The notes beneath the pieces are model-generated. The model saw only the letters and a program-made list of their open reading frames with translations. It did no database searches and was not told the origin of the DNA. A stretch of DNA of 52,271 nt from Acidimicrobiia bacterium. Lineage in GTDB: Bacteria > Actinomycetota > Acidimicrobiia > Acidimicrobiales > MedAcidi-G1. Below, in pieces: positions 1 through 52,271 of this stretch; the first letter of the stretch is position 1; every line of letters begins with the position of its first letter. A program made the position numbers and the translations under genes. Location: positions 1-52,271 of the forward strand of contig DUCC01000036.1 in the NCBI GenBank assembly GCA_012959995.1, written 5' to 3'.

Positions 1-375
1 AGAATACGAAACTACTTCGATTTCAATACCGTCGTGGTCGTTGAAGTAAAACCGGCGGCCCGGCTCGTAATCGGCGTGTGAGTGGGTAATGAACCCTGCT
101 TCTTTTACCCGGGCCTCCACCATGTCGAGATCATCAACCACCACTCCGAGGTGGTTGAGCCCCCCGGGGCTTGAATAACTGTTCCCAATGGTGTCATCGC
201 CGCCTTGGGAGTAAACCGCCACATAATTATCTTTTTCCCCTATATGAAAAGATACCCCGCCGTCTATCGCCGGGCCCGACCAACGCACCGGCCAGTCGAA
301 TAACTGGCAAAGCAACTGGGCCGTCGCCTCGGGGTCGCTCACCGTCATATTTACATGTTCAAGTTTTGCTGCCAT
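1..375 (-). CDS. VOC (glyoxalase/bleomycin-resistance) family protein, 3' end cut off
   Basis: The minus strand reads as 125 codons from an ATG at 373-375 to the window edge with no stop. The protein begins MAAKLEHVNMTV and has the VOC beta-alpha-beta-beta-beta pattern: His7 in the first strand, an NHLGVVV strand with His75, and a final DHDGIEIEVV strand with Glu120. These are the usual metal-ligand positions of the fold. Most single VOC proteins are 120-150 aa, so little is probably missing. VOC proteins act on small molecules (isomerases, dioxygenases, antibiotic binding), and nothing here fixes the substrate. It diverges from the plus-strand genes that follow. Confidence 0.85.
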   Translation of the reverse strand, partial: MAAKLEHVNMTVSDPEATAQLLCQLFDWPVRWSGPAIDGGVSFHIGEKDNYVAVYSQGGDDTIGNSYSSPGGLNHLGVVVDDLDMVEARVKEAGFITHSHADYEPGRRFYFNDHDGIEIEVVSYS

Positions 376-423
376 GACGCGATCTTAGAGGTTTGGTCGG
401 TTCTTATCTATCTAAACATTTAA

Positions 424-606
424 AAGAGCCAACCCATCTGGAGTACAGGTATCGGGTTCACCCTCGGCGACGGTGAACTCCACTACGAGAACCTTGGTTT
501 CGCCATTCGTCTTACTCCCGACGAAACTCAATCACCCGTAACAACTGCCACCATTTACGAAGACGAGATCTGGCTTGATCGAAACCCTCCGGCCCCAATC
601 GGATAG
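424..606 (+). pseudogene. Gene remnant without a start codon
   Basis: After an in-frame TAA at 421-423 the frame stays open for 60 codons to TAG at 604-606. The peptide looks like real protein, with a segment GIGFTLGDGELHYENLGFAIR, and codons use C in the third position as in neighbouring genes. There is no ATG, GTG or TTG in the frame, so it cannot be expressed as it stands. I read it as the 3' tail of a decayed gene whose 5' part is gone. I do not recognise the family. The rest of the 376-648 gap holds nothing else I can support except a possible -10 box for the next gene (TAGTTT, 637-642). Confidence 0.45.
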
Positions 607-648
607 ATAGTGGCCACTCTGGTAGCCAATTAAGAGTAGTTTGACTTT

Positions 649-1026
649 ATGGCCAAAAACGTTTTAGGCACCGACCTTTTTGATTGCAGCCTTGACCCGC
701 TCACCGGTTACTACCGCAACGGTTGTTGCGACACCGGGCCCGGCGACATGGGAGTACACACCGTTTGTGCCGTCATGACCAAAGAGTTCCTTACTTTTTC
801 TAAAGAAGCCGGAAACGACCTCTCTACACCCCACCCAGAACACGGGTTTGCCGGATTGCAACCAGGAGACCAGTGGTGCCTTTGCGCCCCCCGCTGGCAA
901 GAAGCATTCGAAGCCGGAAAAGCCCCCCACGTGCGTCTTGAAGCCACCCACATCTTGACCCTCGAATGGGCCAGCCTCAACGACCTCAAAGAACACGCAG
1001 CAACCGATAATCAAGAGAATCTCTGA
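649..1026 (+). CDS. DUF2237 family protein
   Basis: A 125-aa protein with the full DUF2237 pattern: NVLGTDL near the start, DPLTGYYRNGCCDTGPGD, HTVCAVMT, NDLSTP, GLQPGDQWCLCAPRW and LEATH near the end. The conserved cysteines (paired CC, HTVC, WCLC) suggest metal or redox binding, but no function is established for the family. TAGTTT ends 6 nt before the ATG with no Shine-Dalgarno, so the mRNA may be leaderless. The next gene starts 7 nt after the stop, probably in one transcript. Confidence 0.85.
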   Translation: MAKNVLGTDLFDCSLDPLTGYYRNGCCDTGPGDMGVHTVCAVMTKEFLTFSKEAGNDLSTPHPEHGFAGLQPGDQWCLCAPRWQEAFEAGKAPHVRLEATHILTLEWASLNDLKEHAATDNQENL

Positions 1027-1033
1027 CCTAAAG

Positions 1034-1492
1034 ATGGACACTCTTTCTTCCGAGTTGAAGCAGCAACTCCACGAGATTTTCGTAAACGATCCGGTAGCAA
1101 AAAAGCTTGAGGCAAACCTCCGAGAGTGGGGCTCAGGTCAAGCAACCGTCGAATTGATCATCAATAAGGACCACACCAACTTTCTTGGTAGCGGGCACGG
1201 TGGTGTCCTTTTTACCTTAGGCGACATAGCTTTTTCGTATGCCTGCAACAGTTACGGAAGAAAATCTCTCGCTATTCACGTCTCATTGGATTACCACCGT
1301 GGCGTCCACCAAGGGGACACCATCGTGGCCACAGTTACCGAAATCAACCGCAGTCGCCGGTTGGCTAATCACCGGATAGAGATCCACCACGGAACCCATC
1401 TTGTCGCTTCTGGCTCGGCCCTAGCTTTTCGCACCGATGACTGGCATTTAGAAAAAGAGTCTTGGCCACAAGCCTGGCAAGAAAACCACTAA
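1034..1492 (+). CDS. PaaI-like hotdog-fold acyl-CoA thioesterase
   Basis: A 152-aa single hotdog domain. The signature GSGHGGVLFTLGDIAFSYACN holds the HGG turn and the Asp of the PaaI/4HBT-II thioesterase active site. It is followed by SLDYHRGVHQGDTIVATV and a strand pattern typical of the fold. PaaI-type enzymes hydrolyse phenylacetyl-CoA derivatives or related acyl-CoAs to release CoA, acting as cytosolic tetramers. The substrate here is unknown. It ends 13 bp from the convergent flavoenzyme gene. Confidence 0.85.
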   Translation: MDTLSSELKQQLHEIFVNDPVAKKLEANLREWGSGQATVELIINKDHTNFLGSGHGGVLFTLGDIAFSYACNSYGRKSLAIHVSLDYHRGVHQGDTIVATVTEINRSRRLANHRIEIHHGTHLVASGSALAFRTDDWHLEKESWPQAWQENH

Positions 1493-1505
1493 CCGTCCAA
1501 AAAAA

Positions 1506-3566
1506 TTATAGGTTTTGACAAAGCCGGCGGGCCTCAAAAATTGCCGCCGCAATATCTCGGCTCGCTACAGCATCTCCAATACGGAACAAAGCAAACCCTT
1601 CCTTACCCAGAGGCTGCGCTTTCCCCTTGGCCAAAGCCGCTAAGTCGGTCACGCCATCGTTGTTTGACTCCCCCGTCAATGATCGCCACAAACCATCGTT
1701 AGGTAGCGAACCGTGTTCCACAATCACCGTGTCAACTTCTCGCTGCTCACTTTGGCCAGTGAACTCGTTACGCAAACTGGCCTTTAGCCCCTGGCCCTCC
1801 TTGCGCACTCCAACCAAACGCAAATCGGTGGCCATTTTTACCCCCCGACCATAAAGCATGGTCAAATACGCCGGGCCCAAAGTAGCCGACAAATCATGAG
1901 CCACCAAGCGGTCTGGAGTCACCAACTCAACGTCATCTACCCCCCGATCAACAAGAAACTCCGCAATTGACGGGCCCCGCTCCGAACCATGATCATCAAA
2001 AATCAGCACCCGGCCTATCGGTACAACCTGACCCGACAACACGTCAACTGAAGTACACAGCAAATCCTCACCATATTCAATGCTCCCCACGCCCGGCCAA
2101 CCCCCAGTTGCCGCAATCACCACCTCCGGGTTTTCGGCTTGCACCTCGGCAATCTCTGCTGGGGTGTTCAAGCGCACCTCAACCCCCAATAAGTCAACCT
2201 CAGCAGCCAACCAACCAATGACCCCCATCAACTCCGCCTGACGCTCGCTAGCCCGAGCCGCCACCACCACCTGACCGCCCACCCGATCTTGGGCCTCAAA
2301 CAAAACCACCTGGTGGCCACGCTCCGCACACACTCGTGCCGCTTCCAAACCACCCGGGCCTGCCCCCACCACCACTATTTTTTTTCTCGGCCCTGCACTA
2401 GGCGTCACCAACTGCGACACAAAAGTCTCTCGCCCAGTAGCCGGGTTCTGAATACACACCGCATCCATTCCTAAATGAAGTCGATTGATACACAGTGACG
2501 CCCCCACACAAGCCCGAACCCGGTCTTCTTGGCCGGCCGCCAACTTGTTCACCAGATGCGGGTCTGCCATATGCCCGCGGGTCATCCCCACCAAATCTAC
2601 AAAACCTTCGGCGACCGCGTGGCGAGCCGTCGCAACATCGGTAATACGCGTGGCATGCAACACCGGTACGTCAACCGTATCTTTTATCGACGCCACCAAA
2701 CCCAGGTAGGGCGCAGTCGGGGTACCCGACGGAGGGATGGCCTTTGCTAGCCCGGCCTCGGTAGCCAACGAAGAGCTCGCCAAATTAAGAAAATTCACTA
2801 AACCGCTGGCCGCTATCCGCTGGGCAATCTCTTTGCTCTCTTGGGGTAACAATCCGCCGGGAAGGCCTTCGTCGGCAATCATGCGAATACCCATAAGTAA
2901 CCCGCCGCCCGTAGCCTCACGCATGGCCGTTAAAACCTCAAAAGTAAAACGTAAACGATTTTCTAAAGAACCTCCGTATTCGTCGGTGCGCTGGTTTACC
3001 AAAGGCGTCCAAAACTGGTCAACCAGGTGGCTGGTCGCGCAAAGTTCTACTCCGTCAAGCCCCGCCATCTGCGCTCGAAGAGCCGCCGCCGCAAAATCTT
3101 TGGCCACCCGGCGAAAATCAGCTTTCTCCATTTCTTTGGGCCAGCCACGATGCATCGGCTCGCGAACCGACGACGGCCCTATGGTCGGCAGCCAATCCCC
3201 GTCGTGAGAAACATTGCGGCGCCCCATGTGGGTGAGTTGACACATGATAGCTGCCCCATGGGCATGCACCCGTTCAACCATGCGGCCAAGAGGTTCCACG
3301 ATGGCCGCGTTACTGAAATCCAGTTGCCCCCACAAGGAGGCCGAATCAATGGCCACATTTGATGACCCGCCAATCATGGTTAAGCCAATACCTCCTCGTG
3401 CTTTTTCTTCGTGGTAAGCCACGTAACGCTCGCTTGGCGTGCCATCAGTGTTATACCCCGGTGCATGACTACTTGAAAAAACCCGATTTTTCAAAACCAA
3501 ATAGCCCATTTGTAGGGGCTGTAACAAAGGGTCAGAAGACGCGGCCGCTACCGAAAGATTAGTCAT
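1506..3566 (-). CDS. OYE / 2,4-dienoyl-CoA reductase-like flavoprotein (FadH/TMADH type)
   Basis: A 686-aa two-part flavoenzyme. Residues 13-350 form the FMN-binding TIM barrel of the old-yellow-enzyme family (CQLTHMGRR, DGVELCATSHLVDQF, NQRTDEYGGSLENR, GMTRGHMADPHL). A cysteine cluster follows at Cys353, Cys359 and Cys371, then a Rossmann FAD/NAD(P) domain from about 396 (VVVGAGPGGLEAAR). Relatives reduce enoyl-CoA double bonds or demethylate amines. The cluster spacing is C-x5-C-x11-C, with Ala356 where E. coli FadH has the second of four Fe-S cysteines. I believe this is typical of an N-demethylase-like subgroup, but could not check. The start is the ATG at 3564-3566, and the gene is divergent from the lipoprotein. 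Confidence 0.88.
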   Translation of the reverse strand: MTNLSVAAASSDPLLQPLQMGYLVLKNRVFSSSHAPGYNTDGTPSERYVAYHEEKARGGIGLTMIGGSSNVAIDSASLWGQLDFSNAAIVEPLGRMVERVHAHGAAIMCQLTHMGRRNVSHDGDWLPTIGPSSVREPMHRGWPKEMEKADFRRVAKDFAAAALRAQMAGLDGVELCATSHLVDQFWTPLVNQRTDEYGGSLENRLRFTFEVLTAMREATGGGLLMGIRMIADEGLPGGLLPQESKEIAQRIAASGLVNFLNLASSSLATEAGLAKAIPPSGTPTAPYLGLVASIKDTVDVPVLHATRITDVATARHAVAEGFVDLVGMTRGHMADPHLVNKLAAGQEDRVRACVGASLCINRLHLGMDAVCIQNPATGRETFVSQLVTPSAGPRKKIVVVGAGPGGLEAARVCAERGHQVVLFEAQDRVGGQVVVAARASERQAELMGVIGWLAAEVDLLGVEVRLNTPAEIAEVQAENPEVVIAATGGWPGVGSIEYGEDLLCTSVDVLSGQVVPIGRVLIFDDHGSERGPSIAEFLVDRGVDDVELVTPDRLVAHDLSATLGPAYLTMLYGRGVKMATDLRLVGVRKEGQGLKASLRNEFTGQSEQREVDTVIVEHGSLPNDGLWRSLTGESNNDGVTDLAALAKGKAQPLGKEGFALFRIGDAVASRDIAAAIFEARRLCQNL

Positions 3567-3635
3567 TGTAGGGTTCTAGCCCATCTTGAGGCGACAAGCA
3601 ATAAAGGTCGACTATTAACACAGCCTTCTATCGCC

Positions 3636-3641
3636 TACTAT
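3636..3641 (+). promoter_or_regulatory. -10 box (TACTAT) of a probably leaderless gene
   Basis: TACTAT ends exactly 6 nt before the ATG at 3648, which would put the transcription start at or next to the start codon. A weak -35 (TATTAA at 3613-3618, 17-bp spacer) is possible. No separate ribosome binding site is visible. Confidence 0.4.
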
Positions 3642-3647
3642 TCAGGA

Positions 3648-5858
3648 ATGAACTTGCGGAGGCTCAGTGTTGTTTTGGCGTGGACACTGCTGGCTGCCAG
3701 TTGCGGCGGCGGCACCGACCAGGGCCCCCTTGAGGCCGCCACTTCGGTAGTTGCCCCAGAAACAGCCAGCGACTCTTTAGGTTTCTCTGTTGACGACAAC
3801 GGATGGACTTTTCAAAACTATGCCGCCGACGGTGACGCCCAGTTCACGGTGATTGATGCCATTGCCCTTTTCGGTGACGCTGCCGTCTGTGTAGAAACCA
3901 CCGGCGACTGTACCCCCACCCCCGCCGCCGCCGAATGGATCGCCATGGTGGCTGCCTCAACCGCCGGCGGGGTATGCGAAGGCATGACCGTCACCAGCGC
4001 CGACCGTTTCCTAGTGGGTGCCGACCCAATTACCGGCGACTTGGCCTTAACTAGCGACGTACAGCGGCGACTGGCTCGGCTTTTCGCCACCCAATTCTTA
4101 GACGACGTTATTGAAGCCACCGAAGCGTGGCGCAACCAATCGATCGCCGCCATCGTGGCCGAACTACAAACTGCACTAGCCGACCCCGACCACGAGCAAT
4201 ACACCCTAGGTATTTACTCCGAGGTCGGCGGACACAGCGTGTTGCCCTACGCCGTAGACCTCAACGAACAAGGCAAAGGGGTCATCCATATTTACGACCC
4301 CAACTGGCCGGGACGCCCGCGCTACATAGAGATAGATACCGCCACCAACCAGTGGCGTTTTTCTTACTTCTCCTCCGACCAAGCCGATGACGCCGATGCA
4401 TGGACGGGCGGCAACGGTTCCATGGACCTCACCCCGCTTTCGGTACGTGAAGCACCATTCCCAGAACCCTTTAGTGGCGCCGGCACCGGAACCGACGGCC
4501 ATCTCCTCGCTATTTCCAGCGACGACCGTAACTGGACCCTCACCACCGGCGATGGCCAAACGATCACCGGAGCCACCGCCATGCCAGGCCAAAGCGGTGT
4601 AGTAGCGGTAACCCGAGGCGCAGCAAGCCTCAACGAAGTCGCCGGCCAAGACCTTGTGCTCACCCGGTGGGATGCTCAAGCAGAATTGCACGTAGAGGCC
4701 GGCGAAGTAAGCGTCTTGGTCATCACCCCCACCGGGGCCAGCACGGTAACCCTTGAAACCGGAAGCGCCGTTACTTTCGGATTCTCATCCGTTGAAGACT
4801 TTGACGAATTAGCAGTTGACCTCCAAGTAGCGCAAGGAACAAAAGCCACCGTACGCATGGCTTCGACCACCGAACGAGTCACTTTTGAAGCACCAGAGCA
4901 ATCCAACACAAAAATCGTGCTTAAAGAAACCAGCACCGCAGTAAAAGTAGTAGATCAAAACGGTCAAACAACCACCGAGGTCGAGGTAGAACGCTCCGAC
5001 CAACGCACCGACCTCGTAATAGACGCCACCGGACAGGTCACATACTTCGCTCCCGAAAAAACCCCCGAACAAGAACGCTCAGTTGCCGTAGAAGAAATAG
5101 GCAACCTCATACAACGAGCACCGCTCCCGCTTGTTGATCAATCTTTAGCGCCGACCTCCAGCCTTGCGGAAGATACAGAAGGGCCCTCAACGCTAAGCCC
5201 CGACGGGACATGGCGAGAGTTGCTGCTGGTTCCTCCAGAAGGCCCCTTCGGCACTGAAGACCCAGAAGAAACCTGGTTCGACGACCAAGGGTGCGAATGG
5301 GCCCGTTGGCAAGACGGCTCACAAGGAATACATTGCGAAGACGGGCCAACTCGCTTTTGGGATCCCAACGGAGAAGAACTTGAACCCGTTGATTTTGACC
5401 AAAAATTCATCGAAGAGCCCCCACCTTTCGATGACGGCCGACCCGCTTCAATAAATGACCTACCGCCCCCAGACCGAATGGAACTCAGTACCAACCCGGG
5501 CTGCATGGCCGCTTTTTGGGACACCGGCGCTTCTGGCGAAGCATGCATGGATGGCTCCGGCTCGTACACCGACGTAAACGGGCAAACCTTTCATTACGAA
5601 CCTGGGTCAATAGACATGCCGGACTCCGGCGGTTTCCCCGACACCATGCCTGACCTACCCGAAATACCCGGTCGTGAAGGCACCGGTTACGACGACTTCC
5701 CCGCCTGCCCTACTGGCGCTATTTGCATTGAAGAGCCGCTGGGACCCGACGACTTCCCCGACATGCCCAACCCCGGTGACCGGATCTACGATGAAGCCCC
5801 GCCTTGCCCAACCGGTGCCATTTGCACCGACGAACCACCAATATTTACCCGACCATAG
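3648..5858 (+). CDS. Lipoprotein with papain/C39-like cysteine-peptidase core and acidic Pro-rich tail
   Basis: A 736-aa exported lipoprotein. The signal peptide is residues 1-18 with lipobox LAASC (Cys19). Residues 60-245 hold a cysteine-peptidase-like arrangement: GGVCEGMTVTS (Cys110), GGHSVLPYAV (His196) and IYDPNWPG (Asp217/Asn219). These match the Cys-His-Asp/Asn pattern of papain/C39-like domains. Residues 290-480 are beta-rich and may bind a ligand. The C-terminal 250 residues are rich in Asp, Glu and Pro with several cysteines, and carry two near-identical C-P-T-G-A-I-C segments. The domain call rests on motifs seen by eye. Proteolysis, transglutamination or a dead enzyme are all possible, and the tail may be a surface stalk. 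Confidence 0.7.
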   Translation: MNLRRLSVVLAWTLLAASCGGGTDQGPLEAATSVVAPETASDSLGFSVDDNGWTFQNYAADGDAQFTVIDAIALFGDAAVCVETTGDCTPTPAAAEWIAMVAASTAGGVCEGMTVTSADRFLVGADPITGDLALTSDVQRRLARLFATQFLDDVIEATEAWRNQSIAAIVAELQTALADPDHEQYTLGIYSEVGGHSVLPYAVDLNEQGKGVIHIYDPNWPGRPRYIEIDTATNQWRFSYFSSDQADDADAWTGGNGSMDLTPLSVREAPFPEPFSGAGTGTDGHLLAISSDDRNWTLTTGDGQTITGATAMPGQSGVVAVTRGAASLNEVAGQDLVLTRWDAQAELHVEAGEVSVLVITPTGASTVTLETGSAVTFGFSSVEDFDELAVDLQVAQGTKATVRMASTTERVTFEAPEQSNTKIVLKETSTAVKVVDQNGQTTTEVEVERSDQRTDLVIDATGQVTYFAPEKTPEQERSVAVEEIGNLIQRAPLPLVDQSLAPTSSLAEDTEGPSTLSPDGTWRELLLVPPEGPFGTEDPEETWFDDQGCEWARWQDGSQGIHCEDGPTRFWDPNGEELEPVDFDQKFIEEPPPFDDGRPASINDLPPPDRMELSTNPGCMAAFWDTGASGEACMDGSGSYTDVNGQTFHYEPGSIDMPDSGGFPDTMPDLPEIPGREGTGYDDFPACPTGAICIEEPLGPDDFPDMPNPGDRIYDEAPPCPTGAICTDEPPIFTRP

Positions 5859-5901
5859 AACCATTCACTAGTCTGTTCACAAGAAAACCCCAAAGGAAAA
5901 C

Positions 5902-6816
5902 ATGAACTGGATTAACCCCGGACCACTTTCTGGCCTCGCCCTTTACCTACTCACTGCAGTATCCATCGCCGCCCTTATTTATGGCATGCGGTGCCAAGGG
6001 GAGAAACGACGCATCGTGCTTACCGGCGTCATGTTTGGCGCGGTGGCTTTTCAGATCTTTCACGTATTCGAACACGCCCTCCAACTTGGCTATTGGACGC
6101 TGAACCCCCACACCAAGCCTTGGTTGACTCCCTGGGCCGAAACCGGGGTAAACGGTTTGGCTTACTGGTGTCAAATACTCCCCGGAAAAGGGGCAACAAC
6201 GAACCGAGGCGTAGAGGTGCTTCACCTCGTGGGCAACACCTTGTTTATGTCTGGGGTCATCGCCATGGTTGTTTTAGCCGCGGCAGCCAAAGTACGTAGC
6301 CGAGCGACCACCGGAACATTGATTTTTCAAGGTTTCCACTTAGCTGAACACGTACTTTTAACAGCCACTCTGTTCATTGGGGGCACCGGGTGGGGTGCTT
6401 CAACGCTTTTTGGTCAACTGGGCGGCAGCCAACTATCTACCCATCGGGTGTGGTGGCATTTCACCGTTAATGCCGTGGCTACCGTGGCCGGGCTACTGGC
6501 CGTACGGTCGCTTTATCGAGCTGGCGCGCTCGCCATAAAACCCTCTCTGGCAAGAGACACCCGCACCTCTTCTACTCCTCAGTTCATTGGCGCCATGGCC
6601 GGGGCAATGGCTCTTTTAATCGCTCTACCTTTGGCCTTAGGTTTCTCTATTGGAAAGCCTGCCCTGCCCATGGCCCGCAACTTCGCCATGAGCGACCTCA
6701 TCGACCCCGGGCTTTGGTGGCATCTGGCCAACCCCTATATTTTGTTGCCCTTGGCCTCGCTGCTTTACCTAATCAGTTGGATGCGTCGCACAAACTCGCT
6801 TGCGTCAACTGCCTAA
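5902..6816 (+). CDS. Polytopic membrane protein with duplicated HxxEH motif, unknown function
   Basis: A 304-aa protein with about seven hydrophobic helices. Two helices carry the same signature: FQIFHVFEH (His54, Glu57, His58) and FQGFHLAEH (His146, Glu149, His150). Each is followed by further His-containing segments (His108; His181 and His186), so the protein looks like an internal duplication. Membrane-embedded His/Glu clusters suggest haem or metal binding, but I do not recognise a family. AAGGA precedes the ATG. It follows the lipoprotein by 43 bp and overlaps the convergent Lrp gene by 12 bp. Confidence 0.6.
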   Translation: MNWINPGPLSGLALYLLTAVSIAALIYGMRCQGEKRRIVLTGVMFGAVAFQIFHVFEHALQLGYWTLNPHTKPWLTPWAETGVNGLAYWCQILPGKGATTNRGVEVLHLVGNTLFMSGVIAMVVLAAAAKVRSRATTGTLIFQGFHLAEHVLLTATLFIGGTGWGASTLFGQLGGSQLSTHRVWWHFTVNAVATVAGLLAVRSLYRAGALAIKPSLARDTRTSSTPQFIGAMAGAMALLIALPLALGFSIGKPALPMARNFAMSDLIDPGLWWHLANPYILLPLASLLYLISWMRRTNSLASTA

Positions 6817-7266
6817 ATTGCTTGGTGCAGGCTGGCGGGGGTAACCCGCAGCAGTACTTAAGACCAAACGAGTAGCTGTTTCGCTTACCCCAAGTTGTTC
6901 TTTGAAGTTGCGGAGTAATTGATCTAAAGCATCAATAGAGGCACAACGGAGTCGTACCTGGTAGTCAAAACGCCCCGTGAGGTGCATGGCATCAACTACT
7001 TCGGGGAGCGCCAACAACTCATTATCAATTTCAGAAAATGCGTGGTCGGCTGGCAAGCGCAAATCGACCAGCGCATCAATCGGACACCCAACCAGATCAG
7101 GGTTTAGCACCGCAGTAAAGCGTTGAATAACCCCGCTTTCTACTAACTGTCGCATGCGTTGCGAAGTAGCCGACAAACTCAGATTAATGCGGTCAGACAG
7201 CTCCGTCACCGAAAGCCTGCCGTCATTTACTAGTTCACCGATTATTTTGCGGTCAATCTCATCCAT
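6805..7266 (-). CDS. Lrp/AsnC-family transcriptional regulator
   Basis: A 153-aa protein that begins MDEIDRKIIGELVNDGRLS, the standard AsnC-type winged HTH opening, with the recognition region LSLSATSQRMRQLVESGVI. The C-terminal half is a RAM (ACT-like) ligand domain with strand GRFDYQVRLRC. Family members bind amino acids and control their transport or metabolism. The divergent neighbour is a LysE-type exporter, which makes control of that exporter and of itself likely. A 16-bp inverted repeat lies in the shared promoter region. Confidence 0.9.
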   Translation of the reverse strand: MDEIDRKIIGELVNDGRLSVTELSDRINLSLSATSQRMRQLVESGVIQRFTAVLNPDLVGCPIDALVDLRLPADHAFSEIDNELLALPEVVDAMHLTGRFDYQVRLRCASIDALDQLLRNFKEQLGVSETATRLVLSTAAGYPRQPAPSNLGS

Positions 7267-7276
7267 AGCAAATAAT

Positions 7277-7292
7277 CTACGGCAAAACGTAG
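7277..7292. promoter_or_regulatory. Candidate Lrp operator (inverted repeat CTACG-6-CGTAG)
   Basis: A perfect 5-bp inverted repeat, CTACG / CGTAG, with an AT-rich 6-bp centre lies between the divergent lrp and lysE genes. On the lrp strand it sits between a possible -35 and a -10 box (TAGATT) that ends 7 nt before the lrp ATG, so binding would block lrp transcription. Size and symmetry fit Lrp/AsnC operators. Confidence 0.45.
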
Positions 7293-7347
7293 CAAAGTAA
7301 TCATATTTACGCAGTCATTGTTCCCTTTTACCCTTCAGACTGCGTTC

Positions 7348-7929
7348 ATGAACATAATTATTGGATTCTTCAGCGGCATTGCCATGGCGGCCCCCATCGG
7401 GCCAGTGACCATCACCCTCTTAGGTTTAGGGAGCGAACGCGGGCGTCGGGTAGCACTCACTGGGGCTGGTGGCGTGGTGGCCGCCGATCTGGTCATTGTT
7501 CCCCTAGCCATACTAAGTGCAGGGCTAGTCAGCAAACTCTCGGTAGACACCCTCCGACACGTTGAAATTTTTCTTGGCCTCCTCTTGCTGGCCCTTGCTC
7601 TTTTCGGATTTTTCCGTACCGAAAACACCCGTCAAGCGGTCGGCAACATGCGTCGTCCGGGAGCCACCATGATGGCCATCGGAATAGCGAACCCCATGGC
7701 CCTCGCCACTTGGGCCGGGGTGATTTTGGCTCTTCCGGACTCCATCAAAGACAACGGGGTGCTTTTATTTGCACTTGGCGCGCTTCTGGCCTCAGCGATA
7801 TGGCATGTTGGCCTCGCTATTTTAGCCGGAAGCATCGGCCAGCGGATTAGTAACCGAGGGCGCCAACTGCTCATCAAAATATCTAGCGCCATGCTTGGCT
7901 TTGTAGCCATAGTTCTCCTTGCCCACTAA
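7348..7929 (+). CDS. LysE/RhtB-family amino-acid exporter
   Basis: A 193-aa membrane protein with about six helices. The N-terminal segment FFSGIAMAAPIGPVTI is the LysE-family signature, and GIANPMALATWAG in the fourth helix corresponds to the conserved N-P motif. Such proteins export amino acids using the proton motive force. I chose the ATG at 7348 because it gives the usual family N terminus. A TTG 30 bp upstream (7318) would add ten residues. It is divergent from the Lrp-type regulator. Confidence 0.85.
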   Translation: MNIIIGFFSGIAMAAPIGPVTITLLGLGSERGRRVALTGAGGVVAADLVIVPLAILSAGLVSKLSVDTLRHVEIFLGLLLLALALFGFFRTENTRQAVGNMRRPGATMMAIGIANPMALATWAGVILALPDSIKDNGVLLFALGALLASAIWHVGLAILAGSIGQRISNRGRQLLIKISSAMLGFVAIVLLAH

Positions 7930-7934
7930 CCAGC

Positions 7935-7960
7935 AGAGCCGACCCACTTGGGTCGGCTCT
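7935..7960. terminator. Bidirectional hairpin between lysE and tRNA-Glu
   Basis: A perfect 11-bp stem, AGAGCCGACCC / GGGTCGGCTCT, with a 4-nt loop lies 5 bp after the lysE stop and 6 bp beyond the 3' end of the opposite tRNA-Glu. No clear T-run follows on either side, so any termination would rest on the GC stem. Confidence 0.65.
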
Positions 7961-7966
7961 GTCGTG

Positions 7967-8039
7967 TACCCCGTACGGGATTTGAACCCGTGCTACCAGA
8001 ATGAGAATCTGGCGTCCTAGGCCTCTAGACGAACGGGGC
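7967..8039 (-). tRNA. tRNA-Glu (anticodon CTC)
   Basis: The minus strand folds as a cloverleaf. The acceptor GCCCCGT pairs with ACGGGGT (G1-U72 wobble). The anticodon stem CCAGA/TCTGG encloses loop TTCTCAT (anticodon CTC). The T arm has GGTTCAAAT. The discriminator is A, and the bases after it are CAC, so the 3' CCA is not encoded. It lies beside tRNA-Gln and close to gltX. Confidence 0.93.
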
Positions 8040-8100
8040 GCAGTGTGCATTAGTTTCCCAATGCCAACCACATTCTATGGGCAACACCTGGTGTTGCCGT

Positions 8101-8175
8101 TGGCTCGGAGGAGAGGACTTGAACCCCTAATAACTGGACCAGAACCAGTTGTGTTGCCAATTACACCACCTCCGA
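8101..8175 (-). tRNA. tRNA-Gln (anticodon CTG), CCA encoded
   Basis: The acceptor TCGGAGG pairs with CCTCCGA. The anticodon stem ACTGG/CCAGT encloses loop TTCTGGT (anticodon CTG). The T arm has GGTTCAAGT, the discriminator is G, and an encoded CCA occupies 8101-8103. It is transcribed in the same direction as gltX and tRNA-Glu. In organisms lacking GlnRS, Glu-tRNA-Gln is made by GltX and amidated by GatCAB, so the clustering may be functional. Confidence 0.93.
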
Positions 8176-8238
8176 AGGCGCCGGTGAAGGCACGGTAAGC
8201 GTAACGGTTCTCTTCCTGCCCCACACCTAAAGCCGCCA

Positions 8239-8862
8239 TCAACCCCAAGCGTCTAAGCGGCGATAACCAAAGATGCGTCCTAACCCGGCAGCCAAAGTTT
8301 CTCGCCCCATACGGGTAAGGCGAACCGAACCAGCAGTGGGGGCCAGTGCTGCATCAAGGCCAACCTCTTCAGCAATTTGTCGCAATCGAAACGAATGGTA
8401 CTGATCGGAAACCAACAAGACGGTAGTAATGCCATAACGACTCGCTTGAGCCGCAGTAGCGGCCAACTCTTCGTAAGTGCTCGCCCCATCAGTAATGACC
8501 ACCAAATTTTCGTCGGGCACTCCTTTTTCACGCAAATAGTCGTAGCCGGCGTAACCCTGGGTAAAACGATCACCAGGCTGATTTGCTCCGGTGGTCACGA
8601 TCAACGCAACCAACTCAGCTTCGTACAAAGCGAACGCCCGATCAAGCCGGGCCGCTAACACTGGGGAAGGTTCACCGTCGTATTGAGCAGCGCCCAGCAC
8701 TACCGCCGCGTCAGCACCCTCTTGGGAATCATCGGCCCCGGAAGCCAACCAAACTTGCACATAAGTTGCCCCAAAATAGAGGATCCCTAGGGCTAGCCCC
8801 CAAATCAAAAGCCCGGGGAGCCACCTCAAGGCACGGCGCAAGATAACCCAAAAGAGCGCCAT
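8239..8862 (-). CDS. YdcF/SanA-like DUF218 membrane-anchored protein
   Basis: A 207-aa protein. One N-terminal transmembrane helix (about residues 13-35) is followed by a DUF218 domain: DAAVVLGAAQYDGEPSPVLAARLDRA, VTTGANQPGD, DGASTYEELAATA and LVSDQYHSFRLRQIA. The family is tied to envelope functions, but its reaction is not settled. The gene starts 8 bp after gltX and ends just before the tRNA pair, so it is probably cotranscribed with gltX. Confidence 0.88.
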   Translation of the reverse strand: MALFWVILRRALRWLPGLLIWGLALGILYFGATYVQVWLASGADDSQEGADAAVVLGAAQYDGEPSPVLAARLDRAFALYEAELVALIVTTGANQPGDRFTQGYAGYDYLREKGVPDENLVVITDGASTYEELAATAAQASRYGITTVLLVSDQYHSFRLRQIAEEVGLDAALAPTAGSVRLTRMGRETLAAGLGRIFGYRRLDAWG

Positions 8863-8870
8863 CTGAACCG

Positions 8871-10214
8871 CTACAGACGTAACCGGGCTTGAGCAATTCG
8901 ATCAAGCACCACTTGTCGATCAAAACACAGTGCCATGGTTTCAAAAATGGGCGGGCCCACTGTGCGCCCAGTTAATGCCACCCGAATAGGTGCTTGCGCT
9001 TTGCCAAGTTTGATACCAAGCCCTTCGCCCACCGCAGCCACTGCATCTTTTATGGCTTCGGTTTCCCAAGGGCAATCCGCCAAAACGGCAGCCGCCCCAT
9101 CAAGCATTTCGGCCGCTTGCGGACCTTTAACCATGGCTTTGTGCCAAGAGTCTGGGTCTTCGACCGGTTCATCCAAAAAGAGGAAATCTACAAAGCGAGG
9201 CAGGTCAGCCAAGGTGCGAAGTTTTTCTTGTACTAAATCCACCATGGTTGAATATTTTCCTGCATCAAATCTCTCAGCCGGCCAAGGTGCTGCTTCGGCA
9301 CTCACCCAGGGGGCGGCTCGTTCCATAAAGTCTTCTTTGCTGAGGGCCCTCAAATAACTGGCGTTTATGAACTCCAATTTTTTTAAGTCAAAAAAAGCCG
9401 GCGCCTTGTTTACATCTTCTAAGGCAAAAAGTTTAGCGATCTCAGCAATGGGGCGTTCCTCTACATCGTCTGGAGGACCCCAGCCAAGCAAAGCCAAATA
9501 GTTGACCATGGCTTCAGGCAGATAGCCCTTTTCGCGGTAATCAGCAATGGAAACATCGTCACGACGTTTCGACAATTTTTTGCGCTGCGCATTAACTAGG
9601 AGGGGCAAGTGGGCGTAAATCGGGTGAGGCGCACCAATAGCGTCCAACAACAACAGCACCTTAGGCACACCAGACAGAAGGTCTTCGCCACGAATGGCAT
9701 GGGTGATCCCCATGTCAGCATCATCCACGGCGTTAGCCAGCAAAAACATGGGGGTGCCGTTAGAGCGCCAAATAACAAAATCTTCAAGATCGTCGGTGGC
9801 AAACGACACCGGCCCACGCACTAAGTCGTCAAAGGCCACGGTTTGCCCAACCGGCATACGAAAACGTACCGCAAGGCCCTCGGTTATTTCTTGGCCTACC
9901 ACTTCTTGGTTGTCGGCATCGCACAGGTAAGCCAACTCACGGTTCAAGAGGTCTTGCACCACTGCCCGGTGGCGGTCTCGGCGCTCAGATTGGTAGAGCG
10001 GCCCTTCGTCCCAGTCCAACCCCAGCCATTCCAGTTCCGCTAAGAGATTTTCTGTCAACTCAGGCCGGTTGCGTTCGGCATCGGTGTCTTCGACACGCAA
10101 CACATAGGTACCGCCGGTGGAGCGGGCATAGAGCCAGTTAAAAAGAGCCGTTCGGGCACTCCCTACATGGAGGTAGCCGGTTGGCGATGGGGCAAATCGT
10201 ACACGTGGGTTCAC
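8871..10214 (-). CDS. gltX: Glutamyl-tRNA synthetase
   Basis: A class I aminoacyl-tRNA synthetase charging tRNA-Glu. It has the N-terminal RVRFAPSPTGYLHVGSAR (HIGH-type motif), RVEDTDAERN, a Rossmann catalytic domain, KKLSKRRDDVS (KMSKS-type loop) and a helical C-terminal anticodon-binding region. I prefer the GTG at 10212-10214 (447 aa, starting VNPRVRFAPSP), which puts the first motif where the family has it. An ATG at 10310 would add 32 residues without homology to the family. That extension would run through a strong palindrome and overlap the phosphatase gene. It is followed by ydcF and the Gln/Glu tRNAs. Confidence 0.95.
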   Translation of the reverse strand: MNPRVRFAPSPTGYLHVGSARTALFNWLYARSTGGTYVLRVEDTDAERNRPELTENLLAELEWLGLDWDEGPLYQSERRDRHRAVVQDLLNRELAYLCDADNQEVVGQEITEGLAVRFRMPVGQTVAFDDLVRGPVSFATDDLEDFVIWRSNGTPMFLLANAVDDADMGITHAIRGEDLLSGVPKVLLLLDAIGAPHPIYAHLPLLVNAQRKKLSKRRDDVSIADYREKGYLPEAMVNYLALLGWGPPDDVEERPIAEIAKLFALEDVNKAPAFFDLKKLEFINASYLRALSKEDFMERAAPWVSAEAAPWPAERFDAGKYSTMVDLVQEKLRTLADLPRFVDFLFLDEPVEDPDSWHKAMVKGPQAAEMLDGAAAVLADCPWETEAIKDAVAAVGEGLGIKLGKAQAPIRVALTGRTVGPPIFETMALCFDRQVVLDRIAQARLRL

Positions 10215-10251
10215 CGCTAAGAGGTTAGCGACCTGCCTTCCAATTGACCCC

Positions 10252-10288
10252 ACCTGCTTACCTCGGGTCTGACCCCAGGTAAGCAGGT
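10252..10288. repeat. Palindrome (12-bp stem) between phosphatase gene and gltX, REP-like core
   Basis: ACCTGCTTACCT and AGGTAAGCAGGT form a perfect 12-bp stem. The 13-nt loop itself folds (GGGT-CTG-ACCC). It starts at the stop codon of the phosphatase gene and ends 38 bp before the gltX GTG. The centre resembles that of a second palindrome at 31908-31952. It could terminate or attenuate transcription, or be a mobile REP-like element. No T-run follows. Confidence 0.6.
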
Positions 10289-10827
10289 CAGGAGGCGAGG
10301 AGGCGGGCAAGGGCGCTGGTCAGCCCATCTAAACGGTCGGCGGTTTGGCGATAAACGTCTATCGGCTCACCCCATGGGTCGGGAATTTCATCAGCTAAGC
10401 GACCGGTGGTCATGTATCCACCTCGCGCTTCATGCAAAGAAGCCACCCAGAGTTTTGCCGAATTCTCCCCTACTGGCCCTCGTGCCCCAGCCAAGCGGAT
10501 TAACTCACCAGCCAAAAACGTACGGGGTCGAGCGTCTTGGTCGAGGGCCACAATAGTTGCCTCATGGCGGCGGGTCATGGCCACAATCAAGTCAGCAGAC
10601 CCCACCATTTCTATGGTCAGCGAGCAAGACAAGTGGCCTTGCAAGTCGACACCTCGTTGTTCCAAAACGTTGACCGCCAAATCAGTCGCTGGGTCGCCTG
10701 TTGCGGCTTCGGTGCCGGCCGAAACTACCGAAAGGTCGAGCCCCGCATCGTTTGCTTTGTGCGCCAGTAAGGCCTGGCCCATAGCCGAGCGACAGACGTT
10801 ACCGGTGCAAACAAAAAGAACTTCCAT
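10288..10827 (-). CDS. Low-molecular-weight protein-tyrosine phosphatase family
   Basis: A 179-aa protein opening with FVCTGNVCRSAM, the C-x5-R phosphate loop (Cys7, Arg13), with a second Cys12 in the loop as in many LMW phosphatases. DEIPDPWGEP near the C terminus supplies the general-acid Asp150. Members dephosphorylate tyrosine kinases of capsule systems or reduce arsenate. No arsenic or capsule gene lies next to it. It starts 7 bp after the esterase gene in the minus-strand run. Confidence 0.9.
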   Translation of the reverse strand: MEVLFVCTGNVCRSAMGQALLAHKANDAGLDLSVVSAGTEAATGDPATDLAVNVLEQRGVDLQGHLSCSLTIEMVGSADLIVAMTRRHEATIVALDQDARPRTFLAGELIRLAGARGPVGENSAKLWVASLHEARGGYMTTGRLADEIPDPWGEPIDVYRQTADRLDGLTSALARLLAS

Positions 10828-10833
10828 AAATGT

Positions 10834-11760
10834 TTAAGCCAAGCCCGCTTTAAGTGCAGCAAAGATTTTTTGTTGTGCTGCTGCAGCGGTTGGCACCAAA
10901 GCAACAAAACTCATAAACCCATGAATAAGCCCGTCGAAGCATTCCACTTCGCATGCTGTACCCGCACCAGATAACGCCTCTGCGTAGGCCAAGCCTTCGT
11001 CACACAACGGGTCATATTGCGCAACTGTTACGTGAGCGGGCGGCAACCCAGCCAAACTGTCGGCTCGCAGTGGTGCGGCGTAAGGGTCGTCAACAAATTT
11101 TTGCTGCCCCACATAATGTTCATAGAACCAATGCATGGCCTCGCGGGTAAGCAGGGGGCCTTCTGCGTTGGCGATCATCGAGGGCCAACGGTCGCTGTCC
11201 ATATCTACCGCTGGGTAGATCAGTGATTGAAAAGCAAGCGCCGGGCCGTCTTTATCTCGAGCCATCAAAGCCACCACAGCAGCCAGATTGCCGCCTGCGC
11301 TATCACCGGCCACCGCCAAACGTTGCGCATCTACTCTCAAAGTGTCGGCGTGGTCTGCCACCCAGCAAGTAGCGGCATAGCAGTCGTCGGCCGCCGCCGG
11401 GTAAGGGTACTCAGGGGCCAATCGGTAGTCCACAGCGACCACTACCGCACCGGTTTCGTTAGCCATGGCTCGCACCAGCGCATCGTGGGTTTCAAGATTG
11501 CCAATCACCCAGCCACCGCCGTGGAAAAACATGATGACCGGAGACAAGTCGTTCGTTTCCTCTGGGCGGTAAATACGCACGGAGATTTCACCCCGTGGGC
11601 CGGGAATGTTGAGGTTTTCTGTCAAAGCAACCGCCGGGCCGTTGGGGTCGGCCATCAGTTCATAATTGGCGCGCATCATTTCTGGGGTGACCAGGCTGAG
11701 GTCTTCGCCCGAAGAGGGCAGCAAAGCCAGCAGGGGTTCAAGGGCCGGGTCCAAAGGCAT
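10834..11760 (-). CDS. Alpha/beta hydrolase of the HSL/acetyl-esterase type
   Basis: A 308-aa cytosolic esterase. It has oxyanion-hole HGGGW (80-84), nucleophile elbow GDSAGG with Ser154, then an Asp around 250 (QYDPLCDEG) and His280 (LIHGFM), which is a complete triad. The hormone-sensitive-lipase family hydrolyses short acyl esters and lactones. I start it at the ATG at 11758-11760. A longer frame to 11826 would overlap the end of the upstream selenoprotein gene and adds a basic leader not expected for the family. Confidence 0.9.
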   Translation of the reverse strand: MPLDPALEPLLALLPSSGEDLSLVTPEMMRANYELMADPNGPAVALTENLNIPGPRGEISVRIYRPEETNDLSPVIMFFHGGGWVIGNLETHDALVRAMANETGAVVVAVDYRLAPEYPYPAAADDCYAATCWVADHADTLRVDAQRLAVAGDSAGGNLAAVVALMARDKDGPALAFQSLIYPAVDMDSDRWPSMIANAEGPLLTREAMHWFYEHYVGQQKFVDDPYAAPLRADSLAGLPPAHVTVAQYDPLCDEGLAYAEALSGAGTACEVECFDGLIHGFMSFVALVPTAAAAQQKIFAALKAGLA

Positions 11761-11773
11761 CAGGTTCTCGTTT

Positions 11774-12673
11774 CTACGCTTCGGCTGCGAGGCGATCGTT
11801 TTCGCTTTGATATTGCGGGGTATCAACTCGTTCTCGTCGGGTGTCGCCCTCGGCCGAAACCACGCCGTTGTTTAACCCGCTTGAGGCCGCCGATTTCCAC
11901 GACCGGTCTTCGCTCCAACGCACGCCGGTGTCAACAATGGTGCCGGGGGTTTCGATGGCTGCTCCGAGGGTCAAGGCTTTACGCAACAAGTCCAACTGAA
12001 ACTCGCGATCGCCGGGCCGGCCTGCGGTATGACCCAAAGGCATTTCTACATAGGCGGCCCGTGGCGGGTTGGCCGAAGCGGTAATGCTGTAAGCGGCAGT
12101 CAAGGTGAGGGTGGGGACTCCCACCGCTTCAAGTGCTCGTGCGACCAGACTCACGGTCTGGTGACACACCGGTCAAACGGGTACGAATAGTGCCAAGTCA
12201 ATATCTTCCGCTAGAGCTTCAACGGCGTCAAGAATGGCCGGGGTGAGTTCCTCTTCGGCTCGTCGTACCGAATAAATACCGCCCATAAAAGCTATGGATT
12301 GCGAGGCCAGCGCTCCAATAAACCCTTCATCAACAAGGTCGTTGAGGCGGTCCAGGGGGAACACAATGTTGGGGTCGGCTCGGGCCGGTTCGAGGTCGTA
12401 AGCAAAATGCGTTACCCGCACATCAGAAGCTGGCTGATTGCTGGGCAATAGGCGAATCCCGGTGTCGTCTTTCCAATGGAATGCCACCTGACCGCGGTTG
12501 TAGCCGCCCCCTGAACCCAAAAGAGCCACCGTTGACTCTGCCAAAGGGCGGGTTATGGGTGTCCACGGCGGCATGTCGGGCCGTTCGGCCCACAAGTAAG
12601 GCGAGTAACCCAGCGAGTCGTATTGTTCGCGAGTTCGGGCGATGTAATCAACTGGTGCATCGGGAGCGTTCAT
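11774..12673 (-). CDS. PrdB/GrdB-like selenoprotein (TGA = selenocysteine 167)
   Basis: One 300-codon frame interrupted only by TGA at 12173-12175; the final stop is at 11774. The sequence around it reads LFVPV-U-PVCHQTVSLVARALE, matching the U-x2-C redox motif I associate with the glycine/betaine/sarcosine/D-proline reductase selenoprotein B (PrdB/GrdB-like) family, whose Cys versions read VPV-C-P. Protein similarity to the family continues on both sides of the TGA (GYSPYLWAERPD and VTHFAYD before; GVPTLTLT after). A 7-bp stem-loop 17 nt downstream fits a bacterial SECIS. Calling the TGA a stop gives two false genes of 166 and 131 aa. In aerobic bacteria this family is not thought to be part of Stickland reductases, and its substrate is unknown. 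It starts divergently from the MerR gene and heads the run toward gltX. Confidence 0.85.
12144..12162 (-). promoter_or_regulatory. Bacterial SECIS-like stem-loop for Sec167
   Basis: On the minus strand ACCAGAC-CGTGA-GTCTGGT forms a perfect 7-bp stem with a 5-nt loop. Its loop begins 17 nt after the TGA (12173-12175) and has G as second base. A distance of roughly 16-37 nt and an early loop G are the accepted features of bacterial SECIS elements read by SelB. Confidence 0.8.
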
Positions 12674-12731
12674 TGGCCCATTGTTTCACGTTCGAAGCCC
12701 GAAGGCGAACCAGCCGACAAAACAGAGAGTA

Positions 12732-12760
12732 TTTACTTTGAGAGTAACTACTCCTATACT
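12732..12760 (+). promoter_or_regulatory. Promoter of the merR-men operon with palindromic operator; leaderless
   Basis: TTTACT (12732-12737), a 17-bp spacer and TATACT (12755-12760) make a good sigma-70-type promoter. TATACT ends 6 nt before the ATG at 12767, which predicts transcription starting at the start codon. The spacer holds a perfect palindrome GAGTA-AC-TACTC (12742-12753), a likely site for the MerR protein encoded immediately downstream. Confidence 0.7.
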
Positions 12761-12766
12761 TAAACG

Positions 12767-13498
12767 ATGTCCTCCCAACCCGCCACCTACCGCGTCGACG
12801 CCTTGGCTTCCGCCGCCGGACTCAGCGTCGACACCGTGCGCTATTACCAACGCCGCGGCCTCCTTGACCCACCGCAACGCATCGCCCGCCACAGCGAATA
12901 CACCCCTCAGCATCTCGAACGACTCCAAGAAATTCGCCAACTGGCCGCCGCCGGCCTGACCCTCAACCAAATTGCCGACCTAGCCGCCGGTCAAGCAAAC
13001 GAAGTGCGACCCCTCACCCAAAGCGCCGCCTTGAGCCGCACCGAAGTAGCCGACCAAGCCGGTGTTCCCGAAAGCCTGGTCGCCCTGCTCTGCGACAACG
13101 GTTTACTCCAACCCACCGTGGTAGCGAGCCAACCTCGCTTTTCCCAAAGTGCAGTAGCCATGGTCAAAGCTGGGTTAGCCATCAGCAACGCCGGGGTCCC
13201 CCTCGACCAGCTCGTCGCCCTCGCTGCCGACCACGCCGCCAACATTGACGACATCGTGGACCAAGCCATCACCCTCTTTGACCACCACATCAAAACCCCC
13301 GCCGACTCCGACGAAGACCTGGTAGCCATCATCCACACCCTGCTCCCGGCAGTCACCCGACTCATTGCTCAACACTTCCACCGCACGCTAGTAAGCCACG
13401 CCCTAGCCCGAGCCGACGATGGCCAACGCCACGCCCTAGCCGAAGCCTTGCAATCCGTAAACCCAGAACAGTTAGTAGTGACCAGCCAATGGCACTAG
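12767..13498 (+). CDS. MerR-family regulator with two HTH-like repeats
   Basis: A 243-aa protein. Residues 7-75 are a classic MerR winged helix (YRVDALASAAGLSVDTVRYYQRRGLL). Residues 87-150 look like a second, degenerate copy (EVADQAGVPESLVALLCDNGLL, then RFSQSAVAMVKAGLAISNAGVPLDQ). The rest is helical with HH-rich stretches and no cysteine pair for metal sensing. It overlaps menF by 10 bp, so it is translated with the menaquinone genes and very probably controls them and itself through the palindrome in its own promoter. The ligand is unknown. Confidence 0.85.
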   Translation: MSSQPATYRVDALASAAGLSVDTVRYYQRRGLLDPPQRIARHSEYTPQHLERLQEIRQLAAAGLTLNQIADLAAGQANEVRPLTQSAALSRTEVADQAGVPESLVALLCDNGLLQPTVVASQPRFSQSAVAMVKAGLAISNAGVPLDQLVALAADHAANIDDIVDQAITLFDHHIKTPADSDEDLVAIIHTLLPAVTRLIAQHFHRTLVSHALARADDGQRHALAEALQSVNPEQLVVTSQWH

Positions 13499-14802
13499 CC
13501 GCTCAACCCCTCCCCCACTCGAATCACATTGCCACCACGGTGGCCCTCGACTCAGGCCCCGCCACCGATCCCTTGGCCTGGCTCAGCAGCGCCCCAGCCG
13601 ACGCAGCCCACTGGTACTGGGAAATACCCGACGACGATATTTCTTGGGTGGGCCTCGGCCAAGCCCAGGTTCAACAAGTAAGTGGTCAGTCCCGTTTTGA
13701 CCAGGCCGCCCAATTTGCCCACCAAACATTTGCCAACCTCACCGTAAACGCCCCAACCGGTGCACCCGCTCCCCGGTTAGCCGCCGGTTTTTCGTTTGAC
13801 GACCACGGAAACCAAGGCCCCTGGGCACCTTTGGGAGCCGGACTCATTGTTTTGCCCGCCGTGCAAGTGCTTCGCCACAAAGGAAAAACCTGGCTCACCA
13901 CCATTGACAAAACAGCCGAACTGCTCCCCACCCAACCCGCTCCGGCCCCCGACCCACTCCCCGACGTTGACCCCGCCCACTGGTCAAACGAAGCCAGCCG
14001 CCGGCATTACCGCAACTTGGTCAGCACCGCATTAAACATCATCGAAGGCGGAAGCATCTCTAAAGCCGTGCCCTGCCGATCACTCGCCGTGCCCCACCGC
14101 CCCGACCTCGGACGATTGTTGTCCACGCTGCGCCACACCTACCCCGCTTGCGCCACCTTTTGCGTAGGTCAAGGCGCCACCAACTTCGTCGGCGCCACCC
14201 CCGAACGTTTGGCTGCTGTCAAAGACCAGCGCCTCTTTACCGCAGCCCTCGCAGGGTCTGCGCCGCGTCACCCCGCTCCCGCCACCGACGCCGCTCTCGG
14301 CCAAGGCCTCATGACCAGCCCAAAAGAGCGGGCCGAACACTCCGTGGTGGTCGATGCCGTAGATGCCTCGCTTCGCCAACTTGAAATAAACCCCCAACAC
14401 CCCGAGCACCCCGAGTTACTTCGCCTGCACGGCATTCAACACCTGTACACCCCCATTGAAGCCGACCTCGACGCAGGCACCGGCTTGCTTGACATCGTTG
14501 GCGCCTTGCACCCCACCCCTGCAGTTTCCGGCCACCCCGTAGCCCCTTCAGCGTCACTACGAGCCCAACACGAAGAGATGGATCGCGGCTGGTTCGCTAG
14601 CCCCTTGGGCTGGTTTGACCAAGCAGGCCAAGGAGAATTTCGCGTTGCTTTACGTTCCGCCTTGCTGACCGAAAACGGCACCACGCTGTACGCCGGAGCA
14701 GGCGTTGTCAAAGGCTCAGACCCCGACCGAGAACTTTTAGAAACCGACATGAAACTCCAAGCCATGCTGGCCCCCATCGTCGCTACTGCGAGCAACAAAT
14801 GA
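13489..14802 (+). CDS. menF: Isochorismate synthase
   Basis: A 437-aa chorismate-binding enzyme converting chorismate to isochorismate for menaquinone. Signature blocks are FVGATPERL, TAALAGSAPR, TSPKERAEHSVVVD, LHPTPAVSGHP, GWFDQAGQGEFRVALRS and LYAGAGVVKGSDPDRELLET, in the order found in MenF/EntC. Adjacent menD and lack of siderophore genes favour menF over entC. The start ATG lies within the end of merR, and the stop overlaps the menD start by 4 nt (ATGA). Confidence 0.93.
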   Translation: MALAAQPLPHSNHIATTVALDSGPATDPLAWLSSAPADAAHWYWEIPDDDISWVGLGQAQVQQVSGQSRFDQAAQFAHQTFANLTVNAPTGAPAPRLAAGFSFDDHGNQGPWAPLGAGLIVLPAVQVLRHKGKTWLTTIDKTAELLPTQPAPAPDPLPDVDPAHWSNEASRRHYRNLVSTALNIIEGGSISKAVPCRSLAVPHRPDLGRLLSTLRHTYPACATFCVGQGATNFVGATPERLAAVKDQRLFTAALAGSAPRHPAPATDAALGQGLMTSPKERAEHSVVVDAVDASLRQLEINPQHPEHPELLRLHGIQHLYTPIEADLDAGTGLLDIVGALHPTPAVSGHPVAPSASLRAQHEEMDRGWFASPLGWFDQAGQGEFRVALRSALLTENGTTLYAGAGVVKGSDPDRELLETDMKLQAMLAPIVATASNK

Positions 14803-16490
14803 CTGCCTCAAATCCCTTAGCCGTCCACGCCAGCCTGCGAGCATTTTTTGCCCAACTGGTGGCCAGCGGGGTACAACACGTCGCCTTGTCTCCTGGGTCA
14901 CGCTCCACCCCGCTTACCGTGGCTGCCGACCAAACCCCCGGGCTAGACGTCTCGATCCACCTAGATGAGCGGGCGGGCAGTTTTTTTGCATTGGGTTTAG
15001 CACGAGCCACCAAACAGCCGGTTGCCTTGGTTTGCACTTCTGGCACGGCGGCCGCCAACTACCTTCCGGCAGTTATTGAGGCCTTTCATAGCGGTGTGCC
15101 GTTGTTGGTTCTTACCGCTGACCGGCCGCCAGAACTTCAAAGCCGAGGCGCTCCTCAAACCATTGACCAAGTTGAACTCTTTGGCACCCATGTGCGCTGG
15201 TTTCACCAGCCAGCCGTGGCCGGCACCGAACACCCCAGCGAAGCCGTTGCTTTGGCGGCGGCCGCGGTGCAACTGGCCACTCAGGAAACTCCCGGCCCGG
15301 TGCATCTGAACTGGCCGCTACGCGAACCCCTAGAGCCCCCACCCGAAGAACCCGAGCCAGTGGCCTTGTTAACCACCCCGCCGGCCCAGGTCCACCCTTG
15401 CCCGCCTTTGCCAAACTGCCCTCACGGGCTTTTGGTCGTTGGTCCCCTTGACCTTGATACCCAAGAAAAAGAAGCAATTGCCGCCTTGGCTCAGGCAACC
15501 GGGTGGCCAATAATTGCCGACCCGGCATCGAGCCTGCGCCACGGCCCGCACACCAATAAGGCTTTAGTGTTATCGGCCAGCGAACACATTTTTCGTTCGG
15601 CCTGGGCCGACCAACACGCCCCAGAGGTAGTGGTGCAACTCGGTGCTTTGCCGACCTCTAAGGCTTACCGTCTTTGGTTAGACCGCACCCGGCCCGCTCA
15701 GATCATCACCGTAGACCACGCGGGTCGCCACCCCGACCCGCTGCTTCTGGTGACCGAACGCATTGATTTAGCACCCGCAGATTGGGCCGCCCGAGTGACT
15801 GTGGCTCACACCAAAGACCTCTCTTGGTCTCAGGCTTGGCAAGAGGCTGAACGCACTGCGGTCGCTGCGGTTGCCGATCTCTCCGCTCACGCCCCCTTCA
15901 GTAACCCCGCGGTGGTTGAAGTTCTCGGAGCACAATTGTCAGCGCAGACCGCTTTGGTGGTGGGAAACTCCATGCCTATTCGTGACCTTGATGCTTTTCT
16001 GCCCACTGGCCCAAAGCCCTTGCAGGTTTACGCTAATCGAGGCACCAACGGTATTGATGGGCAAGTTTCTACCGCTCTCGGGGTGGCGGCCGGTCATGAA
16101 GAATCAACGGTTTTTTTCACCGGGGACCTCACCTTGTTGCACGACCTCAGTGGCTGGTCAGCGGCCCGGCGCTTAGGCGTTGACCTCACCGTGGTGGTGG
16201 TTGACAACAACGGGGGTGGCATTTTTTCTTTCTTACCTATTGCTGGCCAAAACCATGTCGATCATCGCCGTTTGTTCCACACCCCACACGACCTTGACCT
16301 CGCTCATTTGGCACCCTTAGTGGGGGCCAACTATCACCGGATTTCTCACCGTCAAGGACTCGAAGAAGCCCTCGCTATGTCTCTAGGTCACCCCGGGTTG
16401 CACCTCATTCATGTGCTCGTTGATGCTGTCGACAATATTGACCTTCACCGAAAAGCCTCCGCGGCGGCCGTGGAGGCTCTAGACCGATGA
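14799..16490 (+). CDS. menD: MenD, SEPHCHC synthase
   Basis: A 563-aa ThDP enzyme joining isochorismate and 2-oxoglutarate (2-succinyl-5-enolpyruvyl-6-hydroxy-3-cyclohexene-1-carboxylate synthase). Visible features are the N-terminal HVALSPGSRSTPLT, HLDERAGSFFALG (the activating Glu), the ThDP/Mg motif FFTGDLTLLHDLSG and VVVDNNGGGIF. Length is normal for MenD. Four-nucleotide overlaps with menF and menH indicate translational coupling. Confidence 0.95.
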   Translation: MTASNPLAVHASLRAFFAQLVASGVQHVALSPGSRSTPLTVAADQTPGLDVSIHLDERAGSFFALGLARATKQPVALVCTSGTAAANYLPAVIEAFHSGVPLLVLTADRPPELQSRGAPQTIDQVELFGTHVRWFHQPAVAGTEHPSEAVALAAAAVQLATQETPGPVHLNWPLREPLEPPPEEPEPVALLTTPPAQVHPCPPLPNCPHGLLVVGPLDLDTQEKEAIAALAQATGWPIIADPASSLRHGPHTNKALVLSASEHIFRSAWADQHAPEVVVQLGALPTSKAYRLWLDRTRPAQIITVDHAGRHPDPLLLVTERIDLAPADWAARVTVAHTKDLSWSQAWQEAERTAVAAVADLSAHAPFSNPAVVEVLGAQLSAQTALVVGNSMPIRDLDAFLPTGPKPLQVYANRGTNGIDGQVSTALGVAAGHEESTVFFTGDLTLLHDLSGWSAARRLGVDLTVVVVDNNGGGIFSFLPIAGQNHVDHRRLFHTPHDLDLAHLAPLVGANYHRISHRQGLEEALAMSLGHPGLHLIHVLVDAVDNIDLHRKASAAAVEALDR

Positions 16491-17287
16491 GCAATCCTCT
16501 GTGTTTTACGGCCACCGGTGAAGGCCCCCCGTTGGTTCTGCTCCATGGGTTTACCGGTGATGCCTCCACGCTTCGTTCGTTAAGTCATGCGCTGGCTGAT
16601 CGGTTTACTGTTTATTCTGTTGATCTGCCTGGCCATGGTCGTACTGGCCATTTAAGCGATATTGGCCTCTACGATTTTTTGGCCACGGTTGATCTTTTGG
16701 CCGATTTTTTTGAGGAAAGAAACCTCAATGCGGCGGCCGTGTTGGGGTACTCCATGGGGGGCCGTTTGGCGTTGGCACTTAGCCTCAACTATCCGCATTT
16801 GGTAAGCCAGTTGATGCTCATTGGAGCCTCGGCGGGGCTGGCTTCGCAGAGCGAACGTTTGGCCCGACGACAGGCTGATAGTTCCTTGGCCGACGAACTT
16901 CTCGAAGACGGTTTACCGGCCTTTGTGGATCGTTGGATGGCCCAACCACTTTTTGCGTCGCAACAGGGGTTAGCGGCCGATGTTTTGGCGGCCGCTCGGC
17001 AGCAACGATTGGCCAATGACCCCGTTGGTTTGGCGGCCAGTTTGTGTGGAGCGGGCACCGGGGCGCAGCCTTCTTTGTGGGGGCGCCTGTCGGAGATATC
17101 GGCATCTACCTTGCTGCTAGTAGGTGAGCAAGACACTAAGTTTCGGCGCCTGGCCATGCGGTTGAGTACCGGGTTAAGCCAAAGCGAGACCGTGGTTATT
17201 GCCCAAGCAGGTCACGCAGTCCACGTAGAAAACTCGCAGGCCACCGTTGCTGCTTTACAAGAGTTTTTGAGCACCAACCATGACTGA
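16487..17287 (+). CDS. menH: MenH, SHCHC synthase (alpha/beta hydrolase)
   Basis: A 266-aa alpha/beta hydrolase. It has HGFTGDASTLR after the first strand, nucleophile elbow GYSMGGRLAL (Ser89), VGEQDTKF near the acid position and AGHAVHVENS with the catalytic His. MenH removes pyruvate from SEPHCHC to give SHCHC. The G-Y-S-M-G-G-R elbow and position between menD and menC support the call. Overlaps are 4 nt with menD and 8 nt with menC. Confidence 0.9.
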   Translation: MSNPLCFTATGEGPPLVLLHGFTGDASTLRSLSHALADRFTVYSVDLPGHGRTGHLSDIGLYDFLATVDLLADFFEERNLNAAAVLGYSMGGRLALALSLNYPHLVSQLMLIGASAGLASQSERLARRQADSSLADELLEDGLPAFVDRWMAQPLFASQQGLAADVLAAARQQRLANDPVGLAASLCGAGTGAQPSLWGRLSEISASTLLLVGEQDTKFRRLAMRLSTGLSQSETVVIAQAGHAVHVENSQATVAALQEFLSTNHD

Positions 17288-18272
17288 GGTCACCCGGGTT
17301 GAGATAACTCGACATGTTTTGTCGTACTGCTCTCCCATCGTCACCGCACACGGTCAACTACTTCAACGACCGGTCGTTGTGGTAGCGCTAAGCGATGATC
17401 AGGGAAATACGGGGTTCGGCGAGGCCGCCCCTTTAAATGGTTTCACTACAGAAAACATTGACCAATCGGAAGCAGCTATTCGGCAGTGGTTTTCTGCGGA
17501 TCAACCAGAAGGCCCACCAGATTTGCCCACTGCTCGGGCTGCCATCGATGGCGCTTTTTTTGATCTTCACGCTCAGCAGCGTGGCCTTTCTTTACACCAG
17601 CACCTCAACTCAGAAAGCCCAAGTCGCCTGCCGGTGGCTGCCCTCATTACCGGCTCCTCAACAGACGCCCTTGTTGAACAGGCTTTACAGAGGCAGGCGG
17701 AGGGTTTCGCTACGTTAAAAATAAAAGTAGGTGCTGGTTCGTTTGCGGTGGACCTTGAGCGGGTGGCTGCCGTGCGCTCGGCGGTTGGGGGGCGCATGGC
17801 TTTGCGCCTTGACGCCAACGGCGCTTGGTGCCCCGATGAAGCCCTTCGCAACATAGAGAAATTGTTTCCCTTTTCCCTTGAGTTTATTGAAGAGCCCACC
17901 GCTGGGTTAGCGGGGCTAGCCAAGGTACGCAAAGGGGCTGTCTTTCCGATAGCGGTGGATGAAAGCGCCGGCGACTTAGCTGGCCTCCGTCGAGCCATCG
18001 ACCTGGGCTCTGGCGATTTTTTCATTCTTAAACCTTCGGCCATTGGTGGCCTTGTGGTTGCCGAGCAAGCGGCCACCATGGCTGCTCAAGCGGGCCTCGG
18101 CGTGGTGGTCACCTCGCTGCTTGAAAGCTCGCACGGCATTAAGTTGGCGGCTCATTTTGCTTCGGCCCGGGGCCTTAGCGACCCGGCTCCTGGCCTGGCC
18201 ACCGCCGAACTCCTTACTCAGGACCTCGGCTGCCCGTCACCAATTAGTAACGGGCATCTATCGCTGACTTAA
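17280..18272 (+). CDS. menC: o-Succinylbenzoate synthase
   Basis: A 330-aa enolase-superfamily enzyme dehydrating SHCHC. It shows TLKIKVG with Lys147/Lys149 (K-x-K), metal ligands Asp178 (LRLDANGAW), Glu204 (FIEEP) and Asp227 (AVDES), and the distal Lys251 (FILKPS). VTSLLESSHG is the substrate-binding loop. As last gene of the set it ends in a 4-nt convergent overlap with the MBL hydrolase. menA, menB and menE are not in the window. Confidence 0.93.
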   Translation: MTEVTRVEITRHVLSYCSPIVTAHGQLLQRPVVVVALSDDQGNTGFGEAAPLNGFTTENIDQSEAAIRQWFSADQPEGPPDLPTARAAIDGAFFDLHAQQRGLSLHQHLNSESPSRLPVAALITGSSTDALVEQALQRQAEGFATLKIKVGAGSFAVDLERVAAVRSAVGGRMALRLDANGAWCPDEALRNIEKLFPFSLEFIEEPTAGLAGLAKVRKGAVFPIAVDESAGDLAGLRRAIDLGSGDFFILKPSAIGGLVVAEQAATMAAQAGLGVVVTSLLESSHGIKLAAHFASARGLSDPAPGLATAELLTQDLGCPSPISNGHLSLT

Positions 18273-19615
18273 GGCATGGAGTCTTTTAACGCTGATTTCA
18301 TGGATTGGCGACCGGTTTCTTCGCCAAACACCACTTCAGATTCTCGAGCGGCCGAAGCAAAAATGCCTTTCGACATGAGCGAACGTTCAGCGGCTCGGCG
18401 CTGCCAGTAAATAGCGGCCCGCACCCGGTGCGCTCCTTCGTGCAGAGGCTCAGCGGTAACGGCCATTTCAACCAAGTGGCAAGCCAACTTGAGTTCGCCG
18501 GCTTCGGCTAATTCTTGTGCTCGATCGGTAAGCGCTTCGATTGATCCAGACAACTTGACCATTTCAGCGGCCAGTTTGGCTTCTGACGCAGGTTTCAGGT
18601 TGGCGGCGTTGCCATCCCACCATCCACCGAATTGGCGGTAGACGTTACGCACCACAAACTCTGGTTCGTCGTATTGGGGCGCTATCCAAGGGCGGTCTTG
18701 TAAGTGTTCGGGCAGGGTGACTTGGTGGATAATCGCATCGATGGTGGCTCCCTGGTTCATTAAGTCCAGGGTGGCCCCTGAGAGGTACTCCAACGATTCG
18801 GCGATATCTCCCAGCACGGTTTCTACTCGGGCTCGCCCCACAATGGGTAGTCCGTGGGCGGGGTAAACCTTTTCGGCTCCCATGGACAACATTTTTCGCA
18901 TAGCTTCGGCCCATTCAATGGGGTAGCGCTGTACTTTTTGTGGGTTTCCGGCGTTGGGGAAAATCCAGGTCACAAAGTCCCCGGCGTAGACTGCTTTGTC
19001 GGCGGGGTCCCATACCCAGGTGTGATCATCGGTTTCGCCTCTTGCGTGGTGTAATTCCAGTTGGCGGCCACCAATTGACAGGTCTAATTTGTCTCGGTAG
19101 GTGAGTTCTGGTTCGGCGACGTCGTCGGGGACAAATTTTCTTTCTTTCACCCCGCCCACTCCGAAGTTCACTAGGGTCCGTACGCCGCCGAATTGTCGCC
19201 GGTTGATGATTTGGTTCCACCCGCTGGTTTGGCGGTAACGCTCGAGCCGTGGGGCGACTGCTTCGTGAGCGACCACGGTGGGTTTTTGGTCGCTGCGTTG
19301 GGCGGCATCGGCCATAAAAGCGCCGCTGCCTCCCACGTGGTCCATGTGCCCGTGGGTGTAGATGAGGCTATGCAGGGGTTCGTTTGTCCAACCACGCAAG
19401 GCGGCTACTACGGCGGTGCCCGACTGCACGCCGCTGGCGTCGATACAAATCAGGCCTTCATCGGTTTTGCGTACCCAGCAGTGAGAGAAAGATTCCACTA
19501 CTGCCAAACCGTCGTCTATTTCGACGAGTTCTTCGGTGACCCGGTTGTGGGGCGGTTCAGCGCTTCCTGAATCAATTATTCGATTGGAGAGTTCGACGGG
19601 GTCTACGGCGGTCAT
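18269..19615 (-). CDS. Metallo-beta-lactamase-fold hydrolase, alkylsulfatase-like
   Basis: A 448-aa protein with the binuclear zinc motif YTHGHMDHVGG (His88, His90, Asp92, His93). Further metal ligands are at HHARGETDDHTWVW and YAGDFV and in VYPAHGLPIVG. A C-terminal helical dimerisation-type domain includes YRQFGGWWDGN. This layout resembles BDS1/SdsA1-type alkyl sulfatases, although those are longer and have an extra sterol-carrier-like domain. AAAGGA precedes the ATG. It follows the alpha/beta hydrolase gene by 9 bp and may be cotranscribed with it. Confidence 0.82.
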   Translation of the reverse strand: MTAVDPVELSNRIIDSGSAEPPHNRVTEELVEIDDGLAVVESFSHCWVRKTDEGLICIDASGVQSGTAVVAALRGWTNEPLHSLIYTHGHMDHVGGSGAFMADAAQRSDQKPTVVAHEAVAPRLERYRQTSGWNQIINRRQFGGVRTLVNFGVGGVKERKFVPDDVAEPELTYRDKLDLSIGGRQLELHHARGETDDHTWVWDPADKAVYAGDFVTWIFPNAGNPQKVQRYPIEWAEAMRKMLSMGAEKVYPAHGLPIVGRARVETVLGDIAESLEYLSGATLDLMNQGATIDAIIHQVTLPEHLQDRPWIAPQYDEPEFVVRNVYRQFGGWWDGNAANLKPASEAKLAAEMVKLSGSIEALTDRAQELAEAGELKLACHLVEMAVTAEPLHEGAHRVRAAIYWQRRAAERSLMSKGIFASAARESEVVFGEETGRQSMKSALKDSMP

Positions 19616-19624
19616 GTGGTTCCT

Positions 19625-20491
19625 TTAGGTCAGGTGTTGGCGAACCAGTTCTTCGGCTCGTTCTAGGTTTTCGAAGAAAAAGAAATGCGAACCTTCAATG
19701 GCCTGGGCGGTGGTGCCAAGTTGCTGGGCTTGTTCTTCAAACCATGCTGGGCTGAGGTCACTGTGCGTTCCGTGCAACACGGTGGTTGAGGTGGTGATGC
19801 TGGCCAGTTGGTCAAAGGTTTCTTTGGGCCCGTGGTTGCGGTGTGAGTCAAAAATTAAGGCTTCGGTTTCGGGGTCGCAAGCCAACTCAATTTGGCCGTC
19901 GGGGCGGTCAACGAAGCCCCATCGGGCGTAGGCCTCAAGAACCTTTGGGTCTAAAACGTTGAGGGGGCGACGTGCCCCGTAAGAGGCCACCACGGTGGCT
20001 CGGTCTTCCCACACGGCACGACGTTTACGGGCCCCAATAGCCAGAGGGTGGGTACCGGTGCCGTAGTCAAAGTGTTGGGCTTCTCGGTCGGGCCCTGAAA
20101 TCGCTATGGCTTCGATGAGTAACATTTTTTCTACTCGTTGCGGTGCGGCGGCCGCTATTTCGATCGCTACTCCCCCGCCGAGCGAAACACCCAGTAACGA
20201 AAAGCTGTCAAGACCTAATTGGTCGGCAATTGCTAAAACGTCTTGGGCCATAGCGTCGTTGCCCAACAATGCTTCTTCGGTTACTTTTTCGCTTGCTCCT
20301 TGACCTCGCAGGTCTACACCGATTATCCGAAACTGGTCGCGTATGCGTTGGGCTATGGGGTGGTAGACGCCGGCACAAAAACCATTGGGATGCAGCATGA
20401 TGAGCGGTTGGCCAGAGCCACCCCAGTCCAGCCAAGCGTGTGTCAAACCCTCATGAGCAATTTGACTCTCTGCCGGTTCATGCTCCGTCAT
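19625..20491 (-). CDS. Alpha/beta hydrolase
   Basis: A 288-aa protein: HPNGFCAGVYHPIA after the first strand (oxyanion region), VDLRGQGAS, nucleophile elbow LLGVSLGGGVAIE (Ser in GVSLGG), an Asp in HGTHSDLS and GSHFFFFE with the likely catalytic His. It could be an ester, lactone or C-C hydrolase, and nothing narrows it further. AAAGGA sits upstream of the ATG, and the gene is divergent from the cyclotransferase lipoprotein. Confidence 0.85.
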   Translation of the reverse strand: MTEHEPAESQIAHEGLTHAWLDWGGSGQPLIMLHPNGFCAGVYHPIAQRIRDQFRIIGVDLRGQGASEKVTEEALLGNDAMAQDVLAIADQLGLDSFSLLGVSLGGGVAIEIAAAAPQRVEKMLLIEAIAISGPDREAQHFDYGTGTHPLAIGARKRRAVWEDRATVVASYGARRPLNVLDPKVLEAYARWGFVDRPDGQIELACDPETEALIFDSHRNHGPKETFDQLASITTSTTVLHGTHSDLSPAWFEEQAQQLGTTAQAIEGSHFFFFENLERAEELVRQHLT

Positions 20492-20509
20492 GGTTTATCC
20501 TTTTTCATC

Positions 20510-21355
20510 ATGATGCAGTTTGGTCTCCCCGTTCTTCGATTGACCACCCGGGGCATTTTCGTTTTGGGTCTTTTGTCTGGTTTGGTTTCGTGCGGGTCTT
20601 TGGCAGACCCACCTGCTTCGGTTCTACCGGTTCAACAAATGGTCGTTGAAGTGGTCGCTGAGTTTCCTCATGATGATGAAGCATTTACTCAAGGGTTGCA
20701 GTTTGTCAACGGGCAGCTTTTTGAAAGCACTGGTTTGGTGGGGCATTCTCAGATTCGTGAAATGGATTTCTCCGTGGGGCAAGCGCTCCGGTGGGGAGAC
20801 CTTGACCTCACCTGGTTTGGTGAAGGGTTTACTGCCCTACCCGATGGCCGCTTAGTCCAGTTGACGTGGAAAGCCGGGCGGGCTGCAGTGTGGGACATTG
20901 AGCCTTTTTCTTTGGCCACTACTTGGGCTTATGGCGGGCAGGGGTGGGGCATTTGTCTGTTGAACCCCACCACTTTGATCATGTCCGATGGGTCATCGGC
21001 TTTGACCTTGCGATCACCTGAAGATTTTCGGCGCCTGGGCCAAGTTGAGGTAACCCTTGACGGCCAACCGGTGGACCGGCTCAATGAGTTGGAATGTGTT
21101 GATGGGACGGTGTGGGCAAATGTTTGGCAAACCGATCTTTTGTTGGGCATAGACCCTGCTACCGGAGCGGTCACCCACGAAGTAGATGCATCGATGTTGC
21201 CGGTGGATCGTTCTTCGCTGGGATCTGATGATGTGCTCAACGGCATTGCTTTTCATGCCGAATCTGGGCATTTTTTTCTTACCGGAAAACGTTGGCCGAC
21301 TCTTTTTGAGGTGATCTTTGTGCCAGCCGATGGGGTTCCGGTTATTCAGTCTTAA
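20510..21355 (+). CDS. Glutaminyl-peptide cyclotransferase, lipoprotein
   Basis: A 281-aa bacterial/plant-type glutamine cyclotransferase. The hallmark block AFTQGLQFVNGQLFESTGLVGHSQIRE is followed by further beta-propeller blades (DLTWFGEGFTAL, LNELECVDGTVWANVW, VLNGIAFHAESGHFFLTGKRWP). The enzyme turns N-terminal Gln into pyroglutamate. A signal peptide with lipobox LVSC (Cys28) puts it on the outer face of the membrane. I start at ATG 20510. The open frame runs further upstream, but that part lies antisense to the neighbouring hydrolase gene. It overlaps the convergent methyltransferase gene by 4 nt. Confidence 0.9.
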   Translation: MMQFGLPVLRLTTRGIFVLGLLSGLVSCGSLADPPASVLPVQQMVVEVVAEFPHDDEAFTQGLQFVNGQLFESTGLVGHSQIREMDFSVGQALRWGDLDLTWFGEGFTALPDGRLVQLTWKAGRAAVWDIEPFSLATTWAYGGQGWGICLLNPTTLIMSDGSSALTLRSPEDFRRLGQVEVTLDGQPVDRLNELECVDGTVWANVWQTDLLLGIDPATGAVTHEVDASMLPVDRSSLGSDDVLNGIAFHAESGHFFLTGKRWPTLFEVIFVPADGVPVIQS

Positions 21356-22887
21356 GCGAACTTGGTGGCGATTTCTTTTTCTGACCAAAAGCCGGGGTCT
21401 GGCAACTCGGGAGCCACTTTGGCGTAGTGGGTGAGTCGAGCCACGGCGTCGTTGTTGAACATTTCTATGGCATCAAAGAAACCGGTGCCGCCGACCGCCC
21501 GGAGGGCACGATCGCCTTCACTTTTTGCTCGAGGGAGGTGCGAGGTGAGGATCAGTAGTCGGGGGGTTTCTTCGCCTGCGGTGGCCAGTACGTGGGCTCG
21601 GCCCAGAGTTTTCCAGAGCACATCGGCGCGGCGCATGCCGGGCCGGGCGCTGGTGAAGGTGCCGGATACTTCGACGTACCAAGGAAGGCCATCGGCTTGA
21701 TCGGTAACCAGGAAGGGAAAAGTTACGCCGAGTTTTCGCAAGGTGGCGTTTTCTTTGACTATTTCGAATCCGGCAGATTCCAATACATGGGCTGCGATGT
21801 CGGCGGCTTTTTTTCCGCTTTGGTGGGCTTGGCCTAAAACGTGTTCTGCGGTTTCTAAAGCAGTTTCGTTGGTAAATAGGTCAGCTTGGCTTCCCGATTG
21901 GGCGAGGTCTCGTCGACGCCAGGCGGTAAGTTTTCCGTCTCGGAGGCGTTGTTGTTCTTCGGCCACTCGCTGGTTGGCCAACGCTACGTATTCTTGTTCG
22001 AGGTCGTAACCCACTGGCCGGCGCCCAGAACGTATGGCCGCTACCAGGGTGGTTCCTGAGCCCATGAAGGGGTCGAGCACCACGTCGTCTTTGTAGGTGT
22101 AGAGGTCAATAAGCCGGCGAGGGAGTTCTACGGGAAACGGGGCCGGGTGCCCTACTCGGCTGGCCGACTCGGCATCTATGCGCCACAGGTCGAGGGTGGC
22201 TTCCATAAATTCGTCGGTGGTGATGGTGCTTTCGCTGGGTAGTTCTTCTTTTTGGCGTCGGGGGCCGGGGCGGGCTCGGTCAAAGCGTCCTTTGCTGGCG
22301 ATGATGACTCGTTCGGTCATGTCGCGCAGCACGGGATTGGCGGCTTTTCGAAATGACCCCCAGGCGACGGACCCGGTAGCTCCGTCGGCTTTTTGCCATA
22401 CCACTTCGCCGCGGAGCAGCAAGCCCAGGTCGTCTTGGAGAATACCGATGATGTCGGCGGAGAGACTGCGGTAGGGCTTGCGCCCCAGGTTGGCCACGTT
22501 TACGGCGATGCGTCCGCCGGGTTCGAGCACTCGTGTGCACTCGGCAAAGACTTCGCGCAACATGTTGAGGTAGTCCAAGTAGGAGGTGGGGATGCGGCCT
22601 TCGTTTTCTTGGCCGGTCACCGCGAGTTCGTATTCTTTGCCGACGAAGTAGGGCGGCGAGGTAACCACCAAGGCCACCGAGTTATCGGGCAGGTGGTGCA
22701 TGTTGCGGGCGTCGCCTTGGAGGCATCCGTTGCCGAGGTCGGGTACGGGGTTGACGGTTTCGTCGTCCGTGAGCACCGGCGGGGTGAAGCGCTCGTAGAA
22801 CGCAGATGCGTCGTGGCTTTCTCGGCGTCCTACACCAAATGCTTTGGTTGCGGTGCCTTTGCTGGGCTTTTTTTGATGATCACTCAC
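21352..22887 (-). CDS. DNA methyltransferase (beta-class N4/N6) with extra C-terminal nuclease-like domain
   Basis: 511 aa from a GTG at 22885-22887. Motif IV TSPPY (76-80) precedes the AdoMet motif DPFMGSGTT (272-280), the order of beta-class amino-methyltransferases. TSPPY suggests N4-cytosine, though N6-adenine enzymes of this type exist. Residues 345-511 form a separate domain with a helical start (AADIAAHVLESAGFEI) and WYVEVSGTFTS around Glu406, reminiscent of a PD-(D/E)XK-like core. No separate restriction gene is adjacent. The upstream ATG at 22956 would add 23 residues but lies upstream of the predicted promoter, and the GTG coincides with its transcription start. Confidence 0.88.
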   Translation of the reverse strand: MSDHQKKPSKGTATKAFGVGRRESHDASAFYERFTPPVLTDDETVNPVPDLGNGCLQGDARNMHHLPDNSVALVVTSPPYFVGKEYELAVTGQENEGRIPTSYLDYLNMLREVFAECTRVLEPGGRIAVNVANLGRKPYRSLSADIIGILQDDLGLLLRGEVVWQKADGATGSVAWGSFRKAANPVLRDMTERVIIASKGRFDRARPGPRRQKEELPSESTITTDEFMEATLDLWRIDAESASRVGHPAPFPVELPRRLIDLYTYKDDVVLDPFMGSGTTLVAAIRSGRRPVGYDLEQEYVALANQRVAEEQQRLRDGKLTAWRRRDLAQSGSQADLFTNETALETAEHVLGQAHQSGKKAADIAAHVLESAGFEIVKENATLRKLGVTFPFLVTDQADGLPWYVEVSGTFTSARPGMRRADVLWKTLGRAHVLATAGEETPRLLILTSHLPRAKSEGDRALRAVGGTGFFDAIEMFNNDAVARLTHYAKVAPELPDPGFWSEKEIATKFA

Positions 22888-22893
22888 CGTGAC

Positions 22894-22922
22894 ACTATAC
22901 GCGCTTAGAGCGCGCAACGCAA
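22894..22922 (-). promoter_or_regulatory. Leaderless promoter of the methyltransferase with palindrome in the spacer
   Basis: On the minus strand TTGCGT (22917-22922), a 17-bp spacer and TATAGT (22894-22899) precede the GTG start by 6 nt, predicting a leaderless mRNA. The spacer is almost filled by a palindrome CGCGC-5-GCGCG (22900-22914), a likely operator. It could be controlled by the methyltransferase itself or by an unlinked C-protein-like regulator. Confidence 0.65.
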
Positions 22923-23017
22923 TCTCTGGTTCAGCATTGTCACACCCCTCAGGCAAAATGGGTTCATGCTTTGCGGCCTGCTCCGGACGCCTTTAATACT
23001 CTTACCTAAAGGCACCC

Positions 23018-23368
23018 ATGGTCAACCCGCCGCCGTTCATTTCAACCCTTGCCCACCTAGACGGGCTCTACCTCATCGGCGGCACCCTCCCCGCACCAAC
23101 GCTTTCTCCCCTTTTCGATTTAGCTTGCCTCGATTCCTGGCAGGCACCCCCCGACTGGAGGATTGTCGGAATCGTCACCCCAGTGCTTTGCCACGGCACC
23201 ACCAAAGGCTTACTCCATCTGGTGGACCGCCAAGGAAAAACCTTCACCCTGTGCTCAACAAAAGACCACCAAAAACAGCTCTACCAAGCAGTTGGCCCAC
23301 TAAATGATCTCTGCCGAAAATGCTTGGGTCTTGCGCCGCAACTCCTCGAGCCGGGGTCAGTTAAATGA
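23018..23368 (+). CDS. Small orphan protein with C-terminal CRKC
   Basis: A 116-aa protein preceded by AAAGG 8 nt before the ATG. It begins MVNPPPFISTLAHLDGLYLIGG and has a strand-rich middle (WRIVGIVTPVLCHGTTKGLLHLVDRQGKTFTLCS). It ends with LNDLCRKCLGLAP, whose C-x2-C with other cysteines could bind a metal. Codon use matches the host genes. I do not recognise a family. It is divergent from the methyltransferase and overlaps the convergent glycosidase-like gene by 12 bp. Confidence 0.55.
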   Translation: MVNPPPFISTLAHLDGLYLIGGTLPAPTLSPLFDLACLDSWQAPPDWRIVGIVTPVLCHGTTKGLLHLVDRQGKTFTLCSTKDHQKQLYQAVGPLNDLCRKCLGLAPQLLEPGSVK

Positions 23369-24388
23369 GGCAGCAAAAAGTTCCTGCAAACGCCCTCGAG
23401 CTTGATGCCCTATGGTGGCCCAATCATAGATTGACCCACCCACCGCATCATTTTCGGTCAAGGAAAGCACAAAATCCTCAAGATCGTCCACGCTGGCCAA
23501 CGGCTCACCCGGGTCAGGCAAATCGGTGCCGTCTGCTGCCCCGATGCCCCCAATGCCGTGCACCGCCGCCGCTGGGTCACCAAGATGACTACGCAATAAC
23601 CGAATGCTCTCCCCACTGTAATAAAGCGGGTCTGCGTGCTCTTCAGTGCGAAACGACCAATAACTCATAGGCATCCACACGTCATAAAACGGAGCAATTT
23701 CTTCCCAAGGGAACCCCGGCCAAAACTTTTGATTAATTTCATCGGTCAATACCGGAGGCATAACGATGCCCCCCAACGGATCTGACCCCACATGAGCCCG
23801 CAGGTCGGCACTTAATTTAATTAAACGCAGCGACCGCACCTCAGAAGAAATCTCATCGCTATTCCATTCAATATCTACCGCAAGACCATCAAAACGCTGG
23901 CCCAAGACGGAAAAATCCGACAACGCCGTTAGTCGCTTGAGGTCTTCATCGTCGGCTGACCATTTCGGCAGATACCAAGCCACTACCTCTAGATCGACTT
24001 GGTGGCTTGCCAACAAAAACTCCGCCAGCAACCAAGGGTCGGTGGTCGGCCAAGCAGCCCGAGCATCAGAACGAGCAGCCTGCAAAAAAACCGTATTCAC
24101 CCCAAAAGCCTTCATCTCTTTAGGGTCTTCCGAGGTAACCGTAGGGCTCTGCACATAAACCGGGTCCAAATCATACGAGTCAACCCATGCCCCCAGCCCG
24201 TTGTACACCGATACCGAACGAGGCACCGAAGCATCCATTACCAGTACCGGCGAGACCGCAGAAATTGGCACCACCGAAACCTGCGGAATAATCATTTCTT
24301 GTTTACCCGAAGTAAACACAGCCACCAAAGAAAACCCCGCGACAAGAAGGCCGAACACCCCAAACGAAGAGAGCACCCGCAAGTTCAT
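23357..24388 (-). CDS. Exported glycoside-hydrolase-like TIM-barrel protein
   Basis: A 343-aa protein with an N-terminal hydrophobic anchor (residues 8-28). The body has beta/alpha-barrel features: GVNTVFLQAARSDARA, VDLEVVAWYLPKW, FDGLAVDIEWNSDE (acidic strand end), GGIVMPPV, YDVWMPMSYWSF and HGIGGIGA. These resemble COG1306/GH18-like putative glycosidases that act on cell-surface polymers. Catalytic residues are inferred only (Asp and Glu in VDIEWN). It diverges from the Tat amidohydrolase and may work with it on the envelope. Confidence 0.65.
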   Translation of the reverse strand: MNLRVLSSFGVFGLLVAGFSLVAVFTSGKQEMIIPQVSVVPISAVSPVLVMDASVPRSVSVYNGLGAWVDSYDLDPVYVQSPTVTSEDPKEMKAFGVNTVFLQAARSDARAAWPTTDPWLLAEFLLASHQVDLEVVAWYLPKWSADDEDLKRLTALSDFSVLGQRFDGLAVDIEWNSDEISSEVRSLRLIKLSADLRAHVGSDPLGGIVMPPVLTDEINQKFWPGFPWEEIAPFYDVWMPMSYWSFRTEEHADPLYYSGESIRLLRSHLGDPAAAVHGIGGIGAADGTDLPDPGEPLASVDDLEDFVLSLTENDAVGGSIYDWATIGHQARGRLQELFAASFN

Positions 24389-24469
24389 ACGCCCACCGTA
24401 CTTTCTTCAAACGAATCAAAGACCGCAGCGCCACCACCGGCCGGCTTTTGCCCGGTAACGTCGCCCCTT

Positions 24470-26095
24470 GTGAGCGAAGAAAAAAACCCTTCCCCGGAAA
24501 CCCCGCAAGGAGAAAAAGCCTTAGGACGTCGGCGCCTTCTAGTCGGACTTGGCTTTGGGGCAGCCAACTTAGCCCTCCTCCGGCGACTCTCTCCTAACCA
24601 AGCCTCCCCCGACACTCCCCCAGGCACGCCTTCATCCGCTCAGCCAGTTTCCTCAACCGTCCCTCCTACCCCCACATCGCCATTAACCATTTCTGCACCG
24701 CCGGTCTTTGACCCCGCAGCAGTCGTTGACCCGGTTGGCCATATTTTTGACACCGTCATAACCGCCGGAAGAGTCATTGACCCTGCCAGTGGCTTTGATG
24801 CCCCGGCCGAAGTGGGCATTGATGGTGGGGTCATTACCTACCTTGGGCCAAAGCCCCTCACCGGGCAGCAAACATTGAATGCCAGCAACATGGTCGTTTC
24901 GCCAGGGTTTATTGACCTGCTCTCTTACCCACCAAATGGCTACGGGGAATGGTTTAAAATTTCTGACGGGGTTACCAGCAACCTTTGTTTGCACGGCATC
25001 GATAACCCCATGCTTGATTTTCTCGACAAAGTAAGCGACGTTAACCCTCCAGTGAACTACGGCGGGGCCACCGATCAGGCTCGCCACCGGACCCTGACCG
25101 GCGCCGGCATTGAATACCTCAGCAAGGTTGACGATGTTTCCATTCAAGACATTGTGGCGTTGGCCGAAAAGGATCTCCAAAATGGTGCACTGGGCATTCA
25201 CGAACAACCCGAATACGTACTGGGAGTCACCTACGACGAAATGCTAGCCCACGGCGAGTTAGCCGCTCGTTTCAACATCCCACTCTGCCCTCACCTGCGA
25301 ACTGGCGAAACCAGCGACCCAAAGCTGCAAGAAGTAGCCGTTGAAGAGGTGATCAACATTGCTCGACAAACCGGTTGCGCAGTTCATATTGATCACCTCA
25401 ACTCAACCGGCGGGGCGGGGCGCATGGCCGAAGCAATCGCCCAAATTGAAGCCGGTCGCCAAGAAGGCCTGGCCATTACCGCCTGCATCTACCCGTATAC
25501 CTCTTGGGCCACCGGGGCCGGCACCGAACGCTTTACCAACTTTCAAGAAAAATTCGGCATCACCTACAACGACCTACAGGTAGCGGGCACCAACCAACGG
25601 GTAACCGCAGGGCAATGGCCAGAGATTCGAGAAAAAAGCCTCCTCACCATTGCCTTCGCCATGGACGAAGAAGACATCACCACTGCGCTAAAAGCCCCTT
25701 GGGTAATGATCGGCTCCGATGCCATCTTGGGCCCCAACCACAACAACCATCCCCGTTCTGCTGGTTGCTTCAGCCGCGTTTTAGGAGTCTATGTGCGCCA
25801 ACAAGAGGTCATAACTTTGATTGATGCCCTGTCTCGCATGACCATCCAACCAGCCCAACTGTTAGAAAAATCCAGCACCGACCTCGGTCGGCGAGGGCGT
25901 CTTCAAGCCGGAGCAGTTGCCGATATTACTATTTTTTCTCCAGAAACAATAACTGATAACGCCACGGTGGCCGACCCTGGTAAAGAATCCACCGGCATTC
26001 ACCATGTCTTAGTAAATGGTCAAATCGTTCGACGCAACGGGGTTAATGACCAAAGTGTTCGCCCCGGGGTGCCGCTGCTTCGAGATCAAACATGA
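24470..26095 (+). CDS. Tat-exported amidohydrolase, D-aminoacylase-like, lacking the HxH motif
   Basis: 541 aa from a GTG at 24470. A twin-arginine signal GRRRLLVGLGFG (Arg20-Arg21) is followed by a Pro/Ser/Thr linker. The amidohydrolase domain opens with DTVITAGRVIDPASGFDA. Matches to N-acyl-D-amino-acid deacylases include CPHLRTGE, VHIDHLNSTGG (metal His) and MIGSDAI (catalytic Asp), plus a Cys in SNLCLHG. Where the family has PGFID-x-H-x-H, this protein reads PGFIDLLSYPP, so the first two metal ligands are absent. The 698-aa frame seen upstream runs antisense to the neighbouring gene. Its stop overlaps the CapA-like start by 4 nt. Confidence 0.75.
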   Translation: MSEEKNPSPETPQGEKALGRRRLLVGLGFGAANLALLRRLSPNQASPDTPPGTPSSAQPVSSTVPPTPTSPLTISAPPVFDPAAVVDPVGHIFDTVITAGRVIDPASGFDAPAEVGIDGGVITYLGPKPLTGQQTLNASNMVVSPGFIDLLSYPPNGYGEWFKISDGVTSNLCLHGIDNPMLDFLDKVSDVNPPVNYGGATDQARHRTLTGAGIEYLSKVDDVSIQDIVALAEKDLQNGALGIHEQPEYVLGVTYDEMLAHGELAARFNIPLCPHLRTGETSDPKLQEVAVEEVINIARQTGCAVHIDHLNSTGGAGRMAEAIAQIEAGRQEGLAITACIYPYTSWATGAGTERFTNFQEKFGITYNDLQVAGTNQRVTAGQWPEIREKSLLTIAFAMDEEDITTALKAPWVMIGSDAILGPNHNNHPRSAGCFSRVLGVYVRQQEVITLIDALSRMTIQPAQLLEKSSTDLGRRGRLQAGAVADITIFSPETITDNATVADPGKESTGIHHVLVNGQIVRRNGVNDQSVRPGVPLLRDQT

Positions 26096-27294
26096 CACCG
26101 GCGACCCCGCCCCTTGAACGCCAAATCGCTTGGCGGCTGACCCAACTGCTTGCCCTTGGGGCCTTTGCCCTGTTGGCCTTTTCTTTTTTTGATGCCGCAC
26201 CTACCACCAGAGAAGGCGCAGAAAATCAGGGAGCAACGACCACCAGCACCACCTCGCTGGTTGAAGAAACACCTGAGACTCGGTCTTTTACTTTGGTGGC
26301 CAGTGGCGAACTTTTAGTACACGAATACGTGGCCGATGCCGCCCGATCAACCGACGGCACCCAATGGGATTTTACTCCCATGTTTTCTCGAGTGGCCCCG
26401 GTGCTCCAGTCAGCCGACCTGGCACTCTGCCACCTCGAGACCCCACTTTCGGCCGACAATTCAGACCTGTCTTATTACCCCGGGTTTAGCGTGCCTTTTG
26501 AACTCGCCCAAGCCATAAGCCAAGCCGGCTATGACGGGTGTTCGGTCGCATCAAACCATAGTCTGGATGCCGGTACCTCCGGAGCAGCCAGCACCTTGAA
26601 CCACCTAGAAAATGCCGTCATCGGAGCGGCGGGAATGGCTACCTCGCCTGAACAAGCCGGGCCAGCCTTTTACCAAGCCAACGGGGTAACGGTGGCCCAC
26701 CTTTCCGTTACCGACCTGCTTAACGGGGCTACTTTGCCCACCGACCCCGCTTGGTTAGTGGCTTCGCTTGACCCTGATTTGGTCATGGCCTCGGCAGAAA
26801 ATGCTCGAGCCGATGGGGCGGAGTTTGTGGTGGTCAGCATCCACTGGGGAGACGAATACGTCAGCGCTCTTACCGACCGTCAAAACCAGGTAACGGCCAC
26901 TCTTTTGGCCTCAGACAGTATTGATCTGATCATCGGCCATGGGGCGCACGTCCCCCAACCGGTCATTATCCAAAACGGCAAATACGCCGTGGTGGGTATG
27001 GGAAATTTTCTTTCTAACCAGCCCGGCGACCAACGACGACGCTGCAACGAATGCCCGCCAGCCACCCAAGACGGGGTCATGGTGTGGCTTGATATTGCAG
27101 AAAACAACGACGGCCACCTGGTAGTTGCTGAGGCCAGCTACTACCCCACATGGGTTGACCGCTCTACCTACGAGATCGCTTTGCTGGGCATTGACGAGCC
27201 GTCGAGCGCCGACAACACCGTCTTGCTTGAGGCGGCACAACGCACGGCCGCGGTGTTCGAACCAGCCATTGAGCGGCGAACCGCCCTCCCCTAA
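26092..27294 (+). CDS. CapA/PgsA-like metallophosphoesterase-fold membrane protein
   Basis: A 400-aa protein with one N-terminal transmembrane helix (about 17-35) and then the CapA domain: FTLVASGELLVHEYV, DLALCHLETPLS, DGCSVASNHSLDAG, FVVVSIHWGDEYV and LIIGHGAHVPQPVIIQNGKYAVVGMGNFL. CapA/PgsA proteins take part in poly-gamma-glutamate or capsule export, and many actinobacterial members are of unknown role. It is translationally coupled to the Tat amidohydrolase, so both probably act on an extracellular amide or peptide polymer. Confidence 0.88.
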   Translation: MTPATPPLERQIAWRLTQLLALGAFALLAFSFFDAAPTTREGAENQGATTTSTTSLVEETPETRSFTLVASGELLVHEYVADAARSTDGTQWDFTPMFSRVAPVLQSADLALCHLETPLSADNSDLSYYPGFSVPFELAQAISQAGYDGCSVASNHSLDAGTSGAASTLNHLENAVIGAAGMATSPEQAGPAFYQANGVTVAHLSVTDLLNGATLPTDPAWLVASLDPDLVMASAENARADGAEFVVVSIHWGDEYVSALTDRQNQVTATLLASDSIDLIIGHGAHVPQPVIIQNGKYAVVGMGNFLSNQPGDQRRRCNECPPATQDGVMVWLDIAENNDGHLVVAEASYYPTWVDRSTYEIALLGIDEPSSADNTVLLEAAQRTAAVFEPAIERRTALP

Positions 27295-27379
27295 GTGCTT
27301 TGCGATACCCTGACTGTGTTACAACCGTGACCTTTGGCCCGCAAAACCGCCGGCTAGAGCGCACTTAAGGGAGCATCCC

Positions 27380-28471
27380 ATGACCACCGCTAACCGTGTC
27401 CACAACTTCTGCGCCGGACCCTGCACTTTGCCGGTTTCTGTGTTGGAAGAAGTCCGTGACGAAATGTTGAACTTTGGCGGCACTGGCATGTCGATCATCG
27501 AAAGCAGCCACCGGGCCCCTGCTTATGACGCTGTACACATGGAAGCACTGGCTGATTTTCGCTCTCTGGCTCAGGTGCCAGAAGATTTCAGTATTTTGTT
27601 TCTGCAAGGCGGCGCTTCGCTGCAATTTGCTCAAGTGCCGTTGAACCTTTTAGCACCTCAAGAAAGTGCCGCCTACTTGACCACCGGCACCTGGGGTAAA
27701 AAAGCTTTCGCCGACGCTCAATTAGTAAGCGAGGCCTACCAAGCATGGACGGGGGCCGACGAAGGATTCGCCCGCATGCCCTCTATCGCCGACTTTGACC
27801 TGCGCCCCGACACTCGCTACCTGCACATCACCACCAACGAAACAATCGGCGGCATTCGTTTTCCCGAATACCCCACCGTGGATCTGCCTTTAGTGGCCGA
27901 CATGAGTTCCGACTTCTTGAGCCGCCCTATTGACTGGGACCGTTTTGACCTGGTTTACGGCGGCGCCCAGAAAAACCTTGGCCCGGCCGGTTTGGCCATA
28001 GTGGTAGTACGTAAAGAACTTTTGGGGCGCAGCGAACGCACTCTTAACTCTTACATGGATTACCGCACCCACGACAAAGCCGATTCCATGGCCAACACGC
28101 CGCCCATGTTTGCTATCTACGTGATGGGCAAAGTGTTGAAATGGATGCAAGCAGCAGGCGGACTCGAAGAGTTCGAGCGGCGATCGGCCGCTCGAGCCGA
28201 TTTGCTTTACGGCACCATTGAACAAAGCGAAGGCTGGTACCGGTCACCGGTTGATGCCGCCAGTCGGTCTCATATGAACATTGTCTTTCGTTTGCCTAGC
28301 GAAGACTTAGAAAAACAGTTTGTGGCCGAAGCAGCAGCTTCTGGCATGGTGAACCTGAAAGGCCACCGCGACGTAGGCGGCATTCGGGCCAGCGTCTACA
28401 ACGCTTTGGACCAACAAAGCGTTGTTGCCTTAACCGATTTTATGACTGAGTTTCAAGCCACCAACGCTTAG
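27380..28471 (+). CDS. serC: Phosphoserine aminotransferase
   Basis: A 363-aa class V aminotransferase converting 3-phosphohydroxypyruvate and glutamate to phosphoserine (serine and PLP synthesis). It shows NFCAGPCTLPVSVLEEV, MSIIESSHR, FLQGGASLQFAQVPLNLL, TNETIGGIRFPE and the PLP lysine in YGGAQKNLGPAG (Lys198), with DYRTHDKADSMANTPPMFAIY near the phosphate site. AAGGGAG lies 8 nt before the ATG. It ends in a 4-nt convergent overlap with the next gene. Confidence 0.95.
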   Translation: MTTANRVHNFCAGPCTLPVSVLEEVRDEMLNFGGTGMSIIESSHRAPAYDAVHMEALADFRSLAQVPEDFSILFLQGGASLQFAQVPLNLLAPQESAAYLTTGTWGKKAFADAQLVSEAYQAWTGADEGFARMPSIADFDLRPDTRYLHITTNETIGGIRFPEYPTVDLPLVADMSSDFLSRPIDWDRFDLVYGGAQKNLGPAGLAIVVVRKELLGRSERTLNSYMDYRTHDKADSMANTPPMFAIYVMGKVLKWMQAAGGLEEFERRSAARADLLYGTIEQSEGWYRSPVDAASRSHMNIVFRLPSEDLEKQFVAEAAASGMVNLKGHRDVGGIRASVYNALDQQSVVALTDFMTEFQATNA

Positions 28472-28905
28472 CCCAAAGCGGCCATCATGCGGTCGCGCAC
28501 TACCTCAATGGCTTTAAATGGTCGAATCATCACCTTGAATTCGGTAATGAGACTTTGGTCATCGCAGGTGATCATGTCGATTCCGTTGACTTGCAGTTCA
28601 CCCATTTGAGTTTCAAATTCCAAAACGGCATGATGCCCGTCAAGTATTTTTTTGGTGTAATGAAAACTCGTTTTGGCGACTGAGCTTTCTTCAGATGCCT
28701 CAGGCTGCGCACCGCCCGGAAAAACCATGGCCGCCGCCTCGAGGTACATCATGGTTAGTACTCGGCCTTCTTGGGGCTTAAATAAGACTGGCGACCAAAA
28801 TACTACATCAGGGTGCAAGAGGTCTTCTAGCGACGTTGCCCCTTTTTCTGAAAGGTACTGATGCCAATCGGTCACCGTTTTGTGGATGGGGTCAGTGTCT
28901 GCCAT
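28468..28905 (-). CDS. NTF2-like (SnoaL-type) small protein
   Basis: A 145-aa single-domain protein with NTF2-fold features: an N-terminal helix VTDWHQYLSEKG, LEDLLHPDVVFWSPVLF, an amphipathic helix, then HYTKKILDGHHAVLEFETQM and NGIDMITCDDQSLITEFKVMIRP. The family includes isomerases, hydrolases and non-catalytic domains, so no function can be assigned. It is divergent from the thioredoxin-like selenoprotein gene, with a 108-bp shared upstream region. Confidence 0.75.
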   Translation of the reverse strand: MADTDPIHKTVTDWHQYLSEKGATSLEDLLHPDVVFWSPVLFKPQEGRVLTMMYLEAAAMVFPGGAQPEASEESSVAKTSFHYTKKILDGHHAVLEFETQMGELQVNGIDMITCDDQSLITEFKVMIRPFKAIEVVRDRMMAALG

Positions 28906-29013
28906 GAGGTAAGTCTGGCCTATTGCTCCTTTTGATTTCTTATCGGGTCAGTCAGATTTTTTATTTCTTGCCCCATGCGTTACCTTGGCTTTTAGCCGTA
29001 GCAAAGGATCACC

Positions 29014-30054
29014 ATGCACGAATCTCAAGAAACCACCATTTTGGCCGACTGGACAAGCGCTGTTGAAGTCCGTTGGCAAGACCAAAAGCCCTGGGTTAAG
29101 CCCAGCGTTCTTGATGAAATATTAGGTTGGAAACTCAAACCCGAAGGCCTCTGCCAAGGTTCTTCTTGTATCCCCGTGCCAGATGCAGCATCTTTGATGA
29201 CCGACGATGGCCTCGATCTGCTCGCCGTTGCAGAAAAACTAAACCGACCTGCCTTGGTCGACGCCGAGAACCAGTGGGTCGTTATTGGCTCCCCCGCTGA
29301 AGAACGAGAAAATGCTTTAGTGGGTAGGCAGGTTCCTAACGTGACCTTGCGAGACCTTGACGGCGCTTCCCGAGAGTTAACCGAATGGTCGGGCACCCGG
29401 CGTCTTTTGGTGGCTTTTTCCAGTTGGTGAGGATGCGCATTTGACCTGCCCGGGTGGCAGGAACTTCACCAAACCTTGGCGGGGAACAATTTTACGGTCA
29501 TCGCCGTTGCCCTCGATGAGAACATCGAAGCGGTCATTCCTTTAGCAGAAGGGATCACTTATCCGGTGTTAGTTGACACGGAACATCAGTTAGCTGAGCT
29601 CTATGCCATTACTAATGTGCCCACTGTTTTGTGGATAGATGAACACGATCAGATCGTTCGACCCAACGCCACCGAATTTGGTTGCGACATGTTTATTGAT
29701 TTCACTGGCATTTCCTGCGCTGATCACATGGAACAAGTAAGTGACTGGATTCTCAACGGGAACTTGCCTGCTGACGCCAGCCACCAAGTAACCGAGCTAA
29801 GCGAAAACGAAGTACTGGCCCATCTTCATTTTCGCCTCGCCGTCCACGCCCAAAGAAACCAGCAAGACGAAACGGCGCAAAAATACTTTGCCCAAGCCGC
29901 CGAGCTCGCTCCATTTGATTTCACCATTGTCCGCGCTGCTATGCCCCTTACCGGGGTTGACCCTTTCGGGCCTGCTTTTTTTGAGCTTTACCAGCGCTTT
30001 GCCGACGCCGGGCTCCCCACCCACGGCATTGAACGCCTCAAACAAGAAAACTAA
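29014..30054 (+). CDS. Thioredoxin-like selenoprotein with U-G-C motif (TGA = selenocysteine 139)
   Basis: One frame of 346 residues broken only by TGA at 29428-29430. The redox region reads LLVAFSSW-U-GCAFDLPGWQEL, the position of the first active-site Cys of TlpA/ResA-like proteins (normally SWC). Cys141 gives a U-x-C motif. Downstream are strand VIAVALDEN, cis-Pro203 in NVPTVLWID and a helical TPR-like C terminus. Residues 1-100 are a separate N-terminal region with Cys47 and Cys52. A perfect 6-bp stem-loop starts 14 nt after the TGA, as expected of a bacterial SECIS. AAAGGA precedes the ATG. Without recoding one would call two genes of 138 and 192 aa. It probably reduces a peroxide or disulfide in the cytosol, as no signal peptide is seen. 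Confidence 0.87.
29445..29461 (+). promoter_or_regulatory. Bacterial SECIS-like stem-loop for Sec139
   Basis: CCTGCC-CGGGT-GGCAGG forms a perfect 6-bp GC-rich stem with a 5-nt loop that begins 20 nt after the TGA. The second loop base is G. Distance and loop composition meet the bacterial SECIS criteria, and the loop starts with CG, like that of the other selenoprotein gene here. Confidence 0.82.
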
Positions 30055-30616
30055 ATTTCAAGCACGGTGATCGTGCCGGCGGCCCCATCAACTTCGATAA
30101 GCGCTCCCTCGGGGATGCGTTTGGTGGCATCGGTGGCGCTCACCACACAGGGCAAACCGAGTTCTCGAGAAACAATAATGGCGTGACTCATTTGCCCGCC
30201 TACATCTACCACCACCGCTTCTACGGGTACAAAAAGCGGGGTCCGCGGGGGTCGGTAAGCGGGGCAAGCCCTTCGGAGCCCAAAAAAGTAGCATCGGTTT
30301 CTTCCACCGTTACCCCTGGCGTGCGCACCGCCAGAACACGCGACACCGACAAGTTCATGTAGTTGTAGCCGCCGAATACCCCCATATGCACGTCAGCGTT
30401 TTCTCGGTTCTCTCGTTTACTCAGAACCCCGGTTTCTTCTAACGCCTCTACTGCCGGGTCGTTGCTTATGAGTGTTGATATTGAAGCGCTAAAGGGGAAC
30501 ACCACTTCGGGATAAACCTCCCCCACATTGCCTCGGGTATACACCGGAAACCGTTTACTGGGGCCCCATGCACATAAAGCCCCAAACCGTAGTCCACCAA
30601 GGTCAGCGACGTTCCT
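30051..30616 (-). pseudogene. Decayed PEP-utilising enzyme (PEP synthase/PPDK-like) remnant
   Basis: Two frames carry pieces of one protein. The 5' piece reads FPVYTRGNVGEVYPEVVFPF then NYMNLSVSRVLAVRTPGVT and stops at 30221. The 3' piece, in another frame, reads VVVDVGGQMSHAIIVSRELGLPCVVS and ends at 30051; this is the swivelling phosphohistidine domain (G-G-x2-S-H). Intact relatives are about 550 aa, so a frameshift near 30221-30240 and a large internal deletion have occurred. No good start codon remains upstream of a GTG at 30544. It is not expected to be active. The gap up to 30693 holds nothing else. Confidence 0.75.
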
Positions 30617-30693
30617 TTACTATTTTTCAAGTTTAAGAACTTTCACTAATTGACTGAGGCTTTTTTGTTGACCCTTGACGGGAGAAACCATGC

Positions 30694-31830
30694 CTACTCA
30701 ATAGCGGCCAGCAGGTCGGCCACTAAACCGTTGGGCACCCAGTAGTCCTCGAGTGACCTGTAGGGGATGGTGATAGATACCGTGTTTGACCCCGACCCGC
30801 CGACTGAGTAGGGGGCGAAGGAAAGCACCAAGCCGCCTTGGGTGAGGTTGTAGAGGGTGAAGTTGATGGTGTCTGGCGAGGCACCGGTGAAGCGACGTTC
30901 GTCAACCCAAGGCTCGGACTCAAGCCGGGTGATGGCTTCGGCCGATACTGCTTCCACCCAGTCGGTTTCGGGGTCAAACAGGTCAACGATGCTTAGCGGT
31001 TCGCCGGTGAACAGGTCGAAGGTTTCGGTACGGATGGTTGCTGATTCTCCTGCTGCTCCGGACACCAACTGACTGACCGTGTTGCGCATGCTGAGCAATT
31101 CGTCGTTGGAAAGCAGAATTTCGTATTCGTGTTCAAGCCAGACGCATCGGCCGGTTACTCCTTCTCGGCAGGCGTAACCGTTGTCTTCGACGGAACTAAT
31201 GGCGTCGTCAAGAAACTCGTTCACTGCCCCTTGGGTGAGGCCCAGCAGTCGCCCATTTACCTGGGGGGCTTCTCGGGGGCCTTCTATGCGGGGCCAGGTG
31301 ATAGCGATTTCGATTTTTCCTGTGGTGCCAGTGGGCTCTCCGGTGGGCCCATAAGCGTCCACCCCAGCGCTGATAACGCAGTTGACTTCTTCCATGGTGA
31401 TAGCGGGGCCCACTTGGCCTTCTACTTCGTCTTCTCTTTCTCGGGGAATAAGCAGCATTTGTCCAACCCGGAGTTTGTTGGGGTCGTTTAATGCGTTGGC
31501 CCGCATGAACGCATCAACGGTGCTGTCGAAACGTTCAGCGATTTTCCCAAGCGAATCGCCGGCTTCTACCATGACTGTTTCAGGGCCTTCGTCGGGGAGC
31601 ACTATTTCGGGCGGACGAGCACTCGCTACACAAGCTTCTGCTGCTTCTCGGGCTTCGGGGAGTTCTATTTTTTCCCACCCGGGGACTTCCAGCGGCGGCA
31701 CAGTAGGCGATGCTTGGGAGTCGGCGAAGAGGTCCCCCACCGTGGTGGTCGGCGGAGCAGTGGTTTCTTCACCGCCACAGGCAGAAGCCAGCAGGACAAA
31801 AGTCAAAGCAATTATCAGCGTACGTTTCAC
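30694..31830 (-). CDS. Lipoprotein with LysM and RsiV/DUF3298-like domain
   Basis: 378 aa from a GTG. The signal peptide has lipobox LASAC (Cys18). A LysM peptidoglycan-binding domain follows at about 86-132 (VEAGDSLGKIAERFDSTVDAFMRANALN, ending VGQMLLIPRE). The C-terminal 220 residues resemble DUF3298/RsiV: ETFDLFTGEPLSIVDLFDP, then GLVLSFAPYSVGGSGSNTVSITIPYRSL. RsiV-type domains bind lysozyme or act as cell-wall sensors in anti-sigma factors, but no transmembrane anti-sigma part is present here. It diverges from the aldo/keto reductase. Confidence 0.85.
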   Translation of the reverse strand: MKRTLIIALTFVLLASACGGEETTAPPTTTVGDLFADSQASPTVPPLEVPGWEKIELPEAREAAEACVASARPPEIVLPDEGPETVMVEAGDSLGKIAERFDSTVDAFMRANALNDPNKLRVGQMLLIPREREDEVEGQVGPAITMEEVNCVISAGVDAYGPTGEPTGTTGKIEIAITWPRIEGPREAPQVNGRLLGLTQGAVNEFLDDAISSVEDNGYACREGVTGRCVWLEHEYEILLSNDELLSMRNTVSQLVSGAAGESATIRTETFDLFTGEPLSIVDLFDPETDWVEAVSAEAITRLESEPWVDERRFTGASPDTINFTLYNLTQGGLVLSFAPYSVGGSGSNTVSITIPYRSLEDYWVPNGLVADLLAAIE

Positions 31831-31907
31831 GGCCTAGATACTGCCACAAGCCGCCCCACTCTTGGGGGCACTAACCCTTACTCATCCCCTCCATTAAAAA
31901 AGAGCGC

Positions 31908-31952
31908 CCCCAAGGTGAAACATGGGGCCAGACCCCATGTTTCACCTTGGGG
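31908..31952. repeat. Perfect 20-bp inverted repeat upstream of the aldo/keto reductase
   Basis: Left arm 31908-31927 and right arm 31933-31952 are perfectly complementary over 20 bp (CCCCAAGG at each outer end, GGGG/CCCC inside) around the loop CCAGA. The centre GGGGCCAGACCCC resembles the centre of the palindrome at 10252-10288. It lies between divergent genes, so it is not a normal terminator. It covers the -35 region of the downstream gene. Confidence 0.8.
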
Positions 31953-31956
31953 AGAC

Positions 31957-31962
31957 TAGGTT
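31957..31962 (+). promoter_or_regulatory. -10 box (TAGGTT) of the aldo/keto reductase, probably leaderless
   Basis: TAGGTT ends 6 nt before the ATG at 31969, the same spacing as in the MerR and methyltransferase promoters. The expected -35 position falls inside the right arm of the inverted repeat at 31908-31952, so the repeat could regulate this promoter. Confidence 0.4.
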
Positions 31963-31968
31963 TCAGTT

Positions 31969-32844
31969 ATGGAGACACGACGGTTGGGACGTACCGGGCA
32001 CCACAGCAGTTTGGCGGTGTTGGGTGGGGCGGCTTTCGCTCTTGACACGCCAGAAACTGCGGAGCCATTATTTCAAGAAGCTTTAGCGTGCGGCCTCAAC
32101 CATTTAGATATTGCTCCGGGCTACCGCAATGCCGAACGGGCCATTGGGCCGCATTTACCGGCGGTACGGGATCAACTTTTTGTGGCTGCTAAAACAGCCG
32201 AAACCGAACGAGATTGGGCTCTTTCTCGATTGGAAAAAACGCTGACTCGTTTACAGGTTGACCACCTTGACCTTTACCAAGCCCATGGGGTGACCTCGCT
32301 GGAAGAACTCGACCGCCGGGACGAAGCCTTTCAAGTGATTCTTGAAGCCCGCGACCAAGGGCTTATTCGTTTTGTGGGCATCACCGGCCATGACCTAGGC
32401 ACCCCCAAAGCCCAGCAAGCAGCGGTAGAACGCTACGACCTTGACACGGTGATGTTTCCGCTTAACGCTCACCTATGGGCCAACCACACTTACCGGGCCG
32501 ATGCCGAAGCGCTTCTTGAGACCTGCGCCCAGCGAGACGTGGGGGTCATGATTATCAAAGCCACCGCTTGGCGCCCTTGGGGCGACCGTAAACCTGATGC
32601 CTTGAGTTGGTACGAACCTCATCGCACGCCAGAAGGCATTCAAAATAGTGTGAACTTTGCTTTGTCGGTACCGGGGGTGCATGCTTTTTGTACCCCAAGC
32701 GACCCCACGGCCGCCCAACAGTCTTTTGCCGCCGCCCAAGCATTTACTCCGCTAAGTCAAGACCGTCTTAATCAAACAACCCCCGCCGACACCAGCGGCG
32801 ATATTTTTCCTCTCGCCGATTTAGCGGTGTCAGCATGGAGTTAA
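31969..32844 (+). CDS. Aldo/keto reductase family oxidoreductase
   Basis: A 291-aa (beta/alpha)8 protein. It starts METRRLGRTGHHSSL, the usual AKR opening. NHLDIAPGYRNAERAIG holds the catalytic Asp and Tyr, AAKTAE the active-site Lys, and DLYQAHGV the His. The cofactor is expected to be NADPH. The substrate is unknown. CAQRDVGVMIIKATAWRPWG resembles the AKR group whose members sometimes carry C-terminal Fe-S motifs, but none is present here. It precedes cdd by about 50 bp. Confidence 0.88.
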   Translation: METRRLGRTGHHSSLAVLGGAAFALDTPETAEPLFQEALACGLNHLDIAPGYRNAERAIGPHLPAVRDQLFVAAKTAETERDWALSRLEKTLTRLQVDHLDLYQAHGVTSLEELDRRDEAFQVILEARDQGLIRFVGITGHDLGTPKAQQAAVERYDLDTVMFPLNAHLWANHTYRADAEALLETCAQRDVGVMIIKATAWRPWGDRKPDALSWYEPHRTPEGIQNSVNFALSVPGVHAFCTPSDPTAAQQSFAAAQAFTPLSQDRLNQTTPADTSGDIFPLADLAVSAWS

Positions 32845-32891
32845 TGCCACTAGGATGACTCTCCCTCTTGACCGAAGAATGGATTCGACCC

Positions 32892-33296
32892 ATGACCACT
32901 ATTGACTGGCCTGCCTTACGTGCTGCCGCAGCCCAAGCCGCCCAACAGGCTTACGCCCCTTATTCGGAGTTTGCGGTCGGGGCCGCTGGCCTGGTCGACG
33001 ATGGGCGTCTGGTAACCGGCTGCAATGTAGAAAACGCTTCCTACGGACTGACCTTGTGTGCCGAATGCGGACTGGTCTCTGATTTGCATCGCACGGGTGG
33101 CGGGCAGTTGGTAGCCGCGGTAGCCACCAACCCCGCTGGCCAACCCTTGGCTCCTTGCGGACGTTGCCGCCAGTTGCTGCTCGAAGCGGGAGGCGAAGAA
33201 CTCATGGTGGATGGCCCGGGCGGACCCAAAAATATTTTGGAACTCCTTGCCGACCCTTTCATCCCTCAAGATTTAAACACTTCAAACAATTCGTAG
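32892..33296 (+). CDS. cdd: Cytidine deaminase
   Basis: A 134-aa zinc enzyme deaminating cytidine and deoxycytidine to uridine and deoxyuridine. It shows AYAPYSEFAVGAAG, GCNVENASYGLTLCAECG (Cys ligand and catalytic Glu in C-A-E) and APCGRCRQLL (the P-C-x2-C pair of ligands). I chose ATG 32892; an in-frame TTG at 32868 would add eight residues. It begins the pyrimidine part of the nucleoside-use block and is followed 9 bp later by deoA. Confidence 0.93.
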   Translation: MTTIDWPALRAAAAQAAQQAYAPYSEFAVGAAGLVDDGRLVTGCNVENASYGLTLCAECGLVSDLHRTGGGQLVAAVATNPAGQPLAPCGRCRQLLLEAGGEELMVDGPGGPKNILELLADPFIPQDLNTSNNS

Positions 33297-33305
33297 GCGG
33301 AAACC

Positions 33306-34586
33306 ATGGACGTAGTTGACATCATCATTGCTAAACGGGACGGGCATCGTTTAAGCGACCAGCAAATTGAGTGGTTTATTAGCAACTATGCCCAAGGCGA
33401 AACCATTGCCGACGAACAAGCGGCGGCTCTCGCTATGGCTATTTATTTTCAAGGCATGGAACCCGATGAACTCAGCGTGTGGACTCGGGCCATGATCAAC
33501 TCTGGGGCGTCTTTACAACTCGGCGACTTAGGCCGACCTACGGTAGACAAACACTCCACTGGCGGGGTGGGCGACAAAGTTTCGTTAATCCTGGTGCCAC
33601 TGGTCGCCGCTTGCGGGGCCGCCGTACCTCAGTTATCTGGCCGCGGTTTGGGACACACTGGGGGCACGCTCGACAAAATGGAAGCCATTAGCGGTTGGCG
33701 GGCTTCGCTTTCTCTTGAAGAAATGGTCACCCAACTGCGTGAAGTCGGCGGCATCATTGCCGGAGCCACCAGCGACCTCAACCCCGTTGATCGGCGTCTT
33801 TACGCTTTGCGTGACGTCACCGGCACGGTGAGTTCTATTCCGCTCATCGCCAGTTCTATCATGTCGAAAAAAATTGCTGAAGGTACCGGCGCTCTGGTAC
33901 TGGACGTCAAGGTGGGTGCCGGGGCTTTTCTGCCCGAGGTTGAACGAGGCCGCCAAGTGGCTGAAGCCATGGTGGCCCTCGGCGAAGATCACGGGGTGCG
34001 TACCGTGGCTTTGCTCACCGATATGGAAACCGTATTGGGGCGAGCGGCCGGCAATGCACTAGAAGTCACCGAATCCTTGGAGATACTGGCCGGTGGCGGC
34101 CCATCCGACGTTATCGAAATCACCGTTGCTTTAGCCCGAGAAATGCTGGCCTTAGTAGACATTGACATTGACCCAGCCGAGGTGTTGGCCTCCGGTGCGG
34201 CATTAGAAGTGTTTGAGCAAATGGTTTCTGCCCAAGGAGGCGACTTGAGCGCTGGTTTGCCGGTCGCTGAGCATCAGCAGCAAGTAGTCGCCCAAGAATC
34301 GGGTTATTTGAGCCGTTTAGATTGCCGCAGCGTTGGGGTAGCGGCGTGGCGTCTGGGGGCCGGCCGGGCCCGCAAAGAAGACCCCGTTAGCCCCACCGCT
34401 GGCGTCATGTGTTTAGCTAAGCCTGGCGACAAAGTAGAAGCCGGCCAACCCTTGTTAGAACTTCACAGCGACGATGCTGACCGTTTTGACCCGGCACTCG
34501 CTGCTTTGGAGGGAGCCCTCAGTATCAGCGAAAATGCTCCAGCGGTTCGTCCCCTCATTGTGGACCGCATCGCCAAAGAAGGCTAA
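33306..34586 (+). CDS. deoA: Thymidine/pyrimidine-nucleoside phosphorylase
   Basis: A 426-aa class II nucleoside phosphorylase splitting thymidine, deoxyuridine or uridine with phosphate to base and (deoxy)ribose-1-phosphate. It shows DIIIAKRDGHRLS, DKHSTGGVGDKVSL, SGRGLGHTGGTLDKMEAI and SSIMSKKIAEGTGALVLDVKVGAGAF, then the C-terminal alpha/beta domain. Length is typical. It lies one base from the convergent ALDH-like gene and pairs with cdd. Confidence 0.95.
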   Translation: MDVVDIIIAKRDGHRLSDQQIEWFISNYAQGETIADEQAAALAMAIYFQGMEPDELSVWTRAMINSGASLQLGDLGRPTVDKHSTGGVGDKVSLILVPLVAACGAAVPQLSGRGLGHTGGTLDKMEAISGWRASLSLEEMVTQLREVGGIIAGATSDLNPVDRRLYALRDVTGTVSSIPLIASSIMSKKIAEGTGALVLDVKVGAGAFLPEVERGRQVAEAMVALGEDHGVRTVALLTDMETVLGRAAGNALEVTESLEILAGGGPSDVIEITVALAREMLALVDIDIDPAEVLASGAALEVFEQMVSAQGGDLSAGLPVAEHQQQVVAQESGYLSRLDCRSVGVAAWRLGAGRARKEDPVSPTAGVMCLAKPGDKVEAGQPLLELHSDDADRFDPALAALEGALSISENAPAVRPLIVDRIAKEG

Positions 34587-35432
34587 CTACTTGCCTATAG
34601 GGTGCCAGACCGTTTTCATCTCTAAGAAATCGGCAATGGCGTAAGGGCTTTCCGCTACCGGGTCGCCCCACACGGTGCGTTTCACGTTGACTGCTGCTGC
34701 TTCCAAAACCTCAGGGTCGAGGTCTTCGGGGGCCCCGGTGAGATCCACGGCGTTGATGTCGAGGTGGCCCATCATCCACGGCAACAGTTCATTTTTTTGA
34801 CCGGTCAACAAGTTGACCACTCCCCCCGGCAAGTCAGAAGTGGCCAGCACTTCAGCCAAGGTGATAGCCACCAAAGAGGCCGGGCCTTCAATAACTGCGA
34901 CGGCGGTGTTGCCGCTCACAATGATGGGAGCCAAACGAGAAACCAAACCCAGCAAAGCAGGCTGATCGGGAGCCATAACCCCCACTACCCCGGTGGGTTC
35001 TGGGAAAGTGAAGTTGAAATACGGGCCAGAAACCGGGTTCACGGTGCCCAACACGTGGTGGGTTTTGTCGGCCCACCCGGCATACCAAACCCAGCGGTCA
35101 ATGGCTTGGTCTACTTGTTTGCTGGCCGCTTTTGGGGTCACCCCTATTTGGCGCAACACCGACACAAACTCGGGGCGCCGGGCTTCCATCATTTCGGCGG
35201 CCCGGTAAAGAATCTGCCCACGGTTGTAGGCGGTGCGACCTGCCCACGATTCTTGAGCTCCTCGGGCGGCCCGTACTGCTTCACGCAGATCTTTACGCGA
35301 AGCCTGCGAAGCGTTGGCCAACAGGGCGCCCTTGGCGTCACGCACGGCAAAGGTGCGGCCGGACTCCGAGCGAGGAAATGCCCCACCAATAAAGAGTTTG
35401 AATGTTTTGTCTACCGGAAGATGCTCGTTCAT
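34587..35432 (-). CDS. Half-length aldehyde-dehydrogenase-like protein without catalytic domain
   Basis: A 281-aa protein matching only the N-terminal NAD-binding half of ALDHs (KLFIGGAFPRSESG, NRGQILYRAAEMMEAR, GVVGVMAPDQPALLG, AEVLATSDLPGGVVNLLTG). It lacks the catalytic Cys and Glu segments and ends cleanly at WHPIGK. The frame is intact and coupled by 4 nt to the full ALDH upstream, which argues for a kept gene. A partner subunit or regulator of that enzyme is likely. Confidence 0.8.
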   Translation of the reverse strand: MNEHLPVDKTFKLFIGGAFPRSESGRTFAVRDAKGALLANASQASRKDLREAVRAARGAQESWAGRTAYNRGQILYRAAEMMEARRPEFVSVLRQIGVTPKAASKQVDQAIDRWVWYAGWADKTHHVLGTVNPVSGPYFNFTFPEPTGVVGVMAPDQPALLGLVSRLAPIIVSGNTAVAVIEGPASLVAITLAEVLATSDLPGGVVNLLTGQKNELLPWMMGHLDINAVDLTGAPEDLDPEVLEAAAVNVKRTVWGDPVAESPYAIADFLEMKTVWHPIGK

Positions 35433-36895
35433 GACCGACCTCCGGTATCGGTGCGTACATAGGCTGAAAGCCCCTGCATGCCACCTTCTCGACCGAAGCC
35501 GCTTTCTTTGTAACCGCCAAAGGGGCTGGCGGGATCAAACTGGTTGTAGGTGTTGGCCCACACCACCCCGGCATTGAGGCGGTCGGCCATCCAAAGAATT
35601 TTGGAACCTTTTTCGGTCCAAACGCCGGCCGACAAACCAAACGGGGTGTTGTTGGCTTTTTGTAGCGCTTCGTCAGCGGTGCGGAAGGTTTGCACCGACA
35701 GCACCGGGCCAAAAATCTCTTCTTGAGCAATACGGTGACTTTGTTGCACCCCAGTGAAAATTGTTGGGGCGAACCAGAAGCCTTTTTTGTTCAAAGTACA
35801 TTCAGGTTGGTACATTTCTGCACCTTCGCTCACCCCAACCTTTACGAGGTCGGCGATGCGCCCCAGTTGGGCCGCCGAGTTAATGGCCCCCACATCAGTA
35901 TTTTTGTCCAGCGGATTACCGACCCGCAGCAAGTCAACGCGACGTTTAAGTTTTTCAATAAACATGTCGGCGATGGACTCTTGGACCAGCAACCGTGACC
36001 CGGCACAGCACACGTGACCTTGGTTAAAGAAGATGCCTTTTACGACACCTTCTACCGCTTGGTCGATGGCGGCATCGTCGAAGACAATGTGGGCTGCTTT
36101 CCCACCCAGTTCCAAAGTAAGCGGCAAGCGGCGAGCGGCGGCGGCTCGTTGAATCATTTTGCCTACCCCGGTGGACCCCGTAAAAGCCAGTTTGTCTACA
36201 TCTGGGTGGTCTACCAAGGCTTGGCCGGTGGCGCCGGCGCCGGTCACGATGTTTACTACCCCGGGAGGCAAGTCAACGTCTTGGAGCACCTCAGCCAACA
36301 GCAAAGCGGTGAGTGGGGTAGTTTCGGCGGGTTTGAATACCACGGTGTTACCGGTGGCTAAAGCGGGAGCCAACTTCCAGGCGGCCATCATCATGGGGAA
36401 GTTCCAGGGGGTTATTTGACCCACCACCCCGTGCGAGGTGACCTTTCGCCCGGGAAAAGCGTAGTCCAATTTGTCGGCCCAACCGGCATGATAAAAGAAA
36501 TGCGCCGCCGCTTGGGGCAAGTCGAAATCACGGCTTTCGGTGATGGGTTTCCCGCCGTCAAGGGTTTCGAGCACCGCAAATTCTCGGGCTCGTTCTTGTA
36601 GTTGGCGGGCGATGCGGTACAGGTAGCGGGCTCGTTGGCGGCCCGGCATGTCTCGCCAAGTGGTTTCGTAAGCGTGGCGTGCTGCTTTGACCGCTTTGTT
36701 TACATCTGCTTTTGAGGCCTCGGCAACGTCAGCCAAGTGGGCTTCGGTCGCTGGGTTGATGGTGGCGAAGGTTTTGCCGCCCCGAGCTTTAACGAACTCA
36801 CCGTTAACGAACAAACCGTATTGTTTGGCAATGTTGACTACCGCCGTTGATTCAAGAGCCGGAGCGTAATCTAAGTCAAATTTTTCTGTGGTCAT
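35429..36895 (-). CDS. NAD(P)-dependent aldehyde dehydrogenase
   Basis: A 488-aa complete ALDH: TPWNFPMMMAAWKLAPALATGN, the NAD motif FTGSTGVGK, general base Glu262 in LELGGKAA and catalytic Cys296 in GHVCCAGSR, then EEIFGPVLSVQTF and PFGGYKESGFGREGG. Position between deoC and the half-ALDH suggests it oxidises the acetaldehyde released by deoxyribose-5-phosphate aldolase to acetate. That substrate is inferred from context. Confidence 0.92.
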   Translation of the reverse strand: MTTEKFDLDYAPALESTAVVNIAKQYGLFVNGEFVKARGGKTFATINPATEAHLADVAEASKADVNKAVKAARHAYETTWRDMPGRQRARYLYRIARQLQERAREFAVLETLDGGKPITESRDFDLPQAAAHFFYHAGWADKLDYAFPGRKVTSHGVVGQITPWNFPMMMAAWKLAPALATGNTVVFKPAETTPLTALLLAEVLQDVDLPPGVVNIVTGAGATGQALVDHPDVDKLAFTGSTGVGKMIQRAAAARRLPLTLELGGKAAHIVFDDAAIDQAVEGVVKGIFFNQGHVCCAGSRLLVQESIADMFIEKLKRRVDLLRVGNPLDKNTDVGAINSAAQLGRIADLVKVGVSEGAEMYQPECTLNKKGFWFAPTIFTGVQQSHRIAQEEIFGPVLSVQTFRTADEALQKANNTPFGLSAGVWTEKGSKILWMADRLNAGVVWANTYNQFDPASPFGGYKESGFGREGGMQGLSAYVRTDTGGRS

Positions 36896-36897
36896 GA

Positions 36898-37806
36898 TTA
36901 ATCCACCGTCACGTAGTCGGGGCCGGAGTATCGGCCGGTATCAAGTTTGCCCAGTTGCTGCAGCACATCATTAAGCAGGCTGGAAGCTCCTAAACGAAAA
37001 AGGTCAGGGGTGAGCCAATCGGTTCCTAAAGTTTCACCAATAACCACCAGATAATGCCAAGCCTGTTTGGCCGTACGAATACCACCCGCTGCTTTGAGCC
37101 CAATGATTTCGCCGGTTGCTTCGGCGTGGTCACGAATCGCTTCGGCCATGCACAGCACCACCGGCAAGGTAGAAGCTTTGGGGATTTTACCGGTGGAGGT
37201 TTTAATAAAGTCGGCACCGGCGGCCATTGACAACATAGAAGCGCGGCGAATCTGGTCGTAACCGCCGAGTTCTCCGGTTTCTAAAATCACCTTTAGGTGA
37301 GCGTCACCGCAGGCTTCTTTAGCGGCCGCTACTTCGTCCATAACTAAGTTGTAGTCACCAGTAAGGAACGCTGACCGGTTTAATACGATGTCGATTTCGT
37401 GGGCACCGCGAGCCACGGCATCAGAAATATCATCAAGGCGAACGCTTAGCCGAGAGAGCCCGCTGGGGAACGCCCCAGCCACGCTGGCTACCTTGACTCC
37501 GGTACCTGCGGTAGCCGCTACGGCGTAATCCACCATTTCGGGGTACACACAAACCGCCGCTACCGGCGGCACAGCCAAGTTTGTTGGGTCGGGTCGAATG
37601 GCTTTTTGACACAAGGAAGCCACCTTGCCCGGGGTATCGGCCCCTTCTAAGGTGGTTAAGTCCATACAGCGAATACTCAGGTGCAGGGCCGCTCGTTTGC
37701 TGGTCGTTTTAATTGACCGGGTGGTGAGAGACTTTGCTCGGGCTTCTAGAGCCACCTGGTCAACCGAGGTCGCCAAAGACAGAGGTTTATCGGTTGTACA
37801 CGCCAT
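36898..37806 (-). CDS. deoC: Deoxyribose-phosphate aldolase
   Basis: A 302-aa class I aldolase cleaving 2-deoxyribose-5-phosphate to acetaldehyde and glyceraldehyde-3-phosphate. The Schiff-base lysine is Lys202 in DFIKTSTGK, and the second essential lysine is Lys238 in GLKAAGGIRTAKQA. HEIDIVLNRSAFLTGD and LKVILETGEL are also diagnostic. The first 45 residues extend beyond the E. coli enzyme, as in other long DeoC proteins. It lies 2 bp from the mutase gene and the ALDH gene on either side. Confidence 0.95.
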   Translation of the reverse strand: MACTTDKPLSLATSVDQVALEARAKSLTTRSIKTTSKRAALHLSIRCMDLTTLEGADTPGKVASLCQKAIRPDPTNLAVPPVAAVCVYPEMVDYAVAATAGTGVKVASVAGAFPSGLSRLSVRLDDISDAVARGAHEIDIVLNRSAFLTGDYNLVMDEVAAAKEACGDAHLKVILETGELGGYDQIRRASMLSMAAGADFIKTSTGKIPKASTLPVVLCMAEAIRDHAEATGEIIGLKAAGGIRTAKQAWHYLVVIGETLGTDWLTPDLFRLGASSLLNDVLQQLGKLDTGRYSGPDYVTVD

Positions 37807-37808
37807 GG

Positions 37809-39491
37809 TTAACAGTCTGGCCTTTCATCCGGAGATTCACCACTTAATAAGCCACTGGCCGCCGACAAAAGAGCCGACAAGGCTTGGTCGGCGCTTGCTT
37901 CGGCTGATTTAGCCTTACCAGCGGCGACGGGTTCAATCACCTCGCCATAGATTTTCAACAACGGTTCGGTACCACTGGGGCGTATAACCAAACGGGCCCC
38001 CTCCATGGTCAAAGCCAAAGCGTTGGTGGGGGCCAAACCATTGACCCCGGTGGCATAATCTACAAGCTCGGTTATCGGTCGGTTAGCTAAAGTTTTTGGT
38101 GGCCCACTCCGTACCGTTTGCAGTAAACCAGCCATTATTTCCTCACCTTCGTGGCCAGAAAAGCGTCGGGTTACTTGGCCGGTGCGGTGCACCCCGTGGC
38201 GTTCCCACAAAGCATGCAGCAAGTCGACCACGGTGCGGCCATGGTCAGCTGCCTGGCTGGCCATTTCGGCAAATATCAAAGCGGCAGTAATCCCGTCTTT
38301 GTCTCGCACTTGGTCACCGATGGCGAAACCTAAGGCTTCTTCGTAGCCAAAAACAAAACGCAGGTCGGGGTTGGCTAACCCGGGGCGCACGATCCATTTG
38401 AACCCGGTCAAAGTTTCGGCGTAATGCACTCCATGGTGGGCAGCGATAGCGGCCAGCAGACGAGACGACACCACGGTGGTCGCCACCAAACGGTCTGCTC
38501 CTTGGCCTTTGCTTAACACGTGTTCGGCCAGCAATGCCCCTATTTCGTTGCCGGTAAATACTCGCCATCCAGAATCTTGCGGCACTCCAGCAATAAGCCG
38601 ATCAGCATCGGGGTCGTTGGCCAACAACAAGTCGGCCTGTTCATCTTGGGCTAAAGCTAAGGCCAGGTCTAAGGTGCCGGGCACTTCGGGGTTGGGGAAC
38701 TCCACGGTAGAAAAGTCGGGGTCGGGGTCGGCTTGTTGGGCCACCACCATCGGGGCTGCAAAACCGGCCGACGCAAAAGCAGCTTCTAGGGTTACTCGGC
38801 CTACCCCATGGACTGGGGTATAAACCACCGAAAGGTTGGCGGCACTATTTTGCGCTACTCCCCCAGCGGCGTAAGCCACGTAGGCCGCACTAAGCGCACC
38901 AGCATCTCGGAAAATCAACGCATGGTCTTCGTTGGCTAAGGCGACGTCTGGTGTCAGAGCATCGAGGTGGGCTGAGATTTCAGCATCAATCGGGGTGTTT
39001 ATTTGCGCCCCATCGGCCCAATACACCTTGTAGCCGTTGTCTTGGCGAGGGTTGTGGCTGGCCGTGACCATGATGCCGGCGTCGGCCTTGAGGTGCCGCA
39101 CCGAAAAAGCCAGCACCGGGGTGGGGAGCGCTTCGGGCAGCAAACAACTACGGATACCTAAGGCGGCCAACACTCGGGCGGAATCCTCAGCAAACACTTC
39201 GCTTTTGTGTCGAGCGTCGTAGCCGATAACTACCAGTGGGTCGGCGTGTTCTTCTAACAAACGCTGGCCGATAGCCGCTGCGGTCATGCGCACCAGGACC
39301 AGGTTCATGCCTTGCGGGCCGGCCGCTAAAGGGCCGCGTAAACCAGCAGTGCCAAAAGCCAGACGCCCGTTAAAGCGCTGTTCTAGGTCCGCTGCTGGGC
39401 CCGCAAAGAGCACCTTAATTTCTTCTTGGGTTTGCGGGTCGGGGTCGGCCGCCAGCCACTGTTGGGCTAAAGCCCGCACCGCATCGGTCAC
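37809..39491 (-). CDS. Phosphohexo/phosphopentomutase (alpha-D-phosphohexomutase family)
   Basis: A 560-aa four-domain mutase: GTAGLRGPLAAGP, active serine in MVTASHNPRQDNGYK (Ser145), metal loop NDPDADRL, GFKWIVRPG and the phosphate-binding IRPSGTEPLLKIYGE. The family converts sugar-1-phosphates to 6- or 5-phosphates. Between punA and deoC it most plausibly turns (deoxy)ribose-1-phosphate into the 5-phosphate, doing the job of DeoB, which is absent. It overlaps punA by 4 nt. Confidence 0.92.
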   Translation of the reverse strand: MTDAVRALAQQWLAADPDPQTQEEIKVLFAGPAADLEQRFNGRLAFGTAGLRGPLAAGPQGMNLVLVRMTAAAIGQRLLEEHADPLVVIGYDARHKSEVFAEDSARVLAALGIRSCLLPEALPTPVLAFSVRHLKADAGIMVTASHNPRQDNGYKVYWADGAQINTPIDAEISAHLDALTPDVALANEDHALIFRDAGALSAAYVAYAAGGVAQNSAANLSVVYTPVHGVGRVTLEAAFASAGFAAPMVVAQQADPDPDFSTVEFPNPEVPGTLDLALALAQDEQADLLLANDPDADRLIAGVPQDSGWRVFTGNEIGALLAEHVLSKGQGADRLVATTVVSSRLLAAIAAHHGVHYAETLTGFKWIVRPGLANPDLRFVFGYEEALGFAIGDQVRDKDGITAALIFAEMASQAADHGRTVVDLLHALWERHGVHRTGQVTRRFSGHEGEEIMAGLLQTVRSGPPKTLANRPITELVDYATGVNGLAPTNALALTMEGARLVIRPSGTEPLLKIYGEVIEPVAAGKAKSAEASADQALSALLSAASGLLSGESPDERPDC

Positions 39492-40318
39492 AGGCGTTCC
39501 AAAACCCCGCGGAGCAAAGCCACAATGCGGGGCCCGGCTTCTGCGGCGGCGTGCAGCACGTCTTCGTGGTCTACCAGTTCGTCGCTGGTGCCAGCGGCGG
39601 CGTTGGTGACCAACGAAATGCCCAGAACCTCGGCACCTAAGTGGCGAGCGGCGATGGTTTCAAGCACCGTCGACATTCCCACCAGGTCAGCGCCCCAATT
39701 GCCAATCATGCGTACTTCGGCCGGGGTTTCAAAAGCGCCGCCCAGTAAACCGGCATAAATGCCTTCGGGCAGCGAGTCGTCTACTTGGCGAGCCAAGTCA
39801 CGCAGGCGTTGCGAGTAAGCCTCGGTGAGGTCAACAAAACGAATCGGTAGATCGCCAGAAGGCGCTGGCCCGGCCATGGGCGAATCGCCGGTCAGGTTTA
39901 GTTGGTCAGATAACAACACCGGTTGCCCTACTGGCCATGCCGGGTTTAGCCCGCCGGCGGCGTTGGTCAAAATAATGGTTTGGCAGCCGGCAGCGATGGC
40001 CGTGCGTACCCCGTGAACCACCGTGGTGACCGGGTGGCCTTCGTATAAATGGGCTCGACCGCCGAGCACCAGTACTGCGTTGTTTCCTACCGCCACCGAG
40101 CGAGCCAAGTTGCGGTGACCCAACACTGTGGGGGCAGGGAAACCTGGTAAGTCCGCCAAAGCAACATCGGCCACAATGTCGCCGAGGCCATCGGCCGCTT
40201 CGGCCCATCCAGAGCCCAACACGATGGCTACGTCGTGGCGTTCTACCCCGGTTCGTAGTGCGAGTTCGACTGCTGCTTCAGCGGCCAGTTGATAGGGGTC
40301 GGTGGTTGATGTGTTCAT
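39488..40318 (-). CDS. punA: Purine nucleoside phosphorylase
   Basis: A 276-aa trimeric-type PNP: VLGSGWAEAAD, a phosphate-site His in VLGHRN, LGGRAHLYEGH, TNAAGGLNP, and the substrate region LGGAFETPAEVRMIGNWGADLVGMSTVLE. It is followed by SLVTNAAAG. It splits (deoxy)inosine and (deoxy)guanosine to base and pentose-1-phosphate. AAGGAAC precedes the ATG. First gene of the minus-strand salvage operon punA-mutase-deoC-ALDH-half-ALDH. Confidence 0.95.
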   Translation of the reverse strand: MNTSTTDPYQLAAEAAVELALRTGVERHDVAIVLGSGWAEAADGLGDIVADVALADLPGFPAPTVLGHRNLARSVAVGNNAVLVLGGRAHLYEGHPVTTVVHGVRTAIAAGCQTIILTNAAGGLNPAWPVGQPVLLSDQLNLTGDSPMAGPAPSGDLPIRFVDLTEAYSQRLRDLARQVDDSLPEGIYAGLLGGAFETPAEVRMIGNWGADLVGMSTVLETIAARHLGAEVLGISLVTNAAAGTSDELVDHEDVLHAAAEAGPRIVALLRGVLERL

Positions 40319-40381
40319 GGGTGTTCCTTATAAAAAACGTCGCCGTTAGAGAACACTGAGGGTACCGCAAAGACTGCCGGC

Positions 40382-42031
40382 TTAAACGTAAGTGCTTCCT
40401 TTGGGGGAACCTTCGTCTTTTCGGATTTTTACGTTGACTAAGGCAGGTTTGCCCGAGGCGAAGGCTCGTTCAAGGGCGGGGCGTATTTCTTCGGGGCGTT
40501 CACAGTATTCGCCGTGCCCACCTAAGGCTTCCACCACCTTGTCGTAGCGGGTGTCGGCCAGGTCGACCGCTACCTTGCGGTCAGCCCCATACAGGCCTAC
40601 TTGAGGGCGCAACATCTGGCCCCAGGCGGCATCGTTGCCCATAATGCCCACAATGGGTAAGCCAAACCGCACCGCCGTGTCGTATTCGAAGCCGTTCAAC
40701 CCAAAAGCCCCGTCGCCGTACACAATGAGCACCCGACGATCAGGAAAAGTGTGTTGAGCGGCCAAAGCAAACGGCATACCCACCCCCAAGGTGCCTAAGG
40801 GGCCGGGGTCCATCCAACAGTTTTCTCGCAGCACCGGCACCACTTTGGCTACTTGCGCCACAATGTCGCCACCGTCGCCAATAAGAATGGTGTCTTCGTC
40901 GATGAAGTCACGTATCTCGGCGGCAAAACGCAGGGGGTCGACCGGGCTTTCATTCGACGTCAGTTGTGCTTCGAAGGTGGCGGCGATTTCGTTTTCTCGG
41001 CTACGCAAGGTGGCCGACCAGTCGCTGAAATCGGGGGCGGCACCTTGGGCCTCAAGTTCGGCCAGCAAGAGGTCGAACGAAGCCCCGATATTCCCGACGA
41101 CCGCTACCTGGGCCGACCGGTTTTGGCCAATCAGTCCGGCTTCCATTTCGAGTTGAATAATGGTGGCGTCGGCAGGTACTGAAGCGCCATAACGCAAACG
41201 AAAGTCCAGAGGTGACCCGGCCAGCAAAAACACGTCGCATTGGCTCATGGCTTCTTTGCGCACCCGGTTAAAAAACTGCCGATGGTCAGAGCGCATTTGC
41301 CCCCGCCCCATGCCGTTAAGAAACACCGGAATATTGGTGGCTTCGGCAAAACGGGTAAGTGCAGCGCTACCTTGGCTCCACTTGACCCCGGTGCCACCCA
41401 GCACCATGGGCCGTTGAGCTTGAGCCAGAACTTGGGCGGCGGCGGCAACATCAACCGGGTCAGGTACGACTTGCGGCGGAGTGGTGCGCATTTGCGGAAA
41501 ATACGTTGTTTCGATGTCGGCCGGCCCCATGAGCACATCCATGGGGATCTCTAAAAAGGCTGGCCCCGGCACTCCGGTAACGGCGGCCCGTACTGCCATC
41601 TCGATGTATTCGGGGATACGCCCGGTTTCGTAGCAGGCATCGGCCCATTTGCTAATAGGGCGAATCATGGACACGTGGTCCATTTCTTGCAATGACCCGC
41701 GCCGCATATTGTTAAATGGTCCTTGCCCGCCGATAACCAAAATGGGGCTGTTGGCCCGCCAAGCATTGGCGATGCCGGTTACCCCATCGGTAATACCCGG
41801 CCCGGCGGTGAGCACAGCACAGCCGATGCGGCCCGGGTTGAGCCGACTGTAAGCGTCGGCGGCGTGTACGGCGGCTTGTTCATGGCGTACATCTATGACC
41901 TCAATGCCTTCATCGAGGGCGCCGTCGTAGATGGGCATGATGTGCCCGCCGCTGAGGGTAAAGATCGCTCCTACCCCAGCATCGGCTAAAGCCTTCGCTG
42001 CCAACTTGCCGCCGTGGGTCATTGCCTGCAC
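40382..42031 (-). CDS. ThDP-dependent acetolactate synthase/decarboxylase-like enzyme
   Basis: A 549-aa protein. The N-terminal Pyr domain has IFTLSGGHIMPIYDGA and the activating Glu in DVRHEQAAVHAADAYSR; a middle TH3-type domain follows. The C-terminal PP domain has VYGDGAFGLNGFEYDTAV and MGNDAAWGQM (Mg/ThDP motif). It is related to IlvB and oxalyl-CoA decarboxylases, but no regulatory subunit gene lies nearby, so it is probably not the main acetolactate synthase. AAAGG lies before the ATG. It follows the pnt operon by 56 bp. Confidence 0.85.
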   Translation of the reverse strand: MQAMTHGGKLAAKALADAGVGAIFTLSGGHIMPIYDGALDEGIEVIDVRHEQAAVHAADAYSRLNPGRIGCAVLTAGPGITDGVTGIANAWRANSPILVIGGQGPFNNMRRGSLQEMDHVSMIRPISKWADACYETGRIPEYIEMAVRAAVTGVPGPAFLEIPMDVLMGPADIETTYFPQMRTTPPQVVPDPVDVAAAAQVLAQAQRPMVLGGTGVKWSQGSAALTRFAEATNIPVFLNGMGRGQMRSDHRQFFNRVRKEAMSQCDVFLLAGSPLDFRLRYGASVPADATIIQLEMEAGLIGQNRSAQVAVVGNIGASFDLLLAELEAQGAAPDFSDWSATLRSRENEIAATFEAQLTSNESPVDPLRFAAEIRDFIDEDTILIGDGGDIVAQVAKVVPVLRENCWMDPGPLGTLGVGMPFALAAQHTFPDRRVLIVYGDGAFGLNGFEYDTAVRFGLPIVGIMGNDAAWGQMLRPQVGLYGADRKVAVDLADTRYDKVVEALGGHGEYCERPEEIRPALERAFASGKPALVNVKIRKDEGSPKGSTYV

Positions 42032-42087
42032 CTTTCGTCGTGTTGCTAACGAGGGTACGCAGTAGTTGGCCGCTTAAGCCAATTGGG

Positions 42088-43464
42088 TCAGCCTTCGTTG
42101 AGGGCGGTGACGATTTCTAATACGGCTTCCCGAGCGTCAGCGAAGTAAAGCAACGCATTGTCAGCCACAAACAGCGGGTTTGAGATGCCGGCAAAACCCG
42201 GGCTAAGCGAGCGTTTGATTACCACCACGGTGCGTGAGTCGTCGACGTCCAAAATGGGCATGCCGGCAATGGGCGAGTCGGGGTCGGTGCGTGCTGCCGG
42301 GTTAACCACATCGTTGGCGCCGATGACGATGGTTACGTCGGTGCGAGCAAAGGTGGGGTTGATTTGGTCCATGTCGAAGAGCAGTTCGTAGTCGATTTCT
42401 GCTTCGGCGAGGAGCACGTTCATGTGGCCGGGCATGCGTCCCGCTACCGGGTGAATACCGAACACCACTTCAACGCCTGAGGCTTCAAGCCTGACCATGA
42501 GGTCCCGCACGGCGTGTTGGGCTTGAGCCACTGCCATACCGTAGCCGGGCACAATAACTACCCGTTCGGCGATTTCGAGCAGCATGGCTACTTCTTCACC
42601 GGAGGTTGCCGTTACTCCGTCGCCGTAGTCGTCGTCGCCCGAAGACGACCCGGTGGGCGCAGCGGTAAAGAGCACTTCGAGCAGCGAGCGGTTCATGGCT
42701 TTACACATGACTTGGGTGAGCACCAGGCCGCTGGCTCCCACCAGAGAACCGGCGATGATGAGCAGCGGATTGTCCAAAACAAACCCGGTAGTGGAGGCGG
42801 CTACCCCCGACAAAGCGTTGAGTAGGGCAATGACCACTGGCATGTCGGCCCCGCCAATGGGCACAGTGCCCAGTACGCCCAAAATGAAACCGGCGGCTAC
42901 CAACGCCCATAGCCATCCTTGGTTTTCGGGTTGCATCACCAGCAACACGGCGAGCGGTACGGCTACCAGCAGCGAAGCGGCTCGTACCAGCGAAAGGCCA
43001 GGAAACCCCGACCATCCTAGCGAACCTTTTAACTTGCCAAAAGCAATCATGGACCCAGTCAAGGTTACGGCACCTATGAACGCAGTAACGGCGGCCGCTA
43101 CCGATATTTGGGTGGTGTGGGCGTTGAGGTCTACGGCTTCGATAAACGAGGCGGCCGCTACCATCACCGAGGCTCCACCGCCGAACCCGTTGAACAGGGC
43201 CACCAATTCGGGCATGGAGGTCATCTTGACTTTGAGGGCCAGCACTGCGCCGATGGCTGTTCCGATAGCCAGCGCCAGAGCCAACATGGTGTAAGTCAAA
43301 ATGTCTTGGTTGAGTAAGGTGACCAAAACGGCCAGAAACATACCAGCGGCCCCTAAAAGGTTGCCTCGGGGGGCGGTGCGGGGCCGTCCTAAGCCTTTGA
43401 GGCCCACGATGAACAGCACTGCGGACAGCAAGTAGCCCAAGTCAATGATGTCAAGGCGACTCAT
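42088..43464 (-). CDS. pntB: NAD(P) transhydrogenase subunit beta
   Basis: A 458-aa membrane subunit. About eight or nine helices span residues 5-260, followed by the NADP-binding domain III (VVIVPGYGMAVAQAQHAVRDL, HPVAGRMPGHMNVLLAEA, DVTIVIGANDVVNPAAR, VVVIKRSLSPGFAGISNPLF). With the alpha subunits it couples hydride transfer from NADH to NADP to proton inflow, supplying NADPH. It overlaps pntAB by 4 nt. Confidence 0.96.
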   Translation of the reverse strand: MSRLDIIDLGYLLSAVLFIVGLKGLGRPRTAPRGNLLGAAGMFLAVLVTLLNQDILTYTMLALALAIGTAIGAVLALKVKMTSMPELVALFNGFGGGASVMVAAASFIEAVDLNAHTTQISVAAAVTAFIGAVTLTGSMIAFGKLKGSLGWSGFPGLSLVRAASLLVAVPLAVLLVMQPENQGWLWALVAAGFILGVLGTVPIGGADMPVVIALLNALSGVAASTTGFVLDNPLLIIAGSLVGASGLVLTQVMCKAMNRSLLEVLFTAAPTGSSSGDDDYGDGVTATSGEEVAMLLEIAERVVIVPGYGMAVAQAQHAVRDLMVRLEASGVEVVFGIHPVAGRMPGHMNVLLAEAEIDYELLFDMDQINPTFARTDVTIVIGANDVVNPAARTDPDSPIAGMPILDVDDSRTVVVIKRSLSPGFAGISNPLFVADNALLYFADAREAVLEIVTALNEG

Positions 43465-43751
43465 GATCGGTTCTTCTTTCGCCCGGCAAACATAGCGAGC
43501 ATGCGGTTGGTGACTAAAAAGCCGCCCACCACGTTGATGGTGGCCAAGGTGACCGCCACGAAACCCAAGGTGGTGGTGAGCACCGAGTGGTCGGTGCCGG
43601 CAGAAACAAGGGCCCCGATAAGGGTGATGCCAGAAATAGCGTTTGACCCCGACATGAGCGGGGTATGCAAGGTGGCGGGCACCTTAGAAATAAGTTCCAT
43701 GCCTAAGAACACGGCCAGAACAAACAGGGTGAGAGCAATAAGCAAGGTCAT
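43461..43751 (-). CDS. pntAB: NAD(P) transhydrogenase alpha subunit, membrane part
   Basis: A 96-aa membrane protein of three helices with LFVLAVFLGMELISKVPATLHTPLMSGSNAISGITLIGAL, the conserved alpha2 sequence forming part of the proton channel. Four-nucleotide overlaps on both sides couple it to pntAA and pntB. Confidence 0.95.
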   Translation of the reverse strand: MTLLIALTLFVLAVFLGMELISKVPATLHTPLMSGSNAISGITLIGALVSAGTDHSVLTTTLGFVAVTLATINVVGGFLVTNRMLAMFAGRKKNRS

Positions 43752-44878
43752 GAGGCCACCTCGGGGTTAGTTGCTGAGGCAAGGTTTTGTTGTACTCGTT
43801 GGTGCACTATTTCTCCACCGATGGCTACCAGCATGGGTTCGATCACATCGTCTTTTCGGTCGATGGTCAACGACCCTTCGTTGTTGAGCATGCGCACCAG
43901 GTTGACCATGTTGTTGGCAAACATGCGAGAGGCTGAGAGTGCCATACCGGAGGCCAAGTTGGTGGGGCCTAAAATGGTGACCCCTTGGTGTTCGACTTCT
44001 TGGTCGGCTTGGGTGTAACTGCAGTTGCCGCCGCGTTGGGCGGAGAGGTCTACTAGCAAAGACCCGGGTTTCATTGCGTCGACCATGGTTTCGGTTACCA
44101 GAATGGGACTGCGGGCTCCGGGGATGGCGGCCGCCGTGAAGACAATGTCGGCTTCGGCAAGGTGCGGGGTGAGGCCGGCTTGGTTGCGGGCGTTTTGTTG
44201 GTCTCGGGTTTCTTCGCCTTCCGGGCTTTCGATTTTGATGGAGCGTGCCCCTAAGGATCTAATTTGTTCTCGGGCTTCGGGGCGAATATCGAAGCCCTCT
44301 ACGGTGGCGCCCAGTCGGCGGGCAATGGCTATGGCTTGCAAACCAGCTACGCCAGCGCCCAGCACCACAATTTTTGCTGGCGGGATGGTTCCGGCGGCGG
44401 TAATGAGCAGCGGAAAAAGTTTGGGGTGGCGTTCGGCTGCCATAAGCACCGCTTGAAAACCCACCACGGTGGCCATAGAAGACAAAACGTCTACGGCTTG
44501 GGCACGGGTGCTGCGCGGTACCAAGTCGAGAGAGATTACGGCAGCGCCGGTGGCGGCTACTGCTTGGGCTTGGGTGGCGTCCCATACCGGGTCAAAAAGA
44601 CCAATGACTAAGTGGTCGCTGGTGAGGGCAGTGAGTTCTTGGCCAGAGAGATCGCCTACGGTAAGCACCACGCCTTGGTCGCCGAGGGTGCTCGTCAAAT
44701 CTGGAGTGACGGTGGCGCCGGCTTCTTGGTACTGATCGTCGTAAAACCCTGCGTTTTGTCCGGCTCCGGTTTGAACAAACACTTGATGACCGTCGGCCAG
44801 CAAGTTCTGTACTGCTTCTGGGGTGGAGGCCACGCGTCGTTCTTCGGCCCCCGCTTCGTTTATAACGGCTATCCTCAC
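43748..44878 (-). CDS. pntAA: NAD(P) transhydrogenase alpha subunit, NAD-binding part
   Basis: 376 aa from a GTG, related to alanine dehydrogenase. It shows MRIAVINEAGAEERRVASTPE, the NAD fold KIVVLGAGVAGLQAIAIARRLGA, AEADIVFTAAAIPGARSPILVTETMV and LVDLSAQRGGN. It forms the soluble domain I that binds NAD(H). AAAGG lies upstream of the GTG. The alpha subunit is split into pntAA and pntAB, as in most actinobacteria and alphaproteobacteria. Confidence 0.95.
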   Translation of the reverse strand: MRIAVINEAGAEERRVASTPEAVQNLLADGHQVFVQTGAGQNAGFYDDQYQEAGATVTPDLTSTLGDQGVVLTVGDLSGQELTALTSDHLVIGLFDPVWDATQAQAVAATGAAVISLDLVPRSTRAQAVDVLSSMATVVGFQAVLMAAERHPKLFPLLITAAGTIPPAKIVVLGAGVAGLQAIAIARRLGATVEGFDIRPEAREQIRSLGARSIKIESPEGEETRDQQNARNQAGLTPHLAEADIVFTAAAIPGARSPILVTETMVDAMKPGSLLVDLSAQRGGNCSYTQADQEVEHQGVTILGPTNLASGMALSASRMFANNMVNLVRMLNNEGSLTIDRKDDVIEPMLVAIGGEIVHQRVQQNLASATNPEVAS

Positions 44879-44980
44879 AGTGAACCTTTCGCCAACAGAC
44901 TGGTTTTACCTCTCCCGAGGTTAACGGTGTTAGGCGAGGCAGCAACGGGCGTGTGACACTTCTGACTACGCTCTTTATTT

Positions 44981-46975
44981 ATGAACGAACCTCTGTCTTC
45001 GCAAAGTGTGCGAACCCGTTTGGCTTTGTCGGCGTTTTTGCTACTTTTTGTGGAGTTGGCTTTGATTCGTTGGTTGGGGGCCAACGTTGTTTATTTGGCT
45101 TATTTTTCTAATTTTGTTTTGGTGGGGAGTTTTTTAGGTATTGGTTTAGGTTTTCTTTGGGCGGGACGATTTGATTTTCGATTGTTTCCGTGGTCGCCGT
45201 TGGTTTTAGCGGCTTTTGTTGTCTTTGTTCGTTTGGCTGATGTCAGCATCGAAGTTGGAGGGTCAAACCTTATTTTCTTTGCTGATCAACGACCGGTGGG
45301 TCCGCCTCGTTGGTTGATTCTTACCGTTATTTTTATGGCCGTGGCGGTCATTGTGGCTTGCCTAGCTGATGGTTTAGCTCGGTATTTTTCGTTGCTGACG
45401 CCGTTGGATGCTTACCGGTGGGATCTCATCGGCTCTATTGCTGGCGTGGTGGGGTTTTCGGTGCTCTCATTTTTGGGAGCCCCGCCGGTGGTATGGGGGT
45501 TAGTTGCCGGTGGTTTGCTCTTAGCGCTCTTGCATGGTTCCGATTGGCGCACTACGGCGCTTCGGGTCGCTGCGGTGTTGCTGTTGGTGGGGATTCTGGG
45601 TGCCGAGTCAACGGGGGAAGACAAGGCGTGGTCCCCGTATTACGCCTTATCTTGGACAGCCAGCCCGTTTGGCGGAATCATCATGCACATCAACGATGTG
45701 GCCACCTGGGCACAAGCCCCGGCTGGCGACATGACCGGCTACGCCTTTGCTCACGACATGCGGGCGGCCGATACCCCGGGCGAGGTCCTGATTATTGGTG
45801 CGGGGTCTGGCAACGATGTGGCAGAAGCGTTGGCTCGCGGCGCTACCCGGGTTGATGCCGTAGAGATTGACCCAGAGATTTACCAAATTGCCCGAGACAC
45901 CCACCCGGATAACCCATATGCCGACCCTCGGGTGTTTGTCCATATCGATGATGGTCGAGCTTTTTTAGAGGGCACCGACCGAAAGTGGGACATGATTTTA
46001 CTAGCGCTGCCTGATTCATTGACGGTGGTTTTGGGTCAAGGGTCAGTGCGTTTGGAGAGCTACTTGTTTACCGAAGAAGCGGTGGCTGCTTATCACGATC
46101 ATTTACGTGCTGACGGCACTTTTACTATGTACAACTTCATGCGTGAGGGGTGGCTGGTTGATCGTTACGCCGGCACTTTGGCCGCCGAGTTTGCGCAACC
46201 TCCTTGCGTGATTGACCCACAAGCGGATTTTCTTTCCGTGTTGCTCGTGGCGGACGACCCATCTGCTTTGACCTGCCCGGCGGAGACTGCTTGGGTGCCG
46301 GCGGCGGATCAACCGGCTCCAGTTTCTGATGATCGGCCGTTTCCTTATTTACGTACGGCACACATTCCTGGGTTTTATTTGTTGACCATTGGTTTAATGC
46401 TGGGCCTTTCGGCGTTGGCGGTGCGAGCGGTCGCTGGCCCGCTAAGTGGTATGCGACGCCAAGCGGACGTGTTCTTTATGGGTTTGGCTTTTTTGTTGTT
46501 GGAAACCAAAAATGTGGTGCAGTTCGCTTTGTTGTTTGGCACTACTTGGTTTGTTAATGCTTTAGTGTTTGTCAGTTTGTTGGGCTCGGTGTTGGCTGCC
46601 GTTGAGGTGACGCGCCGGGTGAAATTTAAAAACCCTCGACTTCTTTATGTCTTGCTGGCGGGGACGCTGGTTTTGAATTGGGTGGTCCCTGCTGGCTGGT
46701 TGCTGTCTTTAGGCCCAATGCTGCGTTTACTGGCGGGCGGCGGGGTGGCTTTTCTACCAGTGTTTGTAGCCAACCTTATTTTCGCTGACCGGTTCCGTGA
46801 CGAAAAAGAACCAACCCTGGCCTTTGGCGCCAACTTGTTAGGGGCAGTGGTTGGTGGCTTATTGGAATACGTCGCTTTGCTCACCGGTTACCGAGCCTTG
46901 TTGCTTATCGTCGCCGCAGCGTATGTTCTGGCTTTATTGACCGCCCAAAAGCCTCTCCTCTCGCATTCAGAGTGA
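44981..46975 (+). CDS. Membrane-embedded spermidine-synthase-like protein
   Basis: A 664-aa protein. About seven N-terminal helices (residues 14-215) are followed by a Rossmann methyltransferase/aminopropyltransferase domain (about 260-420: VLIIGAGSGNDVAEALARGA, VDAVEIDPEIYQIARD, DDGRAFLEGTDRKWDMI, SYLFTEEAV). Six more helices follow to the C terminus. The SpeE-type catalytic Asp position reads LALPD. Such fusions are common in bacteria, but their substrate is not established. They may modify a lipid or act in the membrane rather than make spermidine. Codon use is T-richer than in neighbouring genes. Confidence 0.85.
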   Translation: MNEPLSSQSVRTRLALSAFLLLFVELALIRWLGANVVYLAYFSNFVLVGSFLGIGLGFLWAGRFDFRLFPWSPLVLAAFVVFVRLADVSIEVGGSNLIFFADQRPVGPPRWLILTVIFMAVAVIVACLADGLARYFSLLTPLDAYRWDLIGSIAGVVGFSVLSFLGAPPVVWGLVAGGLLLALLHGSDWRTTALRVAAVLLLVGILGAESTGEDKAWSPYYALSWTASPFGGIIMHINDVATWAQAPAGDMTGYAFAHDMRAADTPGEVLIIGAGSGNDVAEALARGATRVDAVEIDPEIYQIARDTHPDNPYADPRVFVHIDDGRAFLEGTDRKWDMILLALPDSLTVVLGQGSVRLESYLFTEEAVAAYHDHLRADGTFTMYNFMREGWLVDRYAGTLAAEFAQPPCVIDPQADFLSVLLVADDPSALTCPAETAWVPAADQPAPVSDDRPFPYLRTAHIPGFYLLTIGLMLGLSALAVRAVAGPLSGMRRQADVFFMGLAFLLLETKNVVQFALLFGTTWFVNALVFVSLLGSVLAAVEVTRRVKFKNPRLLYVLLAGTLVLNWVVPAGWLLSLGPMLRLLAGGGVAFLPVFVANLIFADRFRDEKEPTLAFGANLLGAVVGGLLEYVALLTGYRALLLIVAAAYVLALLTAQKPLLSHSE

Positions 46976-47071
46976 CATTTCCTTTAGTATTTTTTATTCA
47001 TCCACGTCTTTGGGCATTGTCTCCGGTAGCGTCGCTGGAGGTCTTTATTCCCTTTAGAACCGACGGCGGCA

Positions 47072-48775
47072 ATGAACCACACCGACTATTATTTGTATCG
47101 CTGGCAACTTGAGGCTTTGGTGAGTTGGCTGCGTTGTGGACGCAGTGGCATTGTCGAGGCGGTCACCGGGTCTGGTAAAACTAATGTGGCTTTAGCGGCC
47201 GCTGCCGATGCCCACCGTCGCGGTTTGTTTGTTTTGGTGGTGGTGCCGAGTCGAGTGCTGATGAACCAGTGGACTGCTCGTTTGCACGAGTTTTTGCCCC
47301 AATGCCGCATCGGTCGTTTGGGCGACACTTTTACTGACCAGGTCAAAGACTGCGACATTTTGGTCACCACCCGGCATTCGGCGAGCGCCAAAAAACCTTT
47401 GCCTCCTACTGATGCAGGGGGCTTGATTATTGCCGATGAATGCCACGGTTTCGGTGGCGCAACCTTGCGTAAGTCACTTATTCATGAATACCAGGAACGC
47501 CTGGGGCTCACCGCTACTTTGGAGCGTTCCGACGAAGCGGTGGAAAAAACTTTGATCCCATTTTTTGGTGGGGTGTGTTACCGCTACGGGTTTGGCCAAG
47601 CCATAAGCGACGGTGTGTGTGCGCAACCTCGGGTGGCTTTTGCGGCGGTGCCGTTGGCCGACGATGAACGCTCCGAGTACGACGCTATTGAAGCTTCGCT
47701 GGTCCATGCCCGCCAAACCTTGCGGGACGTACCCAACATGCCGCAAGATTCTTTTGGCGATTTTTTGGCGGCCGTAAGTTACTTGGCAGAAAACGATGGC
47801 GGCCCGCATGGCAAGGCAGCCACTATTTACCTAGAGGCGTTTAGCAAGCGCCGAGAAATCGTGGCGACCAGCCGCACCAAATACGAGGTGCTCAGCAACT
47901 TCGCTCCCATTATTCAAGATTCAGCCGGCACGCTGCTCTTTACTCAAACTGTTAAAGCCGCCAACCACGCCATCAACCGGTTGGACCCGCTTTTGGGCAT
48001 CGACATCATTACCGGAGCTACCAGTAGAGGTGACCGGGAACGTATTTTGGGGGCGCTTCGAGAGGGCACCTTGGATGCGGTGGCTGCACCTCGGGTGCTT
48101 GATGAAGGCATTGACGTGCCGGACGCCAACTTGGGCATTGTTATTAGCGCGAGCCGTACCCGGCGGCAGATGATTCAACGCATGGGCCGCATTTTGCGTC
48201 GCAAGCCGTTGGGTAGTGGCGCTCGTTTTGTCATTTTGTACGCCAGCGACACGTTGGAAGACCCTTCGGCCAACGAGCGTGACGGCTTCATGGAAGAGAT
48301 GGAAGACATCAGCGAATCGTCGCATGTGTTTGGTGCGGGCCAACACGACAAGTTGGGCAAGTTTTTAGATTACACCGGGCCGAAAAAACTTATTGAGCCC
48401 AAAACGGTGGGTCCGATGTCTTCGTTGGATGATTTGCCGGCTCGTTTGGATGACATTGCTCGCTACGCATGGTTGAGCTTTTTGTCTTGGCCGGAGGTCA
48501 CCGAGTCTCATGAAGAGATTTGGGCCACTAATTCTATTGGCGCTTACGAAGCCCCGTACCTTGATTTTAAGGTACAAGAATTGCCCGAGATCACTAAAGA
48601 GCGGGCTAAACGAACCAAAGACACTCGACTTTCCACCGGCGAAAACCCGGTCAGGCTGTTGAAACACCCCGATGGTTTTGTGCTGCAATGCACCGGGTGC
48701 GAAGCTTTGTCGGACGTCACCCCTTTCCGTTGGAAGGCTTTAGAAGCCACCGTGGAATGCAGTTGCTTGTGGTGA
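47072..48775 (+). CDS. SF2 DNA/RNA helicase (XPB/type-III-Res like) with C-terminal Cys pairs
   Basis: A 567-aa superfamily 2 helicase. It shows Walker A AVTGSGKT (GSGKT 33-37), VVPSRVLMNQW, motif II DECHGF (121-126), GLTATLE (motif III), DAVAAPRVLDEGIDVPDANLGIV and motif VI QRMGRILRRK. The last 30 residues hold Cys540, Cys543, Cys563 and Cys565 (C-T-G-C and E-C-S-C-L-W), a probable zinc ribbon. No nuclease domain is seen. The 3' end lies in a 38-bp sequence that recurs twice nearby, once inverted directly after the stop. Confidence 0.88.
   Translation: MNHTDYYLYRWQLEALVSWLRCGRSGIVEAVTGSGKTNVALAAAADAHRRGLFVLVVVPSRVLMNQWTARLHEFLPQCRIGRLGDTFTDQVKDCDILVTTRHSASAKKPLPPTDAGGLIIADECHGFGGATLRKSLIHEYQERLGLTATLERSDEAVEKTLIPFFGGVCYRYGFGQAISDGVCAQPRVAFAAVPLADDERSEYDAIEASLVHARQTLRDVPNMPQDSFGDFLAAVSYLAENDGGPHGKAATIYLEAFSKRREIVATSRTKYEVLSNFAPIIQDSAGTLLFTQTVKAANHAINRLDPLLGIDIITGATSRGDRERILGALREGTLDAVAAPRVLDEGIDVPDANLGIVISASRTRRQMIQRMGRILRRKPLGSGARFVILYASDTLEDPSANERDGFMEEMEDISESSHVFGAGQHDKLGKFLDYTGPKKLIEPKTVGPMSSLDDLPARLDDIARYAWLSFLSWPEVTESHEEIWATNSIGAYEAPYLDFKVQELPEITKERAKRTKDTRLSTGENPVRLLKHPDGFVLQCTGCEALSDVTPFRWKALEATVECSCLW
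48734..48771 (+). repeat. 38-bp repeat copy A (3' end of the helicase gene)
   Basis: Encodes KALEATVECSCL at the helicase C terminus. It matches copy B (48788-48825, inverted) at 31 of 38 positions and copy C (52140-52177) at 33 of 38. Together with copy B it makes a long imperfect hairpin with a 16-nt loop that contains the helicase stop codon and may end transcription. Confidence 0.8.
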
Positions 48776-48787
48776 TAATTTAGAAAG

Positions 48788-48825
48788 CACAAACAACTGC
48801 ACTCCACCGGTGCCTCTAAGGCCTT
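48788..48825 (-). repeat. 38-bp repeat copy B, inverted
   Basis: Read on the minus strand it encodes KALEAPVECSCL, preceded in frame by APREYRM. It lies 16 bp after copy A in the opposite direction. There is no stop codon after it because it runs straight into the reverse of copy A. Confidence 0.8.
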
Positions 48826-48847
48826 CATACGGTACTCTCGCGGAGCG

Positions 48848-48876
48848 TTGACCATGTTGAAGACTCGCTATAAAAT
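48848..48876 (+). promoter_or_regulatory. Near-consensus promoter of the desaturase-TetR pair
   Basis: TTGACC (48848-48853), a 17-bp spacer and TAAAAT (48871-48876) form a strong sigma-70-type promoter. An AAGGAAG ribosome binding site follows 4 nt before the ATG at 48891. This SD-led arrangement contrasts with the leaderless style of several other genes here. Confidence 0.6.
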
Positions 48877-48890
48877 AATAAGGAAGTTCA

Positions 48891-49841
48891 ATGAACACAC
48901 CAAGAGATCTAACCAGCGAACCTCTCGTCGGGGTTGAGCGCCTGCACTACGAACGGTCGGTTGTCACGCCATACACCACAGCGTTTGGTTGGCGAAGCCT
49001 GTTCAACGCTGTCTGGCCGATGGTCGGATGGGTCAGCGTAGTAGCGGCCTACCGAGCGGACAAGATTCCGCTGTTGGCGGGCATAGTGCTGGCGGCCGTG
49101 TTCTTGCAAGCGTTCTACATGCCAGTACACGAGGCCGTCCACCGGACCATCTCAGCGGGACGACAGAACCTTGTGTGGATCGACCGGGCCGTGGGCTCGG
49201 TCTGTGCTTTCATGATCTCCGCCAGTTTCGTCGAGCATCGCCACACACACCTCCTTCATCACACACATGCGAACGAGGACGCTGATCCCGATTTTCTCAA
49301 CGCAAAGGGGTCGCCCCTCATAGTTGCAGCACGCACTGCGACGGCGGCACTCCTCTACCTTGTGTTGCCGGTCCTGACGGTAGTTCCTGGAGGCAGACAC
49401 CTTCTCTTCGGGCTCCAGGATCGCCTCAAAGCGATGGACACGTTTCGGTCACGTGATGCGAAGCGTGGCGCAACCTTGGTCGCCTGGGGCCACATCGTTC
49501 TGTTGGCGACGACAACGCTGGCCGGGTTTGCGGTTGAGGCCTGGTTACTGTTCTACGTTCCGATCTGGATCGGGCGAGTCTGGCTTTCGCTAGTCTTCGC
49601 TTGGTTGCCACATCATCCCCACAGCGAGGTCGGCCGTTATCGCGACACCCGGGTGTTCACGTTCTTCGCCAGCAACTTTTTGATTCGTGGCCACGACTAC
49701 CATCTGATTCATCATCTGTTTCCCCGCGTGCCGCATTACAAGCTCCGCTCGGTGTGGCGGGACATAGCCCCGCACCTGGTCGTTCAGGGGGCGAGAATCG
49801 AAGGCACCGCGGCACGCAAACTGGGGATCGCTCCGCAGTGA
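48891..49841 (+). CDS. Membrane fatty acid desaturase
   Basis: A 316-aa integral-membrane di-iron desaturase/hydroxylase with the three histidine boxes: HEAVH (80-84), HRHTHLLHH (116-124) and HDYHLIHHLF (268-277), plus an extra HHPH (241-244). Four hydrophobic segments lie between them. It inserts a double bond or hydroxyl into a lipid chain, carotenoid or similar substrate, and the exact substrate is open. Third codon positions use G and A more than the C-rich neighbours, which suggests acquisition. The stop overlaps the tetR start by 4 nt (GTGA). Confidence 0.88.
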   Translation: MNTPRDLTSEPLVGVERLHYERSVVTPYTTAFGWRSLFNAVWPMVGWVSVVAAYRADKIPLLAGIVLAAVFLQAFYMPVHEAVHRTISAGRQNLVWIDRAVGSVCAFMISASFVEHRHTHLLHHTHANEDADPDFLNAKGSPLIVAARTATAALLYLVLPVLTVVPGGRHLLFGLQDRLKAMDTFRSRDAKRGATLVAWGHIVLLATTTLAGFAVEAWLLFYVPIWIGRVWLSLVFAWLPHHPHSEVGRYRDTRVFTFFASNFLIRGHDYHLIHHLFPRVPHYKLRSVWRDIAPHLVVQGARIEGTAARKLGIAPQ

Positions 49842-50473
49842 CGACACCACTAGGAGATGATAAACAGAAAAACGTCGACGGGCGTGCAACACGTGGCGCC
49901 CGCGACTTTGATCGGAACCACAGAGACATCCTCAACGCTGCGATTGAACTAATCGGTGAGGATGTACCCCGCTCGTTGACGGTCGCCGCGGTGGCAGAAC
50001 GGTCTGGCTTTTCGCCCATGACAGTGTACAAACATTTCCCAGGTGGTCGGGCGGAAATGGTGGGGATTATCCGCAATCAGGTACTAGCCAGCGGTGCACA
50101 GAAGTACATGCAACAGGCGCCGACGTTGTCCGGTGAGGAACACCCGCGAGCCTTTCTGTTTGCGATGGTTGACGAATTTCTCTCAAACAAAAACCTGGTC
50201 ATTCATTCGCTCTCAATGAGCATCGAACTCGCCGACAAGAACGCGTGGATTTCAGACCCTATAGGACTCGCCTGGCACTCAATTGAGATGGCGGAAAAGA
50301 CCATCGAACTGCCGGCTACGGTGGCCGAGTTGGCGACGCTGATGGCAACGTTTTTCCGGGGAGCGTTATACGCGTGGTGCAACCGGTTCTTATCCGACGA
50401 AGAGTTTAAACGCCTCGCCGTTCAGTCTTTCGATGTGGCGATCGCCGCAGCTGAGGCGGGACATCATGCGTAG
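49838..50473 (+). CDS. TetR-family transcriptional regulator
   Basis: 211 aa from a GTG overlapping the desaturase stop. The N-terminal HTH covers about residues 25-70: ILNAAIELIGEDVPRSLTVAAVAERSGFSPMTVYKHFPGG. The rest is a helical ligand-binding domain (LFAMVDEFLSNKNLVIHSL, ATFFRGALYAWCNRFLSDEEFKRLA). Coupling to the desaturase suggests it represses that operon in response to a lipid. The frame stays open upstream into the desaturase gene, but that part is not TetR-like. Confidence 0.88.
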   Translation: MTTPLGDDKQKNVDGRATRGARDFDRNHRDILNAAIELIGEDVPRSLTVAAVAERSGFSPMTVYKHFPGGRAEMVGIIRNQVLASGAQKYMQQAPTLSGEEHPRAFLFAMVDEFLSNKNLVIHSLSMSIELADKNAWISDPIGLAWHSIEMAEKTIELPATVAELATLMATFFRGALYAWCNRFLSDEEFKRLAVQSFDVAIAAAEAGHHA

Positions 50474-50596
50474 ACCACTGCCTGCCATTTGCTGTGCTAC
50501 ATAAGTTCCCCTTTAAGGTCTCAACGGGACGAACCGCTGTGCCCCCCAACGACGGTAGTACGCATTCCCTAAGCCCGTAATAAAGCCAGCGACTAG

Positions 50597-51481
50597 TTAG
50601 CCACTGCGATGTGATCGTTGGCGCTCCATTAAACTGCTCCAATCCCATCCTTGGCCGCCCATACGCTCAACATCGGCCAAGAACTGCCCCACCATTGAAG
50701 TGATCGGGAGCGGAACAGCCATTTCTCGGGCTGCTTCCATGCACAAGGCAATGTCTTTTTGCATTAACGGGGTAGCGAAGCCAAAGTCGTACTCTCCGGC
50801 CAGCATGGTTTCCGCCCGGTTTTCCATTTGCCATGACGTTGAAGAACCCTTCAACATAACCGAAATTACCTGGGCCACATCAAGGCCAGCAGACTCTGCA
50901 AAATCTAAACCCTCGGCTAAGGCTTGGCAGAGGCCAACCACGCAAATTTGGTTAGCCATTTTGGTCAGTTGCCCCGCCCCGGAAGGGCCTAAATGGGTGG
51001 CCAAACTGGCATAAAGTTCAATGAAGGGCAGGGCCCGGGTTACCGATTCGTCAGCCCCGCCCACCATGATGGTTAAGCCACCGTTTACCGCACCTTGTAC
51101 ACCTCCAGAAACCGGGGCATCCAAAAAGCCAGCTCCCTGATTGGTCGCCGCTTCGGCCAGTTCACGAGATACAGCTACCGAAGCCGTGGTGTGATCTACC
51201 CACACTGCACCGGTTTCTAAGCCAGCGAAAATCCCGTCGTCGCCGTAAGCAGCAGTGCGCAGATGGGCGTCGGCGGGAAGCGAGGTGAACACTATTGACG
51301 CCCCAGCGGCAGCTTCTCGAGGAGAAGAGGCAGCCTGCCCGCCGTGTTCAGCCACCCAGCGGTCGACGGTTTCTTCAAAAATGTCAAAAACAGTGACCTG
51401 ATGGCCGGCGGCTCTTAAATGGCCAGCCATCGGATAACCCATGCGCCCTAAACCAATAAAAGCAAATTTTTCAACGCTCAT
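50597..51481 (-). CDS. NAD(P)-dependent beta-hydroxyacid dehydrogenase (3-hydroxyisobutyrate dehydrogenase family)
   Basis: A 294-aa protein: Rossmann start FIGLGRMGYPMAGHLRAAGH, VFTSLPADAHLR, the substrate loop FLDAPVSGGVQGAVNGGLTIMVGG, the catalytic lysine in GAGQLTKMANQ, then a helical C terminus. Members oxidise 3-hydroxyisobutyrate, tartronate semialdehyde or similar acids. It overlaps the DUF1185 gene by 4 nt, so the two probably act in one small-acid or amino-acid pathway. The 50474-50596 gap before it holds nothing I recognise. Confidence 0.92.
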   Translation of the reverse strand: MSVEKFAFIGLGRMGYPMAGHLRAAGHQVTVFDIFEETVDRWVAEHGGQAASSPREAAAGASIVFTSLPADAHLRTAAYGDDGIFAGLETGAVWVDHTTASVAVSRELAEAATNQGAGFLDAPVSGGVQGAVNGGLTIMVGGADESVTRALPFIELYASLATHLGPSGAGQLTKMANQICVVGLCQALAEGLDFAESAGLDVAQVISVMLKGSSTSWQMENRAETMLAGEYDFGFATPLMQKDIALCMEAAREMAVPLPITSMVGQFLADVERMGGQGWDWSSLMERQRSHRSG

Positions 51482-52065
51482 GCGGGTACTCCTTCGGTTC
51501 CGCGGTCAGCCAAAGTAAAGCCATTGACCAAACGCTCGTGGACCCTGCCGCCTATAGCCATAGCCAAGACAAACACGATCTCGTTTTCTCGTGGAGCATC
51601 GGGTACCCCGACTTCCATGGCGTCGTAATGGCTACCCACATAAGACCAAGCGAGATGGGTAAGTGGAATATCAATTCTGGCACCCATGCCGGCCACTTTT
51701 TTTGTTGAGGGGACAATGGCAGTGCCAGCCCCTAAAGACGCACGCATACCGGTCCCTCCGGGTATGTGCCATACTGCCCCGTGTTCGATTTCACCCGCAC
51801 CGCCCACAATTGCGCCTTTGCCATAACCGTCAATAATGGCGGGGTCCCCTCCCAAAAGGTCAATGAGATTTGTTCCCATTTCGTGGCCGAGGGCTTTTAG
51901 TTCCTCGGTGGCTGTTTGGAAATCTTCAACAAAAGTGCCAGCGTACGGGTTGCTTACCACCGCCATCATGGCAGCTTTCTTTACCGGACGTTCGGGCGGC
52001 GGTCCAAACTCATGGCGTATTTCCTCTACGGCACTAACAAACTTTCTCACCACAAAAAGACTCAT
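51478..52065 (-). CDS. DUF1185 'amino acid synthesis' family protein
   Basis: A 195-aa protein with the DUF1185 pattern: VRKFVSAVEEIRHEFG, AAMMAVVSNPYAGTF, GYGKGAIVGGAGEIEHGAVWHIPGG, GAGTAIVPSTKKVAGMGARIDIPLTH and ENEIVFVLAMAIGGRVHERL. Function is not established beyond a loose link to amino acid metabolism. Many relatives sit beside oxidoreductase genes, as here. AGGGGGG lies before the ATG. Confidence 0.88.
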   Translation of the reverse strand: MSLFVVRKFVSAVEEIRHEFGPPPERPVKKAAMMAVVSNPYAGTFVEDFQTATEELKALGHEMGTNLIDLLGGDPAIIDGYGKGAIVGGAGEIEHGAVWHIPGGTGMRASLGAGTAIVPSTKKVAGMGARIDIPLTHLAWSYVGSHYDAMEVGVPDAPRENEIVFVLAMAIGGRVHERLVNGFTLADRGTEGVPA

Positions 52066-52139
52066 TCGGTCCCCCCTAGGGCGCTTTTCGCGCCGGTAAA
52101 ACTCAATGTCAAAGATACTCGCCGCGAAGGTACTACATC

Positions 52140-52177
52140 AAGGCCTTAGAAACCACCGTTGAGTGCAGTTGTTTGTG
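52140..52177 (+). repeat. 38-bp repeat copy C beside tRNA-Pro
   Basis: Encodes KALETTVECSCL followed by TGG and a TAA stop (52179-52181), matching the helicase C terminus. Similarity continues past the stop (TAG-A-AGCACAAA at 52187-52199, as after copy A). Upstream in frame it reads SPRRYYI, closer to copy B (APREYRM) than to the helicase. No gene precedes it: the frame runs back into the start of the opposite DUF1185 gene. Confidence 0.78.
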
Positions 52178-52196
52178 GTAATCCACTAGACAGCAC

Positions 52197-52222
52197 AAAA
52201 CCCCTGCTCAAGCAAGGGTTTT
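52197..52222. terminator. Hairpin with T-run beyond tRNA-Pro
   Basis: AAAACCC-C-TGC / GCA-A-GGGTTTT pairs around a TCAA loop with one mismatch. A-T rich ends give a U-run in either direction. It lies 3 bp beyond the encoded CCA of tRNA-Pro and just after repeat copy C. Confidence 0.65.
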
Positions 52223-52225
52223 ATT

Positions 52226-52271
52226 TGGTCGGGCTGAGAGGATTTGAACCTCCGACCTTCGGTCCCCCAGA
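52226..52271 (-). tRNA. tRNA-Pro (anticodon GGG), 5' part beyond the window
   Basis: The visible 3' half, read on the minus strand, gives anticodon loop CTGGGGG (anticodon GGG), a 5-nt variable loop, T arm GGAGG-TTCAAAT-CCTCT, acceptor strand CAGCCCG, discriminator A and encoded CCA. The D arm and 5' acceptor strand lie outside the window. Confidence 0.85.

Follow-up and report, generated by a model that had tools for sequence, protein, structure and literature searches.

A UGC-containing ResA/TlpA-like selenoprotein with an N-terminal CX4C domain in Acidimicrobiia

Introduction

Selenoproteins with a U-G-C motif in a thioredoxin-like domain have been described from environmental DNA. The 2008 GOS survey of ocean metagenomes (Zhang and Gladyshev, PMC2398784) listed a family named 'Prx-like (UGC-containing)' under pfam00578, with 46 selenoproteins from 15 samples and 855 Cys homologs. 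In the parts of the later literature covered here, a 2022 review keeps the UGC-containing Prx-like family (PMC9312934), and a 2026 review keeps it as 'UGC-containing TlpA disulfide reductase family protein' (PMC13188914). The closest curated model is NCBIfam NF041054, WAxxUGC_long ('ResA-like WAxxUGC motif-containing protein'). Its proteins have the same order of parts as the protein reported here: an N-terminal GxC....C motif, a U-G-C thioredoxin domain and a TPR-like tail.

The gene under study lies in a window of 52,271 nucleotides, the whole stretch of DNA that was analysed, from an Acidimicrobiia bacterium (contig DUCC01000036.1). The best overall explanation, which we hold with high confidence, is that it encodes a UGC-containing ResA/TlpA-like selenoprotein, a thiol/selenol oxidoreductase that is probably cytosolic.

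Results

One gene with a conserved in-frame UGA

29014-30054, plus strand: selenoprotein gene, 346 codons with UGA139 as Sec and a TAA stop (frame, homologs and model)
29428-29430, plus strand: in-frame TGA, the selenocysteine codon, U139 of the U-G-C motif (TGA and Cys codons among homologous loci)

Translation of the frame at 29014-30054 (plus strand) gives a single internal stop, the TGA at 29428-29430 (codon 139), in the peptide LLVAFSSW-U-GCAFDLPGW. In the table 11 ORF list the gene appears as two ORFs of 138 aa and 192 aa. A preliminary description of this DNA had proposed that the two apparent genes are one frame with one TGA at this position; translation and homologs confirm it. The stretch is one gene for a selenium-containing redox protein in which UGA139 is read as Sec.

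A genome collection scan found 237 relatives, and the best 80 were kept (loci L051-L130). Their record titles are mostly Acidimicrobiia, Acidimicrobiales or Actinomycetota, with a few others (L055 Euryarchaeota, L130 Acidobacteria). Among these best 80 of 237, codon 139 is TGA in 69 and TGC or TGT in 11; no other codon occurs. Eight chance pattern matches in locus flanks were left out of this count. In a set of 100 related genomes (own genome included), 68 had some match at E <= 0.001, and all 29 full-length TGA-bearing homologs (L001-L029, L001 being the 29014-30054 gene itself) carry the TGA in WUGC context. One of the 29, L009, has an extra TAA downstream of the TGA. A further homolog of this set, L030, is a Cys form (TGC at codon 139) of the same layout. 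The two homolog sets overlap: by length and position, L002 and L051 represent one and the same contig, and some genomes occur in both. The preliminary description had looked to homologs that carry Cys or Sec in this column and share the domain layout, and these exist in number.

All 81 aligned proteins share C47, C52, U or C at 139, and C141, whereas C224 and C235 vary. None of the 81 ends at residue 138: each continues for 149 to 302 aa beyond residue 139, the shortest being L056, which has a TAA further on. The sister L051 is 95% identical to our gene. Downstream of the UGA, 51 synonymous and 12 non-synonymous codon differences were counted among 207 codons, which points to protein-level selection in that part; upstream, 6 synonymous and 5 non-synonymous codons of 138 differ, too few to judge.

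A nonsense mutation or a sequencing error, leaving a pseudogene or two genes, would fit the split into 138-aa and 192-aa ORFs and has a precedent next door, where the neighbouring gene is truly decayed. This explanation has virtually no chance of being right: the TGA is shared by 69 of the best 80 loci and by 29 of 29 in the overlapping set (own gene included), the column otherwise holds Cys, and the codon differences downstream of the UGA are mostly synonymous. It is refuted for practical purposes by the UGA conservation. The view of the preliminary description that a simple nonsense mutation is less likely has been borne out by the conserved UGA, by the constraint on the downstream hairpin and by the confident single fold across codon 139 (both below).

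More widely, 20 of 396 sampled genomes from the phylum had a relative at E <= 1e-25. Viral contigs, searched for a phage origin, gave 91 pattern matches and no relative, and the PADLOC defence models gave no match.

Flanking DNA

The decayed gene lies at 30057-30694 (minus strand) and lacks a long frame. Its counterpart in the sister L051 is an intact 585-aa ORF (4038-5795) with, by eye, a PEP-utilising-enzyme-like C-terminus. About 1.17 kb of the L051 ORF is missing from our window, and the alignment jumps at 30259-30267 (9-base overlap). Identity to L051 is 97 to 100% per 100 bases over 28000-29500, with one dip to 92%, and 80 to 93% over 29500-30300. The switch falls inside the selenoprotein gene, after the hairpin, and this uneven divergence suggests recombination between close relatives.

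A SECIS-type hairpin under codon-level constraint

29445-29461, plus strand: SECIS-type hairpin, stem 29445-29450 (CCTGCC) and 29456-29461 (GGCAGG), loop CGGGT at 29451-29455

The perfect 6-bp hairpin with loop CGGGT of the preliminary description is exact as placed, with a UGA-to-loop spacing of 20 nt; the stem starts after a 14-nt gap from the UGA. In bacterial selenoprotein genes the SECIS element is described as a hairpin just 3' of the UGA whose small apical loop holds guanosine (PMC1088965). The hairpin at 29445-29461 fits this description. A longer stem that takes in the UGA folds in our gene and in L002 and is inconsistent in relatives; it is not claimed.

Synonymous entropy was ranked over 85 conserved degenerate codon columns in 70 Sec forms (69 plus our own gene) against the genes' own codon use. 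The four lowest values of the 85 columns are those of codons 145, 146, 149 and 147, all inside the hairpin. At codon 146, CCG is used by none of the 70 Sec forms and by 6 of 11 Cys forms (p 1.4e-6). At codon 147, GGG is used by 47 of 70 Sec forms and by 1 of 11 Cys forms (p 3.8e-4), although in the rest of the Sec-form genes no glycine codon is rarer than GGG (278 of 1,629 unambiguous glycine codons). The two codons go together in the 70 Sec forms: CCC at 146 is followed by GGG in 46 of 46 cases, and CCA by GGT (16), GGC (7) or GGG (1). The loop GG is invariant in all 70.

Across 58 distinct sequences, 99.1% of the stem cells are paired, and in two stem pairs both partners have changed, C-G becoming U-A. 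The stem covariation score was reached by 0 of 500 shuffles, while the number of both-side-changed pairs (two) was reached by 61 of 500. Since the stem overlaps the invariant peptide DLPGWQ, part of the pairing follows from the protein alone; pairing by itself is weak evidence, and the third-base constraint carries the case for the hairpin. Two points temper the codon contrast. Nine of 11 Cys forms keep CTG at codon 145, and the contrast is not free of shared ancestry because most Cys forms cluster in one region of the tree.

Selenium machinery and the Sec/Cys split

The genome carrying the gene is 2.03 Mb in 37 contigs and 96.7% complete. The four Sec machinery genes that the preliminary description had named are all present over cut-off:

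C14:61366-61457: tRNA-Sec (selC), anticodon TCA (UCA), 63.4 bits, over cut-off
C14:74171-75316: selA, 395.0 bits, over cut-off
C14:75337-76407: selB, 272.6 bits, over cut-off
C20:36449-37369: selD, 361.3 bits, over cut-off

The SelD of this genome (G000:C20:36449-37369, L182) is itself a predicted selenoprotein, with an in-frame UGA in HGAGUGCK. Among the selD matches over cut-off, 60 of 78 hold one TGA.

Presence of selA was scored for all 11 Cys-form loci and for 26 of the 69 Sec-form loci. In the 26 Sec-form genomes, selA was over cut-off in 23, partial and below cut-off in two (G111 and G124) and not found in one (G129, 1.6 Mb). None of the 11 Cys-form genomes had selA over cut-off, and only two background matches of 18.7 and 19.7 bits were seen there. 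The first set agrees. Of the 29 genomes that carry L001-L029, our own among them, 28 have selA and one, G029 (69% complete), does not show it; of four Cys-form genomes, three (G069, G070 and G049) lack it. The fourth, G093, is an exception with a Cys form plus selA over cut-off. Its best selB match (locus L142) is well below cut-off (E 3.1e-26). This genome may be in the course of losing its Sec system, or contig gaps may account for the pattern. These comparisons support the view that Sec-using lineages keep the UGA and that the Cys form goes with lack of selA, one exception having been seen. The natural Sec/Cys split, tracking selA with few exceptions, offers a clean comparative case for asking why a lineage bears the cost of selenium.

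Could an altered genetic code or near-cognate suppression put another amino acid, such as Trp, at the UGA? The UGA directly follows a Trp codon, and nothing further speaks for such a reading. Known codes with UGA as Trp use UGA in many genes and places, unlike the present frame with its exactly one UGA. Cys is the sole alternative at the column (11 of the best 80 of 237), selA, selB, selC and selD are present, and Cys forms accompany lack of selA. We regard reading as another amino acid as very improbable. Decoding of UGA139 as Sec is well supported by the homolog codons, the hairpin, the machinery and the Sec/Cys split, and on this sequence evidence it is almost certain.

Fold and domain layout

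29299-29769, plus strand: thioredoxin-like (AhpC-TSA/ResA-like) domain, aa 96-252, with Sec139, Cys141 and P203 (Pfam and structure matches)
29770-30051, plus strand: helical, TPR-like C-terminal tail (model helices 264-281, 285-298 and 320-331; PF07719 sub-threshold)

The read-through product, with Cys in place of Sec, was modelled by AlphaFold2 with 50 sequences. The full-length model (pLDDT 93.4, pTM 0.91) is one protein across codon 139. Residues 96-252 match ResA/DsbE structures, in line with the TlpA/ResA-like thioredoxin fold proposed earlier with U at the first active-site Cys. The match to 1st9_B has E 5.1e-11 (Foldseek), and VIA-align gives Z 18.0 to 3gl3_B (rmsd 2.0, 138 aligned) and Z 16.8 to 1st9_A; some peroxiredoxin-type chains appear lower among the structure matches. 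P203, put forward earlier as the cis-Pro, lies in a thioredoxin-type V-P-T and is nearly invariant among homologs. The TPR-like tail of the preliminary description held in part: the region is helical in the model, but the TPR profile PF07719 scores 16.2 bits, below its cut-off of 27. The highest 19-residue hydropathy over the first 45 windows of the protein is 0.67. With no hydrophobic N-terminal stretch seen by hydropathy, the protein is probably cytosolic.

An invariant CX4C in the N-terminal domain

29014-29304, plus strand: N-terminal domain, aa 1-97, with an invariant CX4C (C47 and C52), without a clear fold match

The N-terminal region with two cysteines noted earlier proved to be a conserved part of the protein, C47 and C52 being invariant in all 81 aligned proteins. 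Modelled alone, the 97 residues give pLDDT 86.4. Searches with this domain found no PDB sequence match at E up to 1 and no Pfam match for our protein; among 45 members, only single-member Pfam matches were seen (best E 0.085). Foldseek gave nothing at E <= 0.001 (best 1ze3_D, E 0.016). The best VIA-align match is 4b0e_B (Z 6.2, rmsd 3.2, 80 aligned), among usher N-terminal domains. A relationship to these was not adopted because Z 6.2 is below the level at which the tool indicates more than a common arrangement.

The domain is present in 45 of 118 genomes of the order. Of nine extra loci with the domain that were read, eight have the motif and one, L215, has no motif match. CX4C can hold a disulfide or bind a metal, and it is possible, with something short of even chances, that the domain is structural (a fixed disulfide or a metal site) and stands outside catalysis. 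Against a purely structural role, neither Cys varies in any of the 81 proteins, the pair persists in the Cys forms and in those NF041054-type proteins that were read, and all eight motif-bearing extra loci continue into a thioredoxin domain with U-G-C or C-G-C. An invariant CX4C domain without a clear fold match is a concrete target for structural and redox tests.

Discussion

Proposed function

The sequence evidence supports decoding of UGA139 by SelB and tRNA-Sec, guided by the downstream hairpin. We infer the substrate and mechanism of the UGC selenoprotein. Sec139, which occupies the place of the N-terminal active-site Cys of thioredoxins, may act as the nucleophile on a disulfide or a peroxide-derived substrate, and Cys141, two residues further on, may resolve the intermediate through a strained Se-S bond. 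Both steps are what thioredoxin chemistry would predict for a motif in this place. Work on C-G-C peptides indicates that CxC disulfides are strained. The Cys47/Cys52 pair could then take over or supply electrons as the second dithiol of a relay; it is the pair to which one would look first for the next electron step, since it is invariant and always precedes the UGC/CGC domain in the loci read. The helical tail might bind a partner or the substrate.

Reductase chemistry with Sec139/Cys141 is the likelier activity, and we hold it with fair confidence. The main rival on function is that the protein is mainly a peroxiredoxin-like peroxidase, in which Sec139 would reduce peroxides instead of disulfides and Cys141 or C47/C52 would resolve. 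The best Pfam match is AhpC-TSA (PF00578, 44.2 bits, cut-off 26), followed by Redoxin (35.9 bits, cut-off 26.6), and the kind goes by the name 'Prx-like' in the literature (PMC9312934, PMC2398784, in the parts covered). However, by sequence and by fold the nearest solved structures are for the most part reductases of the ResA/DsbE type, and a nearly invariant P203 in a V-P-T is of thioredoxin type. The peroxidatic motif is Pro-x3-Thr/Ser-x2-Cys, and it is not readable at FSSWUGC. We therefore think a peroxidase unlikely, though a serious contender, and prefer the reductase.

For the reductase, a relay through C47/C52 is conceivable and leans to the doubtful side. A bolder and rather unlikely form of this idea would make the CX4C domain at the N-terminus a redox module of a new type, restricted in its action to thioredoxin domains with U-G-C or C-G-C. 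In such a two-dithiol relay the module would re-reduce the strained Sec-Gly-Cys centre in the same chain, and the active site would need no ordinary thioredoxin reductase step.

The surroundings of the gene gave no operon clue to the substrate: no neighbour is common to most of the 81 loci (80 plus our own), and no widely conserved operon was seen. The largest neighbour cluster takes in 22 of the 81 loci, with side and strand varying. Close upstream of the start and on the same strand, the most frequent neighbours are seen at 13 and 11 of the 81, neither of them at our locus. Just upstream of our gene, a 145-aa ORF (28468-28905, minus strand) is weakly SnoaL-like (18.7 bits, cut-off 27); it adjoins the selenoprotein gene in 4 of the 81 loci, our own included.

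Comparison with known systems

ResA, TlpA and DsbE (CcmG) share with our protein the thioredoxin-like fold over aa 96-252, the place of the active site and the V-P-T with P203. They have Cys-x-x-Cys, whereas our protein has U-G-C and its Cys forms C-G-C. Our protein also has extra N- and C-terminal parts, and a signal peptide or membrane anchor was not seen in it (hydropathy only).

With the GOS 'Prx-like (UGC-containing)' family it shares the pfam00578/TlpA-type domain, the U-G-C and the origin in environmental DNA (PMC2398784). In the passages on this family covered here, a CX4C domain is not mentioned. Searches of the literature, largely outside subscription journals, likewise turned up no account of the CX4C-UGC layout.

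NF041054 models a sister group of our branch and is the nearest described kind in layout. It was found over cut-off at 16 places in 11 of the 100 related genomes, each with one in-frame TGA, and ten of these proteins that were read all have the GxC....C motif, the UGC domain and the TPR-like tail. Both groups, our own branch and NF041054, occur together in some genomes (G063 and G089). Our protein scores 184.8 bits against the curated cut-off of 300. None of 50 own-branch members reaches the cut-off, as judged from the best E of 7.9e-69 (read as about 233 bits). The best stretch spans only aa 28-220 (profile 8-200 of 354), and the tail region differs. The motif in our protein is F-S-S-W-U-G-C and that of NF041054 is W-A-x-x-U-G-C.

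A quick tree of 105 rows sets 87 own-side rows apart from 18 that include the ten NF041054 members (98 SH-aLRT, with long-branch warnings). The tree left out L001-L029, L031-L050, L146-L160, L161, L162, L164, L167 and L172 as repeats or other genes, and L137, L142, L143, L144, L176, L179 and L180 were lost to the motif filter. The count of three changes between Sec and Cys holds for the tree's set only, because the loci left out or lost include L142-L144, which are those of the Cys-form genomes G093, G049 and G070.

Given the published UGC kind, the scores below cut-off and the tree, we place the gene in a separate branch of a known kind, outside the NF041054 model, and not in a new kind. As far as sequence comparison tells, it is a new branch inside the described UGC-containing selenoproteins. 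This selenoprotein belongs to many Acidimicrobiia (with sea water, sponges and soils among others in the record titles), and standard gene calling would split it or cut it short. The Acidimicrobiia branch falls outside the curated NCBIfam model for its own kind.
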